Assembly: GCA_021810045.1 (NCBI GenBank)
Contig: JAJZJR010000007.1
Coordinates: 1-64,000 of the forward strand
Source of the DNA: Thermoplasmata archaeon
GTDB taxonomy: Archaea; Thermoplasmatota; Thermoplasmata; Thermoplasmatales; Thermoplasmataceae
Direction of reading: 5' to 3'
DNA length: 64,000 nt
Numbering within the stretch: the stretch's first letter is position 1; each line of letters starts with the position of its first letter. The position numbers and the translations under genes were made by a program. The notes beneath the pieces were generated by a model. That model was not told the origin of the DNA. It saw only the letters and a program-made list of their open reading frames with translations, and ran no database searches. Below are positions 1 to 64,000 of the stretch, one piece after another.

Positions 1-2
1 CA

Positions 3-257
3 TCCGGCCATGCAAGATCAGTATGGTGGCATTATGATCCCTCTGATGAGATCATGAAATACCTGAGAGACATGCGTGATGCAATACATTATGGCATTCT
101 CAAGGCTGAGGAAATGAGGAGAAGGAATGGAAAAATTCCTAGGGCTATTCTTCAGGGAGTGGAATTCAGAAATCTGAACCTTCAACCTGTTCTCAGTAGA
201 GTCTTAATGTTTCGAGATTCTTTAACGCCACAGCATCAATGCCGAATTTGGATCTGA
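3..257 (+). CDS. 3' end of an unidentified gene (start outside window)
   Basis: The frame is open from the window edge to a stop at 255-257 and reads about 84 residues, mostly charged and helical (for example EIMKYLRDMRDAIHYG). An internal ATG at 54 exists, but the open frame before it suggests a C-terminal fragment of a longer gene. I do not recognise the family. Its last 65 bases overlap, tail to tail, the end of the aCPSF1 gene, and that last stretch looks least protein-like, so either the overlap is real or the frame is partly spurious. Confidence 0.35.
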   Translation, partial: SGHARSVWWHYDPSDEIMKYLRDMRDAIHYGILKAEEMRRRNGKIPRAILQGVEFRNLNLQPVLSRVLMFRDSLTPQHQCRIWI

Positions 258-2115
258 TCAGTCTTGCAAATTCTGCAGCCTTCTCTCCATCTCCATGGTT
301 TACAAGGATTCTCTGCGGTTTTGGCTGCATGGTTGCAATGTAGGCAAGAAGCTGCCTCTTGTCAGAGTGTCCTGAAAATCCTTCTGAAGTTTCAACTGCC
401 ATTTTTATTTCGTATTTGGATGCTTTCCCCCCATCAGAAAGGGTAATTTCACTGGCACCTCTCTGTATTCTTCTTCCAAGGGTTCCATCGGCCTGATACC
501 CAACAAATACCAGGGAATTCTCCGGCGAAGGTGCCCAAGTTCTGAAATATTCCATGACTGGACCTCCATTCATCATACCGGATGTTGCCAGTACAATCTT
601 CTTTTCATTGGAATCACAAATTTCCTGCCTTTGTTGTCTCGTTTCAACCTTTTTGAAAATCTTGCTGAGGAAAGGGTTCTCTCTTTTGATCATTATGGAT
701 TCTCTTAGATTCTTGTTAAGGTATTCCGGATATGCAGCATGTATTGCAGTTGCTTCCATTATCATTCCATCAAGGTAAACATTGCATTCAGGAATCTTCC
801 CTGTTCTGATTGCTTCCTCAACAACAAGCATAACTTCCTGGCTTCTTCCAACCGCAAATACGGGAACAAGCACTGAACCGCCTCTATCAAAAGTCCTGTT
901 AACTATATCTGCAAAATTATTGGATGCCTCCGCACGGGGATGATGGTAATCCTCCCTACCTGCATAGGTTGATTCCGTCATGAAGGTCTCTGCTCGCGGG
1001 AATTTATTGTTGGCCTGATTGAAGAGCCAGGTCTTTTCAAACTTGACATCTCCGCTTAATACAATGTTGTATAATCCTTCACCAATGTGCAGGTGTACAG
1101 AGGATGAACCTAGAATATGGCCTGCATTATAGAACGTCAATCTCATATCTCTGGTTATATCTGTTGTCTCATTGTATCTCAATACAATGGAACGCTTTAA
1201 CGCTTCACGGACGTGCTTTGACTCATAAGGTCCTTTATGCCCTTCAACGTGTGCTACTTTGATGTAATCATTTTGCAGGAGGGCAGAAAGATCTCTCGTT
1301 GGAGGAGTCATATAAACTGGACCCTCGTACCCATATTTGTATAATATTGGGAGAAGGCCTGAGTGATCAAGGTGAGCGTGAGTCAGGATCACTGCATCCA
1401 GCGAACTGAATGGCTGTATTTCGGGAACATAAAGATAAGGTGCACTTGCCCAGGGCTGGCTGTCATCCTCGTTTATGTTCATCATTCCACAGTCTACAAG
1501 GACTTTGGAATTATTTGTGGAAATAAGCGTAGCGCTCCTTCCCACCTCTCTGTGTCCGCCCAGTGCAGTAACTCTTACCCATGTTTCCCCTGGCATTGGG
1601 GGAACGTTAAGCTTTTCTCCAAGATTATGCAGGAAAACCTTCCTTTCCTGTTTAACCTCCCTGAGAAATTCACGCATTTCCTTGACAGTTCTGGAATGCA
1701 TTGGCGGGGCTCTTACGACTCTGGGAGACCACTTTGTCTGTTCCTTGATGGATACAATATATTCCGAATCTCTTGAAGTTATGATTGAAGGTTCTTCAGC
1801 CTCTATCACGACTTCTCCCGTGTCAGATTCAAAATACATGTCCTTGAAGCCGGCTGAATCAGGAATGATTTCCTTAATAATTTTTTCAGCCTCTTCTTCA
1901 GGTAGCATGATAGATGGATCTGGCCTGATTGCAATTCTTCTTCTCATTTCCTGTGCTATCTGCTTGGCTAGATCCTCTCTTTTGGAAAAAAGTTCAAGAT
2001 TCTTAGTGTAGACCACAATTGTAGGCCCTTCATAGTCCACTTCTGTTATCTCGTGTTCTGGATATAGCTTATCGAAAATAGCTCTTGCTTCTGAAAGGTA
2101 ATCTCTAAAAGACAT
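193..2115 (-). CDS. fttA: aCPSF1/FttA: KH-domain beta-CASP ribonuclease and transcription terminator
   Basis: Archaeal cleavage and polyadenylation specificity factor homologue of 640 residues. Residues 1 to about 140 form the KH-like RNA-binding region. A metallo-beta-lactamase core follows with the zinc motif HAHLDH at 246-251 and a later GHILGS histidine motif, then the beta-CASP insertion and the closing region with GFSGHSD. In archaea this family cleaves nascent RNA behind U-rich tracts and terminates transcription. The start fits a near-leaderless transcript: an AT-rich box (TTATTAAATTTAA on the coding strand) lies about 24 nt upstream. The full length and intact motifs indicate a working enzyme. 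It faces the same way as psmB upstream, with a 45-bp gap holding its promoter. Confidence 0.95.
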   Translation of the reverse strand: MSFRDYLSEARAIFDKLYPEHEITEVDYEGPTIVVYTKNLELFSKREDLAKQIAQEMRRRIAIRPDPSIMLPEEEAEKIIKEIIPDSAGFKDMYFESDTGEVVIEAEEPSIITSRDSEYIVSIKEQTKWSPRVVRAPPMHSRTVKEMREFLREVKQERKVFLHNLGEKLNVPPMPGETWVRVTALGGHREVGRSATLISTNNSKVLVDCGMMNINEDDSQPWASAPYLYVPEIQPFSSLDAVILTHAHLDHSGLLPILYKYGYEGPVYMTPPTRDLSALLQNDYIKVAHVEGHKGPYESKHVREALKRSIVLRYNETTDITRDMRLTFYNAGHILGSSSVHLHIGEGLYNIVLSGDVKFEKTWLFNQANNKFPRAETFMTESTYAGREDYHHPRAEASNNFADIVNRTFDRGGSVLVPVFAVGRSQEVMLVVEEAIRTGKIPECNVYLDGMIMEATAIHAAYPEYLNKNLRESIMIKRENPFLSKIFKKVETRQQRQEICDSNEKKIVLATSGMMNGGPVMEYFRTWAPSPENSLVFVGYQADGTLGRRIQRGASEITLSDGGKASKYEIKMAVETSEGFSGHSDKRQLLAYIATMQPKPQRILVNHGDGEKAAEFARLIRSKFGIDAVALKNLETLRLY

Positions 2116-2160
2116 CGTTGGGTACGCCCCGATTAAATTTAATAATAGTAGGGATTAAAT

Positions 2161-2796
2161 TTATACTACTAATTTATATTTTTTTATTCTCTCTAATACT
2201 TCTTCTTCTGGAATCTGTTTGTATCCGTTCTTCTTATCTATCACGGCTACATCAATCATTCCACCGGAAGCCGAATCTCTTGCCTTTGCAGCTGAAATTG
2301 CTCTTATGACAAGTTCAATTCCCTCATCAACACTCATATCTTTTCTGTAACCGTTCTCGAGAACACCGTATACGAAAGGTGAACCGGAGCCTGTGCTGGC
2401 ATATACGTCCTCAACAGATCCTCCAGCAGCATCTACAGAGAAAATGTGTGGTGCCTTGTCATATCCACCAACCAGGAGCTGTACCATATATGGGTAGAAC
2501 TTTGACTGGTTAAGTATATTTGAAAGGAGAGTAGCTGCTGCCTCTATGGGCATGTTAACTCTTCTCTGGAGTCTGTAAAGCTCAAGTTCTGCTGACATGT
2601 ATCTAACAAGAACCTGTGCGTCTCCTACAAGACCTGCAATTGTCATTGCAGCGTGGGTATCTATCTGATGGAGTTTCTTTCCATCTTTGTGCATAATGAA
2701 ATGATCCATGGTAACTCTCCTTTCCGTTGCCATGATCACAGCGTCCTTTACCGTAATTCCAACTGTTGTTGTACCGGTGTGTAAAGTTTGATCCAT
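2161..2796 (-). CDS. psmB: Proteasome beta subunit
   Basis: Catalytic subunit of the 20S proteasome, 211 residues, the usual length. The sequence MDQTLHTG before TTTVGIT is the removable propeptide, so Thr9 becomes the N-terminal nucleophile. The ERRVTM, DAAGGS and [10 protein letters not shown] stretches closely match the Thermoplasma acidophilum beta subunit as I remember it. The core degrades proteins delivered by AAA+ unfoldases. A GGATGTG motif 7 nt before ATG is a plausible ribosome-binding site. No alpha subunit gene lies in this window. Confidence 0.96.
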
Positions 2797-2967
2797 AAAT
2801 TCACATCCTTCAATAACTGGCTTAAGCAGAATTTACTTTTGCTATTAAAGCCCTTTGATCGCAATTTTATAGATAGTAATATCTTTTTTGTCGCTTCCAT
2901 AGTGGAAAACCCAGATACGGAAAATTCCTTTAAACCGTTGCCTGCCAAAACATCAGGAGTCCACTAA

Positions 2968-3720
2968 TCATATGATATTTACAAGAAACCCCACCAGGAA
3001 GCCTCCCAAAAGTCCAAGATACAGCCCACTGTTGGAGTCATGTGCTGTAAATACTGATTTAAGCATAGGTAGAAGGACGTACAGTATTGATCCTATGGCT
3101 AAAGCGTCAAAGGCAACATTCAGGTATGAATTACTGTAGAAATAGCCCAATATACTTCCAGCTATGGTTGGAATTGCCCCCACAAGAAAAAGAAGCGAAA
3201 CAACAAATGCCTTTGGTTTTGATGAGCCCAGGAATGGAGAGACTATAGGAAAACCTTCAGTGAAATTCTGGAGTACAAATCCCACAAAAATTACAATGGC
3301 AAGTCCCGAAAGGCCAATAGCCCAGGTTGCACCGAAGACAAGGCCTTCTGTGAGATTCTGGAATCCGATTGCAATTGCTACAATTGTCGATACATGCATT
3401 GGGTTAAAGTTTTCACCCTGTTTCCGCCTGTTTTGTAAGCCGTAAAGGAATAGGAAGGAAGCGCTCATTGACACGATAAAAATTGCTGACAAGGTCAGGT
3501 TTGCAACATAGGATCCTGCCGGATAAATTGTGGCAGCCACATCACCGAATATGTCTGCGAGAAGGAAAAACAGGATTCCAATTGCTACTGCTGTTAAAAT
3601 GGTGAGGGATTTTCTGTTAAGCCTCCTGGCATATACTACAGGAAACGATATGAAAATGGAGAATCCGATAACTAGTGTTAAGATTATAAGTTCAGAAAAG
3701 TGTGTCGATATTATGGCCAT
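2968..3720 (-). CDS. ZIP-family metal transporter
   Basis: Integral membrane protein of 250 residues with about eight hydrophobic segments. The ZIP signature is visible twice: HVSTIVAIAIGFQNLTEGL in the fourth helix and QNFTEGFPIVSP in the fifth, with the His, Asn and Glu residues that line the metal path. ZIP proteins bring Zn2+, Fe2+ or Mn2+ into the cytoplasm; the substrate cannot be told from sequence. It is close to the GufA-like prokaryotic branch. It is a single gene with no obvious operon partner. Confidence 0.85.
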   Translation of the reverse strand: MAIISTHFSELIILTLVIGFSIFISFPVVYARRLNRKSLTILTAVAIGILFFLLADIFGDVAATIYPAGSYVANLTLSAIFIVSMSASFLFLYGLQNRRKQGENFNPMHVSTIVAIAIGFQNLTEGLVFGATWAIGLSGLAIVIFVGFVLQNFTEGFPIVSPFLGSSKPKAFVVSLLFLVGAIPTIAGSILGYFYSNSYLNVAFDALAIGSILYVLLPMLKSVFTAHDSNSGLYLGLLGGFLVGFLVNII

Positions 3721-3988
3721 ATCACCTCAGCAAGATGACAATTTGCGATCTTGTTATCGGTAAAATTTGGATGTTTACTTGAAATTTTTTTAGGCATACC
3801 TAATAATTGAATCCGGTAATATAATTTTCTTGTATTTTCAGTAGCGAAATTGCTGGACGATCCCATCTAACAAAATTAGTTCCCCGTATTCACTCGGAGA
3901 CTGTTTGCAGAATAAATTCTGTAAAAGTTTGCAGGAAGATTTTTGCAGTATAATAATGAAATTATATACCCAGGAGCCATACTCTATC

Positions 3989-4411
3989 ATGGTACTTTAT
4001 GCTAGAGACATCATGAAAGAGTACACATTCATGCTTGGGGAGGAAGTCTCTGCAAGTGAAGCTGCAAAGATTATGAGCAATGACCATGTTGGTTTCGTTA
4101 TTGTTAAGGTTGATGACAAACCTCATGGAATAGTGACAGAATGGGATTTCGTGAACAAGATCATTGCAAAGGATCTGGATCCTAAGGATGTGAAGCTTAA
4201 GGATATCATGAACGCTCCTCTGATGTCCATTGATCCCAAAACCCCCACCGATCAGGTTACTGTAATGATGAATAAGCATGGAGTAAGAAGAGTTCCTGTT
4301 GTTGAAAACGGAAAACTCATCGGTGTCATAACTTCAAGAGATGTATTGAGAATTTTCAAGGATTACATGGACAACCTTTCGGATGTTATTGCCAGATTCG
4401 GCAATTTCTGA
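3989..4411 (+). CDS. Two-CBS-domain protein
   Basis: Protein of 140 residues made almost entirely of a tandem pair of CBS domains: YARDIMKEYTF...VVTEWDFVNKI-type first half and KLKDIMNAPLMSIDPKT...GVITSRDVLRIF second half. CBS pairs bind adenine nucleotides or SAM and act as energy or ligand sensors, often for a partner protein. An upstream start at 3905 is possible, but a TATA box (TTATATA, 3962-3968) lies 25 nt before the ATG at 3989, so I choose the leaderless start. No neighbour points to a partner. Confidence 0.85.
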   Translation: MVLYARDIMKEYTFMLGEEVSASEAAKIMSNDHVGFVIVKVDDKPHGIVTEWDFVNKIIAKDLDPKDVKLKDIMNAPLMSIDPKTPTDQVTVMMNKHGVRRVPVVENGKLIGVITSRDVLRIFKDYMDNLSDVIARFGNF

Positions 4412-4419
4412 TCTCTTTT

Positions 4420-5094
4420 TCATGATTTTGAATTCCGGAAGATGTCCTGAAAAATTGTGAAAACATCCCTTGTGTCACCGCGGCAGTAATCTATGAAGTC
4501 GATGGAACGGGATCTCCAGAGTTCTTCAATAACTTCACCAATATTTTTGCCGTTTCTAATTACTATGTCTTTTTTTCTGTCAAGCGGAAGGTGGCCGAAA
4601 CCCTCATGTGATACAACATCTGACAGTTTCCTGAATTTATAATCCCCATCAATTGCTGCAAGATAATCAGAAATAACTGGCATCATGTCAAGACAATAGG
4701 CAACAGAAAGGTAGTATTTGAGGTTCCAGAGCTGTCTGGAATAAGTTCTTTTCCTCATTTTCATCCTTAGCAGGGGAATGTCATATCCACACTGATTGTA
4801 TCCAATAATTATGGAGGGCTTGAACTTCAAAATGAACTGATCCAGTTCATTGAGGATACGATCTTCTGCATCAATGGAATCATCTTCTGCGATGAATAGT
4901 TCAGTCTTCAGATCCCCATTGAAATAAGTTAATGAAATGGCAATAATCCTTTCGTCTGTGAGAAAATCATTCTGGTTTCTTATTATAGTCTCAAGATCGA
5001 TAGAAAGTACTGTATCAAATCCATGAGAGGCTATAAACGGGTTTACTATCTGACTATAAAGTGATTCTCTCAACAACCAAACATGCAATTGCAC
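4420..5094 (-). CDS. Stand-alone 3'-5' exonuclease domain of the B-family DNA polymerase type
   Basis: Protein of 224 residues with the DEDDy exonuclease motifs: Exo I as SIDLET (Asp and Glu), Exo II as IIGYNQCGYDIPLL, Exo III as YCRGDTRDVF (Tyr and Asp). There is no polymerase palm or fingers region, so it is the proofreading-like domain alone, similar to the PolB-like predicted 3'-5' exonucleases found in many prokaryotes. Its role (repair, RNA or DNA trimming) is not known from sequence. It converges with the CBS gene, leaving only 8 bp between stops. Confidence 0.75.
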   Translation of the reverse strand: MQLHVWLLRESLYSQIVNPFIASHGFDTVLSIDLETIIRNQNDFLTDERIIAISLTYFNGDLKTELFIAEDDSIDAEDRILNELDQFILKFKPSIIIGYNQCGYDIPLLRMKMRKRTYSRQLWNLKYYLSVAYCLDMMPVISDYLAAIDGDYKFRKLSDVVSHEGFGHLPLDRKKDIVIRNGKNIGEVIEELWRSRSIDFIDYCRGDTRDVFTIFQDIFRNSKS

Positions 5095-5155
5095 TTAAAA
5101 CATTATTTGTTCATAATTGCTGAATTGTTTAAATGCCAGTGGACAATTTACCCTC

Positions 5156-5551
5156 ATGAAATATGCTCAAAGAGATTACGTTGGCAAGAATGCCAACTTG
5201 GATAAACTGGAAACGCTGGTAGAGGAATTTTTCAAGGAGGAAGGTTTCAGACTCCAGTCATCAAAACATCCTAATGGTTATCTTATTCAGGCAAAAAAGG
5301 GAGGAATCTTCAGAACACTTCTTGCTGGGGATCGTGCGTATACAATTATTATTGAGGGGACATCCTCAAGTTTTAAAATTAGAGTTGGAGTAGGTGCATG
5401 GCTTAAGGACATAGGAATAGCGGCTCTGGAATCATTCTTCCTTACGCCGCTCGTTGCCTTTGTAGAGATTCCTGAGGCACTATGGTCATATGAGATTGAA
5501 CACCATTTGTGGCATTATATTGAGACCCAGATCGAGCTGGGAATTCAATAA
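5156..5551 (+). CDS. Hypothetical protein
   Basis: A 131-residue protein starting MKYAQRDYVGKNANLD. It has a predicted small alpha/beta core (an IQAKKGG and FKIRVGVGAW pair of strands) and a hydrophobic stretch around IGIAALESFFLTPLVAFVEIP that could be a buried or membrane-touching helix. I do not recognise the family. A longer reading from 5117 exists, but a TATA-like TGTTTAAAT box lies about 26 nt before the ATG at 5156, favouring a leaderless start there. It converges on purC with 4 bp between stops. Confidence 0.65.
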   Translation: MKYAQRDYVGKNANLDKLETLVEEFFKEEGFRLQSSKHPNGYLIQAKKGGIFRTLLAGDRAYTIIIEGTSSSFKIRVGVGAWLKDIGIAALESFFLTPLVAFVEIPEALWSYEIEHHLWHYIETQIELGIQ

Positions 5552-5555
5552 TAAT

Positions 5556-6446
5556 TTACCATTTTTCTCCAGTTATTCTCTCAAACATCGAAACATAAAG
5601 TTCTGATGTTTTCTTTACCATATCATCTGGCAGGGCAGGTATTTCCGGTTCCGGCTTACTGTATTCTCTTGCATCGTACAGTTCCTTGTGGTAACCGATA
5701 GATCGGTAGTATTGTCTCACAAATTCTTTGCTCAATTCAACAATCTGGCCATTTTCATAATTTTCCTTGTCCCAGAAACGGTCCTCATCCGCGGTCCCGA
5801 AAGTATCAATGACTATGGGTTCCCTACCTGCGCCGAATGCAAATTCCTTCTTTCCGTCTACATGAATTAGGCCCCTGGAAAGAACCTGCTTGTTGAGTCT
5901 TCTGTCGATCTTTAATATGGCTTCCTTGATGTTGTTCAGTTCAGAACCTGAAAGACCGCCTATTTCTATTGCCTCTCCCTTTGTAAGAACTCTGTCAAAT
6001 TTCTCATACTTTGTTGTTACTTCAAAAAATGGGTCATCCAGCTCTTCACCATATTTCGGATCATGCGTAAGGCCTACATCATCATGAGTAAGTTTTCCAG
6101 CCTTCAGTCTGTCAAATAGAGATCCTGCAACATAATATCTCACAACAAATTCCAGGGGTATGACATATTCCACTTCGTACGGATTTCCCTTGCTTTCCGG
6201 AACGTAGAATTTCCTCACTCTCATTTCATTCGGGGCAGGGCATTCAATGAAGTGGGTGGATACCCTGGCAGACTCCTCAGCCATCTTGAACCAGTGTGCG
6301 GATGTTCTGCAAAGGGACTCTCCCTTATGTGGAATAAGGTTGGGAATCATTTTGTCAAAAACTGAAATCTTGTCAGTGAATTTAAAGAGGAGCGTCTCTC
6401 CTTCGTCGTAGACCTCCTTCACCTTTCCTACTCTAATTGGGTCCAT
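5556..6446 (-). CDS. purC: SAICAR synthetase (purine biosynthesis)
   Basis: Phosphoribosylaminoimidazole-succinocarboxamide synthase, 296 residues. It joins aspartate to CAIR using ATP, step eight of IMP synthesis. Recognisable family motifs are the N-terminal GKVKEVYD and KFTDKISVFDKMIP ATP-site strands, the VVRYYVAGSLFDRL segment, and the LIHVDGKKEFAFG and VIDTFGTADEDRFW C-terminal motifs, the last being the PurC signature (usually DExxTPDSxRFW). The length suits the longer PurC form found in archaea. No other purine gene is adjacent except folD further on, which supplies formyl-folate chemistry. Confidence 0.93.
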   Translation of the reverse strand: MDPIRVGKVKEVYDEGETLLFKFTDKISVFDKMIPNLIPHKGESLCRTSAHWFKMAEESARVSTHFIECPAPNEMRVRKFYVPESKGNPYEVEYVIPLEFVVRYYVAGSLFDRLKAGKLTHDDVGLTHDPKYGEELDDPFFEVTTKYEKFDRVLTKGEAIEIGGLSGSELNNIKEAILKIDRRLNKQVLSRGLIHVDGKKEFAFGAGREPIVIDTFGTADEDRFWDKENYENGQIVELSKEFVRQYYRSIGYHKELYDAREYSKPEPEIPALPDDMVKKTSELYVSMFERITGEKW

Positions 6447-6532
6447 TTGTCTTAAATCACTGGGATAAGATATTAAGCTTGTGTATTAGAACAGAGCCTT
6501 CGTCAGGGAATGAATGATGTAAACGTATCCGA

Positions 6533-7786
6533 TTGTCAGTAAAGCTGCAGTTCAAGCATTTAGATATAGGGCATAGGTATGTGGAATCATTGAGCAGAAT
6601 TGAGGATTGGGCCAGATTCATGGATCGGGTCATAAAAGACACAAAGTTCAAGGACCTTACAAATGAAAGAATAGACCGTAGTATTGAGCTCATAAGAAAT
6701 GGTCTGGGGCTTAATGAGGTACAGAAAACCCTGTCTCTTGGCAAGAAGGAGGCAGCGATCATTTTCGAACTTGCTCACTCAAGGATAAACCTGAAAGAGA
6801 AATTCAAGGGTTGGGAAAAGCTCTGGATGGATCAGTACCTTTCCAGATATTCTACTCCTGAAATTGTATGCAGATACCGGGCAGAAAGGATACATGGTTT
6901 CAATATAGTAGAGGCGGGAACCGGGGCCGGCATGCAGGGAATATTTCTTTCGCTGACGAATGAATCCACGGTGAGCGTAGAAGTTCAAGCAGACAGATAC
7001 AGGATGGCCAGGCTCAACTCCCGGGAGTACAGGACCGGCAAAATAAAATTCCTGAAAGGTGACATTTATGATCTTTCCAAGGATTTTGAAATTGATGAGC
7101 ATACTCTTATATTCAGCGATCCAGCAAGACCACCCAATGAACTGAGAAGAACAATGGATTCCCTGATTCCTTCTCCATTGTCTCTTGTGAAAGTTTTCGG
7201 AGACAGAACACATAATTTTGTTTTTGATCTCCCGCCACAAATGGAATGGAACCAGATATCAATTGACGGAGAGAAGGAATATCTGTCCATTGATGGGAAT
7301 CTTAACCGTCTTACCCTGTATTGCGGTTCCCTTAAGGAAGCGGAATCTTCAGCAGTTATTCTTCCACAGAACATCAGGATAAGCGGAACACCTAAAGAAA
7401 CTACTTTTCCAGATGCTGCAAGACTTGACGAATTCATTTTAATACCAGATATTTCAATTGTATACGCAAAACTCCTCTGGATCCTCGAAGAGAAATATGA
7501 GATCAGGCCCGCCTGGAAAGATAACAGAAGAAGATTCTATACCTCACATGGAAAAATAGAGAATTTCCCCGGTGAACAGTACGAAATAGTTTCTGCCTCT
7601 AGAATAGGGGATCTGCCCGGTAATTTAAGGGAAGCAGGTGCAGGGAAGGTCATTATCAGATTCAGTTTACCTGAAAGCCAATATTATGCTGTAAAAAAGG
7701 AACTGGAATCCAATCTCATAGGGAAGGAAAATCTGTACATTTTCAGGAAAGATGATGTATATTTTGTAGGAAGAAAGATCAGTTAG
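6533..7786 (+). CDS. SAM-dependent methyltransferase with THUMP-like C-terminal domain
   Basis: Protein of 417 residues. After an N-terminal helical region of about 120 residues comes a Rossmann methyltransferase fold with SAM motif VEAGTGAGMQG, an acidic strand (SVEVQADRYRMARLN) and the catalytic-position motif FSDPARP, where related enzymes carry DPPR or DPAR. The last 150 residues resemble the THUMP-like domain paired with this family. The substrate, probably an RNA, is not known. The start at 6533 is TTG; no ATG in frame precedes the conserved region, so the exact start is uncertain. It is divergent from purC. Confidence 0.7.
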   Translation: MSVKLQFKHLDIGHRYVESLSRIEDWARFMDRVIKDTKFKDLTNERIDRSIELIRNGLGLNEVQKTLSLGKKEAAIIFELAHSRINLKEKFKGWEKLWMDQYLSRYSTPEIVCRYRAERIHGFNIVEAGTGAGMQGIFLSLTNESTVSVEVQADRYRMARLNSREYRTGKIKFLKGDIYDLSKDFEIDEHTLIFSDPARPPNELRRTMDSLIPSPLSLVKVFGDRTHNFVFDLPPQMEWNQISIDGEKEYLSIDGNLNRLTLYCGSLKEAESSAVILPQNIRISGTPKETTFPDAARLDEFILIPDISIVYAKLLWILEEKYEIRPAWKDNRRRFYTSHGKIENFPGEQYEIVSASRIGDLPGNLREAGAGKVIIRFSLPESQYYAVKKELESNLIGKENLYIFRKDDVYFVGRKIS

Positions 7787-7843
7787 ACAGGGTAATTTTT
7801 ATGCATCTTTTTATATCACAAGAAAATTATTGCCCTGAACTAA

Positions 7844-8422
7844 ATGCTTGAGTTAAATGCCAAAGCCAAACTTCCTACGATTTTTGGTAATTTTGAAATT
7901 TACACATTTAAATCTCCCGGAAACGAGGAGCACGCTGTGGTGGTCAAGGGTAATGTCCAGGGGAAACAGGATATACCCGTAAGAATACACTCAGAATGTC
8001 TTACCGGAGACGTCTTAGGTTCCAAGAGGTGCGATTGCAGGGATCAGCTACTGACATCCCTTGATTTCATTGGAAAACAAGAGGCAGGCATGCTCATTTA
8101 CCTGAGACAGGAAGGAAGAGGCATAGGCCTGCTTAACAAGATAAAGGCATACAGTCTCCAGGATCAGGGATATGATACGGTGGAAGCCAACCTCATGCTT
8201 GGACTCCCGGTGGATAAAAGAGACTACTCATTTGCAGTTGGTGTTCTAAAGTATTTTGGAATTACTTCCATAAAACTCATGACCAATAACCCTGCTAAAA
8301 TGGATTTCCTCGCAGACAATAACATAAACGTATCAGAGAGGATCCCCGTAAAAAGTGAGCCTACCCCCTATGACGAGTTTTATCTGTCAACTAAGAAAAT
8401 TAGGATGGGGCACCAATTATAG
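7844..8422 (+). CDS. ribA: GTP cyclohydrolase II (riboflavin synthesis)
   Basis: Bacterial-type GTP cyclohydrolase II, 192 residues, which opens GTP to 2,5-diamino-6-ribosylamino-pyrimidinone phosphate, formate and pyrophosphate. The zinc-binding motif [15 protein letters not shown] is intact, with three cysteines if the upstream SECLTGD Cys is counted, and [13 protein letters not shown] holds the catalytic Arg region. Most archaea use a GTP cyclohydrolase III, but Thermoplasmatales often carry this type. A TATA box (TTTTTATAT, about 7808-7816) lies 30 nt upstream, giving a very short leader. Confidence 0.93.
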
Positions 8423-8460
8423 CGGCCCAATTTTAAATATTTTAACCTCATAACTATAAT

Positions 8461-9549
8461 ATGACTTTATACAGGGGGATTACTACCAACGCACCCTCAG
8501 GTGGAGTAAGTTTGGAAAAAATTGATTTTGACCTTGATGGGTTTGAAGTCAGATTAAAACCTCTTCTAACAGGAATATGCGGTACAGATAGGGGCATAGT
8601 TAATGGGGCTCTCCCATTTGCTTATAATCCCCATGGATCATCAAAACTTGTGATCGGTCACGAAAGCCTTTGTGTCGTGGACGAAGCTCCCAGGAATGAT
8701 TTTGGAATCAGTAAGGGGGATTATGTTGTACCAATGGTCAGAAGACCCGGAAAATGCATAAACTGCCTTGCGGGAAGATCAGATAACTGTTCTGATGGTG
8801 ATAAGCATGAGGCAGGAATAACAGGCCTCCATGGTTTTATGAGGGAGGAATTCGGAGACAGTGCTGAATACCTGATAAAGGTTCCCGATCCATCAATAGG
8901 TGATGTGGCAGTCCTGACAGAACCTCTAAAGAATGTCTGCAAGGCATTCGAGATGTTTGATGTTGTCTCAAGAAAGTCAATATTCACTGACGAGGCTGGT
9001 TCATATCACGAAAAGAACAGTCTTATCGTGGGAACAGGAAGTGAAGGTTTCCTTTATGCTTTGAAATCAATGGATTACGGTTTCAATACACATCTTACAA
9101 ACAGGCATGATCTTGACCGGACAAAGAATGAAGTCATTGAAAAAACCGGAATAAATTTCTATAACTACAATACCAGCGATCCTTTTGAGAAAAAAGGACT
9201 TGACCTGGTTATAGACACTAGTGGAGACCCTGGTACTATCTTCAAATTCCTTAGAAAAATGAATGAAAACGGAATCCTGATTCTGTTTGGAACCAATGGC
9301 AAGGCTCCGGCAACTCCGGTATCAGGCATGGATATAGACTACATTATTGAGCGCAATATATCTGTAATAGGTTCCGTCGACGGTTCCAGAATACATTATG
9401 AGAAGGCCTTGCAGGATCTGACACGATGGAAACATCAGTATAATGGTGCCATGGAAACCATGATCACTGAGAAAGTTTCACCTGATCAGACAGAAATATT
9501 TACAAAGAAACCATCAAACGAAATCAAGACAGTAATTGACTGGAGCTGA
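8461..9549 (+). CDS. gdh: Glucose 1-dehydrogenase (Thermoplasma type)
   Basis: Medium-chain zinc dehydrogenase of 362 residues that oxidises glucose (or galactose) to the lactone with NAD(P)+. Visible features are the catalytic zinc site GICGTDRG and GHES, the structural-zinc-type loop CINCLAGRSDNC and a nucleotide-binding VGTGSEG loop. It matches the archaeal glucose dehydrogenase group, the first enzyme of the non-phosphorylative Entner-Doudoroff pathway; a matching aldolase lies at 53 kb. The TATA box (TTTAAATATT, 8434-8443) sits about 26 nt before ATG, a leaderless start. It is followed closely by folD. Confidence 0.9.
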   Translation: MTLYRGITTNAPSGGVSLEKIDFDLDGFEVRLKPLLTGICGTDRGIVNGALPFAYNPHGSSKLVIGHESLCVVDEAPRNDFGISKGDYVVPMVRRPGKCINCLAGRSDNCSDGDKHEAGITGLHGFMREEFGDSAEYLIKVPDPSIGDVAVLTEPLKNVCKAFEMFDVVSRKSIFTDEAGSYHEKNSLIVGTGSEGFLYALKSMDYGFNTHLTNRHDLDRTKNEVIEKTGINFYNYNTSDPFEKKGLDLVIDTSGDPGTIFKFLRKMNENGILILFGTNGKAPATPVSGMDIDYIIERNISVIGSVDGSRIHYEKALQDLTRWKHQYNGAMETMITEKVSPDQTEIFTKKPSNEIKTVIDWS

Positions 9550-9553
9550 TTCT

Positions 9554-10411
9554 GTGGCAGTAATTGGGGCAAAACCTCTTCTCGAAAACATAAAGGAACG
9601 TATTAGCGAATCAATAAGGGAGGAAAGGGAAAAGGGAAACTCTCCTGCAATGGCAATAATCAGGATAGGTAAGGATCCTGCATCGGAATTTTATTTCAAG
9701 GCGAAACTGAAAAGAGGTTCAGAACTTGGAGTGGAGACCAGAACAATTACCATGGAAGAGGATGTGTCCGCCAGAGAAGTTCAAGAGCACATTGATCAGG
9801 TTGTAATGGATCCAGCAATACATGGCATAATTGTTGAATCCCCCGTTCCACCGCACCTTGATTACAAAAAAATAGTAAACAGGATACCATGGTATAAGGA
9901 CATAGACGGGGCATCGTATGAAAACCTGGGGAGACTCATGTCAGGAATGCCTTCACTTGTGGCTGCAACCCCGCTCGCAGTAATGGAATATGTTTCTGCC
10001 CTTGAAATTCCTCCTGGAAGCACATTCGCTGTAATAAACAGGACAATCACTGTGGGAAGGCCACTTTCACAGCTACTGCTCAACAGTAACTATACGCCCA
10101 TTGTATGCCACAGCAGGACCAGAGATATCAAGAGACTCTGTAAATCATCAGATGTCATAGTTGTTGCTGCAGGGAAGCCTGATTTTCTGGGCAAGGACAT
10201 GGTAACAGAAAATTCAGTGGTTATCGACGTCGGCATCAACTCTGTCAATGGAAAAATGGTAGGCGATGCGAAATTCGACGAGATTAAGGATATAGTGAAA
10301 AGCATTACTCCGGTACCTGGAGGAGTAGGTTCCCTCACAAGCACTCTTATTTTCTCTAATCTACTTCAGGCCATGGCCTATCAGGAAGACCAGAGAAATC
10401 TGGTTGCCTGA
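9554..10411 (+). CDS. folD: Methylene-tetrahydrofolate dehydrogenase/cyclohydrolase
   Basis: FolD, 285 residues, interconverts methylene-, methenyl- and formyl-tetrahydrofolate with NADP+. Motifs seen: AIIRIGKDPASEFYFKAKLK with the catalytic Lys region, GIIVESPVPPHL, the DGASYENLGRL loop, and the C-terminal TPVPGGVGSLT signature. Several loops differ from bacterial FolD (for example YENLGRL where NxGxL is usual), as in Thermoplasma. A TTG at 9536 is in frame, but GTG at 9554 has GGAG 8 nt upstream, so I prefer it; this start lies 4 bp after the gdh stop, suggesting a two-gene operon. Confidence 0.92.
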   Translation: MAVIGAKPLLENIKERISESIREEREKGNSPAMAIIRIGKDPASEFYFKAKLKRGSELGVETRTITMEEDVSAREVQEHIDQVVMDPAIHGIIVESPVPPHLDYKKIVNRIPWYKDIDGASYENLGRLMSGMPSLVAATPLAVMEYVSALEIPPGSTFAVINRTITVGRPLSQLLLNSNYTPIVCHSRTRDIKRLCKSSDVIVVAAGKPDFLGKDMVTENSVVIDVGINSVNGKMVGDAKFDEIKDIVKSITPVPGGVGSLTSTLIFSNLLQAMAYQEDQRNLVA

Positions 10412-10480
10412 ACTCTTCGTTATTTAGAATCACTGAAAATATTTATTTATATACCACAGATAAAGATATGATTAGAGAAT

Positions 10481-11203
10481 ATGCAGGTTCGGAAAGAAAT
10501 TGAACAGATTACGGCTTTTCTCAAGGAGCAGATTGGTGAAAAAACGCCTGTTTTAGGCATCAGCGGTGGAATAGACAGTGCCCTTACATTAATGCTGCTA
10601 AAGGAAGCATTCCCGGACCGGAAGATCAAAGCCTTTTTCATGCCTGATTCAACTACTCCAGAATCTGATTACGAAGATGTGAAGGCACTTCAGGAAGCAT
10701 CAGGTGTTGATATTGAAACCATCAGGATCGAATCTGTTGTCAAAGTATTCCGCGAACTGCTTGGGATCAAGTCAAAAGAGGCACTTGGTAACATAAAGTC
10801 CCGAACAAGGATGATAATCCTGTATTATCAGTCAAACATAAGCGAAGGAATGGTTGTGGGAACAACAAACCGTTCAGAGTATATTGTAGGGTATTACACC
10901 AAGTATGGTGATGGTGGATGTGATGTAGAACCAATAATTCACCTTCTCAAACGGGAAGTGAAGGAGATGGCTTCTGCACTGAATGTACCAAAAAACATAA
11001 TCAGCAAAAAGCCCTCAGCTGGTCTGTGGGAATCGCAAACGGATGAATCCGAACTTGGGATGACATATGACGAGCTTGATGACGTTATAGTGGAAATGTT
11101 TGACAGGAAACAGACCCAAGAAGATTCCAGATTTAGCAGAGTTAAGGAGCTTTATTCTTTCTCTGAACACAAAAGAAGAATGCCGGTGTCGATGTTGAAA
11201 TGA
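10481..11203 (+). CDS. nadE: NAD+ synthase, ammonia-dependent
   Basis: NadE of 240 residues, the short ammonia-using form without a glutaminase domain. The ATP-pyrophosphatase P-loop SGGIDSALT is near residue 27, and GTTNRSEYIVGYYTKYGDGGCDVEPI is the NaAD-binding region; KPSAGLWESQTDESELGM is the typical C-terminal motif. It amidates nicotinic acid adenine dinucleotide to NAD+. An AT-rich TATATT-type promoter (around 10440-10452) lies upstream. The antiporter gene starts 11 bp after its stop and may be co-transcribed. Confidence 0.94.
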   Translation: MQVRKEIEQITAFLKEQIGEKTPVLGISGGIDSALTLMLLKEAFPDRKIKAFFMPDSTTPESDYEDVKALQEASGVDIETIRIESVVKVFRELLGIKSKEALGNIKSRTRMIILYYQSNISEGMVVGTTNRSEYIVGYYTKYGDGGCDVEPIIHLLKREVKEMASALNVPKNIISKKPSAGLWESQTDESELGMTYDELDDVIVEMFDRKQTQEDSRFSRVKELYSFSEHKRRMPVSMLK

Positions 11204-11213
11204 GAGTGGACAG

Positions 11214-12530
11214 ATGGACGTATTAGTAGCTGCACAGTACTATCAGATCAGTCTGATTTTAATACTTGCAGCCTTTGCTATACCCATCTCCAGGAAAATA
11301 GCAGTTGCAGACATCCCTATTCTGATTATTCTTGGTATATTCTTTGGTCCTGTTCTGGAAATCATTAACCATACTTTTGCATCAGACTTCCTGACACAGT
11401 TTGGCAATGTTGGAATTGGGCTCCTTGGCATTATGATCATACTCTATTATGAAAGCCATTACATGAATTTCCGTGTCATCAGGCGTCATTTTATGAGAAT
11501 CGTGTCGCTTGATACACTTGGCGTTATCATTACCGCTTTGGTGGGCGGAGCCTTGTTCTCACTTATATTCGGTGCACCATTCAGTATTGGTTTTCTCTTC
11601 GGGGCAATAATCTCTCCCACTGATCCTGCGACCCTGATTCCTCTGTTCAAAAGGATCAATGTAAAGGAAGAGGTATCAGGGACCCTTGTAGGTGAAAGTC
11701 TGTTCAACGATCCGATTGGTATTATCCTCGTTTCAATTGCAATTCTCTTCATCGATCCTTCGTCAAGTTATATTTCAGGTTTCTCAGGGATAGTGAATAA
11801 TCTCGGTCTAATTGGAGGGGCCATCGCATATTTCATCATACAGGTCAGCATCCCCGCCATAATTGGAATTATTGTAGGATTCAGCGTAATAATACTGAAC
11901 AGGTTTCTCAACTTTGAGAACCTGATTGTTGGCCTTCTTCTTGGAATAGTTATACTGGAATTTACAGCTCTGGAGGCAACAGGCCTTACGCCTTTCCCTG
12001 CCATAATTGCCACTGGTGCAATTGTAGGCAACTTCTCTGATAAGAGCATATTCTGGAGCCGGGAATCAAATTTCCAGGAGAATCTCTCTTTTCTCTCTCA
12101 GGCCATTATTTTCCTGACACTTGGAAGCATGCTTACACGAGCTCAGCTTGGCACATATGCACTGATTGGTATTGCAATGACCTTGCTCATAATACTGGTT
12201 GCAAGACCTGCTGCAGTAATGGGTTCCCTGATCCCGCTCTTCAGGAGGAACAAGAGAACCATAGACCTGAAAACCATTACATTCTTCTCAATGGTTGGTC
12301 CAAGAGGGGTAGTATCTGTAGTTATGGCAACAGTTCCATATGCGGTAGGGGTAGCTTCCAATAACGCAGAACTGATAAAATATGGACCAACAATCGCTGT
12401 TGTGGTTTCATTCATTGTACTGTTTTCAATCGTCATCCAGACAATATATGTTCCTTATATATCCAAGAGAATTTTCTCCGAACATGCAATGAATAATACA
12501 GAAAACCAGCAAAGTGAAAATTCTCAGTAA
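11214..12530 (+). CDS. Na+/H+ antiporter, CPA1 (NhaP-like) family
   Basis: Polytopic membrane protein of 438 residues with about 12 hydrophobic segments. The motifs GAIISPTDPATLIPLF and GESLFNDPIGIILVS contain the paired TD and ND residues of CPA1 ion-binding sites, and MVGPRGVVSVVMAT is the conserved loop late in the protein. It probably exchanges Na+ for H+, useful for pH and ion control in an acidophile. The last 25 residues are hydrophilic and Gln/Asn-rich. The stop overlaps by 7 bp the end of the convergent ATPase gene. Confidence 0.88.
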   Translation: MDVLVAAQYYQISLILILAAFAIPISRKIAVADIPILIILGIFFGPVLEIINHTFASDFLTQFGNVGIGLLGIMIILYYESHYMNFRVIRRHFMRIVSLDTLGVIITALVGGALFSLIFGAPFSIGFLFGAIISPTDPATLIPLFKRINVKEEVSGTLVGESLFNDPIGIILVSIAILFIDPSSSYISGFSGIVNNLGLIGGAIAYFIIQVSIPAIIGIIVGFSVIILNRFLNFENLIVGLLLGIVILEFTALEATGLTPFPAIIATGAIVGNFSDKSIFWSRESNFQENLSFLSQAIIFLTLGSMLTRAQLGTYALIGIAMTLLIILVARPAAVMGSLIPLFRRNKRTIDLKTITFFSMVGPRGVVSVVMATVPYAVGVASNNAELIKYGPTIAVVVSFIVLFSIVIQTIYVPYISKRIFSEHAMNNTENQQSENSQ

Positions 12531-13966
12531 AGATCAAGCTGTTCCAGAGCCAGTTTTTCATTTGTCTTCAGAAGGGCAAAGATTCTGCGTGTGCTGTCGA
12601 ACGACTTGATGTCAAGTTCCACCATTCTGTCAAGTATCCTCTTTCTGAGGGCCATCTTATTGGCAATAACATCGTATGGAATTCCTTCCCTGGATGAGAT
12701 AATTCGAAAAACATGGCTGTCAAAGGTATCTGGCCCTATTCTCTCAAGGTTCTTGCCTGAAACCATATTGACAATGAGTTCACCTGTTCCCGGATCAACG
12801 CTGACAATTTCTGCAATTTCCTTCACCCTCCTCATCAATCTTCCCTCGGCATAGTAAGTGTCAAGAATCACTGCAGTGTTAAGCGAAGTGATAAGTGTTC
12901 TGGGAATGGATATTGGTCTGGCCTCAAGTCTGTGAATGAAAGTATCAATATCGTCGGCGTGAAAAGTCCCCATTCCGAAACGTCCGGCAAGCATTGCCTG
13001 AAAAACAGTGAAAGTTTCCGTCCCTCTTACCTCTCCAACCACAATATAATTTGGTCTGTGTCTAAGGGCAGATTCAAGAAGATCAAACATATCGATCCTT
13101 GATAGACTTTTTTCACCTTCTTCCTGATTGCTTCCTGAATTTCTTGCCACTGTGGAGATCCAGTTCTCATGTATGAGGTTGAGTTCCTTGGTATCTTCAA
13201 TTGTCACTATCTTATTGTCCGGAGGGACAAAACTGAGCATAGCATTAAGGAATGTCGTCTTTCCGGTCGCCGTACCTCCCACAACCATTATGTTGGAACC
13301 GTAATCAATAATTGTCCAGAGATATGCAAGAACAGTTGAGTTAACGGACCCGAGATTGATTAGATCAACGGGACTTATAGGTACTTCCCTGAATCTCCGT
13401 ATGGAAAATGTAGGGCCGTTGGTCGTCACGTATCGTCCAAGGGAAGCCGATACCCTGGAACCATCCTTCAAAGCAGTCTCAACAATTGGAACAGATACGG
13501 AGATCTGTTTTCCGCCATCCTGTGCAATTTTTCTGATAAAGAAATTGAGGCTATCCTCTGTGTTGAATTTTATGTTGGTTTCCACATGACCGTATTCTTT
13601 TATGAAAACAAATACAGGTTCATCTGCGCCGTCGCAGGAAATATCTTCTATACGGGGATCCACCATAAGGGGTTGAATTATCCCATAACCGAGGTAAAAT
13701 CGGTCCATGAAGTACAGACTTCTCATGTCAAGAGATTTGAAAATACCATTTTTCCCGGCGTATTCTGTGAAATCATCCGTGGACCCCTTGAGTTTTTCCT
13801 CTCTGTAGTTATTTATGATCGTGTCAATGTTTTTCCGTTCTGATTCTTGTGGGCGTTCTTCAGACACAATGTATTTTACTGTGGAGTTTTCCACAACTAT
13901 CTTGATATGAATAAGGGAATCCAGGAGTTCGTAGGATTCAAGAATGGCTTCATCTGATTCAACCAT
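12524..13966 (-). CDS. Type IV filament assembly ATPase (second of the operon)
   Basis: Secretion ATPase of the GspE/PilB/TadA family, 480 residues. The archaeal N-terminal region ends with the GYGIIQPLMVDPRIEDISCDG motif; the Walker A loop is at residues 230-238 (GGTATGKTT), followed by the Asp box IVTIEDTKELNL, Walker B YIVVGEVRGTE and the His box TFHADDIDTFIHRLE. All catalytic motifs are present. It is the last gene of a four-gene operon and starts 2 bp after the stop of its platform partner. Filament type (pilus or archaellum-like) cannot be decided, as no pilin or peptidase is in view. Confidence 0.9.
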   Translation of the reverse strand: MVESDEAILESYELLDSLIHIKIVVENSTVKYIVSEERPQESERKNIDTIINNYREEKLKGSTDDFTEYAGKNGIFKSLDMRSLYFMDRFYLGYGIIQPLMVDPRIEDISCDGADEPVFVFIKEYGHVETNIKFNTEDSLNFFIRKIAQDGGKQISVSVPIVETALKDGSRVSASLGRYVTTNGPTFSIRRFREVPISPVDLINLGSVNSTVLAYLWTIIDYGSNIMVVGGTATGKTTFLNAMLSFVPPDNKIVTIEDTKELNLIHENWISTVARNSGSNQEEGEKSLSRIDMFDLLESALRHRPNYIVVGEVRGTETFTVFQAMLAGRFGMGTFHADDIDTFIHRLEARPISIPRTLITSLNTAVILDTYYAEGRLMRRVKEIAEIVSVDPGTGELIVNMVSGKNLERIGPDTFDSHVFRIISSREGIPYDVIANKMALRKRILDRMVELDIKSFDSTRRIFALLKTNEKLALEQLDLY

Positions 13967-13968
13967 TT

Positions 13969-14793
13969 TCAGAGACCTCCAGCCATGAGTAGGATTACCG
14001 CACTGATAAACAGCATTGCCCCCGTTTCCATGAAACCTGAAACCATGTTCCTGTCTCTTATGAGCCCAATGATTATCCCAATGCCCAATGCCTCAACATA
14101 AATTCCTCCATTGAAAATATTCTTGAGTACACGTGAGCCGGCAGACTGGAACAGGAGTCCCGATGCATTCTGAAGATGGATGGCACCAAAGAACCTGATA
14201 TCTATTACCAGCATAACAATGAGAAAGATTGCAAAAGAAACCACAAGGATGAGGTTGTAGTTCTTCATTTCCGCATTCCTCTCGTCATTTAGAAGCTGCA
14301 TCTGGGAACTGAATCTTGAAACCATTGCTATAACATCAGATGTATTGCTTCCCGATTCCCCGGATTTTTGAAGAATGACTCCGAACCTCTGGATCTCCGG
14401 GTCATCCAGGGTGTTTCCAAAATGTCTCAGAGACTCCTCTACAGGTGTACCAACCGATACGCTGGAAACCAGGTTCCTGACTTCCGGATTCAGGGCACCG
14501 TAATCATTTCTTGAAACCAGCAAAACAGCTTCTGAAAGGGGCGTGCCGTACATGGTATATTCTGATAAATCCCTGAGAAAATCAGAGACTCTTTTCCTTG
14601 CTTCGGCGATTTTTGAATTCCTGGCTCTTCGGGCATAACCTGTAGGAATCATGAATATTGATAAAGCAACAGGAATAAAGAAAAAGGGATTTGCAAGATT
14701 ATTGTCAAACTTCCCAAGGATCAGCCTGCTTACTGCAATATAGATTATAGCAATAATGGCAGTGACTGCAGAAATGTAACGGATACTCTTCAT
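13969..14793 (-). CDS. Type IV filament platform protein, TadC/GspF type (second)
   Basis: Membrane protein of 274 residues. Two N-terminal hydrophobic segments (around residues 8-24 and 36-50) are followed by a cytoplasmic helical T2SF domain (KRVSDFLRDLSEYTMYGTPLSEA, GTPVEESLRHFGNTL, LQKSGESGSNTSDVI) and three more membrane segments towards the C-terminus. Such proteins form the inner-membrane base that the ATPase turns or pushes. Its start overlaps the end of the preceding platform gene by 4 bp (ATGA), so the two are translationally coupled; archaeal systems often use a split TadB/TadC-like pair. Confidence 0.82.
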   Translation of the reverse strand: MKSIRYISAVTAIIAIIYIAVSRLILGKFDNNLANPFFFIPVALSIFMIPTGYARRARNSKIAEARKRVSDFLRDLSEYTMYGTPLSEAVLLVSRNDYGALNPEVRNLVSSVSVGTPVEESLRHFGNTLDDPEIQRFGVILQKSGESGSNTSDVIAMVSRFSSQMQLLNDERNAEMKNYNLILVVSFAIFLIVMLVIDIRFFGAIHLQNASGLLFQSAGSRVLKNIFNGGIYVEALGIGIIIGLIRDRNMVSGFMETGAMLFISAVILLMAGGL

Positions 14794-15707
14794 AGTTCTA
14801 TCTCCCCCATGGTACTGCTGAAAAAGTAACCAAACAATGCAAGAATAACAGGGATAATCAAAGCGACTGTAAGAATCATTATGTCTATCAGGCCAGTTGG
14901 CGACGATGGTGAAAGAAAAGCAACAACTCCAACTATTATAAGCAGAATAAGCGGGAAGGCTACTGCAACTGTCACGAAACTCTCTGCAAGAATGCCCATC
15001 GAGTTGGAATTCTGTTTAATTAGTGTGCTCAACTCGCCCTGGTACTGGTTTGCTTTTGAGATGAAATATTGCTTTAGATCTCCACCGGAATTGACACTGG
15101 TTACAATTCCCTGAAGAAATTCAGCAAATTTCTGGGATGCAGATGTGTGAATACTCTCCTTTATGGAGGAAATAATGTCCATTCCGAAGAGTTCAGATCT
15201 GATCCAGATAATTCTCGCTTCCCTGGATATTTCCCCGTACTGTCTGCTTTCCCCAAGGTCTTTCATAATAATATCTATGGGGATGTCTGCCGATGACATT
15301 GTAGCGAAGAAACCTGATGCAATGGTCAGCATGGAATTTATTCTCCTTCTCCGGGTTCTTGTAACAGTAACGGGGGTCTCAAGAACAATTGCCAGGACAG
15401 CTACCAGTAATAGAAAAGTGATTGAACCTGCAAGGAAGACAAGATGCGGGAACTTAAATGCAAAAATAATGTTGAATACTATACCAACTGCCACAGCTAT
15501 TGTAAGGATCATAGCAGTCTGGGAATAGAATTCCACCCTGCTCATCCCAAGTTTCGATCTTTTCAGATTAAGGTCCGTATTTCCATTCTGGAATCTGTGG
15601 CCCAAAAATTTTCCAAATATTCTGAGGGAGACTTGCCTGAAGTAAGGGATTTTGAACAACTCATCCTTGCTGGTACTTTTTTGTCCAAACAATGGCATTC
15701 TAGTCAC
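14790..15707 (-). CDS. Type IV filament platform protein, TadC/GspF type (first)
   Basis: Membrane protein of 305 residues. It has a soluble N-terminus, two membrane segments (about residues 66-107), a cytoplasmic T2SF domain with the helices RRRINSMLTIASGFFATMSSAD-like, GMDIISSIKESIHTS and FLQGIVTSVNSGGDLKQYF, and two or three C-terminal membrane segments. It pairs with the following platform gene and with the ATPase gene before it, whose end it overlaps by 8 bp. Together they would form one half of a mirror-ordered assembly machine. Confidence 0.82.
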   Translation of the reverse strand: MTRMPLFGQKSTSKDELFKIPYFRQVSLRIFGKFLGHRFQNGNTDLNLKRSKLGMSRVEFYSQTAMILTIAVAVGIVFNIIFAFKFPHLVFLAGSITFLLLVAVLAIVLETPVTVTRTRRRRINSMLTIASGFFATMSSADIPIDIIMKDLGESRQYGEISREARIIWIRSELFGMDIISSIKESIHTSASQKFAEFLQGIVTSVNSGGDLKQYFISKANQYQGELSTLIKQNSNSMGILAESFVTVAVAFPLILLIIVGVVAFLSPSSPTGLIDIMILTVALIIPVILALFGYFFSSTMGEIEL

Positions 15708-17193
15708 CCCTTAACCAATTCCATTCTCTCTGCCTGATTTCATTCGCCACTTTGTTAATCTCTAATTCTGTTTCCTGCGACAGCATGTGCAGAAGTTCTT
15801 TTCTCCTCTCTATTTCCTTTAAGAGTTCAGAATCCTCAACGCCCCTCTGCTCTGCTATTCTGGAATATAGTTTGCTTGAGCCCGCATAATGAAATGTGTC
15901 AGTGGATGGGTTATATTTGAATACCCTGTTGTAAAGAATTTCATTGGTTTTTCCATCTACACCCATGATTTCGTCTACTTCGGTGATCCTCCTGACCATT
16001 CTGCCTTCCAACCTGACGAAATTGATGAATATCACAATATTCAGGTATGAAACAAGAACACGGGGGATGTTCATGGGCTCATTCTCAAGCCTGTTCACCA
16101 AGGACTCCATGGAATCAGCATGAATGGTTGCATATGTGGTGTGACCGGTTGCCATTGCCTGGAAGAGAGCGTAAGTCTCTTTTCCCCTCACTTCTCCCAC
16201 AACAATGTATGTTGGCCTTTGTCTCATGGCCATGGAAACAAGGTCATACATGTTCAGCCTCTCTACACCTTTTTGCCCCTCTACGGTATTTTTGCCCCTG
16301 GTTTCCGATGCAATCCAGTTTTCGTGGGGTATCTTCAATTCTCTTGTTTCCTCTATGCTGAAAATCTTTGTATTTGGAGGAGCAAAAAGGAGGATAGAAT
16401 TCAGGGTCGAGGTTTTTCCAGCACCCGGTGCTCCTACGATAAGGGCTGAATTCAAACCCTCTGTCATAAACCACAGATATGTCATGAGTTCCGGGGAGGC
16501 AGTTCCACTTTTAATGAGATCAGCAGGTGTAAAAGGCCTGTCTCTGAAGAGCCTCATGGTGAATACTGGGCCACGGCTGGAAATTTCACTTCCGTATACG
16601 GCCTGAACCCTGTGGCCATCCCTTGTTATAGAATCAAGTATGGGTGCATTAATGGATACTGATTTTCCGCTTATCTGGGCAAGACGGATGATATAAGAAT
16701 CAAGATTTTCGGTGCTGGGAAATGATATATTCGTTTTAATGGAACCAAAGTCCTTGTGGTAGACAAAAATGGGCATCTCCGGGCCGTCACACGATATGTC
16801 CTCCACCATTGGATCTCTTACAATGGGATCTACCAGCCCATAGCCCTGAAAATCCCTAGTAAGATAGTAGTTGATTTTCTGGATGGATTCTCCACTTATC
16901 CATGGTCGCCTTTGTTTAACAAATGATGAGAGAATATTGTCAAGATTGAAATCTCGTGTTTCCCATTGGACAAGCAGAACGGGAAGGAAATCATTGATTT
17001 CAGCTTTAAGCGCGAAGAATTCTTCCAACTCCTGCTTATTAAGGGTAGGCTCCTCAACATTGTAAATAATTTCAGAGGTTTCAGCCGCTTTTACTATTCT
17101 TATGCCGGCATTTTCATTGCTGAGTTTGTATTGTAATAGGACAGTGTCTCCAGAAGAAGTCCTGTTACGGTCAAGTGGCTGTTCCTCTACCAT
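15700..17193 (-). CDS. Type IV filament assembly ATPase (first of the operon)
   Basis: Secretion ATPase of 497 residues, GspE/PilB family. The GYGLVDPIVRDPMVEDISCDG motif, Walker A GAPGAGKTS at 254-262, Asp box IFSIEETRELKI, Walker B YIVVGEVRGKE and His box TIHADSMESLVNRLE are all intact. It is clearly paralogous to the last ATPase of the operon but far from identical. A TATA-like element (AAATATTATACC on the coding strand, near 17219-17232) lies about 30 nt before the start, so the operon promoter is here, back to back with the tRNA-Ala promoter region. Confidence 0.9.
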   Translation of the reverse strand: MVEEQPLDRNRTSSGDTVLLQYKLSNENAGIRIVKAAETSEIIYNVEEPTLNKQELEEFFALKAEINDFLPVLLVQWETRDFNLDNILSSFVKQRRPWISGESIQKINYYLTRDFQGYGLVDPIVRDPMVEDISCDGPEMPIFVYHKDFGSIKTNISFPSTENLDSYIIRLAQISGKSVSINAPILDSITRDGHRVQAVYGSEISSRGPVFTMRLFRDRPFTPADLIKSGTASPELMTYLWFMTEGLNSALIVGAPGAGKTSTLNSILLFAPPNTKIFSIEETRELKIPHENWIASETRGKNTVEGQKGVERLNMYDLVSMAMRQRPTYIVVGEVRGKETYALFQAMATGHTTYATIHADSMESLVNRLENEPMNIPRVLVSYLNIVIFINFVRLEGRMVRRITEVDEIMGVDGKTNEILYNRVFKYNPSTDTFHYAGSSKLYSRIAEQRGVEDSELLKEIERRKELLHMLSQETELEINKVANEIRQREWNWLRGD

Positions 17194-17394
17194 TATCAGT
17201 GAGAATAAGGCATAGGATGGGTATAATATTTAGGTATGTCGGTGCAGGGGCAGCCATTATGGTAATAGCCATTTCCAAAAATGTTTTTATGAATAATTTG
17301 GAAATGAGTTAATCAGAAGATAGTCCAATCAAACGAAGTAATATTTATAGGATAACCTACAATACAGGCCTTGCACTTTTGCCATTGTGGCGAA

Positions 17395-17466
17395 GGGCCG
17401 GTAGATCAGAGGTAGATCGCTTCCTTGGCATGGAAGAGGCCTGGGGTTCAAATCCCCATCGGTCCA
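17395..17466 (+). tRNA. tRNA-Ala (anticodon GGC)
   Basis: A full cloverleaf can be drawn: acceptor strand GGGCCGG pairs with TCGGTCC, including the G3:U70 pair that marks alanine tRNAs; D stem GATC/GATC; anticodon stem CTTCC/GGAAG with loop TTGGCAT, anticodon GGC; T stem TGGGG/CCCCA with loop TTCAAAT; discriminator A. CCA is not encoded. A TATATT-like box (AATATTTATAGG, 17340-17351) lies upstream. The 3' end, from 17451, is the attachment site of the element, and the integrase gene ends inside it on the other strand. Confidence 0.95.
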
Positions 17467-18338
17467 TCTGAGATGTACCAGGGTTTAGAAGATTTGAACC
17501 CTTTTCCCTCTCTGTAAAACTTTACGTTTTTCTTCATAACACGCTCCAATGCCTCTCCAGTGTCAAGCTCTGCATAAATGCCAGTAGTCTGCAGATCTTC
17601 GTGACCCAGCATTTGACGGAGGGTTTCGAGATCTACATCGTTCCTTAACATGTTCTTTGCATATGTGTGACGGCATTTGTGCCAGGCAAATTCATTGATG
17701 CCAGTTTTCTGTTTGATGTCAGCGGCCAGTTTTCCCATATAATATTCGGAAATGGGCCCGTTCTTTGTTGTGAAAACATGAGGGCATTCCTGGTGGTTCC
17801 TCACCTTCAGGTATTCACTTATAATGGACCTTGTTTCCTCATCGATGTAGACATCCCGATCTTTTTCCCCTTTTCCGTCAACTACTGTAAGATAATATCT
17901 GTGAATGTCTGCAACTTTCAATCTGGCAATTTCCCCTCTTCTCAACCCTGTGTTTAGGGCTAACAACACCATTGCATGGTTCCTCCTGTCCTCTATTGTG
18001 GGTCCGATAGTTCTGGAAACTATCTGCTTCACCTGATCGGCGTCAAATGCTTTCTTTCTGAACGATCTGGCCTTGAGTTCAGGCAGGTATTCTATCTTGT
18101 CTTCTCCTCTTGATTCAAGCCACCTGTTTAGATACTTGATGTATCCATTGATTTTCTGCTTGGTAGATCCGTTGCGACGTTCCAGCCTCAAGAATCCCAT
18201 GATTGCTTCCCTGCTCTCTAGATCCATCCTTTTCTCGAAAAATCTCATTTTGGACATTGTTCCACGGATTGTTGATTTGGCCATGCCCCTGGAATAAAGC
18301 CAGTCCTCAAAATCAATGAAATCAGTTATCACTGTCAT
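17448..18338 (-). CDS. Tyrosine integrase (XerA/XerC-like)
   Basis: Site-specific recombinase of 296 residues. The N-terminal SAM-like core-binding domain spans residues 1-85; the catalytic domain carries Arg133 (TGLRRGE), Lys156 (DGKGEKD), His220 and Arg223 (HKCR), His246 (LGH) and Tyr255, the complete catalytic set. Its last codons are written by the tRNA 3' end and the stop codon (17448-17450) falls just past the attachment core, in the tRNA T loop. In the excised circle the frame would instead continue for 16 codons (see findings). It is the last gene of a 12-gene operon and overlaps its upstream neighbour by 17 bp. Confidence 0.93.
   Translation of the reverse strand: MTVITDFIDFEDWLYSRGMAKSTIRGTMSKMRFFEKRMDLESREAIMGFLRLERRNGSTKQKINGYIKYLNRWLESRGEDKIEYLPELKARSFRKKAFDADQVKQIVSRTIGPTIEDRRNHAMVLLALNTGLRRGEIARLKVADIHRYYLTVVDGKGEKDRDVYIDEETRSIISEYLKVRNHQECPHVFTTKNGPISEYYMGKLAADIKQKTGINEFAWHKCRHTYAKNMLRNDVDLETLRQMLGHEDLQTTGIYAELDTGEALERVMKKNVKFYREGKGFKSSKPWYISDGPMGI
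17451..17467 (+). repeat. attL, 17-bp direct repeat inside tRNA-Ala
   Basis: AATCCCCATCGGTCCAT. It covers the end of the T loop, the 3' strand of the T stem, the acceptor strand and discriminator of the tRNA, plus one base. The copy at 41546-41562 differs at one position (T to C at base 9). This copy completes the functional tRNA and so, by the usual logic of tRNA integration, came with the element. Confidence 0.88.
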
Positions 18339-18561
18339 CCTCCACTAACTCAATGTATGGATCATTGCTTTCAAGTTCCAGTTCCATGGAAGCCACTTCA
18401 TTTGCTTCAGGGGAAAATGAGCCGTGATTTGTGCCTAATTTGTGGACGTTGACAAGATGGTCTGTTGAAATGACTTCAGGATTATCAAGATCTCTTTCTC
18501 TTCTTTTCACTTCAAACGGACACATATTGCATTTGACGGTAACTTCAAGTTCCACTTGCAT
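18322..18561 (-). CDS. Small C2H2-type zinc-binding protein
   Basis: Acidic protein of 79 residues. CNMC at residues 11-14 and the DHLVNVH histidine pair about 20 residues later form a likely CCHH zinc site; the C-terminal third is a run of Asp and Glu. It is probably a DNA- or protein-binding accessory factor, possibly for the integrase whose start it overlaps by 17 bp. Its own ATG shares one base with the stop of the gene before it (TGATG). No named family recognised. Confidence 0.75.
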   Translation of the reverse strand: MQVELEVTVKCNMCPFEVKRRERDLDNPEVISTDHLVNVHKLGTNHGSFSPEANEVASMELELESNDPYIELVEDDSDN

Positions 18562-19079
18562 CAGACATCAACTCCAAAATACTGTTTGGCCAGATCATAG
18601 GCCTGTTGAAGTTTCTCAAAATCTTCCCTGTTGGTTTCAGGTCGCATAGCTCCTTTTACAAGCTCTTTGTACCTTGCTTCAACCTCAGCCATGTTCCTTG
18701 GTCTTGAATCAAATCTCATGAAAGAAGCCCAGGAAGGTACTTCGATGAATTCCAGGGATTTGTATGATTCAACAAGTCTTCCAAAATCGAAAATACCCCT
18801 TTCTGCCAGTCTTGCAAGATCCGATATTCCAAATGCAAGCATTCCAAGGATATCCTTGGAACTGTTCACTGTCATCCTGAAGTAATTTAGCCGTGCGTTT
18901 GTGAGTTCAAATCTATATCTCTGGTCCTTGTACTGGAATGATACCCAGGCACTGTAATCTGTTCTTGATGAATTGAAGTCATAATCAAGGTTGGAGCCTC
19001 CAAGCCTTTCAAGAGATCTCTCCAGTTTCCTGATTATTGTTTTCTGATCAGAACTGTAATGGATAACCTGGTTGGCCAT
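18561..19079 (-). CDS. Hypothetical protein with a degenerate J-domain-like C-terminus
   Basis: Protein of 172 residues. The N-terminal 100 residues contain strands (WVSFQYKDQRYRFEL) and helices I cannot assign. The last 55 residues (from about SWASFMRF) resemble a J-domain: a helix AEVEARYKELVKGA, a loop with RPET where DnaJ has HPD, and a helix FEKLQQAYDLAKQYFG. Without HPD it should not stimulate an Hsp70. It is part of the integrase operon, with one-base stop/start overlaps on both sides. Confidence 0.75.
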   Translation of the reverse strand: MANQVIHYSSDQKTIIRKLERSLERLGGSNLDYDFNSSRTDYSAWVSFQYKDQRYRFELTNARLNYFRMTVNSSKDILGMLAFGISDLARLAERGIFDFGRLVESYKSLEFIEVPSWASFMRFDSRPRNMAEVEARYKELVKGAMRPETNREDFEKLQQAYDLAKQYFGVDV

Positions 19080-19258
19080 TATTGCACTACCTCCATTGGC
19101 ATGCTCACAATTTCCTTTTTCACATATTCGTCTCTATGCTTTGGGCATAGCCAGACATAAATCTGGCCTTTTCCCAAATCTCCAAAACCAACGTTAAGAA
19201 CTGTCTTTTCTGTATCTTTACTTCCACATAGTTTACATTCAAAATTCATACTTTTCAT
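19079..19258 (-). CDS. Small zinc-binding protein, 59 aa
   Basis: This short frame translates to a protein beginning MKSMNFECKLCGSK and continuing to WLCPKHRDEY, giving a CxxC plus CxxH zinc site. The stop TAA overlaps the ATG of the next gene (TAATG), the same coupling as its neighbours, which supports it as real despite its size. Function unknown; transcription or nucleic-acid binding is plausible given the operon. Confidence 0.75.
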   Translation of the reverse strand: MKSMNFECKLCGSKDTEKTVLNVGFGDLGKGQIYVWLCPKHRDEYVKKEIVSMPMEVVQ

Positions 19259-19261
19259 CTC

Positions 19262-19495
19262 CTAATTTGCAGGTTTCCCCTTTAACCATAATTTAGAAAG
19301 AGCTGGCCAGTGGTCCAGCTTTAGATGTGTTTCAATCTCCTTTTTGCCTTTCAGGGTCTTTGAGTGTTTTGCACAGGTGATATCTCCACTTTTTCCGGAT
19401 CTCTGAAAATCCAGGTCTAAAAGAGAAACATTGATCCATCTGCCCTGGAAGAGAATTGTCTGTTTCATGCTGTTTCCATGCTTTCTGGAATGCAT
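19262..19495 (-). CDS. Small zinc-finger-like protein
   Basis: Read from the ATG at 19495 it has 77 residues (MHSRKHGNSMKQ...). CAKH followed by HLKLDHW supplies one Cys and three His residues, a possible single finger. A longer reading from 19543 would invade the upstream gene; the chosen ATG overlaps the upstream stop as TAATG, with GGAGT about 10 nt ahead. Family not recognised. Confidence 0.65.
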   Translation of the reverse strand: MHSRKHGNSMKQTILFQGRWINVSLLDLDFQRSGKSGDITCAKHSKTLKGKKEIETHLKLDHWPALSKLWLKGKPAN

Positions 19496-19662
19496 TATTG
19501 AGCAACTCCTACTGATAATGAGAAACAGGTATCGCAGAGCCATCTGAACGATTCATAAACCTTCCAGCCGGAACCTATCGGGAGATTATCGCCGCATTTA
19601 CTGCACCTTTTATTCAGGAAAATTCTGAAGGATCTTACCGGATCAGAAAGTCGATCAGTCAT
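19495..19662 (-). CDS. Small zinc-ribbon protein, 55 aa
   Basis: The start at 19662 (MTDRLSDPVRSF) is fixed by a clear GGAGG 6 nt upstream; a longer reading from 19710 lies inside the preceding gene. Two CxxC pairs, CSKCGD and CDTC, about 24 residues apart, form a classic zinc ribbon. It overlaps the end of the 152-residue gene by 8 bp. Probably a nucleic-acid-binding accessory protein. Confidence 0.72.
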   Translation of the reverse strand: MTDRLSDPVRSFRIFLNKRCSKCGDNLPIGSGWKVYESFRWLCDTCFSLSVGVAQ

Positions 19663-20113
19663 AGTTTGCCTCCGGGAGTACAAAATCATGGTCCACCAGG
19701 ATGTAGCCATGCTGAGTCATTTTTGATAACAGGTCAGCATAGGTTCCGTTTACCAGCCTGGTTTTCATTCTGACTCTTCTAGGGTTTGTAATGTCCAGGT
19801 TGAATTTTCGAGACATGGCCTCTAACCAGGAACCTGGAGTTTTGATGTTTTCAGAATTCTGTTCCTGGGAACTTTCCGGTTTTACAGGTTCACTGTTCTT
19901 TGATTCTTTTGAACCTTCATTGAGGTTACTGGTTAGATCGGAAAGAGGTTGTAATGCACCATTGAAAGTAGCTTCCACCAACCATGCTGGTGGGTTTTGA
20001 CCATGCATTTCCTTAAGATCTGTTTCAATGTTAAGGTAGAGATTCAGGGAATACCTGCAGTAAGACCTTACGGCTTCCCTGGAATCAATTGGATAATCAG
20101 GGAGATTCGTCAC
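19655..20113 (-). CDS. Hypothetical protein, 152 aa
   Basis: Starts with GTG (shared as GTGA with the stop of the cysteine-rich gene before it). An N-terminal helical part (SREAVRSYCRYSLNLYLNIETDL) is followed by a Ser/Glu/Asn-rich linker of about 30 residues and a C-terminal domain with KTRLVNGTYADLLSKMTQHGYI. I do not recognise it. The two-domain form with a flexible linker suggests a protein that bridges partners. Confidence 0.7.
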   Translation of the reverse strand: MTNLPDYPIDSREAVRSYCRYSLNLYLNIETDLKEMHGQNPPAWLVEATFNGALQPLSDLTSNLNEGSKESKNSEPVKPESSQEQNSENIKTPGSWLEAMSRKFNLDITNPRRVRMKTRLVNGTYADLLSKMTQHGYILVDHDFVLPEANYD

Positions 20114-20253
20114 CTGGTTTCACCATCCTTTCTGTTCTTTTTGTAGATATCCGGGTCTCCCCCGTATTCACAGTAAACGCAATTGCACCTGAGAGCACTC
20201 TTCAGGGCAATGCAGTTCTTGTGGTCACCTTCCCGGCAGTTCTTACAGGCCAT
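20110..20253 (-). CDS. Cysteine-rich zinc-binding protein, 47 aa
   Basis: The frame starting MACKNCREGDHKNC has six cysteines in 28 residues (positions 3, 6, 14, 23, 25, 28), enough for one or two zinc sites, and a basic tail. TAATG coupling to the gene upstream and GTGA coupling to the gene downstream place it firmly in the operon. Confidence 0.75.
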   Translation of the reverse strand: MACKNCREGDHKNCIALKSALRCNCVYCEYGGDPDIYKKNRKDGETR

Positions 20254-20501
20254 TATGCATCTGCCTCCAGTTCTGCTCTGTGGTTGGGATCATTCTCGTA
20301 TGCCTGGATAAGTTCAGTCCGGTAGTGCATTAACCAGTGTGGCTGTCTTCCATATTCAAGGCCTGAAACCTTTTCCTTGAAGACAAAATCAGAGCTGCAA
20401 TCAGGACATGGATAATTCTTGCCGGGAACTGCCCTCTTTTTCCACGTAAGACCACAATCTTCACACTGGAATGAATAGAGTAATCTTCTGTCCTTGGACA
20501 T
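20253..20501 (-). CDS. Zinc-ribbon protein, 82 aa
   Basis: CEDC (about residue 13) and CPDC (about residue 32) form a zinc ribbon of the kind seen in transcription factors and primase-like proteins; the rest is a helical tail with HWLMHYRTELIQAYEN. It overlaps its neighbours at both ends by single stop/start bases. Function unknown. Confidence 0.78.
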   Translation of the reverse strand: MSKDRRLLYSFQCEDCGLTWKKRAVPGKNYPCPDCSSDFVFKEKVSGLEYGRQPHWLMHYRTELIQAYENDPNHRAELEADA

Positions 20502-20680
20502 CAGGCCAGACCTCCGTGGTTTTCATGAGCCATTATTTCTGACCAGTTTTCTCTTTCAATCTCCCTTTCAAGAGCATCTGGAACTTCCATGTCTTCTGTT
20601 AATGGAAGGCCACAAAAGTCACAGGTCTCAAGATCAGGTGTGTTCTGGCAACCGCATTGAGGGCATTCGAGGTGGTTCAG
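20501..20680 (-). CDS. Zinc-ribbon protein, 59 aa, apparent CTG start
   Basis: The frame follows directly after the stop TAA of the 97-residue gene, in the same reading frame. Its first codon is CTG, with a full GGAGGTG ribosome-binding site 6 nt before it; no ATG, GTG or TTG in frame precedes the zinc motif (CPQC at 6-9 and CDFC at 20-23). So it starts at CTG, or is made by reading through the TAA. The tail is acidic and helical. The stop overlaps the next ATG (ATGTCC region) as in the rest of the operon. Confidence 0.65.
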   Translation of the reverse strand: MNHLECPQCGCQNTPDLETCDFCGLPLTEDMEVPDALEREIERENWSEIMAHENHGGLA

Positions 20681-20974
20681 TTATTCCACCTCCAGGTATA
20701 TTTTGAATTCACCGTATTTTCTGGAGTATCTTTCCCTCTGTTCTGCTATCTCACTGGAAGCTGTTCTGATAAAAATTTCAAGAAGGTTGGAACCTGGAAG
20801 ATTCTTCCTCATCTCAAGAAGCCCTGACAATACGGCTTCATTTCTGAGGATCTCTGTTGTTGCAAGCTGTTTCTTGTATTCCTTTCTTGAAATGGGAATA
20901 CCCAAAAAATTATCAGGTTCAACAGGTTCTTCTCTTGAGGGTTCTCCTGTGGTGGGGGTTCGCCTCAATTTCAT
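20681..20974 (-). CDS. Hypothetical protein, 97 aa
   Basis: Basic and acidic residues alternate in a mostly helical chain (SRKEYKKQLATTEILRNEAVL, SSEIAEQRERYSRKYGEF). The ATG follows the stop of the preceding frame directly (TAAATG) with an AGGGGG run 10 nt upstream. No family recognised. Its last codons contain the ribosome-binding site of the CTG-started gene that follows. Confidence 0.7.
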   Translation of the reverse strand: MKLRRTPTTGEPSREEPVEPDNFLGIPISRKEYKKQLATTEILRNEAVLSGLLEMRKNLPGSNLLEIFIRTASSEIAEQRERYSRKYGEFKIYLEVE

Positions 20975-21664
20975 TTAGAAAGCCCCCTGCAATAAGTTTT
21001 TATTATAATTGTTCATGAATTTATGATACAAATGGTCGGCTACAGAAGGAGACGAAACAAGTACCTCATCAAAGGTGGAATCAACACCGGTGAAGCGATT
21101 TTCGACGGAGCTGTTGAAAAGAACATCCCCGGAGCGGCGGTGCATGGTGGAAAAGCTGCCAGGGACTTCTATAAGGCTTATGAGGTTGTCAAAGCCCACG
21201 ACCGAAGAATTAACGGAAGGAAAGTTCACGTAAAATCCTATCCCCGGAAGAGACCCGCGCCCAGGAAAACTAAAAGAAGAAGATGATCCTTCTTCCAAAA
21301 CTTCTGAAACCACTATGCTGTCAACCATCTTGTGAATATCAGAATCCGAGTAGTAACACTTCATTTGAAATATTAGTTCATTGAATATTCTGGCTAATGC
21401 AACTTCTTTTTCTTCAGTCCTTGTTTCCTTTATTGAAAAGTGATTATCACTGATTTCATACGTCATATCTTCTGGTCTGGAACCAAACTTATTGTGTAAT
21501 GCCTCAAACTGAGACTTTATTGATTCTTTGTCCTCTTTAGTGTCTATTATTCCACTTTCTTCGTATTCGATTTTGGCAGTTTCCTCGTTTCCAATAAAGG
21601 AGATGCTGAATGCATCCGGAACGATATACGGTTCCAGCTTTGTAAAACCAGCAAGAACCTTCAT
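20975..21664 (-). CDS. First gene of integrase operon; C-terminal part antisense to another gene
   Basis: A 229-residue frame with GGGGAGG 9 nt before its ATG. Residues 1-126 look like a real acidic protein (KVLAGFTKLEPYIVPDAFS, EVALARIFNELIFQMKCYY). From about residue 127 the sequence becomes Ser/Phe/Val-rich and nearly lysine-free, exactly where a convincing gene lies on the other strand (21032-21286). Either the protein really has this odd tail, or its functional part ends earlier and the frame runs on by chance. The stop abuts the next ATG, which argues the full frame is translated. Confidence 0.6.
   Translation of the reverse strand: MKVLAGFTKLEPYIVPDAFSISFIGNEETAKIEYEESGIIDTKEDKESIKSQFEALHNKFGSRPEDMTYEISDNHFSIKETRTEEKEVALARIFNELIFQMKCYYSDSDIHKMVDSIVVSEVLEEGSSSSFSFPGRGSLPGIGFYVNFPSVNSSVVGFDNLISLIEVPGSFSTMHRRSGDVLFNSSVENRFTGVDSTFDEVLVSSPSVADHLYHKFMNNYNKNLLQGAF
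21032..21286 (+). CDS. Small very basic protein, nested antisense
   Basis: A protein of 84 residues from the ATG at 21032 (MVGYRRRRNKYLIKGG...), ending in a run of Arg, Lys and Pro. Composition suggests nucleic-acid binding, for example a genome-condensing protein. A TATA box (TTTTTATTATAA, 20997-21008) lies about 26-30 nt before this ATG, as in leaderless archaeal genes; ATG 21023 is three codons upstream in frame. The region is visibly richer in G+C than its surroundings. It lies wholly inside, and opposite to, the last part of the first integrase-operon gene. Confidence 0.65.
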   Translation: MVGYRRRRNKYLIKGGINTGEAIFDGAVEKNIPGAAVHGGKAARDFYKAYEVVKAHDRRINGRKVHVKSYPRKRPAPRKTKRRR

Positions 21665-21711
21665 TCTACTGGGCCTCCCCTATAATTTGAAATTCTAACG
21701 GGAAAAACCTT

Positions 21712-21957
21712 GTGTTTCAAATCTATTGCTGGTTTATGGAAAAGGATCTCGATGAATCGGCCAAGAAAGTGCTTGAAGCTGTGAGAAAATGGGATATGGA
21801 ACCCAACAATAACCTTGGTAAACTTCTCAAGCCCAAGATTGATGAGCTTCTTGAATTTGGAAAAAAATATGGGAGCAATCCGGAGTTGTTGACACATGTC
21901 ATTTCTGATCTTGAGTTTTTGGTTAACCTGGAGAGTTACCTTATGAACACGAATTAG
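21712..21957 (+). CDS. Small acidic helical protein
   Basis: Starts at GTG 21712, about 26 nt after a TATAATTT box (21681-21688), or at ATG 21736 (MEKDLDESAKKVLEAV). It is an all-helical protein of 73-81 residues. Not recognised. It diverges from the integrase operon, so the 47 bp between 21664 and 21712 hold both promoters. A competing minus-strand frame over the same bases (21661-21966) is less protein-like. Confidence 0.65.
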   Translation: MFQIYCWFMEKDLDESAKKVLEAVRKWDMEPNNNLGKLLKPKIDELLEFGKKYGSNPELLTHVISDLEFLVNLESYLMNTN

Positions 21958-21965
21958 GGGTCTCA

Positions 21966-22247
21966 TTATTTTTCGACCGTCCTTTTTGATCTTCTCTCCA
22001 TCGCCTCATCTACTTTGGGAAGCAGTTCTACTACTTTTTCAGCTTTTTCAATGAAAGTATTCTGCAATTTCTTAAGGGATTCGTCTGAACTTTCCTGGGT
22101 CCCAGGTTCTGAGCGGTGTTTAATTCCTTTTATCTCTACGACAACAAGGTCCCCTTCGGAGATATCTAAAAACTGCCTTGTTTCATAGGGAACAGTTATT
22201 CTCCCCAATTTCTGTATCTCTGCAGTAAAGTTGTTTTCTTCATTCAT
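21966..22247 (-). CDS. AbrB/SpoVT-type DNA-binding regulator
   Basis: Protein of 93 residues. Residues 8-40 (AEIQKLGRITVPYETRQFLDISEGDLVVVEI) are a swapped-hairpin AbrB domain, the DNA-binding fold of antitoxins and transition-state regulators. A linker and a coiled-coil helix (LKKLQNTFIEKAEKVVELLPKVDEAM) follow, probably for oligomerisation. It is divergent from the winged-helix/TIR pair and its start codon lies within one arm of an 11-bp inverted repeat, so it may repress itself and that pair. Confidence 0.85.
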   Translation of the reverse strand: MNEENNFTAEIQKLGRITVPYETRQFLDISEGDLVVVEIKGIKHRSEPGTQESSDESLKKLQNTFIEKAEKVVELLPKVDEAMERRSKRTVEK

Positions 22248-22309
22248 TACACATCTGAAAAGAATAACCTATCGTTGTATTTAATTGTTTTTTCATTGCA
22301 GATGTGTAA
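22247..22309. promoter_or_regulatory. Inverted repeat between abrB and the wHTH/TIR genes
   Basis: TTACACATCTG (22247-22257) and CAGATGTGTAA (22299-22309) form a perfect 11-bp inverted repeat with a 41-bp spacer. One arm touches the abrB start codon, the other lies just before the TATA box (TTATTTTTAT, 22329-22338) of the winged-helix gene. Spaced arms suggest two operator half-sites joined by a multimer of the AbrB-type protein. Confidence 0.55.
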
Positions 22310-22359
22310 ATAGTGTATCATAAAAGACCTTATTTTTATTTGCAGATTAACTATGAATA

Positions 22360-22923
22360 ATGAGTGATCTGCTCGGTAAGCAGTACGTGACTCCTGTACT
22401 TGTGAGATTATACGAAGGTCAAGTGAAAATGACGGAATTATCAGACATAGTATCTAATTATTCCACCCTCCGTCTGTTGATTAGGTATCTACAAGATGAG
22501 GATTATGTTGTAGTCAGGGAGGTTTTTGAAGACAAAAGAAAAATATTAGTATCTCTCACGGAGAAGGGTAAAAGGGTTGCGGAACAACTTAAGAGAGCAG
22601 ATGAGGCCGCGAAAGGTGTAACTATCTTTGAGGAAGAGGGAAGGATCGAAATAAAATCTCCTCCGGAAGAATGGGAAAAGAATTGGGAGAATCTTCATGC
22701 TCTTTTTCATGTCAACGTTTACGAAGATCATGTAACAATAATGGAAACCTCTGGCGAAAAAGGTAGGGAGAGAATTTTTAATATTTATATAAGGAAGAAT
22801 GGCCAGGGACGTCTTAGGTTGTGGTGTGAAGAGGACGAGTCATTTGACTGTTATCATGTTGGATATGCGTTAACTCTTGCGCCAGTGCAGGAGATGTTTG
22901 TAAGGATTAGGGGAGGAAAATGA
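22360..22923 (+). CDS. Winged-helix protein with unknown C-terminal domain
   Basis: Protein of 187 residues with a leaderless start 26 nt after its TATA box. Residues 1-80 are a winged helix of the MarR/PadR/HxlR kind (YVTPVLVRLYEG, LSDIVSNYSTLRLLIRYLQDEDYVVV, a KRKILVSLTEKGKRVAEQL wing). The C-terminal 95 residues are strand-rich (VNVYEDHVTIMETSG, ERIFNIYIRKNGQGRLRLW) and of no family known to me. It may sense a ligand or phage product and control, or act with, the TIR gene 16 bp downstream. Confidence 0.75.
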   Translation: MSDLLGKQYVTPVLVRLYEGQVKMTELSDIVSNYSTLRLLIRYLQDEDYVVVREVFEDKRKILVSLTEKGKRVAEQLKRADEAAKGVTIFEEEGRIEIKSPPEEWEKNWENLHALFHVNVYEDHVTIMETSGEKGRERIFNIYIRKNGQGRLRLWCEEDESFDCYHVGYALTLAPVQEMFVRIRGGK

Positions 22924-22938
22924 TTTCTAACTTAAGCT

Positions 22939-23226
22939 ATGGGGGCACTTATGACTAAAGGAGAGTCGGATAAACATGGTATCTTCTTGTGCCATTCAAG
23001 CAGAGATAAAGATTTAGCAGATGCATTCAGTAGAGCAGCTTCTACTGTTAAACCAGATGGAATTTTACTTCATAGGGCAGAATTGATTGACCTTGAAGCA
23101 CCTGCGGATGGTGATATTGCCAAAAGGATAGAATCCTCAGTTGCAATGTTTGTTCTGATAGGCCCTGGCCTCATAAAAATACTGCTCAAAGTGAGAAAAG
23201 ATGAAAAGGCATCAATAACCGAATGA
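22939..23226 (+). CDS. Short TIR-domain protein, possibly truncated
   Basis: Protein of 95 residues. HGIFLCHSSRDKDLADAFSRA matches the first strand and helix of TIR domains, and SVAMFVLIGPGL matches the central strand. After that, typical TIR domains have an S-x-W-...-E segment with the catalytic Glu of NAD-cleaving members; here the chain ends within about 20 residues and no such Glu is evident, nor does another frame continue it. It is thus a decayed TIR or a binding-only version. The partner is the winged-helix gene just before it. Confidence 0.7.
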   Translation: MGALMTKGESDKHGIFLCHSSRDKDLADAFSRAASTVKPDGILLHRAELIDLEAPADGDIAKRIESSVAMFVLIGPGLIKILLKVRKDEKASITE

Positions 23227-23281
23227 CCCAAAAATAAGCCACTTTAGCCCTTTGTCTTTTAGCTGTTATGTTTGGACTACT

Positions 23282-23383
23282 CTAAAGAACGCCAAAAACC
23301 CAGGCCAGTCCTAAAACTCCAAAAGCAATCATGCCATAACCTACAGCCAATTTTAATTTTGACTTCTTCCTGGGATTATACAT
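23282..23383 (-). CDS. Single-pass membrane microprotein, 33 aa
   Basis: Frame MYNPRKKSKLKLAVGY followed by a hydrophobic helix (GMIAFGVLGLAWVFGVL) to the stop. Basic N-terminus, one membrane segment, no outer domain. GGTGA lies 10 nt before the ATG, and it is 24 bp after the 113-residue membrane protein on the same strand, so it would be the last gene of the large membrane module. Its size and form recall small coat-like or holin-like proteins, but this is only a resemblance. Confidence 0.6.
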   Translation of the reverse strand: MYNPRKKSKLKLAVGYGMIAFGVLGLAWVFGVL

Positions 23384-23407
23384 AAAATTACATTCACCCC
23401 CACAATA

Positions 23408-23749
23408 TTAAGTTTCCTCTTCGTCCAGTATAACAGCAATTCCACCACTCATCACTGCGACAAAAAACCAGGTCATTCCTGCCATAAAATTACTTAAAGC
23501 AAGAATGTCAATAATTCCATTTGCAGCAGGAATAGAAAATACTTCAAAAGCGGCAAGGAGACTGATAAGAGAAACCCCACCAAGAATGTGTTTTAGTTTA
23601 AGATGAAATCTGTCGTCAATTTTTCTGAATGGATATCTGGCACTTCCGGGTTTTGTGAAGTTCGGTTTTGGTGCGGCCACTTGTTTTGTTCTTCTTTTTT
23701 TCACAGATCCTTTGTTCTTGTTACTTTTCTTTGTTTTACTGCTGGCCAT
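23408..23749 (-). CDS. Two-segment membrane protein with basic N-terminus, 113 aa
   Basis: From ATG 23749 (MASSKTKKSNKNKGSVKKRR) the first 50 residues are strongly basic; two hydrophobic helices follow (ILGGVSLISLLAAFEVFSI and FMAGMTWFFVAVMSGGIAVIL) and a short acidic end. The start overlaps the ATPase gene by 14 bp, as its neighbours do. No family recognised. The basic tail inside the cell might contact nucleic acid during assembly or transfer. Confidence 0.75.
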   Translation of the reverse strand: MASSKTKKSNKNKGSVKKRRTKQVAAPKPNFTKPGSARYPFRKIDDRFHLKLKHILGGVSLISLLAAFEVFSIPAANGIIDILALSNFMAGMTWFFVAVMSGGIAVILDEEET

Positions 23750-25805
23750 CTCTCTTCCTCCTGTTCTCATTAGTCTTCAGAACGTGGCATTCATGGCATA
23801 ATGACTGCAGATTATCAAGATCAAATTCAGGCCCGTTTTCCCATATTTCCTTGATATGATCCACTTCCTCAGCTGGTTTTCCACATTTCACACACCTATA
23901 GTTGTCACGTTCCAGGGCGTTTGATCTGATATCATTCCATTTCACTGATGTGGGATGGTTACTGTAAAACTCTGTTTTACAATCATCAGAACAGTAATAC
24001 AACTGGTTTCCCGTGAGTGTTTTGTCACAGTTAGCACATCTTCCAGTTTCCATGGCCTTTAGCCTTAACTTCAGAGATTCTTCCTGCAGCTCCGGAATCT
24101 GCTGTGACCATTTTCTTTTCCTGGAAGCTTTCTCAGAAACCCTGTTGATGTCTACAGCAGGTATCTCAGTGTTCATCAGCTCCCTGAAACGTGTTTTGAG
24201 TTCCGGGTCTGATTCAAGAGCCTTCATTTTGTCAGGATCTGATACAACATCCATGAAGAAGTTGATGGCATCAGCTGCAAGATCTTCAGCTACTTCAATG
24301 GGGTTGACTGATGGATCCACCGGATTGTGTCCAGAAAGATCTTCATTATGAGTATTTAAAACGGGGGTGACACCTCCAGGAATCTGGCCAGAATTTTCTT
24401 CATGTCTCATACCCCTATACCCCTCACTCATGAGATCGGAGCTTTCATCAGAATTTCCTTGCACCTCAGATTTCTTCTTCAGTTCAGGGCTTGCACCTTC
24501 GTTTGCACTATAATGCACCTTGAAGTTTTTCTTGCACTTTGAACACTTTGCCCATTCACCTTCCTTGTAATACCTGTTTGGAGTCCATGTCCATATGAGG
24601 CCATCGTTCTTTGGACAGTCTAAATGGTGCAATGGAAGAGGTTTCTTCTTTTCCTTATCTTCCTGCTCCTGAGGTTCCGGTTCTCCCTTTTCCGGAATCT
24701 CCCTGTCAAGATACTTGAATTTCTTGTTGGTGAACCAGTAGGGATCATGTGTTCTCTTCAGGTTATTCACATAACGTTCATAGAAGCGGTAAATCCTCGC
24801 TGTATCTCCCTGGGCTTCTGATTCGTGCATGGACATGTAATCATTCATTGCCTGGGGATCGAGATCCCATATCCAGCTTCCAGGTGAGGCAGTGTTGTAA
24901 TATTTTGTCATATCAGGGATATTCTGGAACGTGATGGGCCATTCATCACCAAAGGTCACGAATTTGCCCTCTGCCTTGTTCACCGTTCTTGGATTCTTGT
25001 ATATCTCCACATATCTGAGAGACTTCTGCATCTTGATTGTTTCATCACCGGTCTGCATCAGCCTGATTGTTGTACAGCCGAAGTGTCCGGATCTCACAAT
25101 CCAGCCATTGGCCCATTCTGCCTCCAGGGAATTGGATCTCATGTTGTTGGCTCCCCTGGTTGTCTGTTCATCCAGCACTAAGAAAAATATGGCTTCAGGT
25201 TCTTTGTACCTGACCTGCAGCATGTACAGGAGTGCTTCCCTCAATCCATGGGCTTCTGTGTAGTAATCCTTTAAGGGACCATCCTGAGTGGTTGGAAAGA
25301 ACATGGGGAAACTTGTTATGACATGGATCTTGTTTGCCATTGCAGCTCTGGCCAGATACACCACGAAGTTGTTCTTTCCTGATCGCATTGGTCCGATGAT
25401 TTCAACAAGCTTTCCCTGCATCCAGGGACCGAGACCATATTTGAAGTGCCAGGTAAAATGCATTATGTCCCTGAAGGAGTTTCCATTGTTTTCTGTATCA
25501 CCCTGATCAAGTACAGCCCAGGTTGAAAGTGAATCCTGGTTCTGCTGCATGAAGGATGTCATTTCCTGCTGCCTGAATCTGGAGTGTGCAAGCTCGACCA
25601 GTTTTCGACCTGATTCCGTCAGTGTCTGTCGGTTGATGAGGTTCCTGAAGACGAATTCAGTTTCCCAGTCTTTTATGGAAAACAGAGACCGGTCAACAGG
25701 GTATTCCTCCTTCTGTTTTTCCCGTTCTTCCTTGATGATGTCTCTTCCAACACCACCGGAAATAACACGGAGCATCTTTCTCCAGTCTGAATCACTGTTG
25801 GCCAC
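23736..25805 (-). CDS. P-loop ATPase fused to zinc fingers and an HNH nuclease
   Basis: Protein of 689 residues, GTG start with GAGGCGG upstream. Residues 130-215 hold an ATPase of the FtsK/HerA or Zot-like class: Walker A GPMRSGKN (138-145), where the usual Ser/Thr is Asn, and Walker B AIFFLVLDE (205-213). The middle has a CxxC zinc pair (KCSKCKKNF), then a low-complexity stretch; the last 110 residues carry a CANCD...YCSDDC zinc finger and an HNH nuclease (CVKCGKPAEEVDHI...DNLQSLCHECHVLK). This is the module's motor: likely genome packaging or transfer, with the HNH cutting DNA. Confidence 0.8.
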   Translation of the reverse strand: MANSDSDWRKMLRVISGGVGRDIIKEEREKQKEEYPVDRSLFSIKDWETEFVFRNLINRQTLTESGRKLVELAHSRFRQQEMTSFMQQNQDSLSTWAVLDQGDTENNGNSFRDIMHFTWHFKYGLGPWMQGKLVEIIGPMRSGKNNFVVYLARAAMANKIHVITSFPMFFPTTQDGPLKDYYTEAHGLREALLYMLQVRYKEPEAIFFLVLDEQTTRGANNMRSNSLEAEWANGWIVRSGHFGCTTIRLMQTGDETIKMQKSLRYVEIYKNPRTVNKAEGKFVTFGDEWPITFQNIPDMTKYYNTASPGSWIWDLDPQAMNDYMSMHESEAQGDTARIYRFYERYVNNLKRTHDPYWFTNKKFKYLDREIPEKGEPEPQEQEDKEKKKPLPLHHLDCPKNDGLIWTWTPNRYYKEGEWAKCSKCKKNFKVHYSANEGASPELKKKSEVQGNSDESSDLMSEGYRGMRHEENSGQIPGGVTPVLNTHNEDLSGHNPVDPSVNPIEVAEDLAADAINFFMDVVSDPDKMKALESDPELKTRFRELMNTEIPAVDINRVSEKASRKRKWSQQIPELQEESLKLRLKAMETGRCANCDKTLTGNQLYYCSDDCKTEFYSNHPTSVKWNDIRSNALERDNYRCVKCGKPAEEVDHIKEIWENGPEFDLDNLQSLCHECHVLKTNENRRKRDGQQ

Positions 25806-26640
25806 TTGTTACCGCCTCGTTTTCCATTGGTGCAGTGTTCTGTCCGGATGAACCGTATATCTTCACCCTGAGGTCCTTCTTGTCGTTCTCAATCTGGTTT
25901 CTCAATTCCGTCATAAGGGCTTTTGTGTCATTGGGTTTGAAAATGGATGAAGCAATCCTGTCCACCAATTCAACGGCCTTCTCATATGCTTTCAGTTCGA
26001 TTTCAAGGTCCATATATGACTCATAATTGTTAATGGTCCTGGCCTGTGCCTTTGCTATGTCCCTGGTGGTGTGGTAAACCTCATGCCTGGTTATAAATTC
26101 AAATTCACTGTTGGCTCCCCAGGCCGGTTCCACAGATATTTCACCCATCGTTGGATCCCATTCAAAGGCATCACACAGATTGGATGGCCCAAAGTCCCTC
26201 ATGATTGGGTAGTTCAATGCATCCTGGTTGATTCCGGAAATAAGTCCCTTGGGAACATGAACATCATTCAGTATTAACATTGAATGGATATTTTTTGGAT
26301 CAATGTGACCTGCAACAGTAAAATCTACTCCCGGAGGCATGTAGGTCCTTACTGTTATCACATACATGAAGAGAAAAGCAGCAAAGAAGGAGGCAACCAT
26401 GATTATTGTTGCAGTCTCGGTGTTGACAAGGAAAGTCAGGAGACCTCTTGTAAAAAATGCTGCAACAGCTGAGACAATAACAATTGGAATAAGTTTCCTC
26501 AGATCACGTCTTCGGTTATCACTTGCATATTGCCTTGCCTTTTCGAGCTTCTCAAGTTCCTCTTTGTTAAGCGGGACCTGGCCTGATGATTCTGTTAAAT
26601 GTTTGAATTTTTTATCACGTCTTCTTTCCCAATACCCCAT
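25792..26640 (-). CDS. Membrane protein with HExxH motif
   Basis: Protein of 282 residues: a basic cytoplasmic start (MGYWERRRDKKFKHL), two membrane helices at about 50-73 and 77-96, then a 185-residue domain. That domain contains RHEVYHTTRDIA, an HExxH zinc-protease motif, and a downstream helix with Glu residues (YMDLEIELKAYEKAVEL) where a third ligand could lie. It may be a membrane metallopeptidase that matures or releases partner surface proteins. AAGGAG precedes the ATG. It overlaps the ATPase start by 14 bp. Confidence 0.7.
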   Translation of the reverse strand: MGYWERRRDKKFKHLTESSGQVPLNKEELEKLEKARQYASDNRRRDLRKLIPIVIVSAVAAFFTRGLLTFLVNTETATIIMVASFFAAFLFMYVITVRTYMPPGVDFTVAGHIDPKNIHSMLILNDVHVPKGLISGINQDALNYPIMRDFGPSNLCDAFEWDPTMGEISVEPAWGANSEFEFITRHEVYHTTRDIAKAQARTINNYESYMDLEIELKAYEKAVELVDRIASSIFKPNDTKALMTELRNQIENDKKDLRVKIYGSSGQNTAPMENEAVTSGQQ

Positions 26641-26641
26641 A

Positions 26642-27478
26642 TTAACGACTCCTTGGTTTTCTTTTCAGCTTATCCATTATCCACGGCCTGAACGTAGTAC
26701 CGGCAACTACCATCCATATGGCGAAATCAATGACTCCAATGCCAACTGCATAAACAATGTCAAGAGCAGTGGCCACAAGCGGTGGTTTCGGCGGAGAATA
26801 ATACTGCTTCAGGGGAACTGAAGCTATGAGTTCATTGCTGAATGTATATGTTTTAGAACCCAATCCAACAGTGACTGTGGCAGGTCCTTTACTTATGTTA
26901 AGTTCAATGTTTTCAGATCCCAGCACATATCCCCGGTCAACCTCATTCTTACCCACGTATATGGCATATGATTCGTTAGAACCTGATTTCAGGGTTATTG
27001 TCCAGTTTGAGTACATCAACTGCCCGGACTGACCTGGAAGTGCTGTCAGCTGCTGATTTTGACCTCTATATGATGATACTGCAGACACGGACTGGATGTT
27101 TACTGAAGGCTGGGATCCAATTATTTTCTCATCCGTGAAAGTATAGACAGTCTTACCAATGGTCAATTGGACACTCACATTGCTCTGGTGGTAGAAATCC
27201 TGGTTTATGTTTATAGGACCATAACCGCTTTCTGTGAGATTTCCGTCAATGAAAAGTGAATATTTCTGACTTGAGAAGATGGAGATATACCATTCAGGGT
27301 ATGTGTTTAGGCCGCTGGAATTCAGAGGTACAAAGAGGTACTGGTTGGTATCATTCAAGGAAGTGTAAACCTGGACCTGTGGAATCTGTGGTATTCCTGA
27401 AGCTGATGATACTGGTGCAAGTGAAAGCACTGGAAGGCTCAACATAAGAAATAAAGAAATAAACAAAGCAAGTTTCAT
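26642..27478 (-). CDS. Secreted, C-terminally anchored protein
   Basis: Protein of 278 residues with a signal peptide (LALFISLFLMLSLPVLSLA), an outer region made of two or three similar beta units (each with YTFTDEKI / YTFSNELI ends and NWTITLKSG-like strands), a C-terminal membrane helix (about 238-262) and a short basic tail KLKRKPRSR. The repeated beta units suggest an immunoglobulin-like surface fold. It begins 7 bp after the preceding small gene. Probable partner of the PKD protein in the module. Confidence 0.72.
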   Translation of the reverse strand: MKLALFISLFLMLSLPVLSLAPVSSASGIPQIPQVQVYTSLNDTNQYLFVPLNSSGLNTYPEWYISIFSSQKYSLFIDGNLTESGYGPININQDFYHQSNVSVQLTIGKTVYTFTDEKIIGSQPSVNIQSVSAVSSYRGQNQQLTALPGQSGQLMYSNWTITLKSGSNESYAIYVGKNEVDRGYVLGSENIELNISKGPATVTVGLGSKTYTFSNELIASVPLKQYYSPPKPPLVATALDIVYAVGIGVIDFAIWMVVAGTTFRPWIMDKLKRKPRSR

Positions 27479-27485
27479 TGCAGCC

Positions 27486-27662
27486 TCACTCCAGGAATTT
27501 AATGAAAGATGCAGTCGTGTTGGTTGAGGAAGAACCTGATAAACTGGCGAAATGCCTGAAGAACGTCCAGATATCCCCTGCAGTGATATTCAACTTGTAC
27601 ATCACATACAAGAAGATTATGACCGCGAATACTGCAATTACAGCGTCAAGTATTTTCCCCAT
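27486..27662 (-). CDS. Single-pass membrane microprotein, 58 aa
   Basis: Frame MGKILDAVIAVFAVIIFLYV, a membrane helix at the very start, then about 35 residues with a Ser/Thr/Asn patch (SLSGSSSTNTT) outside. AAAGGTGA lies just before the ATG, which directly follows the TAA of the preceding gene. It fills a gap that otherwise looks empty in the operon, supporting its reality. Confidence 0.68.
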   Translation of the reverse strand: MGKILDAVIAVFAVIIFLYVMYKLNITAGDIWTFFRHFASLSGSSSTNTTASFIKFLE

Positions 27663-27851
27663 TTAATCACCTTTCCTTTTCCCTGGTTTCTTCTTTCTGA
27701 CATTGAGGGCAAATGTGGCTCTTTTTCGTGTGACCTTGGATGGAGATTTTTTAAGACTCTTGAGAACTGATACTTTTATGTGTCCACCCTCTGTGAATCC
27801 GGATCTTCCGAATTTCCTGAGAACGGTTTCTGTGAGGGCACCATTCTTCAT
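27663..27851 (-). CDS. Small basic protein, 62 aa
   Basis: Begins MKNGALTETVLRKFGRSGF and ends with a Lys/Arg-rich tail (VRKKKPGKRKGD). A short region GGHIKVSVLKSLKKSPSK could form a strand-helix unit. Very high pI and small size suggest nucleic-acid binding. ATGA coupling joins it to the preceding gene. Not recognised. Confidence 0.65.
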   Translation of the reverse strand: MKNGALTETVLRKFGRSGFTEGGHIKVSVLKSLKKSPSKVTRKRATFALNVRKKKPGKRKGD

Positions 27852-28261
27852 TTCTTCCTCCTTACAAGGCCGAGAACGTGACCTATTGAGAGTTTGTTTC
27901 CTGACTCCGGAGACTGCAGTTTCTTTGTTTTCTGTTGGAGGTTCCCGCTCCTTTTTTGCATTTTCCTGTTCCTCTTTAGAAGCTTTAACTGCTGTTTCTG
28001 CTGATTCAGAATACCTCTCTGGCTGTTTATTGCACTGTAAGCAACCCTGTTATTCCTTACCTGGTTCTTTGCATTGTCCAGGACTTCCATCTGCTTATCG
28101 AGAGATTTAAGGCTCTGGTCTATGTCTCTGGCGTTTGCCCTCACTGATAAGAACCTGTCATCCCGGATATCTTTGGTTATGGCCTTTGAATCCTTCGTTA
28201 TTCTCTTGGAATCCTGTTTTGCTATCTTTTTCTGTTTTCCAGTTACTTTCTTTCCTTTCAT
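27848..28261 (-). CDS. Basic coiled-coil protein, 137 aa
   Basis: Almost wholly helical and rich in Lys, Gln and Asn: KQDSKRITKDSKAITKDIRD, IDQSLKSLDKQMEVLDNAKNQ, LNQQKQQLKLLKRNRKMQ. It should form a long basic coiled coil, suited to bind DNA or a membrane scaffold in the cytoplasm. It couples to its neighbours by ATGA overlaps on both sides. No known family. Confidence 0.7.
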   Translation of the reverse strand: MKGKKVTGKQKKIAKQDSKRITKDSKAITKDIRDDRFLSVRANARDIDQSLKSLDKQMEVLDNAKNQVRNNRVAYSAINSQRGILNQQKQQLKLLKRNRKMQKRSGNLQQKTKKLQSPESGNKLSIGHVLGLVRRKK

Positions 28262-28371
28262 TTTCTGTTCCTCTTTGGTTTGAATGCCATCACGTCGCCG
28301 TTGCCTTTCACAAATGCAAAGTATCCCTTGGGAACCTGCACCTTACCGATCTTTTTTGCTTTGTCTTTCAT
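28258..28371 (-). CDS. Basic microprotein, 37 aa
   Basis: Frame MKDKAKKIGKVQVPKGYFAF, then a Gly/Asn turn and a basic tail ending KPKRNRK. It fits exactly between the PKD gene and the coiled-coil gene, with 4-bp ATGA overlaps on each side; such double coupling is unlikely by chance. The YFAFVKGNGDVMAF middle looks like a beta hairpin. Function unknown. Confidence 0.68.
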   Translation of the reverse strand: MKDKAKKIGKVQVPKGYFAFVKGNGDVMAFKPKRNRK

Positions 28372-31300
28372 CTTTTCTTACCTCTGCTCACTATTTTCAA
28401 TGGTTTACCCGGTTTTCCTTCCAGTTTTGTACCGTTTATGTCGATGACCTCTTCCCCGTGTCTTGTTACTCCGTAAACTGTGGCAATTGTACCTACTGCT
28501 GTGAGAATGATCAACCAGAAATTCATGGGACCTCCAAGGGCTGTCACAAGGTTAAAACCGGATTTCCCAAATGTCGAGGAAACTGAGAATTTCAGGGAAG
28601 TGGAATTGCTCTGGCTCTGGTTGTTGAATGCAATTACTGTTATGCCGTATGTACCTGGCTGATAATCCTGCTGATTCACTGTAAAATTGTATTCTACTGT
28701 AGATCCGTTCTCACTTACCAGAACAAGAGGAAGAGACTGAGAACCAAGGAAAGCTTCTACTGCTGATATGCCGTTCTGAGAATGAATTGTGATACTGTAG
28801 TAAACATGCGGTCCTGAAGTGGTGCTTGAAGAACTGAATGTGATTGTTGAATTGGTTCCGGTGTGCAAGGCCTGAACATTGATTGTGTTTGTGGAAGAAG
28901 CACCAAGGGCATCCTCAACTGTCAGGGTTATGCTGTAATTTCCTGTTCTGTTGAACTGGAAGAACTGATCCTGGCCTGAATAAGTGTGGCCATTGAAGCT
29001 CCAGGAATATGAGATAATGTTGGAATCATAGCTGTAGGATCCTGTTCCGTTAACTGCAAGTATTGTACCAACCGGGATTACTGAAGGGATGCTTGAAATT
29101 ACTGGAACCGGTTTGGATGGTATCATCCTTACTTCAAGAGTTGTGTTTATTTCGTGACCTGCATATGTGAACTGAAAGATGACAGGGTTGAATTCCTGGT
29201 AAACAGGGAATTTGTATGAAACATTCAAACCCTCAAGCTTCTGGCCATTTGGGAAGAACCAGGTTCCATTGTCTGTACCCTGAGAATCCCAGTTGGGTGT
29301 TGCTTTGAAATGAACAGTTGTCAGGACTGTGATTGCTGTACCGGGTGTATATGTAATGCTGACAGGATAAGGCAGGGACCTTACTGTTATGTTTGCAGTT
29401 CCGGTTGCTCCATTGCTGGCTACAACCTGGAGAACAACACTGTAATTGCCTGGTGAAAATGTCTCACCGGGATTCTGTGCAACCGATGTGTTTCCATTGG
29501 CAAAATTCCAGTGATATGCGTAACCGGAACCTCCGAGAACATCTGCGAAGAACTGTTCCTGCAGTGGAGCAAGACCGGAAGGCGTACTGTCACTTACTGT
29601 AACATAAAGATCAACATTGACGGTGAAATTATAGGTACCACGGAATCCGCCTGCATCCCGAACCACAACCTGGTAAGTTTCAGGACCTGATGATTCGAAG
29701 ACGTGTGTGATATTAAGGCCTGATTCCTGCTGACCATCGGGGAAGATCCACTGAACTTCATATGCAGGAATGCCACCGCTTATGGTTGCGTTGAGGCCAA
29801 ATGATTGTGAAACAACTGCTTTTCCATCCTGTTTTACACTTACTGCAGGATCTCCGTGTACATTTACTGTAAGAGTTGATGTTGCATCTTTCCCAAAGGA
29901 ATCTGAAACAATCAGTTGAACCGTGTAATTCCCCGGATCGGTAAAGGAATGGGAAACGGTGTTGCTTGAATATTCCTGGCCGCCAATTATCCACTGGTCG
30001 CTGAATGGACCAATACCTCCAAAAGAAGAGGCCCTGAATGTTTCCGAAACATTGGCATCAATGCTGTTTCCGGAGTAGATGATGGAAGCTTCCGGATATG
30101 ATGATACCGTGATATCTGTAACATAGGATGCAGTTTCACCCTGAGAATCCTTCACATCCAGAGTCAGGCCGTAAACACCAGGTGCTGAAAATGAGTAATT
30201 CAGTGAGCCGGATATACCAACAAGACTTGATCCAATGTACCAGGAATAATTGAAACCAGGTGTACCACCTGTTATGACGGGATTGAATGAATCCGTTACA
30301 TTGGGATCGATGTTGGAATATGTTGCATTTATGAGCGCTTCAGGAGGATTGTTTATCCTCACATTCAGGGAAGAAGTGGCAGAGTTGCCGGAGCCATCGT
30401 ATACAGTGACAGAGACAGTGTAATTTCCTGCCTGGGAAAATGAATATTCCATGTCCTGCTGATATCCAACAAATCCAATTCCGCTAACTGTCCAGGAGTA
30501 GTTAAAGAATGGATCTCCACCGGATACTGATGAATTGAATCTTACAGGAATTCCAACATCAGTTACGATCTTTGAGAGACTTATTGATACCTTTGGAGTG
30601 GGAACCACTGAAATATCAAGGTAAGCTTCAGCCCTGGCACCCTGACTGTCCTGAATGATTAGAGTGATGTTGTAATTTCCCGCCTTCGGGAAAGTATAGG
30701 ACAGATAAAGGCCGGAAGTGGTGTTAACTCCGTTTATGAACCAGAAATAACTGTAAGGTTCTGTTCCGAATGATCCATATCCTTCCCAGTATGTTGTTGT
30801 GCCAACATCGGTTATGTTTGAACCTTCGATGAGGGCTGAAGGTTTCTGGATTACTTTCACTTCAAATGATGTGGATGTTGTAGAACCGAGAGAATCCCTG
30901 ACTGTCAGATTTATTTCGTAAGTTCCAAGGCTGGTGAAGTTGAGATGGAACTGCTGGGAATAATTCAGGATGCTGGAGCCCAGGGACCAGGTATAGTTGA
31001 AAGGTGAAGACCCACCGGTAACATCTGCAAAGAAAGTGTCATTGATTCCCTGGTCAACGGTTGTATATGTGGCCTGAACCGAGACTTCAGGAAGCGGGTT
31101 TACAACTTCCTGCATTGAAGCAGAAGCTTTGTTGCCGTTCGAATCCACAATAACCAGGGTAATCTGGAATGTCCCTGGAGCTGTGAAGGTATAATTAACA
31201 TAAGATGTGCTGAAAGTCTGGCTATTTACAGTCCAGGTATAATTGTAACCTGGAGTGCCACCTGTGATTGATGCGGTGAAATTAGACCAGATTCCTACGT

Positions 31301-33119
31301 CAGTTGGGCTGTGTACCGCATGTATCAGGACGGAAGGATCCGGGTTGACTGTTTCCACAAATGAAGCAGAACCAATGTGAGAATCTCCATCAGTGACTGT
31401 GAGATTGACATAGTAATTTCCGGCTTTGCCGAATGAATATGAAAACTGGGAGGCCGTTGATTGCTGCACCCCATTTATGGTCCACAGGTAAGTGTCAGAT
31501 CCGGTGCCTCCTGAAATTGAAGACTTAAAAACAACAGAGTTTCCGGTATCTGTTGGACTCTGTGATGAGATTATTGAAACAGAGGGATTTGCGTTGATGT
31601 TTACAGTAACGGAAGATGAGTAAGTTTTCCCAACAGAATCTGTTATGGTAATGGTTGCGGTGTATGAACCAGATGAACTGAAAGAATGGTAGAAGTCCTG
31701 GGATGTGGAAACCTGCTGGCCGTTGAGAACCCATGAATAGGTGTATGGTCCTACTCCTCCACTTGGTGAAGATGAAAATTCTATGGGATACCCGACATCT
31801 GCACTGGAAACATTGGAAGATGCTGAAACAGTAGGAGCTGAGTTGACAGTTTCTGAATAGCTCTTTGATACGCTATAACCTGCAGCATCTGTGACAGTAA
31901 GATCTGCAACGTATGTTCCCGATGAAGCGAACGAGACGTTAATGTCCTGAGTACTGTAAGAATTGCCATTTATGGACCAGGAATAAGAATAGCCAGGTGT
32001 ACCACCGGACACAGAGGAAAGAAATTCCACTGTATTTCCTGCATCTGTGGGATTTTGTGTTGAGGATATGGACACAGAAGGATCTACGTTAACAGTCTGA
32101 GTTATAGTTCCAGATTGCGCAGTTATTCCATTGCTATCAGTGACAACTACATAGATTGTATAAGATCCACTGTTAGTAAAATCATATGACAGTTGACTAC
32201 CAGATCCGGAAAGAACTGAACTGCCATCCATGTAAAAGTTGTAAGTGGGATATGTTCCGGACCCACCACTTGGATTGGCTGTAAAAATAACACTCTGTCC
32301 TAAATCACTGGGGTTCTTGCTATCTTCAAGACTAACAGATAAAGCTGATCCAACCGAAATTGTGACATCCTTAGTTATTGAATAGCCAGCACTATCCTGG
32401 AATGTCAATGTGAGAGTGACAGATCCTGTAGCTGATGGTGTCCAAGTGGGGTTTGATACAGTTGTTGAGGAAAATGAACCAGATGTGGAAGACCAGGAAT
32501 ATGAATAAGATCCAGTTCCACCGGAACCTGAAGCAGTCAATGATATGGAATGTCCCAAATCAGTTGATGTGGATGAAGCAGATACTGAAACAGTTGGATC
32601 ACTGTATACCGTTATACTTACCTTACTGCTGTATCCTGTTCCATCAGATGCCTCTGCCGCAAGTTGAGCCTGGTATGTTCCTTTCGAACTAAAAGTGTAA
32701 GAGGCGTAGATATTTGGAGAGTTATAGTAAATTGAACTTGAGGCGGTATTACTCCATACTGTCTGTTGCGATCCTGAAGGAGTCCAAATCCAGAACCACC
32801 ATCCAAAAGGAGAATGATTTCCGTTACTGTATGGTACCAGCTGTACAGATGTAGTTTGTCCCTGGTCGTATTTGTAGGAGAGACCTCCCATTTCCATGAT
32901 GTTTGCCCAGTCGTTGCTGGATTCTGATGCATATAAATTTGGATTGCCACCAGTTCCCACATAAGGACTTGAAATTCCCTGGTGAACCTGATTTGGGCTA
33001 TACTCTGCGAGGAAAATTATTGAAGAGCCAAATATTGTCACAAAAAGAAATGTTGCAAGGATGAATGCAGTCTGTACTTTCTTTTTATTATCCCTAAACT
33101 GTTCCTTCTTTACATTCAT
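28368..33119 (-). CDS. Giant PKD-repeat surface protein, 1583 aa
   Basis: An N-terminal membrane helix or uncleaved signal (residues about 13-33) is followed by about 1480 residues outside the cell, made of some 14 PKD (immunoglobulin-like) repeats. Typical marks recur about every 85-90 residues: SPTDxG or VDxG openings, GGTPGYNYTWTV strands, SFSxSGxYxxxLTVTD closings. Near the C-terminus a membrane helix (WLIILTAVGTIATVYGV) leaves a basic cytoplasmic tail ending RGKKR. Many NxS/T sites suggest glycosylation. It is likely the adhesin or spike of the module. The first three repeats differ in base usage (more A+T) from the later ones. Confidence 0.85.
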   Translation of the reverse strand: MNVKKEQFRDNKKKVQTAFILATFLFVTIFGSSIIFLAEYSPNQVHQGISSPYVGTGGNPNLYASESSNDWANIMEMGGLSYKYDQGQTTSVQLVPYSNGNHSPFGWWFWIWTPSGSQQTVWSNTASSSIYYNSPNIYASYTFSSKGTYQAQLAAEASDGTGYSSKVSITVYSDPTVSVSASSTSTDLGHSISLTASGSGGTGSYSYSWSSTSGSFSSTTVSNPTWTPSATGSVTLTLTFQDSAGYSITKDVTISVGSALSVSLEDSKNPSDLGQSVIFTANPSGGSGTYPTYNFYMDGSSVLSGSGSQLSYDFTNSGSYTIYVVVTDSNGITAQSGTITQTVNVDPSVSISSTQNPTDAGNTVEFLSSVSGGTPGYSYSWSINGNSYSTQDINVSFASSGTYVADLTVTDAAGYSVSKSYSETVNSAPTVSASSNVSSADVGYPIEFSSSPSGGVGPYTYSWVLNGQQVSTSQDFYHSFSSSGSYTATITITDSVGKTYSSSVTVNINANPSVSIISSQSPTDTGNSVVFKSSISGGTGSDTYLWTINGVQQSTASQFSYSFGKAGNYYVNLTVTDGDSHIGSASFVETVNPDPSVLIHAVHSPTDVGIWSNFTASITGGTPGYNYTWTVNSQTFSTSYVNYTFTAPGTFQITLVIVDSNGNKASASMQEVVNPLPEVSVQATYTTVDQGINDTFFADVTGGSSPFNYTWSLGSSILNYSQQFHLNFTSLGTYEINLTVRDSLGSTTSTSFEVKVIQKPSALIEGSNITDVGTTTYWEGYGSFGTEPYSYFWFINGVNTTSGLYLSYTFPKAGNYNITLIIQDSQGARAEAYLDISVVPTPKVSISLSKIVTDVGIPVRFNSSVSGGDPFFNYSWTVSGIGFVGYQQDMEYSFSQAGNYTVSVTVYDGSGNSATSSLNVRINNPPEALINATYSNIDPNVTDSFNPVITGGTPGFNYSWYIGSSLVGISGSLNYSFSAPGVYGLTLDVKDSQGETASYVTDITVSSYPEASIIYSGNSIDANVSETFRASSFGGIGPFSDQWIIGGQEYSSNTVSHSFTDPGNYTVQLIVSDSFGKDATSTLTVNVHGDPAVSVKQDGKAVVSQSFGLNATISGGIPAYEVQWIFPDGQQESGLNITHVFESSGPETYQVVVRDAGGFRGTYNFTVNVDLYVTVSDSTPSGLAPLQEQFFADVLGGSGYAYHWNFANGNTSVAQNPGETFSPGNYSVVLQVVASNGATGTANITVRSLPYPVSITYTPGTAITVLTTVHFKATPNWDSQGTDNGTWFFPNGQKLEGLNVSYKFPVYQEFNPVIFQFTYAGHEINTTLEVRMIPSKPVPVISSIPSVIPVGTILAVNGTGSYSYDSNIISYSWSFNGHTYSGQDQFFQFNRTGNYSITLTVEDALGASSTNTINVQALHTGTNSTITFSSSSTTSGPHVYYSITIHSQNGISAVEAFLGSQSLPLVLVSENGSTVEYNFTVNQQDYQPGTYGITVIAFNNQSQSNSTSLKFSVSSTFGKSGFNLVTALGGPMNFWLIILTAVGTIATVYGVTRHGEEVIDINGTKLEGKPGKPLKIVSRGKKR

Positions 33120-33140
33120 TAAAACACCGTTAAATTTTAT

Positions 33141-33467
33141 CTATTTTGGAATAAAACTCACTATTTGATCAAAAATCAGCAGAAGGAATGCCAGTATGCC
33201 TACGAGCATGACCAGGAAGATCGGACCTGAAAATGGTCCTAACCCCAGTGTCATTGACACGAGCATGTTTATGACTGAAAGAACCAGCCATTCCATTGAC
33301 TGAAATATGGCCTGGAATCCCAGGGAGAATGCATACATTATCCAGTCCAGGAGCCAGAAGAACACATTCTCTATGTCTTTTAATATCCAGGCTCCGCTGA
33401 AGAACTTGGTTGCCTGGGTGACTGGGTTCGGAATTGAAATATTTGGTAGTGAAGGAGGGATCGGCAT
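33141..33467 (-). CDS. Small polytopic membrane protein, 108 aa
   Basis: A Pro-rich start, then two or three hydrophobic helices: FFWLLDWIMYAFSLGFQAIF, MEWLVLSVINMLVSMTLGLG and PIFLVMLVGILAFLLLIFDQIV. It lies 3 bp after the next upstream gene and 21 bp before the PKD gene. The amphipathic hydrophobic pattern recalls inner-membrane channel components of transfer systems, but there is no firm family match. Confidence 0.72.
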   Translation of the reverse strand: MPIPPSLPNISIPNPVTQATKFFSGAWILKDIENVFFWLLDWIMYAFSLGFQAIFQSMEWLVLSVINMLVSMTLGLGPFSGPIFLVMLVGILAFLLLIFDQIVSFIPK

Positions 33468-33470
33468 TTA

Positions 33471-33887
33471 TCAGAGCGCCTCTTCTCCTCCAAGTACATC
33501 TTTTTCAATGCCAATGGCATCAAATATTAGATATCCAACGAAAAGAGCCACTGAAATAGATATCACTACCATCAGGGGCCCCCATATTCCATATGAGGCC
33601 AGCGAGAATCCCCAGCTCTGGAACATGATGTCAAGGCCTCCAACCATTCCTGACATAACTCCTGAAAACGCAGAGGAGAATGCCGAAAGAATTGGTTGGA
33701 AGAGATATTTCATCAATGAATTCCACAGACTGTTGAATATGCTGGTTCCAGAAATTCCACCGGATGATGAAGCCATTGGAAGCACTGTGATACCCAGGGC
33801 CACCGACTTAAGCCTGGAAGCGCTGAGTTTCCTTATTTTCAGGCTTCCCCTGATGAGGATCTTCCTGGCAAATGCCCTCAAGGACAT
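33471..33887 (-). CDS. Small membrane protein, 138 aa
   Basis: The first 30 residues are basic (ARKILIRGSLKIRKLSASRLKS); hydrophobic segments follow around residues 28-40, 55-85 and 100-122 (YGIWGPLMVVISISVALFVGYLIF), and the end is acidic. Its middle segment (LFQPILSAFSSAFSGVMSGMVGGL) is Gly/Ser-rich, as in pore-lining helices. The ATG overlaps the stop of the 37-residue basic gene (TAATG). Not recognised. Confidence 0.72.
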   Translation of the reverse strand: MSLRAFARKILIRGSLKIRKLSASRLKSVALGITVLPMASSSGGISGTSIFNSLWNSLMKYLFQPILSAFSSAFSGVMSGMVGGLDIMFQSWGFSLASYGIWGPLMVVISISVALFVGYLIFDAIGIEKDVLGGEEAL

Positions 33888-34000
33888 TATTTCACCCTCT
33901 TTTTGAAGCGGCCTTTCTTGTCCCTTGGTATCTTTGTATCTTTCCTGTTACCCTTGTTCCTGGATTTGTTTTTCACTTTCCTTTCTTTTTTCTTAACCAT
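33887..34000 (-). CDS. Basic microprotein, 37 aa
   Basis: Frame MVKKKERKVKNKSRNKGN continues as an almost continuous run of Lys and Arg. AAGGAGTGA 5 nt before the ATG is one of the best ribosome-binding sites in the module, and the stop overlaps the next ATG. Its make-up recalls a nucleic-acid-neutralising peptide. Together with the other 37-residue protein it may be a repeated theme of the module. Confidence 0.65.
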   Translation of the reverse strand: MVKKKERKVKNKSRNKGNRKDTKIPRDKKGRFKKRVK

Positions 34001-34012
34001 TCCGTTCACTCC

Positions 34013-34483
34013 TTAATTTATAAATTTCCTCCTGTGTGCAAAGGCTGCATCCGCGATCATGACAATCACAAAGGCAAAGATTGAAAACAGGAAATACAGA
34101 GCTGCAGGATTGCCTGACATTGCAGCAACCACCACGTACTGGCCGAAGTTGAACTCATATCCAAGGAAGCCTCCAAAGATCAGGCCAAGTATGTACCCTA
34201 TGACTGGCCTTACAATGAGATCAACAATGCCTTTGGCTCCACGTGTGAACAATTCTATGATTGCCCATATTGATATACCAAGAACAAGACCAGGTGTGAT
34301 GGTACTCTGATCCAGAATGAAGGTGTGGCCTTCAACTATGTATGCTGGTTTTGAAAACAGCGATATTGTGAGAACTCCAAGAGAAATCAGTGACACAATG
34401 ATTATGCCGATTCCCTTTTCATCGCTGAATTTCCTGAAAGATTTCATCTTTCCTGTACTTTTCTTTGTTTTTGTAACGCTCAT
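34013..34483 (-). CDS. Four-helix membrane protein, 156 aa
   Basis: Basic cytoplasmic start (MSVTKTKKSTGKMKSFRKF), then hydrophobic helices at about 25-43, 63-80, 90-110 and 122-146, ending HRRKFIN. The layout (small, four helices, both ends basic) is like internal membrane proteins of pleomorphic archaeal viruses, a resemblance in architecture only. ATGA overlap with the gene before it. Confidence 0.72.
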   Translation of the reverse strand: MSVTKTKKSTGKMKSFRKFSDEKGIGIIIVSLISLGVLTISLFSKPAYIVEGHTFILDQSTITPGLVLGISIWAIIELFTRGAKGIVDLIVRPVIGYILGLIFGGFLGYEFNFGQYVVVAAMSGNPAALYFLFSIFAFVIVMIADAAFAHRRKFIN

Positions 34484-35181
34484 TCTTTTTTCCTCCCAAA
34501 GTCAATATCATAAAAGATCCCAGCCACAGCTGCAAGACCAAAAATCACTGTTCCACCGAACACATAACCAATCTCCTCAGCTGTGAGTGGCCCGAAAATT
34601 GTGTGCAATCCATTGTCACCAAATACCTGGAATGAGAGACTGTATGCAGTGTTGTTGGAAATGAATTCAAACATAAGATCCTGGGACTGGTTGCCAGTGA
34701 GATACTGCGGTGAAATCACGTAGTCTGTTTCTGAAACATTGAATGATGAAACTGATAACACCGGAATGAAATTGGATGAGTTTGTACCGAACCCGACTTC
34801 CTCTGTTATGTTACCCGAATAAGCAAGATCCAGGACAAGCTTGTTTACAGAGAAATCGTTGAGTTCTCCCATTGTTAGGTTTGTCTGAACAAATGAAATC
34901 TGCTGGTTGTATGGCATATCATATGATACAGATATATTGCTCTGGCCAAATGGTATACCTGATCCAGTTTCATTGTAGATGTAAAGGGCATTGGATTCAC
35001 TCGATAGAACAACACTTGTATGGCCGTCTGCGGTTGCTGCACCAAGAGTGGCAAATGCAGGTACACTTGCGAATGCCAAAATTACAAAAATGATCAGAGC
35101 AATGAAGAACCTGCGACCCTTTCCTTTGGCTGTCTCACCCTGCTGGGCTGGCTGTTGCGGTTTAATTTTCTTTACTGCCAT
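34480..35181 (-). CDS. Membrane-anchored outer protein, first gene of the module
   Basis: Protein of 233 residues: basic start (MAVKKIKPQQPAQQGETAKGKGRR), membrane helix about 28-47, an outer domain of about 155 residues rich in Asn and Ser with several NxS/T sites, and a second helix near the C-terminus (YVFGGTVIFGLAAVAGIFY) ending in a basic tail. GGAGGAAG precedes the ATG but can be locked in a hairpin (see leader). It opens a run of 15 tightly packed minus-strand genes. Confidence 0.72.
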   Translation of the reverse strand: MAVKKIKPQQPAQQGETAKGKGRRFFIALIIFVILAFASVPAFATLGAATADGHTSVVLSSESNALYIYNETGSGIPFGQSNISVSYDMPYNQQISFVQTNLTMGELNDFSVNKLVLDLAYSGNITEEVGFGTNSSNFIPVLSVSSFNVSETDYVISPQYLTGNQSQDLMFEFISNNTAYSLSFQVFGDNGLHTIFGPLTAEEIGYVFGGTVIFGLAAVAGIFYDIDFGRKKE

Positions 35182-35266
35182 TTCTGACTTCCTCCGCTGA
35201 CCGGAAGAAGCAGAAGCCCCAGCTTATCGGAGGATCAGAGCTTCCGCTTCTCCGATAAGCTTTTCA
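35181..35266 (-). promoter_or_regulatory. Structured mRNA leader with competing hairpins
   Basis: A TATA-like stretch (GATATTTTTTAA on the minus strand, about 35287-35298) predicts transcription from about 35266, giving an 85-nt leader. Hairpin A: 35261-35250 with 35232-35221, 12 perfect pairs. Hairpin B: 35253-35237 with 35220-35204, 17 pairs including four G:U. Hairpin C: 35210-35202 with 35196-35188, 9 pairs with one G:U and a 5-nt loop, covering the GGAGGAAG ribosome-binding site. A excludes B, and B excludes C, so A plus C would be off and B alone on. This is read by hand from base pairing; no energies were computed. Confidence 0.55.
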
Positions 35267-35425
35267 GATGACCCAAACCGTGAAGTGTTAAAAAATATCC
35301 TATTACTATTCTATCCACATTTGGCAAACAAGGATATTCCTGTGAATGTAATTATGAAACAGTTTCAACGGAATTTCTTAGTTTCATTGTTTTTAGACTT
35401 TTTTCAAAAAATTTAAATAAAATCT

Positions 35426-36178
35426 GTGTTTATCTTTATTGATAGTGAAGTATATTTGTCGCTTAAAAATAAAAGAATAGCTACAATCTTGGCTGCAATC
35501 ATCGTTGCTACAATCATCGTTGTTTCTGGTACATTCTATATAAATCATCTCATAGAAAGCAAGCACCTACCCTCATTCACTTATTCCGGCGGATATGCAA
35601 ATTACACTTGGTCTGAAAATTTTTCAACCTATGCAGGTTACATGAAAAACCTAAACTCAACTTTGGAAATCAATCAAGGTAATCAGAGCAGTTCCTCCTT
35701 GCAGATTTCGATGTACAGGATTGGATATAACAGCTTTCAATACAGTGTCGGGCCAATTATGAATTTATACCTGAACCTGAGTGGAAATTTTTCATCAGTG
35801 CTTCGTCCACGATCTATGAATTTCACAGAGATTACATCAGGCATTGGAAAAACATCCGATCCGCATTTCTGGGACTCAGGAAGTATGAATCCTGTTAACC
35901 CCACAAACATGACTCTTTCAAGTACTTCAAACAAAATGACCTTTTTTGGGAATTCCACCCAAACAATGTATTTTACCGCAAACTTTATCAATGAAACCAC
36001 TAAAAATAGCCGATACAACTTCTCAATTAATTATATGGACGTGGAATTCCTGTTTCCAAGTTTTCTAGTTTCTAACAATAGCATAGATCTCAGTTTCAAT
36101 ACAACAATTTATGGGTTATCCAAGACAGTCAGCCTTCAGGCCAACATAGTGATGAGTTACACTGATCTATCAGGATGA
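35426..36178 (+). CDS. Membrane-anchored glycoprotein-like protein
   Basis: Read from GTG 35426 it has 250 residues: membrane helix (IATILAAIIVATIIVVSGTFYI) near the N-terminus, then an outer domain with more than fifteen NxS/T sequons and no cysteine. The true start may be TTG 35456, since a TTTAAATAA box lies at 35411-35419, too near for the GTG. Base use is visibly more A+T-rich than in the minus-strand module. Unknown family. It sits 8 bp before the Hint protein and probably shares its transcript. Confidence 0.7.
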   Translation: MFIFIDSEVYLSLKNKRIATILAAIIVATIIVVSGTFYINHLIESKHLPSFTYSGGYANYTWSENFSTYAGYMKNLNSTLEINQGNQSSSSLQISMYRIGYNSFQYSVGPIMNLYLNLSGNFSSVLRPRSMNFTEITSGIGKTSDPHFWDSGSMNPVNPTNMTLSSTSNKMTFFGNSTQTMYFTANFINETTKNSRYNFSINYMDVEFLFPSFLVSNNSIDLSFNTTIYGLSKTVSLQANIVMSYTDLSG

Positions 36179-36186
36179 ACTGAAAA

Positions 36187-38418
36187 ATGAAATTAGAATC
36201 GAGAGATCATTTAAGCAAGAAGTCTTTTTCAGTAGCCTCTGCTACTTTAGTTCTTTTTGCCTCTTTTGTTGTATTAGCTACTTTTGCGGCATTACCAGTC
36301 GCGCATGCTGCGACTCCTCCGATAAATCCAGTAGATTGGCAAGGGTGGAATGGCAATAATACGGTATACCTTACTACAGATTTTGGAGGATTTAACCATC
36401 AACTTAGACATATGGATAACATAAATAAATCAGGGACTACGACTACTCAAATTGACTCACACATATTGAATGTTTCATCAGGGAACTCAAATTATGAAGA
36501 CTCTACGTTTGATGGGATATCCCTTGGACTGGGTGCAATTGGCTCTGTTAATAACCTTTCGGCAGATAACTATAGTGAAGGTTTCACATATACTCCATTT
36601 GGGAATTCTATTATAATAGCAGTGCCTTATTCTGTCATAGGATTTGCTCAGAGCTTAAATTCTGTGGGGGCTGCATACCCAGTATCTCACGTAAACATTT
36701 CAGCTTCTATAAGTGGTTTTTCTAACGGGACTCAAGGGACATTTGTTGACAGGCAGGTTTTCGCCAGTTATGCAACAGGTTATAACATTTCAACAGTGGA
36801 AAACTCCACAGCTGGATTGAACCAAGCTTACTTAGAGTGGCTCAGTGGTAGTTCACTTGTAGCAGGTGCACTTTCTATTTATACTAGTGCTTACCCCCCA
36901 ATCTCTGCAGTTTTAGGATATTACTCTCTTCTTTCAGGGGCTTATCTTTCGTTCCTAAATTCTAATGGTAATAACTACCCGATTTTTTCTGGATTAAATA
37001 CAACCTATGATGGAACGGTATTTGAAAACGCATCTGTTACAAATGGGAATTACACTCAAACCCAGAGTGGGACCAATACTGTCGTAAATTACAATAATAC
37101 GTTTGCAGCAGGAGGTTATATGGTTTTTGCCCTTAATCAATCCGATTTTACAGAAACAGGCTCACTTCAGTTGCGTGCGAATAATATAATTACTGGATAT
37201 GCAGGGAGTCTAGAAAAGGGGGCTTCTGCTACACTTAACATACCTATTGTGCCTGCCTATAATATTAAGGGAACTGCTTACATAAATGGACAAGTAGCTA
37301 AGAATACTACCCTATTACTTGAAAATGATACCACCCATTATTACATAAAAACAAATTCAACTGGACAATACCAATTCTTCGGCGATCCAGGTCAAGAGTA
37401 TTTTCTCACTGACCCATCAATAGCCATTGGAGGTGTGCAGATTTTTACTCCTTCTGATACCAGTGGAGGAACATATAACTTATATTCGACAACTCAAAAT
37501 TTCTCAGAAAGCGGCTTGCCTAGTGGTACTAATTGGTCAATCGGATTCTCAGGTCCAGAGCTCCCATCAGGAAATCCGGAATTTTACACAGGTTACAGTA
37601 CTACTTCGACACTATCAGTTTCTATTGCTGGGAATGAAAGCTATGAGTACACAGTCAATGCCCCATCAGGATATACTGCAAGCATAACAAGTGGAAATTT
37701 GAACATTGGAACCTCCACACCCTCAACAATTTCTATTTCCTTCACTCCAACACCTACGTATACAGTTACTTTCCAAGAATCTGGGTTACCATCGGGGACT
37801 GAATGGAGTGCCAAGTTGGATGGTGTTCAGCATAGCAGCACATCCTCCACAATAACGTTTTCTAGTGTTCCGGCTGGTTCAACTACTTGGTCAGTCCCCT
37901 ATGTATATTATTCGACGACTTTATGGTATGAACCTACTAATGGAGGAGGTTCTTTTACTCTTAGTGGAGCTAAAACAATAGATGTTACTTTCACAGGTGT
38001 GCCACAGAGTACTATATCATGTGTATATGCACTGGCTCCTGTGCTCTTATCAAATTATACAACCCAATATGCTCAGAGTATAAAGGCCGGGGATAACATC
38101 ATGACATACAACTTCTCAACAGGAACTATGCAACAGGGCACAGTACAACAGGTGTTCATAACTCACCACACCGAAATGTATGTAATAAACGGTTACCTAA
38201 AAGTAGCAGGAGATCAGGATATCTGGACGAACCATGGGTACATTCAGGCACAGAATCTCACAAGTAATGACACTATCTATAACGTCTTTGACAGCCACTA
38301 TCACAGAGTTCATTCAGTTTCGGTAGAATACGGCAACTTTACCATGTACGACTTTTATGTAACTGCAAATCACAATTACATCGTTTGGTCGAATCTCATG
38401 CAGGATCGGTTGCCATAG
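36187..38418 (+). CDS. Secreted surface protein with C-terminal Hint (hedgehog/intein) domain
   Basis: Protein of 743 residues. A signal peptide (VLFASFVVLATFAALPVAHA, about 22-41) is followed by a large Asn/Ser/Thr-rich beta domain, then two units with the FxESGLPSGTxW motif common in Thermoplasmatales surface proteins. From Cys612 (SCVYALAPVLL) to the end lies a Hint domain: KAGDNIMTYN, then block-B-like DQDIWTNHGYIQAQNL, then MYDFYVTANHNYIVW like intein blocks F/G. The terminal His-Asn of true inteins is absent, so cleavage at Cys612 rather than splicing is expected. A+T-rich like the gene before it. Confidence 0.8.
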   Translation: MKLESRDHLSKKSFSVASATLVLFASFVVLATFAALPVAHAATPPINPVDWQGWNGNNTVYLTTDFGGFNHQLRHMDNINKSGTTTTQIDSHILNVSSGNSNYEDSTFDGISLGLGAIGSVNNLSADNYSEGFTYTPFGNSIIIAVPYSVIGFAQSLNSVGAAYPVSHVNISASISGFSNGTQGTFVDRQVFASYATGYNISTVENSTAGLNQAYLEWLSGSSLVAGALSIYTSAYPPISAVLGYYSLLSGAYLSFLNSNGNNYPIFSGLNTTYDGTVFENASVTNGNYTQTQSGTNTVVNYNNTFAAGGYMVFALNQSDFTETGSLQLRANNIITGYAGSLEKGASATLNIPIVPAYNIKGTAYINGQVAKNTTLLLENDTTHYYIKTNSTGQYQFFGDPGQEYFLTDPSIAIGGVQIFTPSDTSGGTYNLYSTTQNFSESGLPSGTNWSIGFSGPELPSGNPEFYTGYSTTSTLSVSIAGNESYEYTVNAPSGYTASITSGNLNIGTSTPSTISISFTPTPTYTVTFQESGLPSGTEWSAKLDGVQHSSTSSTITFSSVPAGSTTWSVPYVYYSTTLWYEPTNGGGSFTLSGAKTIDVTFTGVPQSTISCVYALAPVLLSNYTTQYAQSIKAGDNIMTYNFSTGTMQQGTVQQVFITHHTEMYVINGYLKVAGDQDIWTNHGYIQAQNLTSNDTIYNVFDSHYHRVHSVSVEYGNFTMYDFYVTANHNYIVWSNLMQDRLP

Positions 38419-38529
38419 TTGTATTAAATATATTTATTTTCTAAAAGATGGGGCAACTCATCTAATATTTTTCTTTTGAAGAAATCGTTCACCATGTCGG
38501 AATCATAAAGTGTGATCAGAAACTGAGAA

Positions 38530-38769
38530 CTATATTTTTTCATGGTCTCCATTTTTGAGTTTATATTTCTTAACACCTGTCCTGGTGATTTCATCCATTG
38601 GTAAGTGGTTAGCATGAAAGGCAACCTGTGCAGCCGAAACATCTTTTTTCCAAAGCAAGAATATTGTTTTGGATATCTGTGAAGCTCTCATATGACATTG
38701 AAATTTTTCGAACACACCGATGATCAATGCATCAACATCATCCTTACTGATCTGAAGCTGTTCCATCAC
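38530..38769 (-). CDS. Small helix-turn-helix-like protein, 79 aa
   Basis: Starts MMEQLQISKDDVDALIIGVF and contains RASQISKTIFLLWKKDVSAAQVAFHANHL, which could be a winged helix. The ATG overlaps the recombinase stop (ATGA), so it is the last gene of a three-gene operon. It might be a directionality factor or repressor for the recombinase; this is inference from context only. Confidence 0.6.
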   Translation of the reverse strand: MMEQLQISKDDVDALIIGVFEKFQCHMRASQISKTIFLLWKKDVSAAQVAFHANHLPMDEITRTGVKKYKLKNGDHEKI

Positions 38770-39509
38770 TTGCTCCTCTTCTTCTGATCTTCAGAATTCA
38801 AAACCTGTTTTCCCTCATCTTTTTGGTGTCCGTTAAAGACTTCTTTACTGGATTGTTTCTCATCGAGTAGGGGGTTTATATACTCAGGATAGGTTTTTTT
38901 CATGGGGGGTTTTCCGGACAAAATTCTGTGAACAGAAGACCTCTTCATGCCAACCTGTTCGGAGATCTGTCTTATTGACATATTCTGGTCCCTGAGTTCG
39001 AAGATCCGTGGAATCCGATCGGGAAATCTCTCTTCCAGGGATTTTCTCCCATTAACTTTCTTTTCAGGGTCCTCACCCTTGACCCTGTTGATGCCATCCC
39101 TAACTCTTTCACTGATGAAATCCCTTTCAAGTTCTGCAACACCCGATAGTATAACAAGCATAAATTCTGTCAAAGGTTCTCTCTGTGGTAATGCCCTTAT
39201 TCCCTGGTCAATGGCTTCAAAGAATAATCCTCTTGATCTGATTTCAGTTATGTTGGCCAGCAGATCTCTGACAGATCTTCCAAACCTATCAATTCTCAAA
39301 ACCACAACACCGCTGTAAAGGCCCTTTCTGACATCTTCCATCAATCTTCTGAGTTCAGGCCTGTTACTGTTCCTGGTGGATACTTTCTCCTGGTAGACTG
39401 AATATTCCCAACCGTGAGCCTCACAGTAAGGTATCAGTTTAAGCAGCTGGTTTTCAGTGGTCTGATGTTTGTCCTTGGTTGAGACCCTTGCATAGATTGC
39501 AACTCTCAA
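38766..39509 (-). CDS. Serine recombinase (resolvase/invertase family)
   Basis: Protein of 247 residues. The catalytic domain starts MRVAIYARVSTKDKH with nucleophile Ser10; conserved Arg residues appear in VVLRIDRFGRSVRDL; ELERDFISERVRDGINR is the long dimer helix; RQISEQVGMKRSSVHRIL is the C-terminal helix-turn-helix. This is a small resolvase/invertase, not the large integrase type. In the element it may resolve multimers of the circular form, or invert a segment. A hydrophilic Lys-rich tail of about 45 residues follows the DNA-binding domain. Confidence 0.9.
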   Translation of the reverse strand: MRVAIYARVSTKDKHQTTENQLLKLIPYCEAHGWEYSVYQEKVSTRNSNRPELRRLMEDVRKGLYSGVVVLRIDRFGRSVRDLLANITEIRSRGLFFEAIDQGIRALPQREPLTEFMLVILSGVAELERDFISERVRDGINRVKGEDPEKKVNGRKSLEERFPDRIPRIFELRDQNMSIRQISEQVGMKRSSVHRILSGKPPMKKTYPEYINPLLDEKQSSKEVFNGHQKDEGKQVLNSEDQKKRSK

Positions 39510-39772
39510 GGTTTCACCTCAACCTTGCTTGTTACTTCCTTCTTTCCGGCTCTTTTTTTGAATGTTCTGCCACATTTCTTTTCATTTTGATTAATTACAC
39601 CATGTTCAGCAGTTCCGTGCAAATTTGCCAGGAATTCAGCATTATTTACACGCCATCTGTAATCTGACAGACATTGGGTTATCAATTCATCAAGTGCCTC
39701 AGTCAAGATTTCCTCCCCCTTCTGATCCAGGTTAACTTCACGCTGGTAAGACTTGAAGATCAAAGTTGACAT
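39506..39772 (-). CDS. Hypothetical protein, 88 aa
   Basis: First gene of the recombinase operon, with GGAGGT 8 nt before its ATG and an ATGA overlap with the recombinase. Helical N-terminus (GEEILTEALDELITQCL), then RWRVNNAEFLANLHG and a basic end. Not recognised; a small DNA-binding or regulatory partner is possible. Confidence 0.62.
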   Translation of the reverse strand: MSTLIFKSYQREVNLDQKGEEILTEALDELITQCLSDYRWRVNNAEFLANLHGTAEHGVINQNEKKCGRTFKKRAGKKEVTSKVEVKP

Positions 39773-39791
39773 TCACGTACCTCCAGGTATT

Positions 39792-41078
39792 TCATCTTGG
39801 GATTCCTCCATAGCCAGCCCCTGTTATGGCCCCAAGAACGTCTGCAATCTGGCTTAACTTCTCAGTGACTGATGTTAAAACTGAAGTTATCTGTGTGACA
39901 TCCCTCTCCTTGTCAAGTTTCAGGAGTTCCAGTTCCTTTCTTGTTTCAGATAGTTTAATCTGTTCAGCCTTGTAGCTCCATTTCTTATCGATATGGTCAA
40001 GGATCATGTCTCCGAATTCTCTTGGATCTGAGTTTTCTGCAATTTCCCTGTACTGCTCTTTACCGATTTCCTCCTTGAACTTCTTGGCCTTGACTTCATC
40101 ATCGATGAAGGAACCAGGGTTGGTGAACTCAAGCTCCGGCCCTGTCTCCGGGTGTGACCTGTCAATATGCATTCTCCTTGAACCATCTGGATTGTTCCAG
40201 TACATGGTTTTCTGATAATTGTTGTAAACAACCTTGGCAAATCCGTCTCCAACCATTGCAAGTTCACCAGTGAGGGTCATTTGATACATTCCTGGTTCAG
40301 CTTCCTTGAGCTTTGGATGCCAGCTCTGGTGATTTACAACAAAATAGTTGTTCAGTCTTTCCTGGATATTTTTAATGACTGGTTGAAGAGGGATAAGATA
40401 TTGATCTGTTATGATGTCATAGGCGTCTTCAGATTCGGGAAACTGGATGTCTGAAATACAAATTGTAATGCCTTCATTGTATACCAGGACAGAAAGGTCC
40501 TTTGAACCCATCTTCTCAATGAATGAGTACCAGTCCCAGTTAGTCATCTGGTGTTCCTTGATATCCATCCTGGCCTTCTGAATGTAGTCCCAATTAGTGA
40601 TATCCTTCTTGTCTACTCCCCTTGGTGTGAATTTCTCGTTTGTCCTGAAAGCCAAGTATGGAAGCTTGGCTGGTTTAGGGGTGACAAAGGGAATGAATAT
40701 CCTGCCCCTGTGAAGAGACTGGTATTCCCCGGATTCCCGGAGAGATAAGAACAAAACTTCTTCTCGTCCCATGGTCGGTTTATTCAGACCTATACGATCG
40801 TAATCTGGCCGGTTAATTCCAGGAAGGTGTCCCTGGGTTGCAAGAAATTCCTTTCCCTTCCCTGTTAGAGCGAATATGCTTCTTGATGATTTGTAAGCTT
40901 TATGTGATGCTCTTAATGGCTGTTCAAGGTAGCCTTCCAGGACGAGATTCTTAACCTGTTCCTGCACTGTAGAGTAAGCTTTTCCTAGCTTCTTGGCTAT
41001 CTCATGAAGTGAAAACCTTCTGGTGTCAAGATACCAGAGTAGATTGTATTTGATTGCAGGGTCAGGACTACGGCTCAA
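39792..41078 (-). CDS. Winged-helix protein, candidate replication initiator
   Basis: Protein of 428 residues, TTG start with GGAGG 9 nt upstream. Residues 1-80 form a winged helix (FSLHEIAKKLGKAYSTVQEQVKNLVLEGYL, then SSRSIFALTGKGKEFL). A middle domain of about 250 residues is unassigned; the C-terminus (350-410) is a coiled coil (AEQIKLSETRKELELLKLDKERDV). Three copies of GGCCGGTTTAT or close variants lie 25-71 bp upstream, and two more near-copies lie inside its own 5' half. A DNA-binding protein with iterons before it fits a replication initiator or self-regulating partition factor. No primase or helicase motif seen. Confidence 0.65.
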   Translation of the reverse strand: MSRSPDPAIKYNLLWYLDTRRFSLHEIAKKLGKAYSTVQEQVKNLVLEGYLEQPLRASHKAYKSSRSIFALTGKGKEFLATQGHLPGINRPDYDRIGLNKPTMGREEVLFLSLRESGEYQSLHRGRIFIPFVTPKPAKLPYLAFRTNEKFTPRGVDKKDITNWDYIQKARMDIKEHQMTNWDWYSFIEKMGSKDLSVLVYNEGITICISDIQFPESEDAYDIITDQYLIPLQPVIKNIQERLNNYFVVNHQSWHPKLKEAEPGMYQMTLTGELAMVGDGFAKVVYNNYQKTMYWNNPDGSRRMHIDRSHPETGPELEFTNPGSFIDDEVKAKKFKEEIGKEQYREIAENSDPREFGDMILDHIDKKWSYKAEQIKLSETRKELELLKLDKERDVTQITSVLTSVTEKLSQIADVLGAITGAGYGGIPR

Positions 41079-41102
41079 TTTCTCGTCCTCCTGATATGGA
41101 AT

Positions 41103-41149
41103 GGCCGGTTTATGCTGGCAGGTTTATCCTCGTTATGTGGCCGGTTTAT
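41103..41149 (+). repeat. Iteron-like direct repeats (candidate origin)
   Basis: GGCCGGTTTAT at 41103-41113 and 41139-41149, and GGCAGGTTTAT at 41117-41127, all in one direction, in a T-rich stretch just upstream of the winged-helix gene. Related copies in the same direction occur at 40773 (GGTCGGTTTAT) and 40807 (GGCCGGTTAAT). Spacing is 14 and 22 bp for the first three. This is the only such repeat cluster I found in the element. Confidence 0.6.
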
Positions 41150-41172
41150 TTTCCATAAAAAAAGAACCATGT

Positions 41173-41349
41173 TCAGGCCACCTCCAGGTGATCTTGTTTC
41201 GAATTTTGATTTAAGGTAATGTTTCCTTGAGTTTCTTTGAAAAGTTTCCAGGCTTCTACTAGAAGAGGATATCTTTCTGTAGAATTAACAGGGAGGTCTT
41301 TCAAGCCTTCCTGTTGCAATATGATGTCGAAGGCCTCTTTCAGGTTCAT
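41173..41349 (-). CDS. Small protein, 58 aa
   Basis: Frame MNLKEAFDIILQQEGLKDLP, helical, with a Gln/Asn-rich end. GGGAGGAG lies 4 nt before the ATG, which shares ATGA with the stop of the gene before it. It precedes the iterons and the winged-helix gene on the same strand. Unknown function. Confidence 0.6.
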   Translation of the reverse strand: MNLKEAFDIILQQEGLKDLPVNSTERYPLLVEAWKLFKETQGNITLNQNSKQDHLEVA

Positions 41350-41510
41350 CCTCTCCTCCCAAAAATGTAGTATTCGATGGCCTCATCCTGATCTTCTGGT
41401 GGGTCCACGTTAAAATGATACCAGTAGTCAATCACCTTATGGGCAATCTCATGGCCGTATCTTTTGCGAATATTGTAAAATGCCTTGTCTTGGTTCAGAG
41501 AAAGCTCCAT
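41346..41510 (-). CDS. Small protein, 54 aa, first gene inside the right end
   Basis: Frame MELSLNQDKAFYNIRKRYGH, helical, ending IEYYIFGRRG. GAGGGGAT lies 8 nt before its ATG. It begins 36 bp inside attR. In the excised circle the extended integrase frame would run into it and overlap its first codons, so it is probably the gene that follows the integrase in the free form. Unknown function. Confidence 0.62.
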   Translation of the reverse strand: MELSLNQDKAFYNIRKRYGHEIAHKVIDYWYHFNVDPPEDQDEAIEYYIFGRRG

Positions 41511-41545
41511 GACCAAATCCCCTCAAATGCAAGAGGAAAAGTCTC

Positions 41546-41562
41546 AATCCCCACCGGTCCAT
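41546..41562 (+). repeat. attR, displaced tRNA-Ala 3' end
   Basis: AATCCCCACCGGTCCAT, 16 of 17 bases identical to the tRNA end. Its C at base 9 would make a Watson-Crick pair with G7 of the tRNA acceptor stem, where the present gene has a G:U pair; this is what one expects if this copy is the original chromosomal tRNA end pushed away by integration. The bases 5' of it (GTCT) do not continue the tRNA match. Confidence 0.8.
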
Positions 41563-41570
41563 TATAAACA
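41563..41570 (-). promoter_or_regulatory. TATA-like box just outside attR
   Basis: Reading the minus strand, TGTTTATAATGG spans the junction between chromosome and attR. An archaeal promoter here would start transcription near 41537, about 27 nt before the first small gene. The box lies on the chromosomal side of the repeat, so it would be present only when the element is integrated at this place. Confidence 0.4.
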
Positions 41571-41574
41571 TCTT

Positions 41575-42555
41575 TTAAACTGACAGTCTCTCTGCAAGGT
41601 AACTTAAAGCATATTCCTCCCTGTATGTTATATTGAAATGACCGCCCTCAAATTCCTCAAACACATGTGGCACATTAGTCTTTTCAAGAATTCTGTGCAT
41701 TATTCTCATTCCGAAGTTTATGTTGAATTCATCTGAAAACCCAACATCCAGATACACGCCCTTCATCGACCTTATCCTTTCCAGATTTTCCCTGATGTTC
41801 CTAGCTGGATCAAGTTTTAGCCACTTTTCCCAGATTACAGGGTCAAGTTCACCAGTCTCAAGATCAAATGGAAAATCTATGCCGAGGTTTTCCGACTCCG
41901 GATTGGGTGAATAAAATGCTGACATTGCCAGGACATTGATGGTTTTCATAAACTCCTTGGACATCTTGTTCCTGCTTTCATTGTATTTGGAGAACCAGTT
42001 CTTGACGCCCCCGGCTTTTTCAAATTCCCGTATTGCATCAGGGAAGTCTGCAAAATAGCAGTATTCAAATCCTGCATCACCTGAGTGATCGGCAAACCCG
42101 GAAAATACATCAGGATGTCTTGTAGCAAGGGAATACGATCCAAAGCCTCCCGACGATTTCCCGAAAACTCCAGTAAGTCCGGTTGAATAATCCTCCCTTA
42201 TCCAAGGTACAATCTCATCGGTGATGAAATCCTCATAATTTCCAACAGAGGAAGAGTTGATGTACTGGTTCCCACCTAACGATGTATAACAATCAGGAAT
42301 TGCAATTACGGCGTCTTTCAGTTTACCTGATTTTCTGAGAGTTTTCACCACATCTGTGAAGTTCTCACTCATCGGACTGAAATTGAGGAAACTTCTCGCA
42401 CCTCCTCCAAAACCTGCAAGACCTATGAGCAGGGGAGCTTCTTCCTTTAGTTTTTCTGGCAGGAACACAATCACTTCTCTTTCTGTGGGATCATTAAGCC
42501 AGTTATCTTCAAGTGCCTTGCTCCTGTATTTCAGAACCCTGATCTCTTCTGTCAT
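41575..42555 (-). CDS. Alpha/beta-hydrolase esterase (esterase D-like)
   Basis: Hydrolase of 326 residues. The nucleophile elbow is GKSSGG (in TGVFGKSSGGFGSYSLATRHP), the oxyanion region is LIGLAGFGGGAR, and an acid and His near the end (DVGFSDEFNINFGM..., EFEGGHFNITY) complete the triad. Similar to the putative esterase/tributyrin-type enzymes of the esterase D family; substrate unknown. First chromosomal gene to the right of the element; its stop lies 12 bp from attR, so integration leaves it intact but close. Confidence 0.82.
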   Translation of the reverse strand: MTEEIRVLKYRSKALEDNWLNDPTEREVIVFLPEKLKEEAPLLIGLAGFGGGARSFLNFSPMSENFTDVVKTLRKSGKLKDAVIAIPDCYTSLGGNQYINSSSVGNYEDFITDEIVPWIREDYSTGLTGVFGKSSGGFGSYSLATRHPDVFSGFADHSGDAGFEYCYFADFPDAIREFEKAGGVKNWFSKYNESRNKMSKEFMKTINVLAMSAFYSPNPESENLGIDFPFDLETGELDPVIWEKWLKLDPARNIRENLERIRSMKGVYLDVGFSDEFNINFGMRIMHRILEKTNVPHVFEEFEGGHFNITYREEYALSYLAERLSV

Positions 42556-42711
42556 TGTTAAAAATGTCTTAGAAGCAAATAAAACCCGCTACTGGGGAAT
42601 GAAAACAGATACGCTGTCCAATTCCCGGTTTAAGCCGAAAACTGTTGTTCAGCCCGCACTTTCAGGACATTTTTTGAGAGCAACGAAGCTTAGTGCTTCC
42701 CGGGGAACCTG

Positions 42712-42727
42712 TTTACAAATTTGTAAA
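42712..42727. repeat. Perfect 16-bp palindrome
   Basis: TTTACAAATTTGTAAA, symmetrical with no spacer. It lies 170 bp upstream of the divergent esterase start and is not near another promoter I can see. It could be an operator or a transposon-end remnant. Confidence 0.4.
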
Positions 42728-42977
42728 TTGCCCATCCTACCCTAGATAATTTGGACTTTCTCAAGCACACCACCGATTGTATTCATGAATATAAGTTAAA
42801 TGGTATAAGAACCACAGAACATCAAGTCTGAATTAGTGATACATACTCTGTTGAAATCAGTAAATTTAGGGATTTTGTAAAATATCTGTCATTGAAAATG
42901 TTTTGTTGAACCAGGAGTATTCTTTAGACATTTCAGATCAGTTCAAGCCTGTGAAGATTGGGGGAATACCATAAAGG

Positions 42978-43034
42978 ACAGCTCCGGTCGCAGAAGCAGG
43001 AAGCCCTGTCTGATGGGGTAGCGAAGTTGTCACC
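42978..43034 (+). pseudogene. Remnant of a TnpB (IS200/IS605-type) 3' end
   Basis: Reading from ACA at 42978 gives TAPVAEAGSPV, a TGA stop, then WGSEVVTC. The pattern EAGSP/S...G-E-V-V/T-T is typical of the extreme C-terminus of archaeal TnpB proteins, the same tail seen intact at 58360-58400. No upstream TnpB sequence remains. Confidence 0.45.
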
Positions 43035-43088
43035 TGTAAAACATTCAATGCGGGAAATTTAAAGTACAAATTAACCAATCTATGCCCG

Positions 43089-44105
43089 ATGCATGCAATT
43101 CTTTCAGGCATTTCGAAGAAGGAGATATGGGTAAAGGAAATAGAAACTCTTGAAGAATTGAAACCTATTTCCAGCCAAGAAGGGTACTGGCTTGACGTGC
43201 AGGATTTTGATACAGTATCTTTGAAATCCATAGGCGAACTGTACTCCCTGGACCCACTTACACTTGAAGATGTGCAGACAGGCAGGCAGAGAATAAAAAC
43301 AGAGGATTATCAGAGCTATATTTTTTCTGTTTCTAAGGGGGTTAAAACATCAGGAAATGATGAGTTTGAGTATTCAGTTGAAGAAATATTTCTCATCCTG
43401 TCAGAAAAAAATATCATAACTCTGCATAAAGGAAACTCCACCATTATCAACCATTCTCTGGAGGCAATGAAAAATAGGGCAAAAACACTGAAACGGGAAT
43501 CAATGCTGAATTCTCTGGTCATGCATACAATATTCGATTTCTCTGTAGACTCATTTTACACTGTTCTTTCAGAAATAGAAAACTGGCTTGTATCAATCAG
43601 GAGTGAGGTTCTTGATTTTAACTCGCTCAAAGCTAGTGAAATTTCTGATGTTAAAGCTCTTCTGAGCCTTATTTCAAAGGCACGAAGGGAAATGAGTGAA
43701 TTAAGGATAATGCTCTCACAGCATCGTGATGTGGTATCTCTGGCAGAAAGGGGGTCTCTGAAATTTCTTTCAGTTGAACTTATGCCTGCTTTCAGGGACG
43801 TGTATGATCACACATTCCAGCTTATTGAGACTCTTGATTCATACATGATGCGAACAGGCGATGTGCGGGATCTCTATTTCACAATGAGGGCAGCATTCAC
43901 CGATAATATCCTGAGGCTGCTGACAATTGTTGCAACTATCTTCCTGCCTCTCACATTCCTTACCGGTTTTTACGGAATGAATTTTACTGCAGGTTTCAGT
44001 CAGCCAGGTTCCGGTTCCTTCGTTGGTTTCTGGATACTTGTTCTTGCAATGCTGATCATTGCCGGGGTTCTCATGGCGTTCTTTAAAAAACGTGGATGGC
44101 TCTGA
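43089..44105 (+). CDS. corA: CorA-type magnesium/cobalt transporter
   Basis: Protein of 338 residues. A soluble N-terminal domain and long helices (LDFNSLKASEISDVKALLSLI) lead to two C-terminal membrane helices; the signature YGMNF sits at the end of the first (FLPLTFLTGFYGMNF). CorA forms a pentameric Mg2+ channel. The TATA-like box 26-30 nt before ATG suggests a leaderless start at 43089. It is a single gene. Confidence 0.92.
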   Translation: MHAILSGISKKEIWVKEIETLEELKPISSQEGYWLDVQDFDTVSLKSIGELYSLDPLTLEDVQTGRQRIKTEDYQSYIFSVSKGVKTSGNDEFEYSVEEIFLILSEKNIITLHKGNSTIINHSLEAMKNRAKTLKRESMLNSLVMHTIFDFSVDSFYTVLSEIENWLVSIRSEVLDFNSLKASEISDVKALLSLISKARREMSELRIMLSQHRDVVSLAERGSLKFLSVELMPAFRDVYDHTFQLIETLDSYMMRTGDVRDLYFTMRAAFTDNILRLLTIVATIFLPLTFLTGFYGMNFTAGFSQPGSGSFVGFWILVLAMLIIAGVLMAFFKKRGWL

Positions 44106-44161
44106 AACAAGGTCAAAGAATTTATGTGAAATATCAATGGGGGTAAACAGGAGAAGAAAAT

Positions 44162-44557
44162 ATGAGACGAAGAATTAGTGGATATGTGATTTTTCTAATC
44201 GTCTATCTGGTAATATTCGTCCTTTTGGATTTCGTTATCCCCTCCTATTTCAGAAACTATTCCTATTATGGCGGATTTTTCCCGCTATTTTTCTTCTTCC
44301 CGTTCATGTTTGGACGAGGCATCAGATCAGGTAGAGGAAATAATGGCAATTCTTCAGACAGGAACAGGAATGACAATGACATCCTTAACGGAAATTTTGA
44401 CTCTTCTGCATGGGAACAAAGGAACAGAACAGAATATGATGAATTTGGGATTCCAGTGAAGAAGACCCCTGTGAGAACGTGGTACTATTTGGGAATGGTA
44501 ATTATATTGGCTGTATCACTTGGAATTCTTTTCTACAAGGGCCTAATAGGTTTCTAA
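44162..44557 (+). CDS. Two-segment membrane protein, hypothetical
   Basis: Protein of 131 residues with GGAGAAG before its ATG. Hydrophobic helix at about 8-25, a second hydrophobic part with an aromatic run (GGFFPLFFFFPFMFG), an Arg/Asn/Gly-rich loop (RGNNGNSSDRNRNDND) and a final helix (YYLGMVIILAVSLGILFY). Not recognised. Position 56 bp after corA in the same direction allows co-transcription. Confidence 0.65.
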   Translation: MRRRISGYVIFLIVYLVIFVLLDFVIPSYFRNYSYYGGFFPLFFFFPFMFGRGIRSGRGNNGNSSDRNRNDNDILNGNFDSSAWEQRNRTEYDEFGIPVKKTPVRTWYYLGMVIILAVSLGILFYKGLIGF

Positions 44558-44697
44558 GTAGCAGAAGAATGAAATGAGCAATATCTCGCCAGAAACCCGG
44601 TTTGAAATAGCCGGGTATGTAAAAGGTATCAAAATTAGACTCAACTTTGAAAGAAAATCATTTAGAATTCGTTATAGGTTGAATACCTTAATTAAAC

Positions 44698-45444
44698 ATG
44701 CAGGGTTCACGAATCATGGTAGATTTAATCAGAGATTCATTGGCAGGAAAAGTTGCCGTTGTAATTGGTGTTGGGCCAGGACAGGGTATTTCTGCGGTCA
44801 GGATGCTTATTAATTTTGGAGCGAAGGTTGCAATTGTATCAAGATCAGGCAATACATTCGGCCTCGTAGAATCATCAACGGTAAAGGCATATAAGGCGGA
44901 TGCCACAAATGAAGAGGAATTAAAATCTGTAAGGGATAAAATCCTGGCAGATTACGGCAGCATTTTTACAGTTATATCCAACGTTGGTACGTGGGAATCA
45001 TTTAAAGGGCTCTTCCCTGAGAAATCTGACTTCCAGAAAATGATCGACATAAATCTAATCTCACAGCTCAGTGTTCTAAAGATCTTCTCAGAACCAATGC
45101 TCTCAAAGGGAGGTTCATTTGTTCTCGTTGGGGCTTCCAGGCATATTTTCAAGGGCAATGATCTTTCCTACAACGTTTCAAAATCAGCAATAGAAGAGCT
45201 TGTAAGAAAATCAGCTGAGAGTCTCAGGAAATACAATATCAGGGTCAACGGAGTTCTTCCAGGGAGTGTGGGCAAGGAGGATAACTATTACAAGGTATTT
45301 CCTTTCAACGTGACAAAATTCTCGGAAAAAACACAGCTGGAGCCAATTGAAGTAGCAATGGTCAACGCATTCCTGGCCAGTGAAATGGCACTTGGCATAA
45401 ATGGACAGTGTATTTCGGTTGACAGGGGTCTAAACACAGTTTAG
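44698..45444 (+). CDS. Short-chain dehydrogenase/reductase
   Basis: SDR of 248 residues (242 if ATG 44716 is used; each ATG has an AT-rich box about 26 nt upstream). The cofactor loop is VIGVGPGQGIS, the strand ISNVGTW replaces the usual NNAG, Ser lies in LVGASRH and the catalytic YNVSK is intact. It reduces or oxidises an alcohol, substrate unknown. The 140 bp before it hold only a 6-bp hairpin (ACCCGG/CCGGGT, 44595-44616) and promoter sequence. Confidence 0.85.
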   Translation: MQGSRIMVDLIRDSLAGKVAVVIGVGPGQGISAVRMLINFGAKVAIVSRSGNTFGLVESSTVKAYKADATNEEELKSVRDKILADYGSIFTVISNVGTWESFKGLFPEKSDFQKMIDINLISQLSVLKIFSEPMLSKGGSFVLVGASRHIFKGNDLSYNVSKSAIEELVRKSAESLRKYNIRVNGVLPGSVGKEDNYYKVFPFNVTKFSEKTQLEPIEVAMVNAFLASEMALGINGQCISVDRGLNTV

Positions 45445-45503
45445 ATACATTCAAATTTACATTTTAATCAAATTTTTAATGTACGACAACACCATATCTC
45501 ATT

Positions 45504-47051
45504 ATGTTTGAGAATGAAGTGACTTTTGTAAAAATGACAAAAGCGGGCAAAGAGGATGAGTTCCACAGACTCTACGAGGAAGCCCTCAAAGAAGTCCCGA
45601 AATATCTCGGCAAAGAATACCCCAATCTTATCAAAGGGGAAGTCAGGGAAGAGAAGAAACTCAAAGAAATCTCTCCTGTTGATGGAAAGGAGCTTGCAAC
45701 TTTCCAGCTATCATCAGCAGAATCTCTTGAAAAAGCCTTGAAAATGCTCAATGGTTCCTTCAAGAAATGGTACAACATGGGATACGTTGAAAGAGCAAAG
45801 ATTATGCTCAAGGTTGCCGACAAGATAAGTGAAAGAAAATATCTCTATTCTGCACTCCTTGCATACGAAAATGGCAAGAACAGAACAGAAGCAATGGCGG
45901 ATGTGGACGAGGGAATAGACTTTCTCAGATATTACGCCCTGAACATGATAGAAAACAATGGTTTTGTTCACCTGACAGGCAAGGGATACGACAATGAAGA
46001 GAGCTTTAGTGTTATGAAGCCATATGGTGTTTTCGCAGTTATTCCACCATTCAACTTCTACGCAATTACAGTTGGAATGGTAGCTGGCCCTCTAACGGTA
46101 GGAAACGCAGTTTTGCTTAAACCTTCCAGCGATATTCCGCTTATTTCATATCTCACCATCAAACTTATGCATGAGTGTGGAGTTCCAGAAGATGTACTTG
46201 TCTACCTTGCAGGATCCGGAAGCACAATAGGCAATAAGATTGTTGAACACAACGACGTTGCCGGAATAGTATTCACGGGCTCGAGAGAGGTCGGGTTAAA
46301 CATGTTCCACAAGGCTCAGGCAAAGAGACCAAAGCCCGTTATTACAGAAATGGGTGGAAAGGATGCAGTCATCGTTACGGCAAAGGCTGACATGAAAAAA
46401 GCAGTTGAAGGTGTCTTCAGAGGGGCATTCGGATTCTCTGGACAAAAATGCAGTGCCACATCTCTGGTTTATGTAGAAGAATCAGTATATGACAAGTTCG
46501 TCGATGCACTGGTTGAAAGAACAAAAGGAGTTGTTCCTTCCGATCCCAAAAAGAAAGACACATTTATTGGTCCAGTGATAAATCAGCCGGCATTTGATAA
46601 ATTCAAGACTATTTCTTCAAAGTTCTCGGAATACGGAAAGGTCGTTGCAGGGGGCCATGCTCTCGATCAGCCTGGCTTCTATGTTGAGCCAACAATCATA
46701 AAAGACGTCCCAAAAGACTGTGAGCTTGTAAAGAACGAACTTTTCCTTCCTGTTCTTGGAATCATTAAAGTAAAGGATCTCAAGGAAGCAGTTGAAGAAG
46801 TAAACAAATCTGAATACGGTCTCACTGGAGGAATCATAACAGAAGACTCCAATGAAATCAGGTACTACTTCGACAATGCAGATGTTGGTGTCATATATGC
46901 CAACAGGGAAAGAGGAGCTTCCACAGGTGCAGTAGTGGGTTCACAACCATTTGTCGGCTGGAAAATGAGCGGTATCAGTGGAAAAGGAACAGGCTCATAC
47001 TACTACCTAATGCAGTTCCTCAGGGAGCAGTCCCAGACCATTGCTCACTGA
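45504..47051 (+). CDS. Aldehyde dehydrogenase, pyrroline-5-carboxylate dehydrogenase-like
   Basis: ALDH superfamily enzyme, 515 residues. The catalytic Glu lies in PVITEMGGKDAVIV, the Cys in GFSGQKCSATSLVY, and the substrate-end motif is VYANRERGASTGAVVGSQPFVGWKMSGISGKGTG, the form found in P5C dehydrogenases (RocA group). Likely oxidises glutamate semialdehyde to glutamate in proline or arginine breakdown; a related short-chain semialdehyde is possible. It ends within a 45-bp tail overlap with lipB on the other strand. Confidence 0.88.
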   Translation: MFENEVTFVKMTKAGKEDEFHRLYEEALKEVPKYLGKEYPNLIKGEVREEKKLKEISPVDGKELATFQLSSAESLEKALKMLNGSFKKWYNMGYVERAKIMLKVADKISERKYLYSALLAYENGKNRTEAMADVDEGIDFLRYYALNMIENNGFVHLTGKGYDNEESFSVMKPYGVFAVIPPFNFYAITVGMVAGPLTVGNAVLLKPSSDIPLISYLTIKLMHECGVPEDVLVYLAGSGSTIGNKIVEHNDVAGIVFTGSREVGLNMFHKAQAKRPKPVITEMGGKDAVIVTAKADMKKAVEGVFRGAFGFSGQKCSATSLVYVEESVYDKFVDALVERTKGVVPSDPKKKDTFIGPVINQPAFDKFKTISSKFSEYGKVVAGGHALDQPGFYVEPTIIKDVPKDCELVKNELFLPVLGIIKVKDLKEAVEEVNKSEYGLTGGIITEDSNEIRYYFDNADVGVIYANRERGASTGAVVGSQPFVGWKMSGISGKGTGSYYYLMQFLREQSQTIAH

Positions 47052-47759
47052 ATATGATTTTAATTCATCTATTGAATTAAATTCCATATATTTTTCTATT
47101 TTCAGTTTTTCAAGGAACCCCTTTTTAAGCATATTTTTGATATTTTTGAAATCCACTGTTTCCCCAAGCTCATTTTCCATGCTTGTCATTATGGATGATG
47201 ACATTCCACAAGGCATAATGTTCTGAAATTTGCTAAGGTCTGTAGAAATATTAAAACCAATACCATGGAGGGTGGAGAAACCCTTTATGGCAAAGCCAAT
47301 TGAACAGATTTTCTGGTTATCAACCCAAACTCCTGTTTCTCCATGCAGTCTTCCATGAGCTTTTATTCCAAATTTATCAAGCATGGTTATAATTGCCTCC
47401 TGAACCATCTCAATTAGGTTTTTAACATTAATTCCGTGGTTTTTCATATTTACAATAAAGTAAGTAACAAGCTGTCCAGGTCCATGATATGTTGCAGAAC
47501 CACCCCTCTCCACTTCAATGGGTGTAATCCCGGAAGTCAGAATTTCATTCTGGTTTCTGTGTATTCCCAATGTATATACGTCAGGATGTTCCAGTAAAAT
47601 TATTGTGTCGCCCAGTAAATTCTCATTAACAAGTGAGTTGAGATGACGCTGTAGGCCCAGAATTTCCAGGTAGTCTTCCATCCCCAGGTCAAGTACCAGT
47701 GAATCTGAGGAATTAAAAGAATCCCGATTTTCTGCTCTCCGCATGCTATGGTTATGCAC
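47007..47759 (-). CDS. lipB: Lipoate/octanoate transferase
   Basis: LipB of 250 residues. Motifs: ERGGSATYHGPGQLVTYFI (substrate loop), KICSIGFAIK (catalytic Lys) and NIMPCGM (catalytic Cys). It moves octanoyl groups to lipoyl domains of 2-oxoacid dehydrogenases. A start further in, at MRRAEN (47744) or MEDYL, cannot be excluded because the first 20 residues are not conserved-looking. No lipA is in the window. It is divergent from the regulator gene with 33 bp between the starts. Confidence 0.9.
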   Translation of the reverse strand: MHNHSMRRAENRDSFNSSDSLVLDLGMEDYLEILGLQRHLNSLVNENLLGDTIILLEHPDVYTLGIHRNQNEILTSGITPIEVERGGSATYHGPGQLVTYFIVNMKNHGINVKNLIEMVQEAIITMLDKFGIKAHGRLHGETGVWVDNQKICSIGFAIKGFSTLHGIGFNISTDLSKFQNIMPCGMSSSIMTSMENELGETVDFKNIKNMLKKGFLEKLKIEKYMEFNSIDELKSYSVSNGLGLLPEELH

Positions 47760-47792
47760 TAAAATAATAAATAGTTCAGACTTTAAGTATTA

Positions 47793-48551
47793 ATGGTACT
47801 GGATCAGGGCGAACTGACACAGCTTATGATTATGGTAGAGCTATTCGACGGAGTTGATAAACCAGCCAGTATTGCAAAGAATGTGGGGATAACAATTCAG
47901 GGTGTAAACTATCACCTTAAGATTCTTAAAAAGAAAGGTCTGATCAGCGAAACCAATGAAATATCAAAGGAAGGCTTCAGTTTCCTCGAATCCGGACTCG
48001 GCTCCTTAAGAGAATTTGTGTCAGAAAACATGGCAAAAATAGACAACATCGTAACATGGGAGGCTATTGCCGACGTTGACATAAAGGAAGGCGAAGAAGT
48101 TGGCATATACATGGAATCAGGTTATCTGCACGCCGGAAAGGTAGAAGGCAGGGCAAAGGGTATTTCAAGAAACAATGCACTCAAGGGCGAGATAGTTGCA
48201 GCTTCAATCAATGGTATAATCGGTGTGGAGTACGGGAAGATCCAGATATGCGTCCTGCCATCGGTTGAAGCTATAGACGACAAGGAAGAATTTGCAGCCA
48301 ATATTTCCGGCGAATTTCAATCAGGTTCCAGGATTGCGGTGGTTGGCGAGGAAGCTCTATTTGCAGTATCTATTTCAGGCAAAAAGCCCGATATAGAATT
48401 CGCCTCACTGGATGGGGTATTTGAGGCAGCAACCCGCGGTCTTGATTCAGTGCTCTTCATATCATCACGCAGGTTTCACTATCTTCTCCCGCAGCTCAAG
48501 GAACTGCAGAACAGGTACAAGGAAATAGGGCTTAAAATCAAATATTTGTGA
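47793..48551 (+). CDS. Winged-helix archaeal regulator
   Basis: Protein of 252 residues. The N-terminal winged helix (PASIAKNVGITIQGVNYHLKILKKKGLIS) is followed by a long sensor-like domain with a beta-rich part (GEEVGIYMESGYLHAGKVEGRAKG), suited to ligand binding. It matches a conserved archaeal group of putative transcription factors; I have no reliable name. It diverges from lipB and may control it. Confidence 0.75.
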   Translation: MVLDQGELTQLMIMVELFDGVDKPASIAKNVGITIQGVNYHLKILKKKGLISETNEISKEGFSFLESGLGSLREFVSENMAKIDNIVTWEAIADVDIKEGEEVGIYMESGYLHAGKVEGRAKGISRNNALKGEIVAASINGIIGVEYGKIQICVLPSVEAIDDKEEFAANISGEFQSGSRIAVVGEEALFAVSISGKKPDIEFASLDGVFEAATRGLDSVLFISSRRFHYLLPQLKELQNRYKEIGLKIKYL

Positions 48552-48728
48552 TGTTATTAATATAAATTGAATTAAATATTAAAATGAATATGCAGTTGCC
48601 AAATTGAAAAATATTAAATTATACTGAAATATAGATAAATGTCAAACTCTCAGGTTTTTATAAATATTTAAATACAACATATTAATAAAGGGACTTAACA
48701 ACCCCGAAGGTGAAAAATATGGAGGAAG

Positions 48729-49127
48729 ATGGTAGTGGCAGTAGGTTTTCAGATTTTGGCAGATCTCTATGGTATAGACGCGGATATAATAGCAAAGGCA
48801 GATAGCTTATACCCTATAATTGAAGAAGCAGTAAGAGTAGGTAACCTGACAAAGATATCGTCAGATTATTACCAGTTCCAGCCTAAAGGGGCAAGCGGAG
48901 TTGTATTGCTTGCAGAGTCCCATCTCTCCTTCCATACATGGCCGGAGCATGGACTGGTAACACTTGACATATATACTTGTGGGGACCCTCAAAGCGCTGA
49001 AGTGGCCCTTGATTATATCGTGGATCAGTTAAGGCCAGATACCATGGATTGCAAAAGGCTCAGAAGGGGCGTCTCTATTACTGAAGAAGTAAAAGTAGAA
49101 AGCCCGGAGCATGTTATAATACCGTGA
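48729..49127 (+). CDS. speD: S-adenosylmethionine decarboxylase proenzyme
   Basis: SpeD of 132 residues, the short prokaryotic form. It cuts itself between Glu63 and Ser64 (LLAESHLSFHTWPE), the Ser becoming the pyruvoyl cofactor; CGDP near residue 84 carries the catalytic Cys. It makes decarboxylated SAM for spermidine synthesis. The exact start is unclear because GGAGGA lies only 2 nt before the ATG. The 177 bp upstream are very A+T-rich and include several candidate TATA boxes (TTTATAAATATTTAAATA, 48656-48673). Confidence 0.93.
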   Translation: MVVAVGFQILADLYGIDADIIAKADSLYPIIEEAVRVGNLTKISSDYYQFQPKGASGVVLLAESHLSFHTWPEHGLVTLDIYTCGDPQSAEVALDYIVDQLRPDTMDCKRLRRGVSITEEVKVESPEHVIIP

Positions 49128-49131
49128 GTTT

Positions 49132-50112
49132 TTGTCACGGAACCAATTTTTCTTAGTTTCCCTATTATTTTCAATTTATTTTGTAGTCTTTTCCATAGTC
49201 GTAAAGTATGTGCCCGTTACACTGGAAGTCATAGGTATAGTTTTGGCCCTTGTGAGCCTTTACCTTGGCGGTGACAGTTTTCTTGACAATGCCAGGGAAT
49301 TTGGTAACAGGCGGCACGTTTCATCTAAATCAATAGGTGCTTACCTGCTTTCTTTGGGTGCAGTAATTGATGAATTCTCAGTTATATTCGTGGCATCATT
49401 CCACAAGTACGGGGAAATCAGCTTTGGCACCCTTCAAGGGTCAAATATAATCACCATGGTTGTTTTCCTTGCCATTCTTCCAATGGTTTTTGCAGGCAGT
49501 TATAGGAAATTTTTCAGAGATGGTATCATCCTCCTTGCTGCTTCTGTTCTGCTCGAAGCTCTTTCTTTTTTCTATTCAGTTATTCCCTGGTATATTGGAA
49601 TAGTGATGGCTCTGCTCTTCCTTCTCTATGTCTATACCGGCAGAGGAGAGGCCCCGCCCATAGAGGAGGAATATGTGCATATGGAATACAGTCCCGCCTC
49701 CATGCTTGTGGCACTTGTTCTTCTGGGTCTGGCATCTGAGGCCATTGTAAATTACACCAATGGCATCTCATTGGATTTCCACATACCCCCATTCATTTCC
49801 GGTTTCATTGTAACTGGCGTTGCTGGTTCATTACCTGAAATAATAATGTTCTATCTCGGTATCAAGAAACAGGATCAGGATATAACTCTCGGAATAGTTA
49901 CCGGGAGCACTCTTTACAAAGCAACATTGATCATGGGTATTACCATGCTCTTCGGCATAGTCGATTTAAGATCTGGAGAATGGTCAATCTATCTTATGAT
50001 TCTGCTATCTCTTGTTTTCCTGGTCTTCACTGTTATAAAAATGAGAAAAATTATGGCATTAATACCGGTGGTGGCAGTTATGGCTTTCATAGCTGTATAT
50101 TTGATAGTTTAG
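49132..50112 (+). CDS. CaCA-family cation exchanger
   Basis: Membrane protein of 326 residues, TTG start 4 bp after speD. Two halves of five helices each; alpha-repeat-like segments appear at SLYLGGDSFLDNAREFG and at GVAGSLPEIIMFYLGIKKQDQDITLGIVTGST. The family exchanges Ca2+ or other cations for Na+ or H+. The repeat motifs are less canonical than in known Na+/Ca2+ exchangers, so the ion is uncertain. It ends 4 bp into the end of the aIF5B gene. Confidence 0.75.
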   Translation: MSRNQFFLVSLLFSIYFVVFSIVVKYVPVTLEVIGIVLALVSLYLGGDSFLDNAREFGNRRHVSSKSIGAYLLSLGAVIDEFSVIFVASFHKYGEISFGTLQGSNIITMVVFLAILPMVFAGSYRKFFRDGIILLAASVLLEALSFFYSVIPWYIGIVMALLFLLYVYTGRGEAPPIEEEYVHMEYSPASMLVALVLLGLASEAIVNYTNGISLDFHIPPFISGFIVTGVAGSLPEIIMFYLGIKKQDQDITLGIVTGSTLYKATLIMGITMLFGIVDLRSGEWSIYLMILLSLVFLVFTVIKMRKIMALIPVVAVMAFIAVYLIV

Positions 50113-51857
50113 GTCTTGGTTCCCCAGAACATATTCTCCTTTCTCTTGATTTTTATTATTTCTTCAAGAGTGAGCATTGTGTTCTCGTCAAGCTTATCCT
50201 CACGGAGTTCTTTGACAACGGATTCCGGAATATCAACATAAAGTGGCTCTTCCGGGAAAATTTGCCTGTTCAGTGTCACGCCTTCAATAGACACTGCAAC
50301 TTCTGCAGGGGCATCTGCAAACTGCTTAGATACCTCTCCATCCCTTATGCTCTTGATTGTTCCCGCATATCTTCCATCAGCTTTTATCAGGGTGTCACCA
50401 ACTTTTATTCGGCCCGAATAAACTTTCACTCCGACTATTACTGGTTTGGCAGCCCTGAAAATATATTCAGGTATAATGGAAAGTTTAGATGGAACTGCAA
50501 TCCGCTTCTTCCTGCCCTCATCAAGTTCATGTTTCCTGTCTCTCAGCCATTTATCGGTGTCTTCGACAAGTGAGTAAATTACGTCACCGACTTTTACTCC
50601 AACATCTGTGGTCATGGTGGCTTCCTGGGCCTCTTGTGTTATTCCAATGTTGAAGCCTAAAATGATGCGATCAAGTGGATCGTTAAGTGTAGCAACATCT
50701 GTAATATCTCTTTTAGAAATATCTCCTATTTCTGCGGACCTGATGGTAATATCCTTCTGTTCCAGTTCGTAAGAAACGGCCTCTAGAGAACCAAGTGCAT
50801 CGGCCTTGACGGTAACCCCATGTTCACTGAGAGGAATGTTGGCCTGTGATTCTTTAAGGATTTCTTCAAATGCTGCTTCCGGGCCATCATTTACAACAAT
50901 AATGGGTGAGCCGGAAACTACGTCGAGTTTATCGGAAATCAATAATCTGACTCCGGATGCGGATAGAACTTTATCTTTTTCAAGAAGTTTCTTGGTTTTT
51001 CCTTTGGAATTCACCAGCATGGCTTTTATCTTCGTGGTTGACGGACCGCTTCTTGTGTTAAGGGCTATTGTATCACCCTTGTGCAGGCTACCCTGGTAAA
51101 GAACAGTGTCAAGGGTAAGGCCCAGGGACTCTTCTTTCTTCAATTCAATAATAGTTCCTCTGCCATCTATGTCCTTGAATACGATATCCTTGTCAAGATA
51201 CCGCTGGGCAAGTCCTGCAATTACCATGAGGATGTCTGGAATGCCAATGTTGAGTTTGGCGCTCATAGGTACGATCGCCACATGCTTGGAAAAATCTGTT
51301 ATTCTGTCATACCTCTCAGTTGAGAGGCCATATTCATAAAACCGGTTTACAAGATTGTATAATCTGGTATCCAGTTCATTGACAAATTCGGGCCTCTGCT
51401 TTTTCAGCATCTGCTGGAAAGTGCCGTCTCTGGTCTGCGTAAAAAGCGGGATTAAATCTATCTTATTGGCTGCTACAACGAATGGTGTCTTGAATTTTTT
51501 CAATATGTTTATAGATTCAATTGTCTGAGGTTTGAAACCCTCGTTTATGTCCACCACAAGAATAGCCATATCTGCAAGAGCACCACCCCTTGCCCTCATG
51601 TTTGAGAATGCAACGTGACCGGGAGTATCTATGAACAGGAGCCCCGGTATTTTGAGTTTACTCTGTCCGGCAGGAATATTTGCTCTCTTTTCAATGTCAG
51701 AAAGAGCAATGTCTGTGGCACCTATTCTCTGGGTTATACCACCTACTTCCTTCTTGGCAACTGTAGTGCCACGTATCGAATCTAAAATAGATGTTTTGCC
51801 ATGATCGACATGGCCAAGTACACACACAATTGGTTGCCGGTATTCTCTGGTATTCAT
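50109..51857 (-). CDS. infB: Translation initiation factor aIF5B (IF2-like)
   Basis: GTPase of 582 residues that joins ribosomal subunits during initiation. G1 GHVDHGKT, G3 DTPGH, G4 NKID and G5 SAK are intact; the C-terminal domains II-IV follow, typical of the archaeal factor. The frame opens at 51887, but ATG 51857 (MNTREYRQPIVCVLG) has GAGGTGG right before it and is chosen. It is the last gene of a ribosomal-protein operon, 7 bp after ndk. Confidence 0.95.
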   Translation of the reverse strand: MNTREYRQPIVCVLGHVDHGKTSILDSIRGTTVAKKEVGGITQRIGATDIALSDIEKRANIPAGQSKLKIPGLLFIDTPGHVAFSNMRARGGALADMAILVVDINEGFKPQTIESINILKKFKTPFVVAANKIDLIPLFTQTRDGTFQQMLKKQRPEFVNELDTRLYNLVNRFYEYGLSTERYDRITDFSKHVAIVPMSAKLNIGIPDILMVIAGLAQRYLDKDIVFKDIDGRGTIIELKKEESLGLTLDTVLYQGSLHKGDTIALNTRSGPSTTKIKAMLVNSKGKTKKLLEKDKVLSASGVRLLISDKLDVVSGSPIIVVNDGPEAAFEEILKESQANIPLSEHGVTVKADALGSLEAVSYELEQKDITIRSAEIGDISKRDITDVATLNDPLDRIILGFNIGITQEAQEATMTTDVGVKVGDVIYSLVEDTDKWLRDRKHELDEGRKKRIAVPSKLSIIPEYIFRAAKPVIVGVKVYSGRIKVGDTLIKADGRYAGTIKSIRDGEVSKQFADAPAEVAVSIEGVTLNRQIFPEEPLYVDIPESVVKELREDKLDENTMLTLEEIIKIKRKENMFWGTKT

Positions 51858-51864
51858 AACCACC

Positions 51865-52323
51865 TCAGAATATGTGTGGTTCGTCACCGTATTGTGCTTC
51901 TAATATTTCTTCTTCCTTGAAATATATGGGAAATTCGTGCTGGTATGATTCAGGTGAATCTGATGCGTGGACAATGTTCTTTTCTATGCCCATGGAGTAA
52001 TCCCCTCTAATGGTTCCAGGCTGTGCCTTTGAACCATCTGTTGCTCCCAGAAGGTTTCTGGTTGCATTTATGCAGTTGTTCCCTTCCAGGATTGCTGCAA
52101 TGATTGGTCCTGAGGTTATGTAATTAACCAGATCCCTGAAGAAAGGCTTGTCCTTGTGCACCGAATAATGCTGTTCCGCCTTATCAGTACTTAGCTGAAG
52201 CATCTTTAGGGCAACGATCTTCATTCCCTTTTCTTCAAAACGAGCTAAAATTTTTCCGGAAAGGCGTCTTTTGACACCGTCCGGTTTAACTAAAATAAGA
52301 GTTCTTTCCAATAGTACCACCAT
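51865..52323 (-). CDS. ndk: Nucleoside diphosphate kinase
   Basis: Ndk of 152 residues from ATG 52323 (MVVLLERTLILVKPDGV), which overlaps the L24e stop as TGATG. The active-site His is in NIVHASDSPES, and RGDYSMGIEKN and ARNLLGATDG are the nucleotide loops. It balances NTP pools. Its place between L24e and aIF5B is the usual archaeal order. Confidence 0.95.
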   Translation of the reverse strand: MVVLLERTLILVKPDGVKRRLSGKILARFEEKGMKIVALKMLQLSTDKAEQHYSVHKDKPFFRDLVNYITSGPIIAAILEGNNCINATRNLLGATDGSKAQPGTIRGDYSMGIEKNIVHASDSPESYQHEFPIYFKEEEILEAQYGDEPHIF

Positions 52324-52532
52324 CAATTCTTGCTGCTCTGCTTCTTCATTTCCTTGATGTTGTGGTATTCATTGGTCCATCTTATTCTTCTCGGAACCCT
52401 GTGCATCTCGATTTGGTTAACCTGACACTTCCTGCTGCAGAAGTTCATGACGTTGCCGTCTTTCCTCACAAACAGGATACCTGTGCCTGGCTCTATCTGA
52501 GTACCACAAAAGTTGCAGTTTCTAATTGCCAT
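52323..52532 (-). CDS. rpl24e: Ribosomal protein L24e
   Basis: Large-subunit protein of 69 residues with the zinc motif CNFCGTQIEPG...NFCSRKC. It lies 4 bp after S28e in the operon. Length and motif are standard. Confidence 0.96.
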   Translation of the reverse strand: MAIRNCNFCGTQIEPGTGILFVRKDGNVMNFCSRKCQVNQIEMHRVPRRIRWTNEYHNIKEMKKQSSKN

Positions 52533-52536
52533 ATAA

Positions 52537-52746
52537 TCACCGTATGGAGAGTCTCTTGGCCTCTCTGGCTGTCTCCCTGAGCATCAGGATATCGCCGACT
52601 CTAACTGGTCCAAGGACATTTCTGGCGATGATTCTTCCCTGGTCCCTGCCGGAAAGTACTCTAACCTTTACAGTTGTGGCTTCTCCGGTCATGCCGGTTC
52701 TGCCCATCAGTTCGACTACTTCTGCAGGAGTGCCTTCATCTGCCAA
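52537..52746 (-). CDS. rps28e: Ribosomal protein S28e
   Basis: Small-subunit protein of 69 residues: [35 protein letters not shown], and the conserved end [14 protein letters not shown], shared by archaea and eukaryotes. It follows L7ae by 11 bp. Confidence 0.97.
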
Positions 52747-52757
52747 TTCTATTCACC

Positions 52758-53126
52758 TTACTTTTTAATTTCAGACAGTTCTGATACAACCTGTTTGTAT
52801 ACGTCTTCACCTTTTCCAAAGTCTACTACAGATATGGAAGCTGCAGATGCGATTCCGACCTTTGCGCCAAGATCGCTTCTTTTCTTAACGTATGCATAGG
52901 GTACCTTTCTCTCTTCGCAAAGCATTGGAAGGTAATATACCACTTCTGGTGGTGTAACATCCTCTGCAATAACGACTATCTTGCTCTCTCCTCGTTCTAT
53001 GGATTTGATAACTTCGTTAGTTCCCTTCTTGATCTTTCCACTTCTGAAAGAATTTTCGACAAGATCCAACAATTTCTTTTCCACGGACTCGGGAGTTTCA
53101 AATTTCACGTAACTGTTTTTATCCAT
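52758..53126 (-). CDS. rpl7ae: Ribosomal protein L7ae
   Basis: RNA-binding protein of 122 residues that recognises kink-turns in 23S rRNA, C/D and H/ACA guide RNAs and RNase P. KKGTNEVIKSIERGESKIVVIAEDVTPPE is the kink-turn-binding region; VPYAYVKKRSDLGAKVG is the second conserved stretch. First gene of the operon L7ae-S28e-L24e-Ndk-aIF5B; GGAGG precedes the ATG. Confidence 0.97.
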   Translation of the reverse strand: MDKNSYVKFETPESVEKKLLDLVENSFRSGKIKKGTNEVIKSIERGESKIVVIAEDVTPPEVVYYLPMLCEERKVPYAYVKKRSDLGAKVGIASAASISVVDFGKGEDVYKQVVSELSEIKK

Positions 53127-53188
53127 TTAGGAACCTCCTTCACTAAGGTAACAGGGAAAGCCAAGAGTTTATTTAACCTTTTTTAGAC

Positions 53189-54061
53189 TCATTCGGGATT
53201 CAATGCCGCAGAGATCTTCTTCTTGTGTTCTTCGGACGGTTCCAGCATGGGGGGTCTGTAGCCTCCCTGGTTAAGGCTGAATTTGCTGTAAAATGCATGA
53301 TAGTATCCGGAGGGGAAAGTTGTTCCAAGGAGGGTATGCAGCAATGGGTCCACCTGCTTCACCTGTATTTCCGAAGCCTTGGATCTGCTACCCTCTGAAT
53401 ACTCATTGTATGCGTTGACCACTGCGGATGAGAAATTCGAGAGACCGCATACCCCTCCATCTGCTCCAATTGACATGGATGGAACAAGCAAATCGTCCTG
53501 ACCCTGGAGTATTGAGAAATCATTTCCAGAAAATTCCATGAGTCTTGAGAAGTATCTCATATCTGCAGAACTTTCCTTTACACCAACTATTTGTGAATAC
53601 TGTTCTTTGATTTTCCTTATAGTATCGATTTCTATTCTGACTCCGCAAAGCTGGGGGATATTGTAGATGAAAGTCTCCTTATCTACATTATTAAGAAACT
53701 CTGAGAAATGTTTCTGAATCTCCGGCTGACCTGGTGTGATATAATACGTTGGCATAAGAACAAGTGCATCTGCCCCTGCCTCCATAGCTGATTTACCTAA
53801 TTTTATGGCTTCCTGGGTTGATGAAGATCCTATTCCCGCCAGGACTTTTAGACCATCGGCATTTTCAATTACGAATTTAACAAATTTCTCTCTTTCTTCT
53901 GTTGAAAGAAAGGGGAAAAGTCCGGTGCTACCACATGGAAAGAGACCGGAAACACCTATTCCTTTGAGATATTCTATCAGGATTTTGGTTCCGTCATAAT
54001 CAATTGAGCCATCGGAATTAAATGGTGTAACCATGGGTGTAATTATGCCCCTGTATTTCAT
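53189..54061 (-). CDS. DHDPS-family aldolase, likely 2-keto-3-deoxygluconate aldolase
   Basis: Class I aldolase of 290 residues from ATG 54061 (MKYRGIITPMVTPF). Family marks: GSTGLFPFLSTEER loop, Tyr in FIYNIPQL, and the Schiff-base Lys in VGVKESSAD. The GSTG(L)F form, rather than GTTGE, and the neighbourhood of a glucose dehydrogenase in the same window favour KDG aldolase over dihydrodipicolinate synthase. A TTTTTAATG box about 26 nt upstream supports a leaderless start here rather than at 54079. Confidence 0.82.
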   Translation of the reverse strand: MKYRGIITPMVTPFNSDGSIDYDGTKILIEYLKGIGVSGLFPCGSTGLFPFLSTEEREKFVKFVIENADGLKVLAGIGSSSTQEAIKLGKSAMEAGADALVLMPTYYITPGQPEIQKHFSEFLNNVDKETFIYNIPQLCGVRIEIDTIRKIKEQYSQIVGVKESSADMRYFSRLMEFSGNDFSILQGQDDLLVPSMSIGADGGVCGLSNFSSAVVNAYNEYSEGSRSKASEIQVKQVDPLLHTLLGTTFPSGYYHAFYSKFSLNQGGYRPPMLEPSEEHKKKISAALNPE

Positions 54062-54216
54062 AATATTAAAATGATGCAATCATTAAAAACATTCTTACAA
54101 ACCCAATTGAAATTAATGGGAATCCTGAAGTTTGTTTCCCCTCATCAACCTTTGAAAAAACACATACTGCTTCGAGGATTTTCAGTTCAATTACGTCAAA
54201 ATAAGGTTATGAATTT

Positions 54217-54819
54217 TTAGAGAGTCGAGTCCAGATTCTCTGCTTTCAGGAGGTCAACAAGCGGCTTAGGAAGGCCTCGTGCAACTAGATGATCCCAGTC
54301 TGGGATTACACCTCTTGCAATTGCGAGGTTAATTATTTCATTAATAGGCATATAGAGGGTTCCAGGGGCATAAGGAGTACCCATTATCCATGGCGGATAG
54401 TCGAAATAATCCTTCACTCTGCCTGGCACAGCATCTTTGAGGATATCATTCAAAAGCGATGCAATCTTTCTGTTAAAATACCATCTTTTTACTGGAGAGT
54501 TTGCAAAACCGGGAGTGGGCCCATATATTTTCCATTCTATTCCAAATGCATTCTCAGTGCCAATATACTCGGAAGTATTTCCAAAATTGTCAAGTTCTGA
54601 CTTCGGAGGGAGTTCTTCTCTTCCAGTGGATGAGTTGACCACCTTGAGCCCAAACCTGTTATAGAGATTCATCTGTCGATTTAGGACACGCTCAAGCTCA
54701 GCAGCTTCTGCAGATGATATGAATGGATCATTTTCAAACTGTTCATTTACCAATGGAAGATCTTCCAAAATTGAATTCATTATTATTTTGAGGTAATAAT
54801 TAAAACGGTCTCCAGTCAT
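54217..54819 (-). CDS. Hypothetical protein, 200 aa
   Basis: Soluble protein with a helical first third (SAEAAELERVLNRQMNLYNRF), then a mixed part with several aromatic and Pro-rich turns (DYPPWIMGTPYAPGTLYMP). No motif I can name. It stands alone between the aldolase and a small plus-strand gene, and its start codon is followed by no strong upstream ribosome-binding site. Confidence 0.62.
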   Translation of the reverse strand: MTGDRFNYYLKIIMNSILEDLPLVNEQFENDPFISSAEAAELERVLNRQMNLYNRFGLKVVNSSTGREELPPKSELDNFGNTSEYIGTENAFGIEWKIYGPTPGFANSPVKRWYFNRKIASLLNDILKDAVPGRVKDYFDYPPWIMGTPYAPGTLYMPINEIINLAIARGVIPDWDHLVARGLPKPLVDLLKAENLDSTL

Positions 54820-54881
54820 ATTTGTCCTGCCTCACAGGTTAATTTAAGCTAATAAGTCTACTTTCTATTTATAATTAGCTG

Positions 54882-55010
54882 ATGAGTTCTAAAAAACAGA
54901 AATTTTTTAAGCTCGCTAAAAAAAGCATCAGATGTCAGAGTAGAATGGAGGCTGCTCAACAGTTCAATCTGAGATATCCAATTTCGCTTGAAAAGCTGGA
55001 AAGAACTTAA
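54882..55010 (+). CDS. Small basic protein, 42 aa
   Basis: Frame MSSKKQKFFKLAKKSIRCQS, then a mixed end (SLEKLERT). A TTTATAATT box lies 10-17 nt upstream, closer than expected, so the real start may differ. It ends 36 bp before the 319-residue gene. The composition is like a small RNA-binding protein; evidence is thin. Confidence 0.45.
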   Translation: MSSKKQKFFKLAKKSIRCQSRMEAAQQFNLRYPISLEKLERT

Positions 55011-55046
55011 ATTTCAATAAGCAATGGAATACCCGGAGTTATAAAG

Positions 55047-56006
55047 ATGGACGATTTCAATGTGATACTCAAATACCTTAACGACACATATTCAATAAGA
55101 TCAATTGTTGAGGGTTATCCTCCCTTAAATCCTGATGAACCGGGGGCTGGAAATTCCCTCTTGGCACCATGGTCTATTATTTCCATATCATTAAACACCG
55201 GTGTGGCTTATAATGATGTTATAGAGGGACTGGAAGAAATATCTGGGGCAAAGGTAGAAAATTTTGAGGAAGGAGGTCTTCGCACAGAAATTCTCAGATT
55301 GGGAGAATCTGGCGGGATAAAGGCACATGAATTCCATGAGGCCCATAAACTGGATCAATTGACGGTGGCCGAAATCATGAATCTCCACATGTTCCGCTTT
55401 GTCAATGAAAAAGTGTCTGTTGATAACCGTCCCGTGAAGATCGAAGATGCAATATTTGATCTCAAGAACAACACTTTCCTCCCGGATGATTTCATGCCTG
55501 AGCACATAATGGGTATGGTGGAAGGAGACCTTTCAATGTCCCTGGAGGAAATCCACAAATCTTTTGCTTTAAACTCTGAAATCAGACTGTTTTACCTGTA
55601 TCATGAACAGAAGAACAATGCTCCCGGCAGGGTCAGATTCATCTATCCCGCAAATACTGTTTTCAACACAGAACTTCCCGCAAATGAAGTATTAAGAGAG
55701 AAACTGACCAGTAGCTTCGCCGCCCTCCGGAGCAATGAAAAATACGTGGATTTCGAAAATAGCAGATTACTCAACACCGTAATATTTAACATAGATTCCA
55801 GAAAGAGCAGGGAACTCAAGAGGCCCGTATTTGATCCGCGTAAAATAGCTGTACTGGAGACAATGGGTTTGGTTGACAATACGTCTGGGACAGCGAGAAT
55901 AAAAGATAGTGTTTCACTGGATCAACTCAAGGAAAAAAGGAATGTACTTAAAAAGCGTGGAAAAGAACTGGCCTTGGAATGGTTCGGGTCAAAAATAAAT
56001 CTGTAG
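55047..56006 (+). CDS. Hypothetical protein, 319 aa
   Basis: Soluble protein, Asp/Glu-rich with several helices (PEHIMGMVEGDLSMSLEEIHKSF, SLDQLKEKRNVLKKRGKELALEWFG). The middle has FHEAHKLDQLTVAEIMNLHMFRF. No cofactor or catalytic motif is clear. I do not recognise the family. Its last 65 bases do not overlap the next gene, which is convergent. Confidence 0.65.
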   Translation: MDDFNVILKYLNDTYSIRSIVEGYPPLNPDEPGAGNSLLAPWSIISISLNTGVAYNDVIEGLEEISGAKVENFEEGGLRTEILRLGESGGIKAHEFHEAHKLDQLTVAEIMNLHMFRFVNEKVSVDNRPVKIEDAIFDLKNNTFLPDDFMPEHIMGMVEGDLSMSLEEIHKSFALNSEIRLFYLYHEQKNNAPGRVRFIYPANTVFNTELPANEVLREKLTSSFAALRSNEKYVDFENSRLLNTVIFNIDSRKSRELKRPVFDPRKIAVLETMGLVDNTSGTARIKDSVSLDQLKEKRNVLKKRGKELALEWFGSKINL

Positions 56007-56078
56007 AAGGATTTACAGATATTGCCAAAATTTGTCCATTATGTGCAAAACAATGGGCATACCTAAAATTTTTGTCAT

Positions 56079-56429
56079 TCATCCAATATCAATATCCGGT
56101 TTCACCAACCTTGATTTGGTTACAAAGTGCATATTATTCCCTGCAGCGATGGAAAACTGTTCCGGTTTCCCCTCAGCAACATCAAGTATCAGTTCACTCC
56201 TGGCCCATTTTTCCAGTTGTCTGATATCTGTGTAAACTGGTGTATTATCCACTCTGCCCAGAAGTATATCCTTATTTCCGAGTATAAATTCATCAAGCCT
56301 GAAACAAATGGGGAGGCCACTTTCGCAGCAGCCCCCTGTCTGGTAGAACATTATAGGACCTATTTCCCGTTGGATCCTGTGTATGGATCTCAATGCTTCC
56401 TCTGTAGCTTTAATAAGTCCCTCTGCCAT
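56079..56429 (-). CDS. DUF779 family protein (aldehyde dehydrogenase partner)
   Basis: Protein of 116 residues with the family hallmark IMFYQTGGCCESGLPICF near residue 26, a Cys-Cys pair likely to bind metal. Members lie beside acetaldehyde dehydrogenases in many bacteria, role unknown. Here it starts 11 bp after an ALDH gene on the same strand, with AGGGGA before its ATG, so the pair is preserved. Confidence 0.85.
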   Translation of the reverse strand: MAEGLIKATEEALRSIHRIQREIGPIMFYQTGGCCESGLPICFRLDEFILGNKDILLGRVDNTPVYTDIRQLEKWARSELILDVAEGKPEQFSIAAGNNMHFVTKSRLVKPDIDIG

Positions 56430-56440
56430 TAATTCCCCTA

Positions 56441-58000
56441 CTAGAACAACCCCATGGGCCTGGAACTATAACTTATAAGCAGATTCTTTGTCTGTGTATA
56501 TTGTTCCAGCATCATTTTGTGGTTCTCTCTCCCCACGCCCGATACCTTATAGCCCCCAAAGGCAGCACCTGCAGGATAATTGTGGTAATTATTGATCCAA
56601 ACTCTTCCAGCCTTAATTGCACGACCCATTCTGTAAGCTCTGTTGGAATCCCGAGTCCATACACCTGCACTGAGGCCGTAAGGGGTGTCATTGGCAATTT
56701 TTATTGCTTCTGCCTCATCCTTGAATGTTGTAACAGCAAGAACCGGTCCGAAAATTTCTTCCTGGAAAATTCTCATTTTGTTATTTCCCCGGAATATGGT
56801 AGGTTCGAAGTAATATCCGTCCTTCAAGGATTCAGACACCTTGGCTTTATTTCCTCCGATGAGAAGCTTGGCTCCTTCCTTTTTTCCAATATCCACGTAA
56901 GACATTATTTTCTCAAGCTGCTTTTCTGAATTCTGTGGACCGATCTGCGTAGTAATATCAAAAGGATTTCCTTCCTTCAGATTGCTTATCTTTTCAAGGG
57001 CATGATCCATGAATTCATCATATATTGATTCCTGGATGAGGGCCCTGGAAGGACATGTACACATTTCACCCTTATTGAAGGCATAAAGGGCAAGTCCTTC
57101 CAGAGCTTTCTCGCGGAACTCATCGTCATGTGCCATCACATCTTCAAAGAATATATTCGGAGATTTTCCTCCAAGTTCTGTGGTCGAGGGTATTATGTTT
57201 TCTGCTGCATATTGCATGATAAGCTTCCCTGTGTCAGATTCTCCGGTAAATGCAACCTTGGAGATCCTCCTGCTGCTCGCAAGTGTTTTCCCAATTTCTG
57301 CTCCCGGACCTGTGATCACGTTTACAACTCCTGCCGGAACAATGTCCTGTAGGACTTCCATCAGTTTCAGAATGGACCAGGGAGTAGTGGATGCAGGTTT
57401 TACGACAGTGCAGTTTCCGGCAGCAAGTGCAGGAGCTATTTTCCAGGCAGTCATAAGAAGCGGGAACGTGAAGGGTACGATTTGAGCAACCACTCCCAAC
57501 GGCTCGTGGAAATGGTAAGCTACAGTATCCTTGTCAATTTCTGTTATGGACCCCTCTAAGGTTCTAGTTGCTCCGGCAAAATATCTGAAGTGATCTGCCG
57601 CAAGCGGGAGATCTGTGCTCAAGGTCTCTCTCACAGGTTTTCCGTTTTCAAAAGTCTCTGCAACTGAAAGCATCTCCAGATTTGCTTCTATTGCGTCTGC
57701 GATTTTGTTTAGAATTCTTGCCCTATCAGCAAGTGATTTTTCTGCCCACTGATCCTTTGCAGCATAGGCCGCATCCAACGCAAGTTCAACATCCTCCTTA
57801 GTGGACTTTGGAACTCTTGTAATGTGTCTCCCATTTACGGGGGATATGTCGGTCATGTACTGTCCCTTTACGGGCTCAACCCACTTTCCTCCTATAAAAT
57901 TCTCATACTTTGGCTTAACAGATACAATGCTTCCCGGCTGTCCGGGCATTGCATATGTTTTTCCAGCCTTTTCAGGTTTCCTTTCCAATATCGTTTCCAT
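56441..58000 (-). CDS. NAD(P)+-dependent aldehyde dehydrogenase (ExaC/AldB-like)
   Basis: ALDH of 519 residues. The catalytic Glu is in TELGGKSPNIFFED and the Cys in KGEMCTCPSRALIQ, the form of acetaldehyde-type enzymes (ExaC, AldB). VWINNYHNYPAGAAFGGYKVSG is the C-terminal motif. It converts acetaldehyde or another short aldehyde to the acid. AGGTGA lies 5 nt before the ATG. First gene of an operon with the DUF779 protein. Confidence 0.9.
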   Translation of the reverse strand: METILERKPEKAGKTYAMPGQPGSIVSVKPKYENFIGGKWVEPVKGQYMTDISPVNGRHITRVPKSTKEDVELALDAAYAAKDQWAEKSLADRARILNKIADAIEANLEMLSVAETFENGKPVRETLSTDLPLAADHFRYFAGATRTLEGSITEIDKDTVAYHFHEPLGVVAQIVPFTFPLLMTAWKIAPALAAGNCTVVKPASTTPWSILKLMEVLQDIVPAGVVNVITGPGAEIGKTLASSRRISKVAFTGESDTGKLIMQYAAENIIPSTTELGGKSPNIFFEDVMAHDDEFREKALEGLALYAFNKGEMCTCPSRALIQESIYDEFMDHALEKISNLKEGNPFDITTQIGPQNSEKQLEKIMSYVDIGKKEGAKLLIGGNKAKVSESLKDGYYFEPTIFRGNNKMRIFQEEIFGPVLAVTTFKDEAEAIKIANDTPYGLSAGVWTRDSNRAYRMGRAIKAGRVWINNYHNYPAGAAFGGYKVSGVGRENHKMMLEQYTQTKNLLISYSSRPMGLF

Positions 58001-58179
58001 TTTTTCACCTGTACCTTTGCTTAAAAACCAATTAAAAGGTTGTCAAGGCTAATTCAACTAAAGGGGAGTAAGTCTTAACCGTAAAACCTAAAGTGTTAGT
58101 TGCCAACTGAAAAATAATCTTTAACCAAATTGAGCATGAAATACCCTTCTGAAAGGGAAAGTATCAAAGCAAAATCTAT
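58001..58179. other. Intergenic region upstream of the ALDH operon
   Basis: It holds the promoter of the minus-strand ALDH gene and a motif AGTTGCCAACTGAAAAATAAT at about 58097-58117 that recurs in near-identical form (AGTTGCCAAATTGAAAAATAT) at about 48593-48613, upstream of speD. Nothing else is visible. Confidence 0.4.
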
Positions 58180-58410
58180 TTGATGATTTGCTGCAATGCA
58201 CTCTGCCAACCAGCAGACAGAATAGGAGTGGGTCGGATCCCAGGTGACTCCATGCATGCCTGTGTCCGTAAATTCAAATGGATGAGTGTGGAGGGCAAAG
58301 TACCTTCGGACCGAGGGGAATTCATGCCTGTGGAGGTCCCGCAGGTAACCGTCGAAGCAGGAAGCTCCCTGCCAAAGCTGGGAGAGGAGGTCACAACACT
58401 ATTTCCATAA
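58180..58410 (+). pseudogene. Remnant of TnpB (IS200/IS605 family), C-terminal tail only
   Basis: An open stretch of 76 codons. Its last part, VPSDRGEFMPVEVPQVTVEA and GSSLPKLGEEVTTLFP, is the typical tail of archaeal TnpB proteins, after the zinc finger. The RuvC core and the zinc ribbon CxxC pairs are gone (the first codons contain ICCNALC, perhaps the wreck of the ribbon). Thus the nuclease part is lost, while the 3' end, which in live elements also encodes the guide RNA, is retained. Confidence 0.6.
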
Positions 58411-58462
58411 AACAGCAATGAAGCATTTGGTGCTATGACACAGTAATGATATCCAGGTAAGT

Positions 58463-58966
58463 TTACCTGAAAAGATATGAAAAACCGGATTCAGTCATTC
58501 CAGTTAAATCAATGTATTTTTTCTTCCCGAATGACTCTATTATATTCACTGCTTCCTTCCTGGCATCTGTATTTTTGCAGTCAGTGATCAAACTCCAGTG
58601 CGGGAATACAATGGCATCTTCCTTGTCATTATGGTCCTGGAGAAGCCTGAAATACAAGGGATATCTTGAATTGAAATTGTTAAAATCCTCAGAGGAAACC
58701 CACTTTGTGAGGTTTCCAAATAGTGCCTGAATAAGCTTATGATCTGCAAGTATACGTCCCGCCTCTTCCCTGAATTTTGGATCAGGTTCCGATTCCCGGT
58801 TCAGGAGCAGCGGAAAAACAATCTTTTCCTCTACTTCAATATGGCACTTTTCAAGGTATTCGTGAAAGGACACAAGGAATTCATAATCCGGTTTGTTTTC
58901 CACAGCCTTCCGTATGTGCCGTATTGCCACATGCTCAATCATAAGGATTTCAGCGAGATCTGACAT
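58463..58966 (-). CDS. Hemerythrin-like HHE-domain protein
   Basis: Protein of 167 residues, a four-helix bundle with metal ligands in order: IEHVAIRHIR, FHEYLEKCHIEVEEKIVFP, ADHKLI, and LLQDHNDKEDAIVFP. This is the cupin-free HHE type that binds a di-iron centre and senses or stores oxygen or nitric oxide, or repairs iron-sulphur proteins. No neighbour clarifies its use. Confidence 0.85.
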   Translation of the reverse strand: MSDLAEILMIEHVAIRHIRKAVENKPDYEFLVSFHEYLEKCHIEVEEKIVFPLLLNRESEPDPKFREEAGRILADHKLIQALFGNLTKWVSSEDFNNFNSRYPLYFRLLQDHNDKEDAIVFPHWSLITDCKNTDARKEAVNIIESFGKKKYIDLTGMTESGFSYLFR

Positions 58967-59269
58967 ATGCCTGCAACCGAATCAAGTAATCTGCTCTGAT
59001 TTATATTTTCTTTGTATTATTCTGGTTCAATTTACACAATTATTACCTGATTGCCCTAACTAAATTTTTCCATTAATAAATTGAATTTTTAATATGTTAG
59101 GACTGATCTTTTTAGTTCGGGTTTCGATTAATAAATGTGAAACTATGAACTATTACATGTTCCGCAGATTTATTCTTGTTTTTATTTACGGAATCATAGC
59201 TCTGTTTCTACTTTCAATGATTCTTGGAAACCCCTAAGGTTCCCTTTCAGAAAATTGGTTGGTTGCACA
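58967..59269. other. A+T-rich intergenic region
   Basis: Between the hemerythrin-like gene (divergent promoter side) and the end of the M18 gene. Apart from the possible microprotein at 59145 and several TATA-like stretches (TTAATAAAT near 59072 and 59128) I see no feature. Confidence 0.4.
59145..59237 (+). CDS. Possible membrane microprotein, 30 aa
   Basis: Frame MNYYMFRRFILVFIYG then IIALFLLSMILGNP. One hydrophobic helix with a positive N-terminal side, in an otherwise empty region; a TTAATAAAT box lies 9-17 nt upstream. Plausible, but there is no other support. Confidence 0.35.
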   Translation: MNYYMFRRFILVFIYGIIALFLLSMILGNP

Positions 59270-60643
59270 TCAGTGCAACATGAACGCTTTGTATGCCTTG
59301 AAGCAGCTATAGAGATCAGCCTTGCTGGTTATCTCATACGGTGCGTGCATTCCAAGGACTGGAGCTCCGGCATCAACCACATTCATACCGTGTTTTGCAA
59401 AGTCCTGTGCGACCGTTCCGCCACCGCCTTCGTCTACCTTTCCAAGTGTGCCAAACTGGTAGGGAACATTATGTTTTTCGAAGATTTTTCTCACGTAAGC
59501 CACAAATTCACCAGGTGCTTCTGAACCTTCGAATTTGCCTCCATACCCGGAATATTTTGCCACAACAATACCGGCTCCAAGTTTAGCTGCATTGTGAGCA
59601 TCATGCGCTTCCTTGAAGCTTGGATCCATAGCTGCGTCCACATCTGAACTTATTACATTGCTCTTTCTCAAAAGGGAAAGGACATGATAATTGTCAGATT
59701 TGCCAGTCAGTTTATGCAGAAGCGATGTTGCAACATATTCGAGGAAGTTCGACTGTGAACCAGATGTTCCCTGGCTGCCAATCTCCTCTTTGTCGAAGAA
59801 TAGGACCAGAGCGGTATCTTCCGGTTCACTGATTTCCTGAAACGCTCTGAAGGAAGTATATGCTGAGGCCTTGTCATCATGGCCGTATCCTATGACCAGG
59901 GAAGAATCAAATCCACCCTCCCTCGCCTTACCAGCCGGGACAAGGGCAAGATCTGCAGAAGCAAGATCCTCTTCCTCAACATTGTATCGTTCCTTCAGCA
60001 ATTTAAGGATATGGCTCTTGAATTTTTCCTCCTTGTAGTCTCCAGGCCTGCTGCCGACGACTGCATTCAGCTCTTCCGCAGCAATTCCATCAAAAAGTTT
60101 CCTGTCTCTCTGCATCTTTGAAATATGCGGGAGCAGATCAGGAATGAGAAGCACAGGGTCTTTTTCATCTTCTCCAAGGTTTACCTTTATCACTCGCCCA
60201 TCCTTGGTAAATATTCTTCCATGCAGGGCAAGTGGTATATTGACCCACTGGTACTTCTTAACACCGCCATAATATTGTGTCTTAAGGAGCGCAGTGTTAG
60301 TTTCTGAATCCTCATAGAGTGGTCGGGGTTTCAGATCGAGTCTGGGGGAATCAATGTGGGAGGCAATGATGTAAAGTCCATTGTCAAGTCCTTTCCTGCC
60401 AACAATTCCCGCTGCAAAAGTCCTCCCTATGTGATTATAGTAAAACTTGGTTCCAGGTGTGAGTTTATCAAGTTTTTCAAGATCCTGAAAACCATCTTTC
60501 GTGAGTTGTTCCATAAAATAGTCCACAGCTTCCCCTTCAGTTTTAACCTTGCAGAGGAAATCTATGTATCCTGATGAAATGGACTCAAGTTTCTCCTCTT
60601 CATCCGGCTTGAGATTTTCCCAAATTGTCTTTCCCTGAGTCAT
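59270..60643 (-). CDS. Aspartyl aminopeptidase, M18 family
   Basis: Metallo-aminopeptidase of 457 residues. Metal and catalytic residues are present: ASHIDSPRL, FFDKEEIGSQGTSG (Glu-Glu), SSDVDAAMDP, and LGMHAPYEITSKADLYS near the end. It removes N-terminal Asp or Glu (or other residues) in peptide recycling, downstream of the proteasome. Ends before an A+T-rich gap. The ATG is preceded by no clear ribosome-binding site. Confidence 0.92.
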   Translation of the reverse strand: MTQGKTIWENLKPDEEEKLESISSGYIDFLCKVKTEGEAVDYFMEQLTKDGFQDLEKLDKLTPGTKFYYNHIGRTFAAGIVGRKGLDNGLYIIASHIDSPRLDLKPRPLYEDSETNTALLKTQYYGGVKKYQWVNIPLALHGRIFTKDGRVIKVNLGEDEKDPVLLIPDLLPHISKMQRDRKLFDGIAAEELNAVVGSRPGDYKEEKFKSHILKLLKERYNVEEEDLASADLALVPAGKAREGGFDSSLVIGYGHDDKASAYTSFRAFQEISEPEDTALVLFFDKEEIGSQGTSGSQSNFLEYVATSLLHKLTGKSDNYHVLSLLRKSNVISSDVDAAMDPSFKEAHDAHNAAKLGAGIVVAKYSGYGGKFEGSEAPGEFVAYVRKIFEKHNVPYQFGTLGKVDEGGGGTVAQDFAKHGMNVVDAGAPVLGMHAPYEITSKADLYSCFKAYKAFMLH

Positions 60644-60764
60644 TCATGGAAATGCAGATTGAAAAATTAAAAGCTTGTGTATTTCATGAAGCAGAAAATG
60701 GTCAGGTTGGTTATTAATTCTTAATTTTTAAATAATAATGTTCTTAATTCCATTTTTGGAATTT

Positions 60765-62162
60765 TCAGCTCCCTGATCCTCCAGAGACATTGGATTCTGT
60801 GGGTTCTCTAGCAAGTTCTTCAAGCGTTTTGCCCTTTGCCTCCGGGAATGCATAATACAGGAGTATACTGGAGCCCACTGCAATAAGTGCATATACAAAG
60901 ATCATGAAACCAAGTCCCACTATACTGAGTAGAACAGGGAAGAGGGTTATGACCGTGGCGGCGGCAATCCGGTCTATAAACACATTCAAAGCCTGTCCAC
61001 TGGCTCTTACCTTTGTAGGAATCAGTTCCGGCACAATTACAGTTCCGCCAATGATTGTTGCAGGTCCAACAGCAGAGAAAAGGTAGTTGAACATATAGAA
61101 TGTCATTCCAAGTGCTGCAGCGATCCCGATGAATCCGCCAAGTATCTCATCAGATGGAGGAATCCCGAAGATCCCCGGGTCAACCAAAAGTATGGAATAG
61201 AGAAGCAATGCTACAAAAACACCAAGATAGCCTATCACTACCAGTTTTTTTCTTCCCACTCTGTCTATAAGGAGCAGGGAAATGATGGTTCCAGGCAATC
61301 CTGCCAGGAAAACTGCAACATATGTGAATCCAACAGGGGAGAGGCCGAGGTTGGCTGCAATGGTAATGGGGCCAAATATGGTGAAAGTGCTTGAATATGC
61401 GTCATAAAGTACCCATAAGACGCTTCCGGCAAGAATTATGGGGAGGGACCTGAGAAATCTTGTGGCGTAATTCTCCCTGTCCTTGGTCAGTTTGATGTTT
61501 TTCTCCGGCTTAACTGAAACATTGAAGTTGGAGTCCGAGTCTCCCTGTACTCTGGTTTTGAACCTGTAAGTTTCCGGTATCTTCCTGCGATAATAAATAA
61601 CAAACAGTGCAGGAACTGCACCAAATGCAAGTTCGACTCTCCAGGCCTCGGCCGGGCTGATAAATGTTCCTGCTACCTGAACCACAAATGCTGCAAGGAC
61701 TGCACCAATGAGGTACATTATGGAGAAAGTGGTTGCCATAAGTTTTCCACGGTCTTTTGCATTTGAGTTTTCTGCCATAATGACCGGTGACATGACATAG
61801 TCTCCACCAATGCCGAATCCCATTATGAGCCTTGAAATAAAAAGGAATGAGTAGCTGGTGGTGAAAAACTGTGCAGCCGATCCCAGAAAAATAAGGGCAA
61901 GATCTATGCCGTACATGGGTTTTCTTCCAATGCGGTCTGCGATCACTCCGAAAAGGATTGCACCAAACCCGGCCCCTATATATCCTGAAGCTGTAAGAAA
62001 TGAGTAATCCACAGCACTTGCATGGAGATATCCCGTAATGGAAAAGAACACAAGTGAGATGGCGTAAAGATTGTAGGAATCGGAGAGAACACCAACACCA
62101 TTTACAATGATATTTTTTATGTGAAACGGCCTGATGGGATCAGTGCTCACTTCTCTGAACAT
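60765..62162 (-). CDS. MFS transporter, sugar/phosphate-symporter-like
   Basis: Twelve-helix transporter of 465 residues. The cytoplasmic loop motif ADRIGRKPMYG lies between helices 2 and 3, DRVGRKKLVV in the second half, and GIGGDYVMSPVIMAENSNAKDRGKL is the sugar-porter/phosphate-porter PHS-like signature. The substrate is probably a sugar, organic acid or phosphate taken up with H+. It is followed 70 bp away by another MFS gene in the same direction, upstream of it. Confidence 0.85.
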   Translation of the reverse strand: MFREVSTDPIRPFHIKNIIVNGVGVLSDSYNLYAISLVFFSITGYLHASAVDYSFLTASGYIGAGFGAILFGVIADRIGRKPMYGIDLALIFLGSAAQFFTTSYSFLFISRLIMGFGIGGDYVMSPVIMAENSNAKDRGKLMATTFSIMYLIGAVLAAFVVQVAGTFISPAEAWRVELAFGAVPALFVIYYRRKIPETYRFKTRVQGDSDSNFNVSVKPEKNIKLTKDRENYATRFLRSLPIILAGSVLWVLYDAYSSTFTIFGPITIAANLGLSPVGFTYVAVFLAGLPGTIISLLLIDRVGRKKLVVIGYLGVFVALLLYSILLVDPGIFGIPPSDEILGGFIGIAAALGMTFYMFNYLFSAVGPATIIGGTVIVPELIPTKVRASGQALNVFIDRIAAATVITLFPVLLSIVGLGFMIFVYALIAVGSSILLYYAFPEAKGKTLEELAREPTESNVSGGSGS

Positions 62163-62232
62163 ACTACTGTATCTCTGTAGGATATTAAAATTATAAGTTA
62201 TAACTCAAATTGTAGTACAACCTTGTTTAATA

Positions 62233-63480
62233 TCAGATCTTTTGTTCATTGGATATCCTGTATTCTTTTGCAATTGTCGGGGACAGGAAAGAATAAGCTA
62301 CTGCAGCAAGAAGAGATAGGAAAATAACCACATACCATGCATATTGTGCATTTCCAATGAATATGCTGAAAAGCAGCAGCCCTGCAAAGGATGAGAACGA
62401 AGCTCCTCCACGGGAGAATGCGAAGTAATAACCCTGATACTGTCCCCTGTTGTGGCTTTGTGAAAAAAGAGTCAGGACAACCTGGGTGGGGACTGCAATC
62501 ATCATCTCGCCAAGAGTGGTTATTGCAATTGCAATGATCATGGGAATAAATGTATGTGAAATAGCTATCACCGCATAGCCCACTGCCATAATAACGGAAC
62601 CGATTGCTACAGGGATAAGTCTGCCATTCCTTTCTATTCCTATAATCTTGGAAATCGGCACCTGGAATACCGTGATGAGAAATCCGTTTACACTCAGCAC
62701 TATCCCAATTTCTATACTAGTCAGAATGAGGAATTTTGATTCGAATATTGAAAGAGGTACGGCCTGGTAGGAAATGGCAAACCAGGAAATGAACACAAGA
62801 ATGAGTAATGAAAGAACACCAGGCTGTTTCAGGATGCGTGTTTTTTCCTTATCTGAAGAACCGGCTGTTCTCTCTGCATATTTGGGATTAAGCTTTATGC
62901 CTGCTTCAATTATTACAAATGCCAGCAGTGATGTTACAAGCCCTAGAAGAAATAGATAACCGTAACCAAGGTAACTTATCACAAATCCTCCGGTTACGGG
63001 ACCAACTGTGAATCCAAGGTTTATACCGACATAGAGCTGTGAAAGACCACCTGCCATCTCATCCTTTTCCCTGTCCGAGACATATGAGGAGAGTGCAAGC
63101 TGGAAAAGTCCTCCAAACAGGCCCAGAATGGGGAACAATGTGATATAAAAGAGAGCCCCGCCGTTGTCAAATATCAGTGAAATGAAAACAAGGTAAATGA
63201 CGGCTGAACCAGACAGGCCCATGACCATGACAGTTTTTGTTCCAACTCTGTCAGAAAGTCTGCCACCAACCATTTGAACAAAGATATCTATGCCTCCTGT
63301 GGCAAGATAGATTATCCCTATTTCAGGCAGTGGAACATGTTTCTGTTGAAGGAGAAAAAGGGAGATGAAGAGATATGCAGCGCTGAATCCTGTATAAATG
63401 AGTGTTATTGATGAAAATATGGCTAGTTTCTCACTTGAAGCTCCCCTGTCTCCGGAAACACCTGCTCTGCTGAAAAACAT
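62233..63480 (-). CDS. MFS transporter, drug-efflux-like
   Basis: Twelve-helix transporter of 415 residues. GGRLSDRVGTKTVMVMG is the loop 2-3 motif and FTVGPVTGGFVISYLG the antiporter-type motif C in helix 5, both typical of the drug:H+ efflux branch. It could export a toxic organic molecule. The two MFS genes differ in family, so they are not recent duplicates. Confidence 0.85.
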   Translation of the reverse strand: MFFSRAGVSGDRGASSEKLAIFSSITLIYTGFSAAYLFISLFLLQQKHVPLPEIGIIYLATGGIDIFVQMVGGRLSDRVGTKTVMVMGLSGSAVIYLVFISLIFDNGGALFYITLFPILGLFGGLFQLALSSYVSDREKDEMAGGLSQLYVGINLGFTVGPVTGGFVISYLGYGYLFLLGLVTSLLAFVIIEAGIKLNPKYAERTAGSSDKEKTRILKQPGVLSLLILVFISWFAISYQAVPLSIFESKFLILTSIEIGIVLSVNGFLITVFQVPISKIIGIERNGRLIPVAIGSVIMAVGYAVIAISHTFIPMIIAIAITTLGEMMIAVPTQVVLTLFSQSHNRGQYQGYYFAFSRGGASFSSFAGLLLFSIFIGNAQYAWYVVIFLSLLAAVAYSFLSPTIAKEYRISNEQKI

Positions 63481-63750
63481 GATCTATTCTCCTGTGAGAT
63501 CAACTTACCCTAACTTTTTGTCTGTTGATTCCTGGTGACAGGATGATATTATAGGCTGTATTAAATCCAATCTATTATCCATATCCTGCAGGAATCAGTA
63601 AATAAAACCTCCAGTTGAAAAATGGATCAATTCCCTATGGACATGGTTTAAAAAACTATCCCCTTATTAAAATTTGGAGAAGGTAAATTTCCTTATCTCT
63701 GAGGAATCGACATAAAGAATTGAATTTTGATATTTTGGTTGGTGACTTAA
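63481..63750. other. Intergenic region
   Basis: A divergent promoter region between the MFS gene and the secreted protein. TTATTAAAATTT (63663-63674) may be the TATA box for the latter. No other feature seen. Confidence 0.4.
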
Positions 63751-64000
63751 ATGGGTAAATCACTGACCAAGAAATCGATGATAATGATCATGGCATTCAT
63801 GATGTTGTTGTCATCGGTTGCAATATTTGCCGGAAACTCCTCTGCCCAGGTTACTCCGGTCGAAGCTGGTAATTATTCCATGTCTTACGACCCTGCAACC
63901 AGTACGGTCTATAACATCACTTACACAAATCCTAACTATACGATCCTTGCTGCTTCGCAGGTGGTAACGTCTGGAACAAACTCCACGGTCCCTACTCAGG
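63751..64000 (+). CDS. Secreted protein, N-terminal part (runs off window)
   Basis: Begins MGKSLTKKSMIMIMAFMML with a hydrophobic signal sequence, probably cleaved after NSSA (about residue 31), followed by a Thr/Asn/Ser-rich mature chain with NxS/T sequons. GGTGA lies 5 nt before the ATG. Too short to name; a surface protein or extracellular enzyme is likely. Confidence 0.75.
   Translation, partial: MGKSLTKKSMIMIMAFMMLLSSVAIFAGNSSAQVTPVEAGNYSMSYDPATSTVYNITYTNPNYTILAASQVVTSGTNSTVPTQ

Follow-up and report, generated by a model that had tools for sequence, protein, structure and literature searches.

Leader, promoter and module

On the minus strand of the window (the whole stretch of DNA analysed, 64,000 nucleotides) a leader at 35266-35181 forms three helices, A, B and C, before a GGAGG and the ATG at 35181. 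The 16S RNA of this genome ends GGATCACCTCC, and GGAGG is thus a proper Shine-Dalgarno (SD) site. The promoter, the parts of the leader and the genes that follow are these:

35286-35297, minus strand: TATA-like box, at a position conserved in relatives
35250-35261, minus strand: 5' arm of stem A; the purine strand P1 begins here
35221-35232, minus strand: 3' arm of stem A, read from the sequence and the comparison of copies
35237-35253, minus strand: 5' strand of helix B, made of the loop of A and the top of its 5' arm (to about 35259 in extended B)
35204-35220, minus strand: 3' strand of helix B, the linker, also the anti-SD strand (to about 35197 in extended B)
35202-35210, minus strand: 5' arm of helix C, the anti-Shine-Dalgarno
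35188-35196, minus strand: 3' arm of helix C, including the SD site
35212-35218, minus strand: 5' arm of helix C2, another register in which the ribosome site is blocked
35186-35192, minus strand: 3' arm of helix C2
35191-35195, minus strand: Shine-Dalgarno GGAGG
34480-35181, minus strand: g1, first module gene, 233-aa membrane protein with homologs
34013-34483, minus strand: g2, 156-aa membrane protein, fused ahead of g1 in most relatives
33471-33887, minus strand: g3, small hydrophobic module protein
33141-33467, minus strand: g4, small hydrophobic module protein
28368-33119, minus strand: g5, 1583-aa surface-type protein with about 12 PKD domains

The helices lie where the initial annotation had placed them. 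Stem A joins 35261-35250 to 35232-35221 by 12 perfect pairs, helix B joins 35253-35237 to 35220-35204 by 17 pairs including four G:U (18 counting one more), and helix C joins 35210-35202 to 35196-35188 by nine pairs over the GGAGG at 35195-35191. Helix B extends downward, most of the 5' arm of A being able to pair with the linker, and pairing of 35218-35212 with 35192-35186 (C2) provides a second register in which the SD site is blocked. Another helix over the SD, UCCUCCG:CGGAGGA, is possible at a cost of more than 11 kcal/mol. The RNA 35266-35181 folds at -43.2 kcal/mol (z -4.86, 0/200 shuffles as low; a second estimate gave z -5.4), and in dinucleotide shuffles of the leader a helix of at least 17 bp appeared in 0/500 and one of at least 12 bp in 1.4%. 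Of the upstream regions tested in the window, 45 in all, the leader has the strongest fold (z -6.1, against -4.2 and -1.8 for the next two), with z about -5 to -6 over the estimates. The second strong fold (z -4.2; 33465-33550, minus strand) precedes the gene at 33141-33467 and lies mostly within the end of g3.

In the nine copies that were aligned, a TATA-like box begins 30-32 nt ahead of stem A: 32 nt in seven of them, 31 nt and 30 nt in the remaining two. Since transcripts in Archaea typically begin about 25 nt past the centre of the box, the RNA is predicted to start with the first nucleotides of stem A. The initial annotation had named a start downstream of 35220 as speaking against its switch; the boxes place it instead at about 35262-35267, the box of the window itself being weak (6/8 positions).

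The module comprises small membrane proteins, the PKD-repeat surface protein and additional membrane genes. Directly behind the leader stands g1 in the window and in G005, and a fused g2-g1 in the other module copies; the leader thus belongs to the start of the module and not to one gene. Comparison of the two genes (34013-35181, minus strand) with the loci L156, L154, L157, L194 and L195 shows one fused gene in most relatives, but two genes with their order exchanged in the window and G005. Many homologous modules of the same protein family have no leader, and the module can therefore do without it. The membrane-protein genes behind the leader in G002 and G031 show no detectable similarity to the window module, and the leader can still be recognised where the proteins of the elements have ceased to match. 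Integrases related to that of the window lie on the same contigs as these two loci (L230, minus strand, 1340 of the reverse complement; L231, from 2314). Fold searches with g2-g1 returned only weak carbohydrate-binding-like or phage-protein matches.

Near the module, in the window or in relatives, we found integrases, a P-loop ATPase with a DnaA-like phage-family match, and an Hjc-like resolvase and an ArdC-like protein, both of them sub-threshold Pfam matches. A structural model of the ATPase was of too poor quality and was left unused. In the window a tyrosine integrase gene (17448-18338) adjoins a tRNA gene (17395-17466), which suggests an integrated element and likely marks its end. The element may be a virus or plasmid-like. 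No relative of g2 was found in the plasmid and phage collections, and searches of IMG/VR with stricter leader patterns and with the g2 protein gave no matches; a pattern of 16-18 bases gave at least 120 there, which we took for chance. In G099:C1 a related module occurs twice, about 29 kb apart (L174 at 1816908 and L183 at 1846339), with identical flanks as shown around the start. The window also encodes a 743-aa protein of secreted type whose C-terminal part gives a weak HINT/intein-like match (36187-38418, plus strand), and a 689-aa protein that combines a P-loop motif with an HNH nuclease domain at its C-terminus (23736-25805, minus strand).

Relatives and the conservation of both folds

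Relatives of the leader occur in other Thermoplasmata genomes, the MAGs TL2-2.bin24 and FK3.bin88 among them. A DNA search recovered one more copy from the genome of the window, on contig C32, and others from G005 and G027, and covariance models built from the first copies recovered the remainder (G032:C4, G108:C21, G135:C26, G135:C24, G002:C52 and G031:C13). Beyond the window copy, nine relatives have readable helices before open genes; four more are incomplete, one ended by a contig edge (G135:C33) and three decayed (G032:C7, G001:C71 and G016). The genome G135 comes from a different family within the class. G002 and G031 are the weakest intact matches (5.7e-6 and 1.5e-4 per genome), with the same layout as the others, and G091:C13, a weak model match, was dropped as unconvincing together with low-scoring BLAST matches. 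The C32 copy is counted among those before open genes, its gene being an in-frame deletion derivative of the module. There (L003, 2226-3500, minus strand) the deletion joins the first part of g2-g1 to the protein normally found past the PKD gene, and the resulting gene stands behind an intact leader. We rejected a reading of the leader itself as coding sequence: C32 and G032a do have one open frame across it, but the window and G027 have interruptions, and the indels do not come in threes.

Compensatory changes in related elements had been proposed as a check on the two states, and A, B and C all recur in the relatives with such changes, most strongly for A and B. Stem A keeps 11-12 perfect pairs in 10/10 intact copies while its sequence changes completely; its arms differ as widely as AGCUUAUCGGAG, GAACUUACGGA, GUUGUUCAGGC and AGGUUUCGGAGC. 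When the 3' arms were permuted among five diverged copies, only 1 of 120 arrangements, the true one, paired as well. Helix B behaves in the same way: its whole 5' strand pairs with its own linker at a mean of -32.5 kcal/mol, against -22.4 with the linkers of other copies, and the true assignment of linkers is again the single best of 120. With both swap tests best for the true pairing, the 5' strand appears to have co-evolved with two partners. The loop:linker pairing of B reached p<0.05 in 10/10 copies (combined p 1.7e-8), these p values being approximate and drawn from base-composition shuffles; for G031 alone, dinucleotide shuffles gave a non-significant 0.14. The copies are few and partly related to one another.

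Within the close group, one pair of stem A alternates between U-A and A-U, and G:U changes occur as well; the covariation of A+C lies above all 500 shuffles. Helix B shows only one-sided G:C/G:U changes there. Since its 5' strand hardly varies in this group, column-shuffle counts on B alone are uninformative, and we replaced them by the swap tests between diverged copies. At C/C2, alignment column 82 changes between G and A jointly with C/U changes in columns 60 and 54. Support for the SD-blocking helix comes from the close group and G135:C24; in G135:C26 the helix is marginal, in G002 it is weak, and G031 lacks it. Permutation of helix C gave 12/120 arrangements as good, which is not significant, and no copy-by-copy co-adaptation, an outcome that makes sense if there is little room for variation in the ribosome site. 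In the eight copies that precede the g1/g2 module one state hides the SD site and the other frees it. Two exclusive helices that share a strand are thus kept across the relatives, and both states look to be maintained by selection.

The copies before broken genes provide a comparison. Pairs of stem A are intact at 69/70 positions before open genes and at 14/20 before genes with stops or frameshifts (p 4e-4), and those of the B core at 83/84 and 19/24, respectively (p 0.002). The folding z is -1.4 and +0.9 before broken genes, against -3.4 to -5.4 in intact copies. Copies with broken genes have lost the fold.

Folding order and interpretation

Folding was computed with ViennaRNA under standard parameters. 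As the chain grows, the predicted minimum is first A; it shifts to B when the linker has emerged (site free) and to A+C when the ribosome site has followed (site hidden). This order holds in 7/7 copies of the main set and in G135:C24, that is, in 8/8 copies before the g1/g2 module; in the diverged G002 and G031, B stays the minimum-energy fold at equilibrium. In the full-length RNA A+C lies below B by 2 to 11 kcal/mol, and barriers on the direct path from B to A+C were computed at 19-31 kcal/mol at 37 C, as upper bounds. The initial annotation had asked whether energies would make only one state possible. In the window at 37 C, A+C beats B by 5.6 kcal/mol, yet as long as the ribosome site has not been transcribed the nascent RNA folds best as B, and both states are therefore reachable.

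Conservation, the predicted start site and energies, the three grounds on which the proposal could have failed, together support the two exclusive states first proposed, A+C with the site hidden and B with the site free, whose operation in cells we infer. That distant relatives keep both folds despite sequence change suggests on/off control of protein making, and we consider the leader probably to be a conserved bistable translation switch on the mRNA of a mobile-element membrane-protein module in an acid-loving archaeon. The purine strand, formed by the 5' arm and loop of A, would pair either with the 3' arm of A or with the linker. In the closed state the linker would double as the anti-SD strand and cover the ribosome site; in the open state it would be held by the 5' strand, leaving the site free. 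During synthesis A would form first and B would displace it before the ribosome site emerges; A+C would then become the equilibrium fold and the message would close on refolding, with ribosomes loading while B persists. Since B precedes A+C in the computed order, translational control set during transcription appears most likely. The comparison of copies shows A and B conserved as exclusive alternatives, pairing of the SD in most copies, the spacing to the promoter and the association with the module, whereas the folding order and barriers come from calculation; that ribosome loading differs between the states, with timing as the control, we infer.

A protein or other signal could also bias the choice of state, and a switch gated in this way, in which a factor such as an element product binds one state and sets translation, is the main rival, although we regard it as unlikely. 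It needs conserved exclusive states, as found, and the core of the 5' strand, AGCGGAAGC, is near-invariant across copies while its partners vary. This pairing core is, however, the only near-invariant part: the apical loop varies and is unconserved in diverged copies, and neither a junction nor another pocket is visible. The leader falls below every gathering threshold in Rfam 15, riboswitches included (best Magnesium-II, 19.3 against 40, and CcsR1, 17.9 against 65.3). The genes behind it are neither metabolic nor ribosomal, and no ribosomal domains were found in the module genes tested.

The remaining readings fit less well than a bistable leader. The hairpins might simply stabilise the end of the mRNA or keep translation low, with B a by-product of recurring purine/pyrimidine motifs. 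A+C is indeed the stable fold of the window copy, with the site hidden, and P1 resembles the SD region, so that some cross-pairing is expected. The copy-specific pairing of B (1/120), however, includes its lower part, which pairs with changed arms of A; a by-product would not follow such changes, and we hold a plain structured leader to be improbable. It is very unlikely that the leader is an RNA thermometer, in which warming melts C and frees the ribosome site. Between 37 and 60 C the cost of opening the site drops from 5.8 to 2.7 kcal/mol in G108 but barely in the window (5.6 to 5.0), and a thermometer has no need of helix B, which is nevertheless co-adapted copy by copy. Least credible is a DNA-level palindrome (an operator, recombination site, replication hairpin or intrinsic terminator): the arms of A do form a perfect inverted repeat, followed on the plus strand of the window by four T, but the position of A is fixed between the TATA box and the SD site, B and C involve the ribosome site, plus-strand genes do not end there, and the T run is not conserved, so that terminator and operator were rejected.

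Known switches and the archaeal leader

Natural RNA switches are well known in bacteria, and many archaeal messages are leaderless. To our knowledge such switches are scarce and rarely documented in Archaea, and comparative support for two exclusive folds rather than one is uncommon. The bistable leader may moreover belong to a ligand-independent, self-timed family of switches in archaeal mobile elements or viruses, which would open translation briefly on each transcript and then close it, a possibility that we put forward tentatively. If true, a surface- or virion-like module would be translated for a limited time per transcript, the first such case in Archaea, as we know of no earlier archaeal example of a self-timed kinetic switch. 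In any case the leader offers a short, testable sequence for the study of folding during transcription and of translation start in Archaea, and possibly a handle on how these elements control the membrane module. Leaderless mRNAs are in wide use in Thermoplasma (PMC7531240).

Translational riboswitches, mostly bacterial, share the anti-anti-SD logic in which a competing strand sequesters the anti-SD; the archaeal leader differs in having no recognisable aptamer, Rfam match or metabolic gene downstream. Ribosomal-protein operon leaders likewise are structured leaders ahead of multi-gene operons, whereas here membrane proteins of an element lie downstream. In the hok/Sok and aapA3 type I toxin mRNAs, which form metastable hairpins (PMC6733600), sequential folding, exclusive helices, anti-SD strands and compensatory changes recall the present case. 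Their transient hairpins, however, prevent early translation, and the systems include an antisense RNA, whereas the intermediate predicted here leaves the site free and the genes encode membrane proteins, not toxins. In the maturation-protein leader of phage MS2 a transient fold admits ribosomes before the inert fold forms (PMC6733600). As in the reading preferred here, a transient structure permits translation of a viral or mobile-element gene before the equilibrium fold closes the site; the host domain and the sequence are different, and the archaeal leader has a conserved strand with two partners and a timing that is computed only.

Follow-up and report, generated by a model that had tools for sequence, protein, structure and literature searches.

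The histidine of block B is the most conserved residue of inteins, and only two inteins without it were known in 2014, according to the accessible text of PMC4031507. A gene on an archaeal contig raises the question of what a Hint domain might still do when this histidine is replaced and its nucleophile is kept. The gene lies within a stretch of 64,000 nucleotides from a Thermoplasmata archaeon (contig JAJZJR010000007.1; the whole stretch is called the window here), and the original prediction had read it as a surface protein with a C-terminal Hint autoprocessing domain. The open reading frame at 36187-38418 on the + strand is genuine and encodes 743 amino acids. The features of this gene and of the gene preceding it were assigned as follows.

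35426-36178, + strand: upstream partner gene, about 240-250 aa, with one predicted N-terminal membrane helix and an extracellular domain
36187-38418, + strand: gene encoding the secreted protein (743 aa) that ends in the Hint domain, its ATG starting 8 bases past the partner stop
36187-36312, + strand: signal-peptide-like N-terminus, residues 1-42, the sole strongly hydrophobic segment of the protein (cleavage site judged by eye)
36313-37506, + strand: N-terminal secreted region, Pfam-negative and common to related Hint proteins
37507-37536, + strand: ESGLPSGTNW unit, residues 441-450
37777-37806, + strand: ESGLPSGTEW unit, residues 531-540
38020-38415, + strand: Gln-type Hint domain, residues 612-743, the last 132 residues, running to the stop codon
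38020-38022, + strand: Cys612, Hint position 1, the only Cys in 743 residues
38086-38094, + strand: AGD turn, residues 634-636
38206-38208, + strand: Ala674 at the block-B Thr position
38215-38217, + strand: Gln677 (CAG) at the block-B His position
38350-38352, + strand: Asp722, block-F aspartate (Asp in 20/24 of the clade described below)
38404-38406, + strand: Asp740 at the place of the His-Asn of the His-bearing clade (an acid there in 23/24)

The motifs named in the original prediction were located in the sequence, namely Cys612 after a small residue (Ser611, giving a Ser-Cys junction in the window protein), the AGD turn, NHNYI (residues 728-732), the two ESGLPSGTxW units ahead of the Hint domain and the lack of a final His-Asn. 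Judged by this architecture, the 743-residue protein is clearly built as a secreted or surface protein ending in a Hint-superfamily domain. Its N-terminal 603 residues found matches in 77 of 101 related genomes, mostly via the ESGLPSGT-type region, which indicates that repeats of this type are generic in these archaea.

Does the C-terminal region belong to the Hint superfamily? In Pfam, the C-terminal 140-residue slice matched PT-HINT with E=0.00028 and Intein_splicing with E=0.00044, neither reaching its gathering score, and alone it reached the PDB entry 2lwy with E=0.029; a search of the 743-residue protein against NCBIfam gave no match. A family profile (A1) built from 20 domains matched the PDB sequences of 2lwy (E=1.1e-11), then the DnaX mini-intein 7cfv (E=5.7e-10) and further inteins, so that a significant profile match, whose absence had been named beforehand as the adverse outcome, was obtained. 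The AlphaFold2 model of the domain, computed from a 7-row alignment, has low confidence (pLDDT 58.7), and the first 34 rows of a Foldseek search with this model were all Hint proteins, with E of 0.0095 or weaker. Since the model is too weak for active-site geometry, the fold assignment rests mainly on the sequence profiles, by which residues 612-743 are firmly predicted to form a Hint-superfamily domain. Cys612 supplies the Cys or Ser expected at position 1 of the superfamily, and the Thr-x-x-His of catalytic Hint domains (inteins, Hog) is absent, with Ala674 and Gln677 in the window protein. The alignments to both 2lwy and 7cfv put the His column on the Gln of the family motif 'gdq' (Gln677) and the Thr column on Ala674, and the His of 'TNHGY' falls outside the block-B His position. 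Thus, of the Hint landmarks originally listed, the fold stood up to profile comparison and the block-B histidine did not, this position being Gln or Glu across the whole clade.

We collected the relatives of this domain to see the replacement in its family. The single window domain matches 23 of 101 related genomes, and profile A1 finds matches in 29 of 117 order-level and 43 of 389 phylum-level genomes; the relatives with named records are Thermoplasmata MAGs. The genome of the window itself (2,258,164 bases, 81 contigs) holds one further Hint copy (C41:297193-297612), which is 63% identical. The fetched loci gave 109 distinct domain matches, of which 89 were left after removal of short (fewer than about 95 profile positions) and nested ones. 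Sorted by block-B residue and position, these comprise 34 domains with Gln or Glu that end at the stop codon, 52 with His and 3 others. Among the Gln/Glu domains 29 of the 34 span the full length and 24 were left after filtering to below 80% identity, and the His group was reduced to 51; because the Gln-type group is partly defined by Gln/Glu and C-terminal position, its counts are conditional on that definition. In a tree computed without the block-B column (125 columns, 83 rows, quick search), a single branch sets off all 29 Gln/Glu rows, and the group so separated contains no His row; the support of this branch is 38, and that of the adjacent branch, which adds three inteins, is 90. As the tree lacks the block-B column, its support for the grouping is independent of the defining residue. 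By tree and residue pattern, the Gln-type domains are established as a distinct predicted Hint clade in Thermoplasmata, drawn from the window's order and close kin.

Apart from this clade, very long open reading frames with back-to-back strings of Hint domains were observed in distant Thermoplasmatota (L143, at G191:C62, 1-8932, and also L142, L128 and L113). They reach 2927 aa, open at the contig end; most of their domains carry Thr-x-x-His and His-Asn, and the next Cys1 follows within a few residues of each His-Asn. Three domains belong to neither group. Two come from G161 (L114, L115) and combine a position-1 Gly with a block-B Gln; the third, from G277, has Gly and Leu at these positions. 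The G161 domains are an independent loss in another lineage, and in the G161 and G277 domains the loss of the active site took Cys1 as well, unlike in the Gln-type clade, which keeps it.

The active site of the clade is altered in a consistent manner. In the non-redundant sets the block-B His position is Gln in 23 and Glu in 1 of 24 Gln-type domains, and His in all 51 other Thermoplasmatota domains; the Gln is encoded by both codons, CAA and CAG. Position 1 is Cys in 21/24, Ser in 2/24 and Tyr in 1/24, compared with Cys in 49/51 of the His group. No conserved Lys, Arg or His that might replace the block-B His was found in the clade, where the sole basic-rich column is 741, in the tail. The block-B Thr position holds Ala, Ser or Thr; in five of the 24 members, including the window, it is Ala and the Thr is lost, and all five also lack the Gly before Cys1 (Fisher p=0.0013, uncorrected for kinship). 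This Gly directly precedes Cys1 in 16/24 of the clade versus 4/51 of the His group (Fisher p=2.4e-7, likewise uncorrected for kinship), and a poly-Gly linker often precedes the domain. The C-terminal His-Asn is found in 0/24 Gln-type domains versus 37/51 of the His group, and an acidic residue, Asp or Glu, occupies the His or the Asn position in 23/24 versus 6/51, against a background of 0.159 per two residues. Each of the 24 domains stops 9-15 residues past the position of I732. There is no C-extein after the domain, and the C-terminal signature of class 1 inteins, an Asn, Gln or Asp directly ahead of a C-extein Cys, Ser or Thr, is absent. The hedgehog- or BIL-like layout originally proposed, with Cys at the junction and neither C-terminal His-Asn nor extein, was borne out by these features.

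The Gln-type Hint domain is under purifying selection. The values of dN/dS for pairs of domains are 0.009/0.365, 0.027/0.251, 0.060/0.457 and 0.108/0.918, and pairs with measurable dS give ratios near 0.02-0.15. The domain is joined to unrelated secreted proteins, which fall into seven groups by blastp linkage; one of these, at L040:6670-8940, is a sedolisin/kumamolisin-like protease (activation domain PF09286, 2e-22) that ends in GGGGG-Cys-Hint of the Gln-type. In the G024 paralogues (L085 and L087) the Hint domains are 94% identical (dS 0.25), the hosts being 43% identical with saturated dS, which suggests that the Hint domains may have been exchanged or converted between the paralogues. No Cys other than Cys1 occurs in 10 of the 26 full-length Cys1-bearing open frames, including that of the window, counting frames from stop to stop, some of which may be incomplete; an internal disulfide is therefore not the explanation there. 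The host regions contain 6.5% Asp+Glu in the Gln-type group versus 12.4% in the His group. Broken copies also occur, and 10 of 44 order-level Hint matches carry internal stops.

The original prediction mentioned neither the upstream partner gene nor the Gln shared across the family, nor that Cys612 is the sole Cys. The probable true start of the partner is TTG at 35456 (by eye), with an AT-rich TATA-like stretch just upstream, and its hydrophobic segment spans 15-43. A partner of the same family lies upstream on the same strand at 9 Hint loci. Plain hmmsearch missed the window partner, and its membership rests on hhalign with controls (98.5% with a score of 102.6, compared with 20.1 for the runner-up among 48 window ORFs and no more than 18.1 in 50 shuffles). 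The partner family is present in 27 of 117 order genomes, and none of 13 extra partner loci mapped, out of 16 retrieved, contained a Hint domain in the stretches covered; an obligate pairing of partner and Hint was accordingly rejected. Clustering of neighbours revealed no common enzyme gene beside the Hint loci except the partner and DUF929. Three loci from a different host group (L042, L129 and L131) instead have a DUF929 gene with a GCPIGA motif directly after the Gln-type Hint gene, the L131 copy being apparently split into two open frames.

The wider window contains a phage-type integrase gene that abuts tRNA-Ala (GGC) at 17395-18338, and a serine recombinase gene (PF00239) at 38766-39509 that faces the Hint gene from downstream. 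The suggested location on an archaeal element is plausible in view of the integrase at the tRNA-Ala (17.4 kb) and the adjacent recombinase, but a direct repeat of the tRNA-Ala region marking an attachment site was not found within the window. A viral or phage origin was considered and rejected, as no relative was found in viral contigs (41 pattern matches, 0 confirmed) and the whole protein had no tblastn match to phages. Other genes observed in the window encode a 689-aa protein with an HNH nuclease motif at its end (23736-25805) and a 1583-aa protein containing about 15 PKD domains (28368-33119); small genes lie near the latter, one of which (34480-35181) has a weak match to TrbC pilin.

What could such a domain do? 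Our tentative preference is that the Gln-type Hint domain is a C-terminal autoprocessing module whose active site does without the His and may be adapted to acid. It would act as a one-step module of the hedgehog or BIL-B type, in which Cys1 attacks the preceding peptide bond to form a thioester that is then resolved by water, by a thiol or lipid, or by the adjacent partner protein, so that the N-terminal surface protein would be released or attached and the Hint domain left behind. The His could be dispensable, we propose, because the reaction would take place outside the cell in acid, where the freed amine is protonated and the bond thereby pulled toward the thioester. The scissile bond would be held in place by the Gln, and the proton would come from the C-terminal acid lying near Cys1 in the fold. 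In the hedgehog Hint domain the two termini are separated by about 6 Å according to the accessible portion of PMC9163320, which would bring the conserved C-terminal acid near Cys1.

Chemical N-to-S acyl transfer has been run at pH 2-5.8 and prefers Gly-Cys, and Gly-Cys was hydrolysed at pH 1, as stated in the available text of PMC3277902. By this analogy, acid could plausibly stand in for the block-B His, and the Gly-Cys junctions of the clade fit the preferred junction; the chemical reactions proceed slowly and are carried out warm, so a contribution from the fold would still be needed. Thermoplasmatales are described as acidophiles in the accessible part of PMC10354927, we infer an acid habitat for the window organism from bin names, low charge and kin, and the low Asp+Glu content of the hosts fits acid exposure. 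It is conceivable, though unlikely in this full form, that the self-processing domains of this clade, in archaea living in acid, rebuilt the Hint active site around Cys1, the fixed Gln and the C-terminal acid. Together these would perform the N-to-S acyl shift in strong acid, and secreted proteins would thereby be set free or, on wall-less cells, linked to a lipid or to a membrane-anchored partner.

A serious possibility, too, is a Hint fold without autocatalysis, kept as a C-terminal cap or as a binding or anchoring domain, in which Cys1 would serve for a mixed disulfide, S-acylation or a metal. The clade has lost the block-B His as well as the C-terminal His-Asn, and purifying selection is compatible with a role other than catalysis. 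In the hedgehog domain, which requires its His, H329A is inactive and T326A strongly reduced (accessible text of PMC9163320), so cleavage by a Gln-type domain cannot be assumed. The clade members that look active have Ser or Thr in block B and Gly before Cys1; the window has neither, which places its Hint copy (Ala674, Ser611) among the more altered members by alignment, and its subgroup looks as if it had drifted from activity. The Tyr at position 1 of one member counts against autoprocessing, the many remnants with stops count against stable use, and the GCPIGA-bearing DUF929 gene beside three loci could mean thiol chemistry. An inactive fold, on the other hand, does not account well for Ser, the usual substitute nucleophile, at position 1 of two members, for the enrichment of Gly-Cys junctions or for a block-B position fixed as Gln without drift.

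It is improbable that the domain does not act on itself and is instead a mobile C-terminal cassette moving between secreted proteins, recognised as a sorting tag by another enzyme: the seven host groups and the apparent exchange or conversion in G024 would suit such a cassette, and the lack of a common adjoining enzyme gene argues against it, even if an unlinked enzyme could serve. A decaying ex-intein or functionless Hint domain is very improbable, for the broken copies, common as they are, stand beside intact ones with low dN/dS, near-invariant positions and an end within the same narrow range in 24/24. Least probable is a pretoxin Hint of a polymorphic toxin system, to which the best Pfam match of the slice and a gene pair resembling toxin and immunity would point, since the toxin follows the Hint domain in such systems (available text of PMC3482391) and the short tail here leaves no toxin to release.

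No description of a Gln-type clade was found in the literature on Hint domains and inteins of Thermoplasmata, in a search that most subscription papers lay outside, and we regard its novelty as provisional. Without the block-B His, yet with nucleophile and selection kept, the clade offers a natural test of the role of this residue. If active, it would provide a His-free cleavage or ligation domain working in acid, useful as a tool, and possibly a means for wall-less acid archaea to process their surface proteins or attach them. An inactive domain would instead be a self-cutting fold tamed into a reusable C-terminal module.

Among known systems, the pretoxin Hint family (PT-HINT, PF07591) gives the highest single Pfam score of the slice, and differs in the toxin that the Gln-type lacks. 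The hedgehog Hog domain is alike in its C-terminal position after a secreted part, a common Gly-Cys junction, and the lack of His-Asn and C-extein. However, its TxxH, essential according to the accessible text of PMC9163320, is missing in the Gln-type, and the 9-15 residues from position 732 to the end leave no room for a sterol-recognition region. The class 1 intein Tko CDC21-1 still activates its N-terminal junction without a block-B His, as the available portions of PMC4031507 and PMC7664689 report; it uses a Lys, whereas the Gln-type has no conserved Lys and no C-terminal splicing residues, and a compensating Lys of that kind was rejected because no basic column is conserved except 741 in the tail. 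The BIL domain 2lwy of C. thermocellum is the best solved relative by profile and is alike in Hint fold and block layout; it carries Thr and His in block B, in contrast to the Ala/Ser/Thr and Gln, and the missing C-terminal His-Asn, of the Gln-type. The nearest sequences found outside the clade are the 51 His-bearing Hint domains of the same phylum, Thermoplasmatota, which have the block-B His in 51/51, the His-Asn in 37/51 and further protein after the domain.
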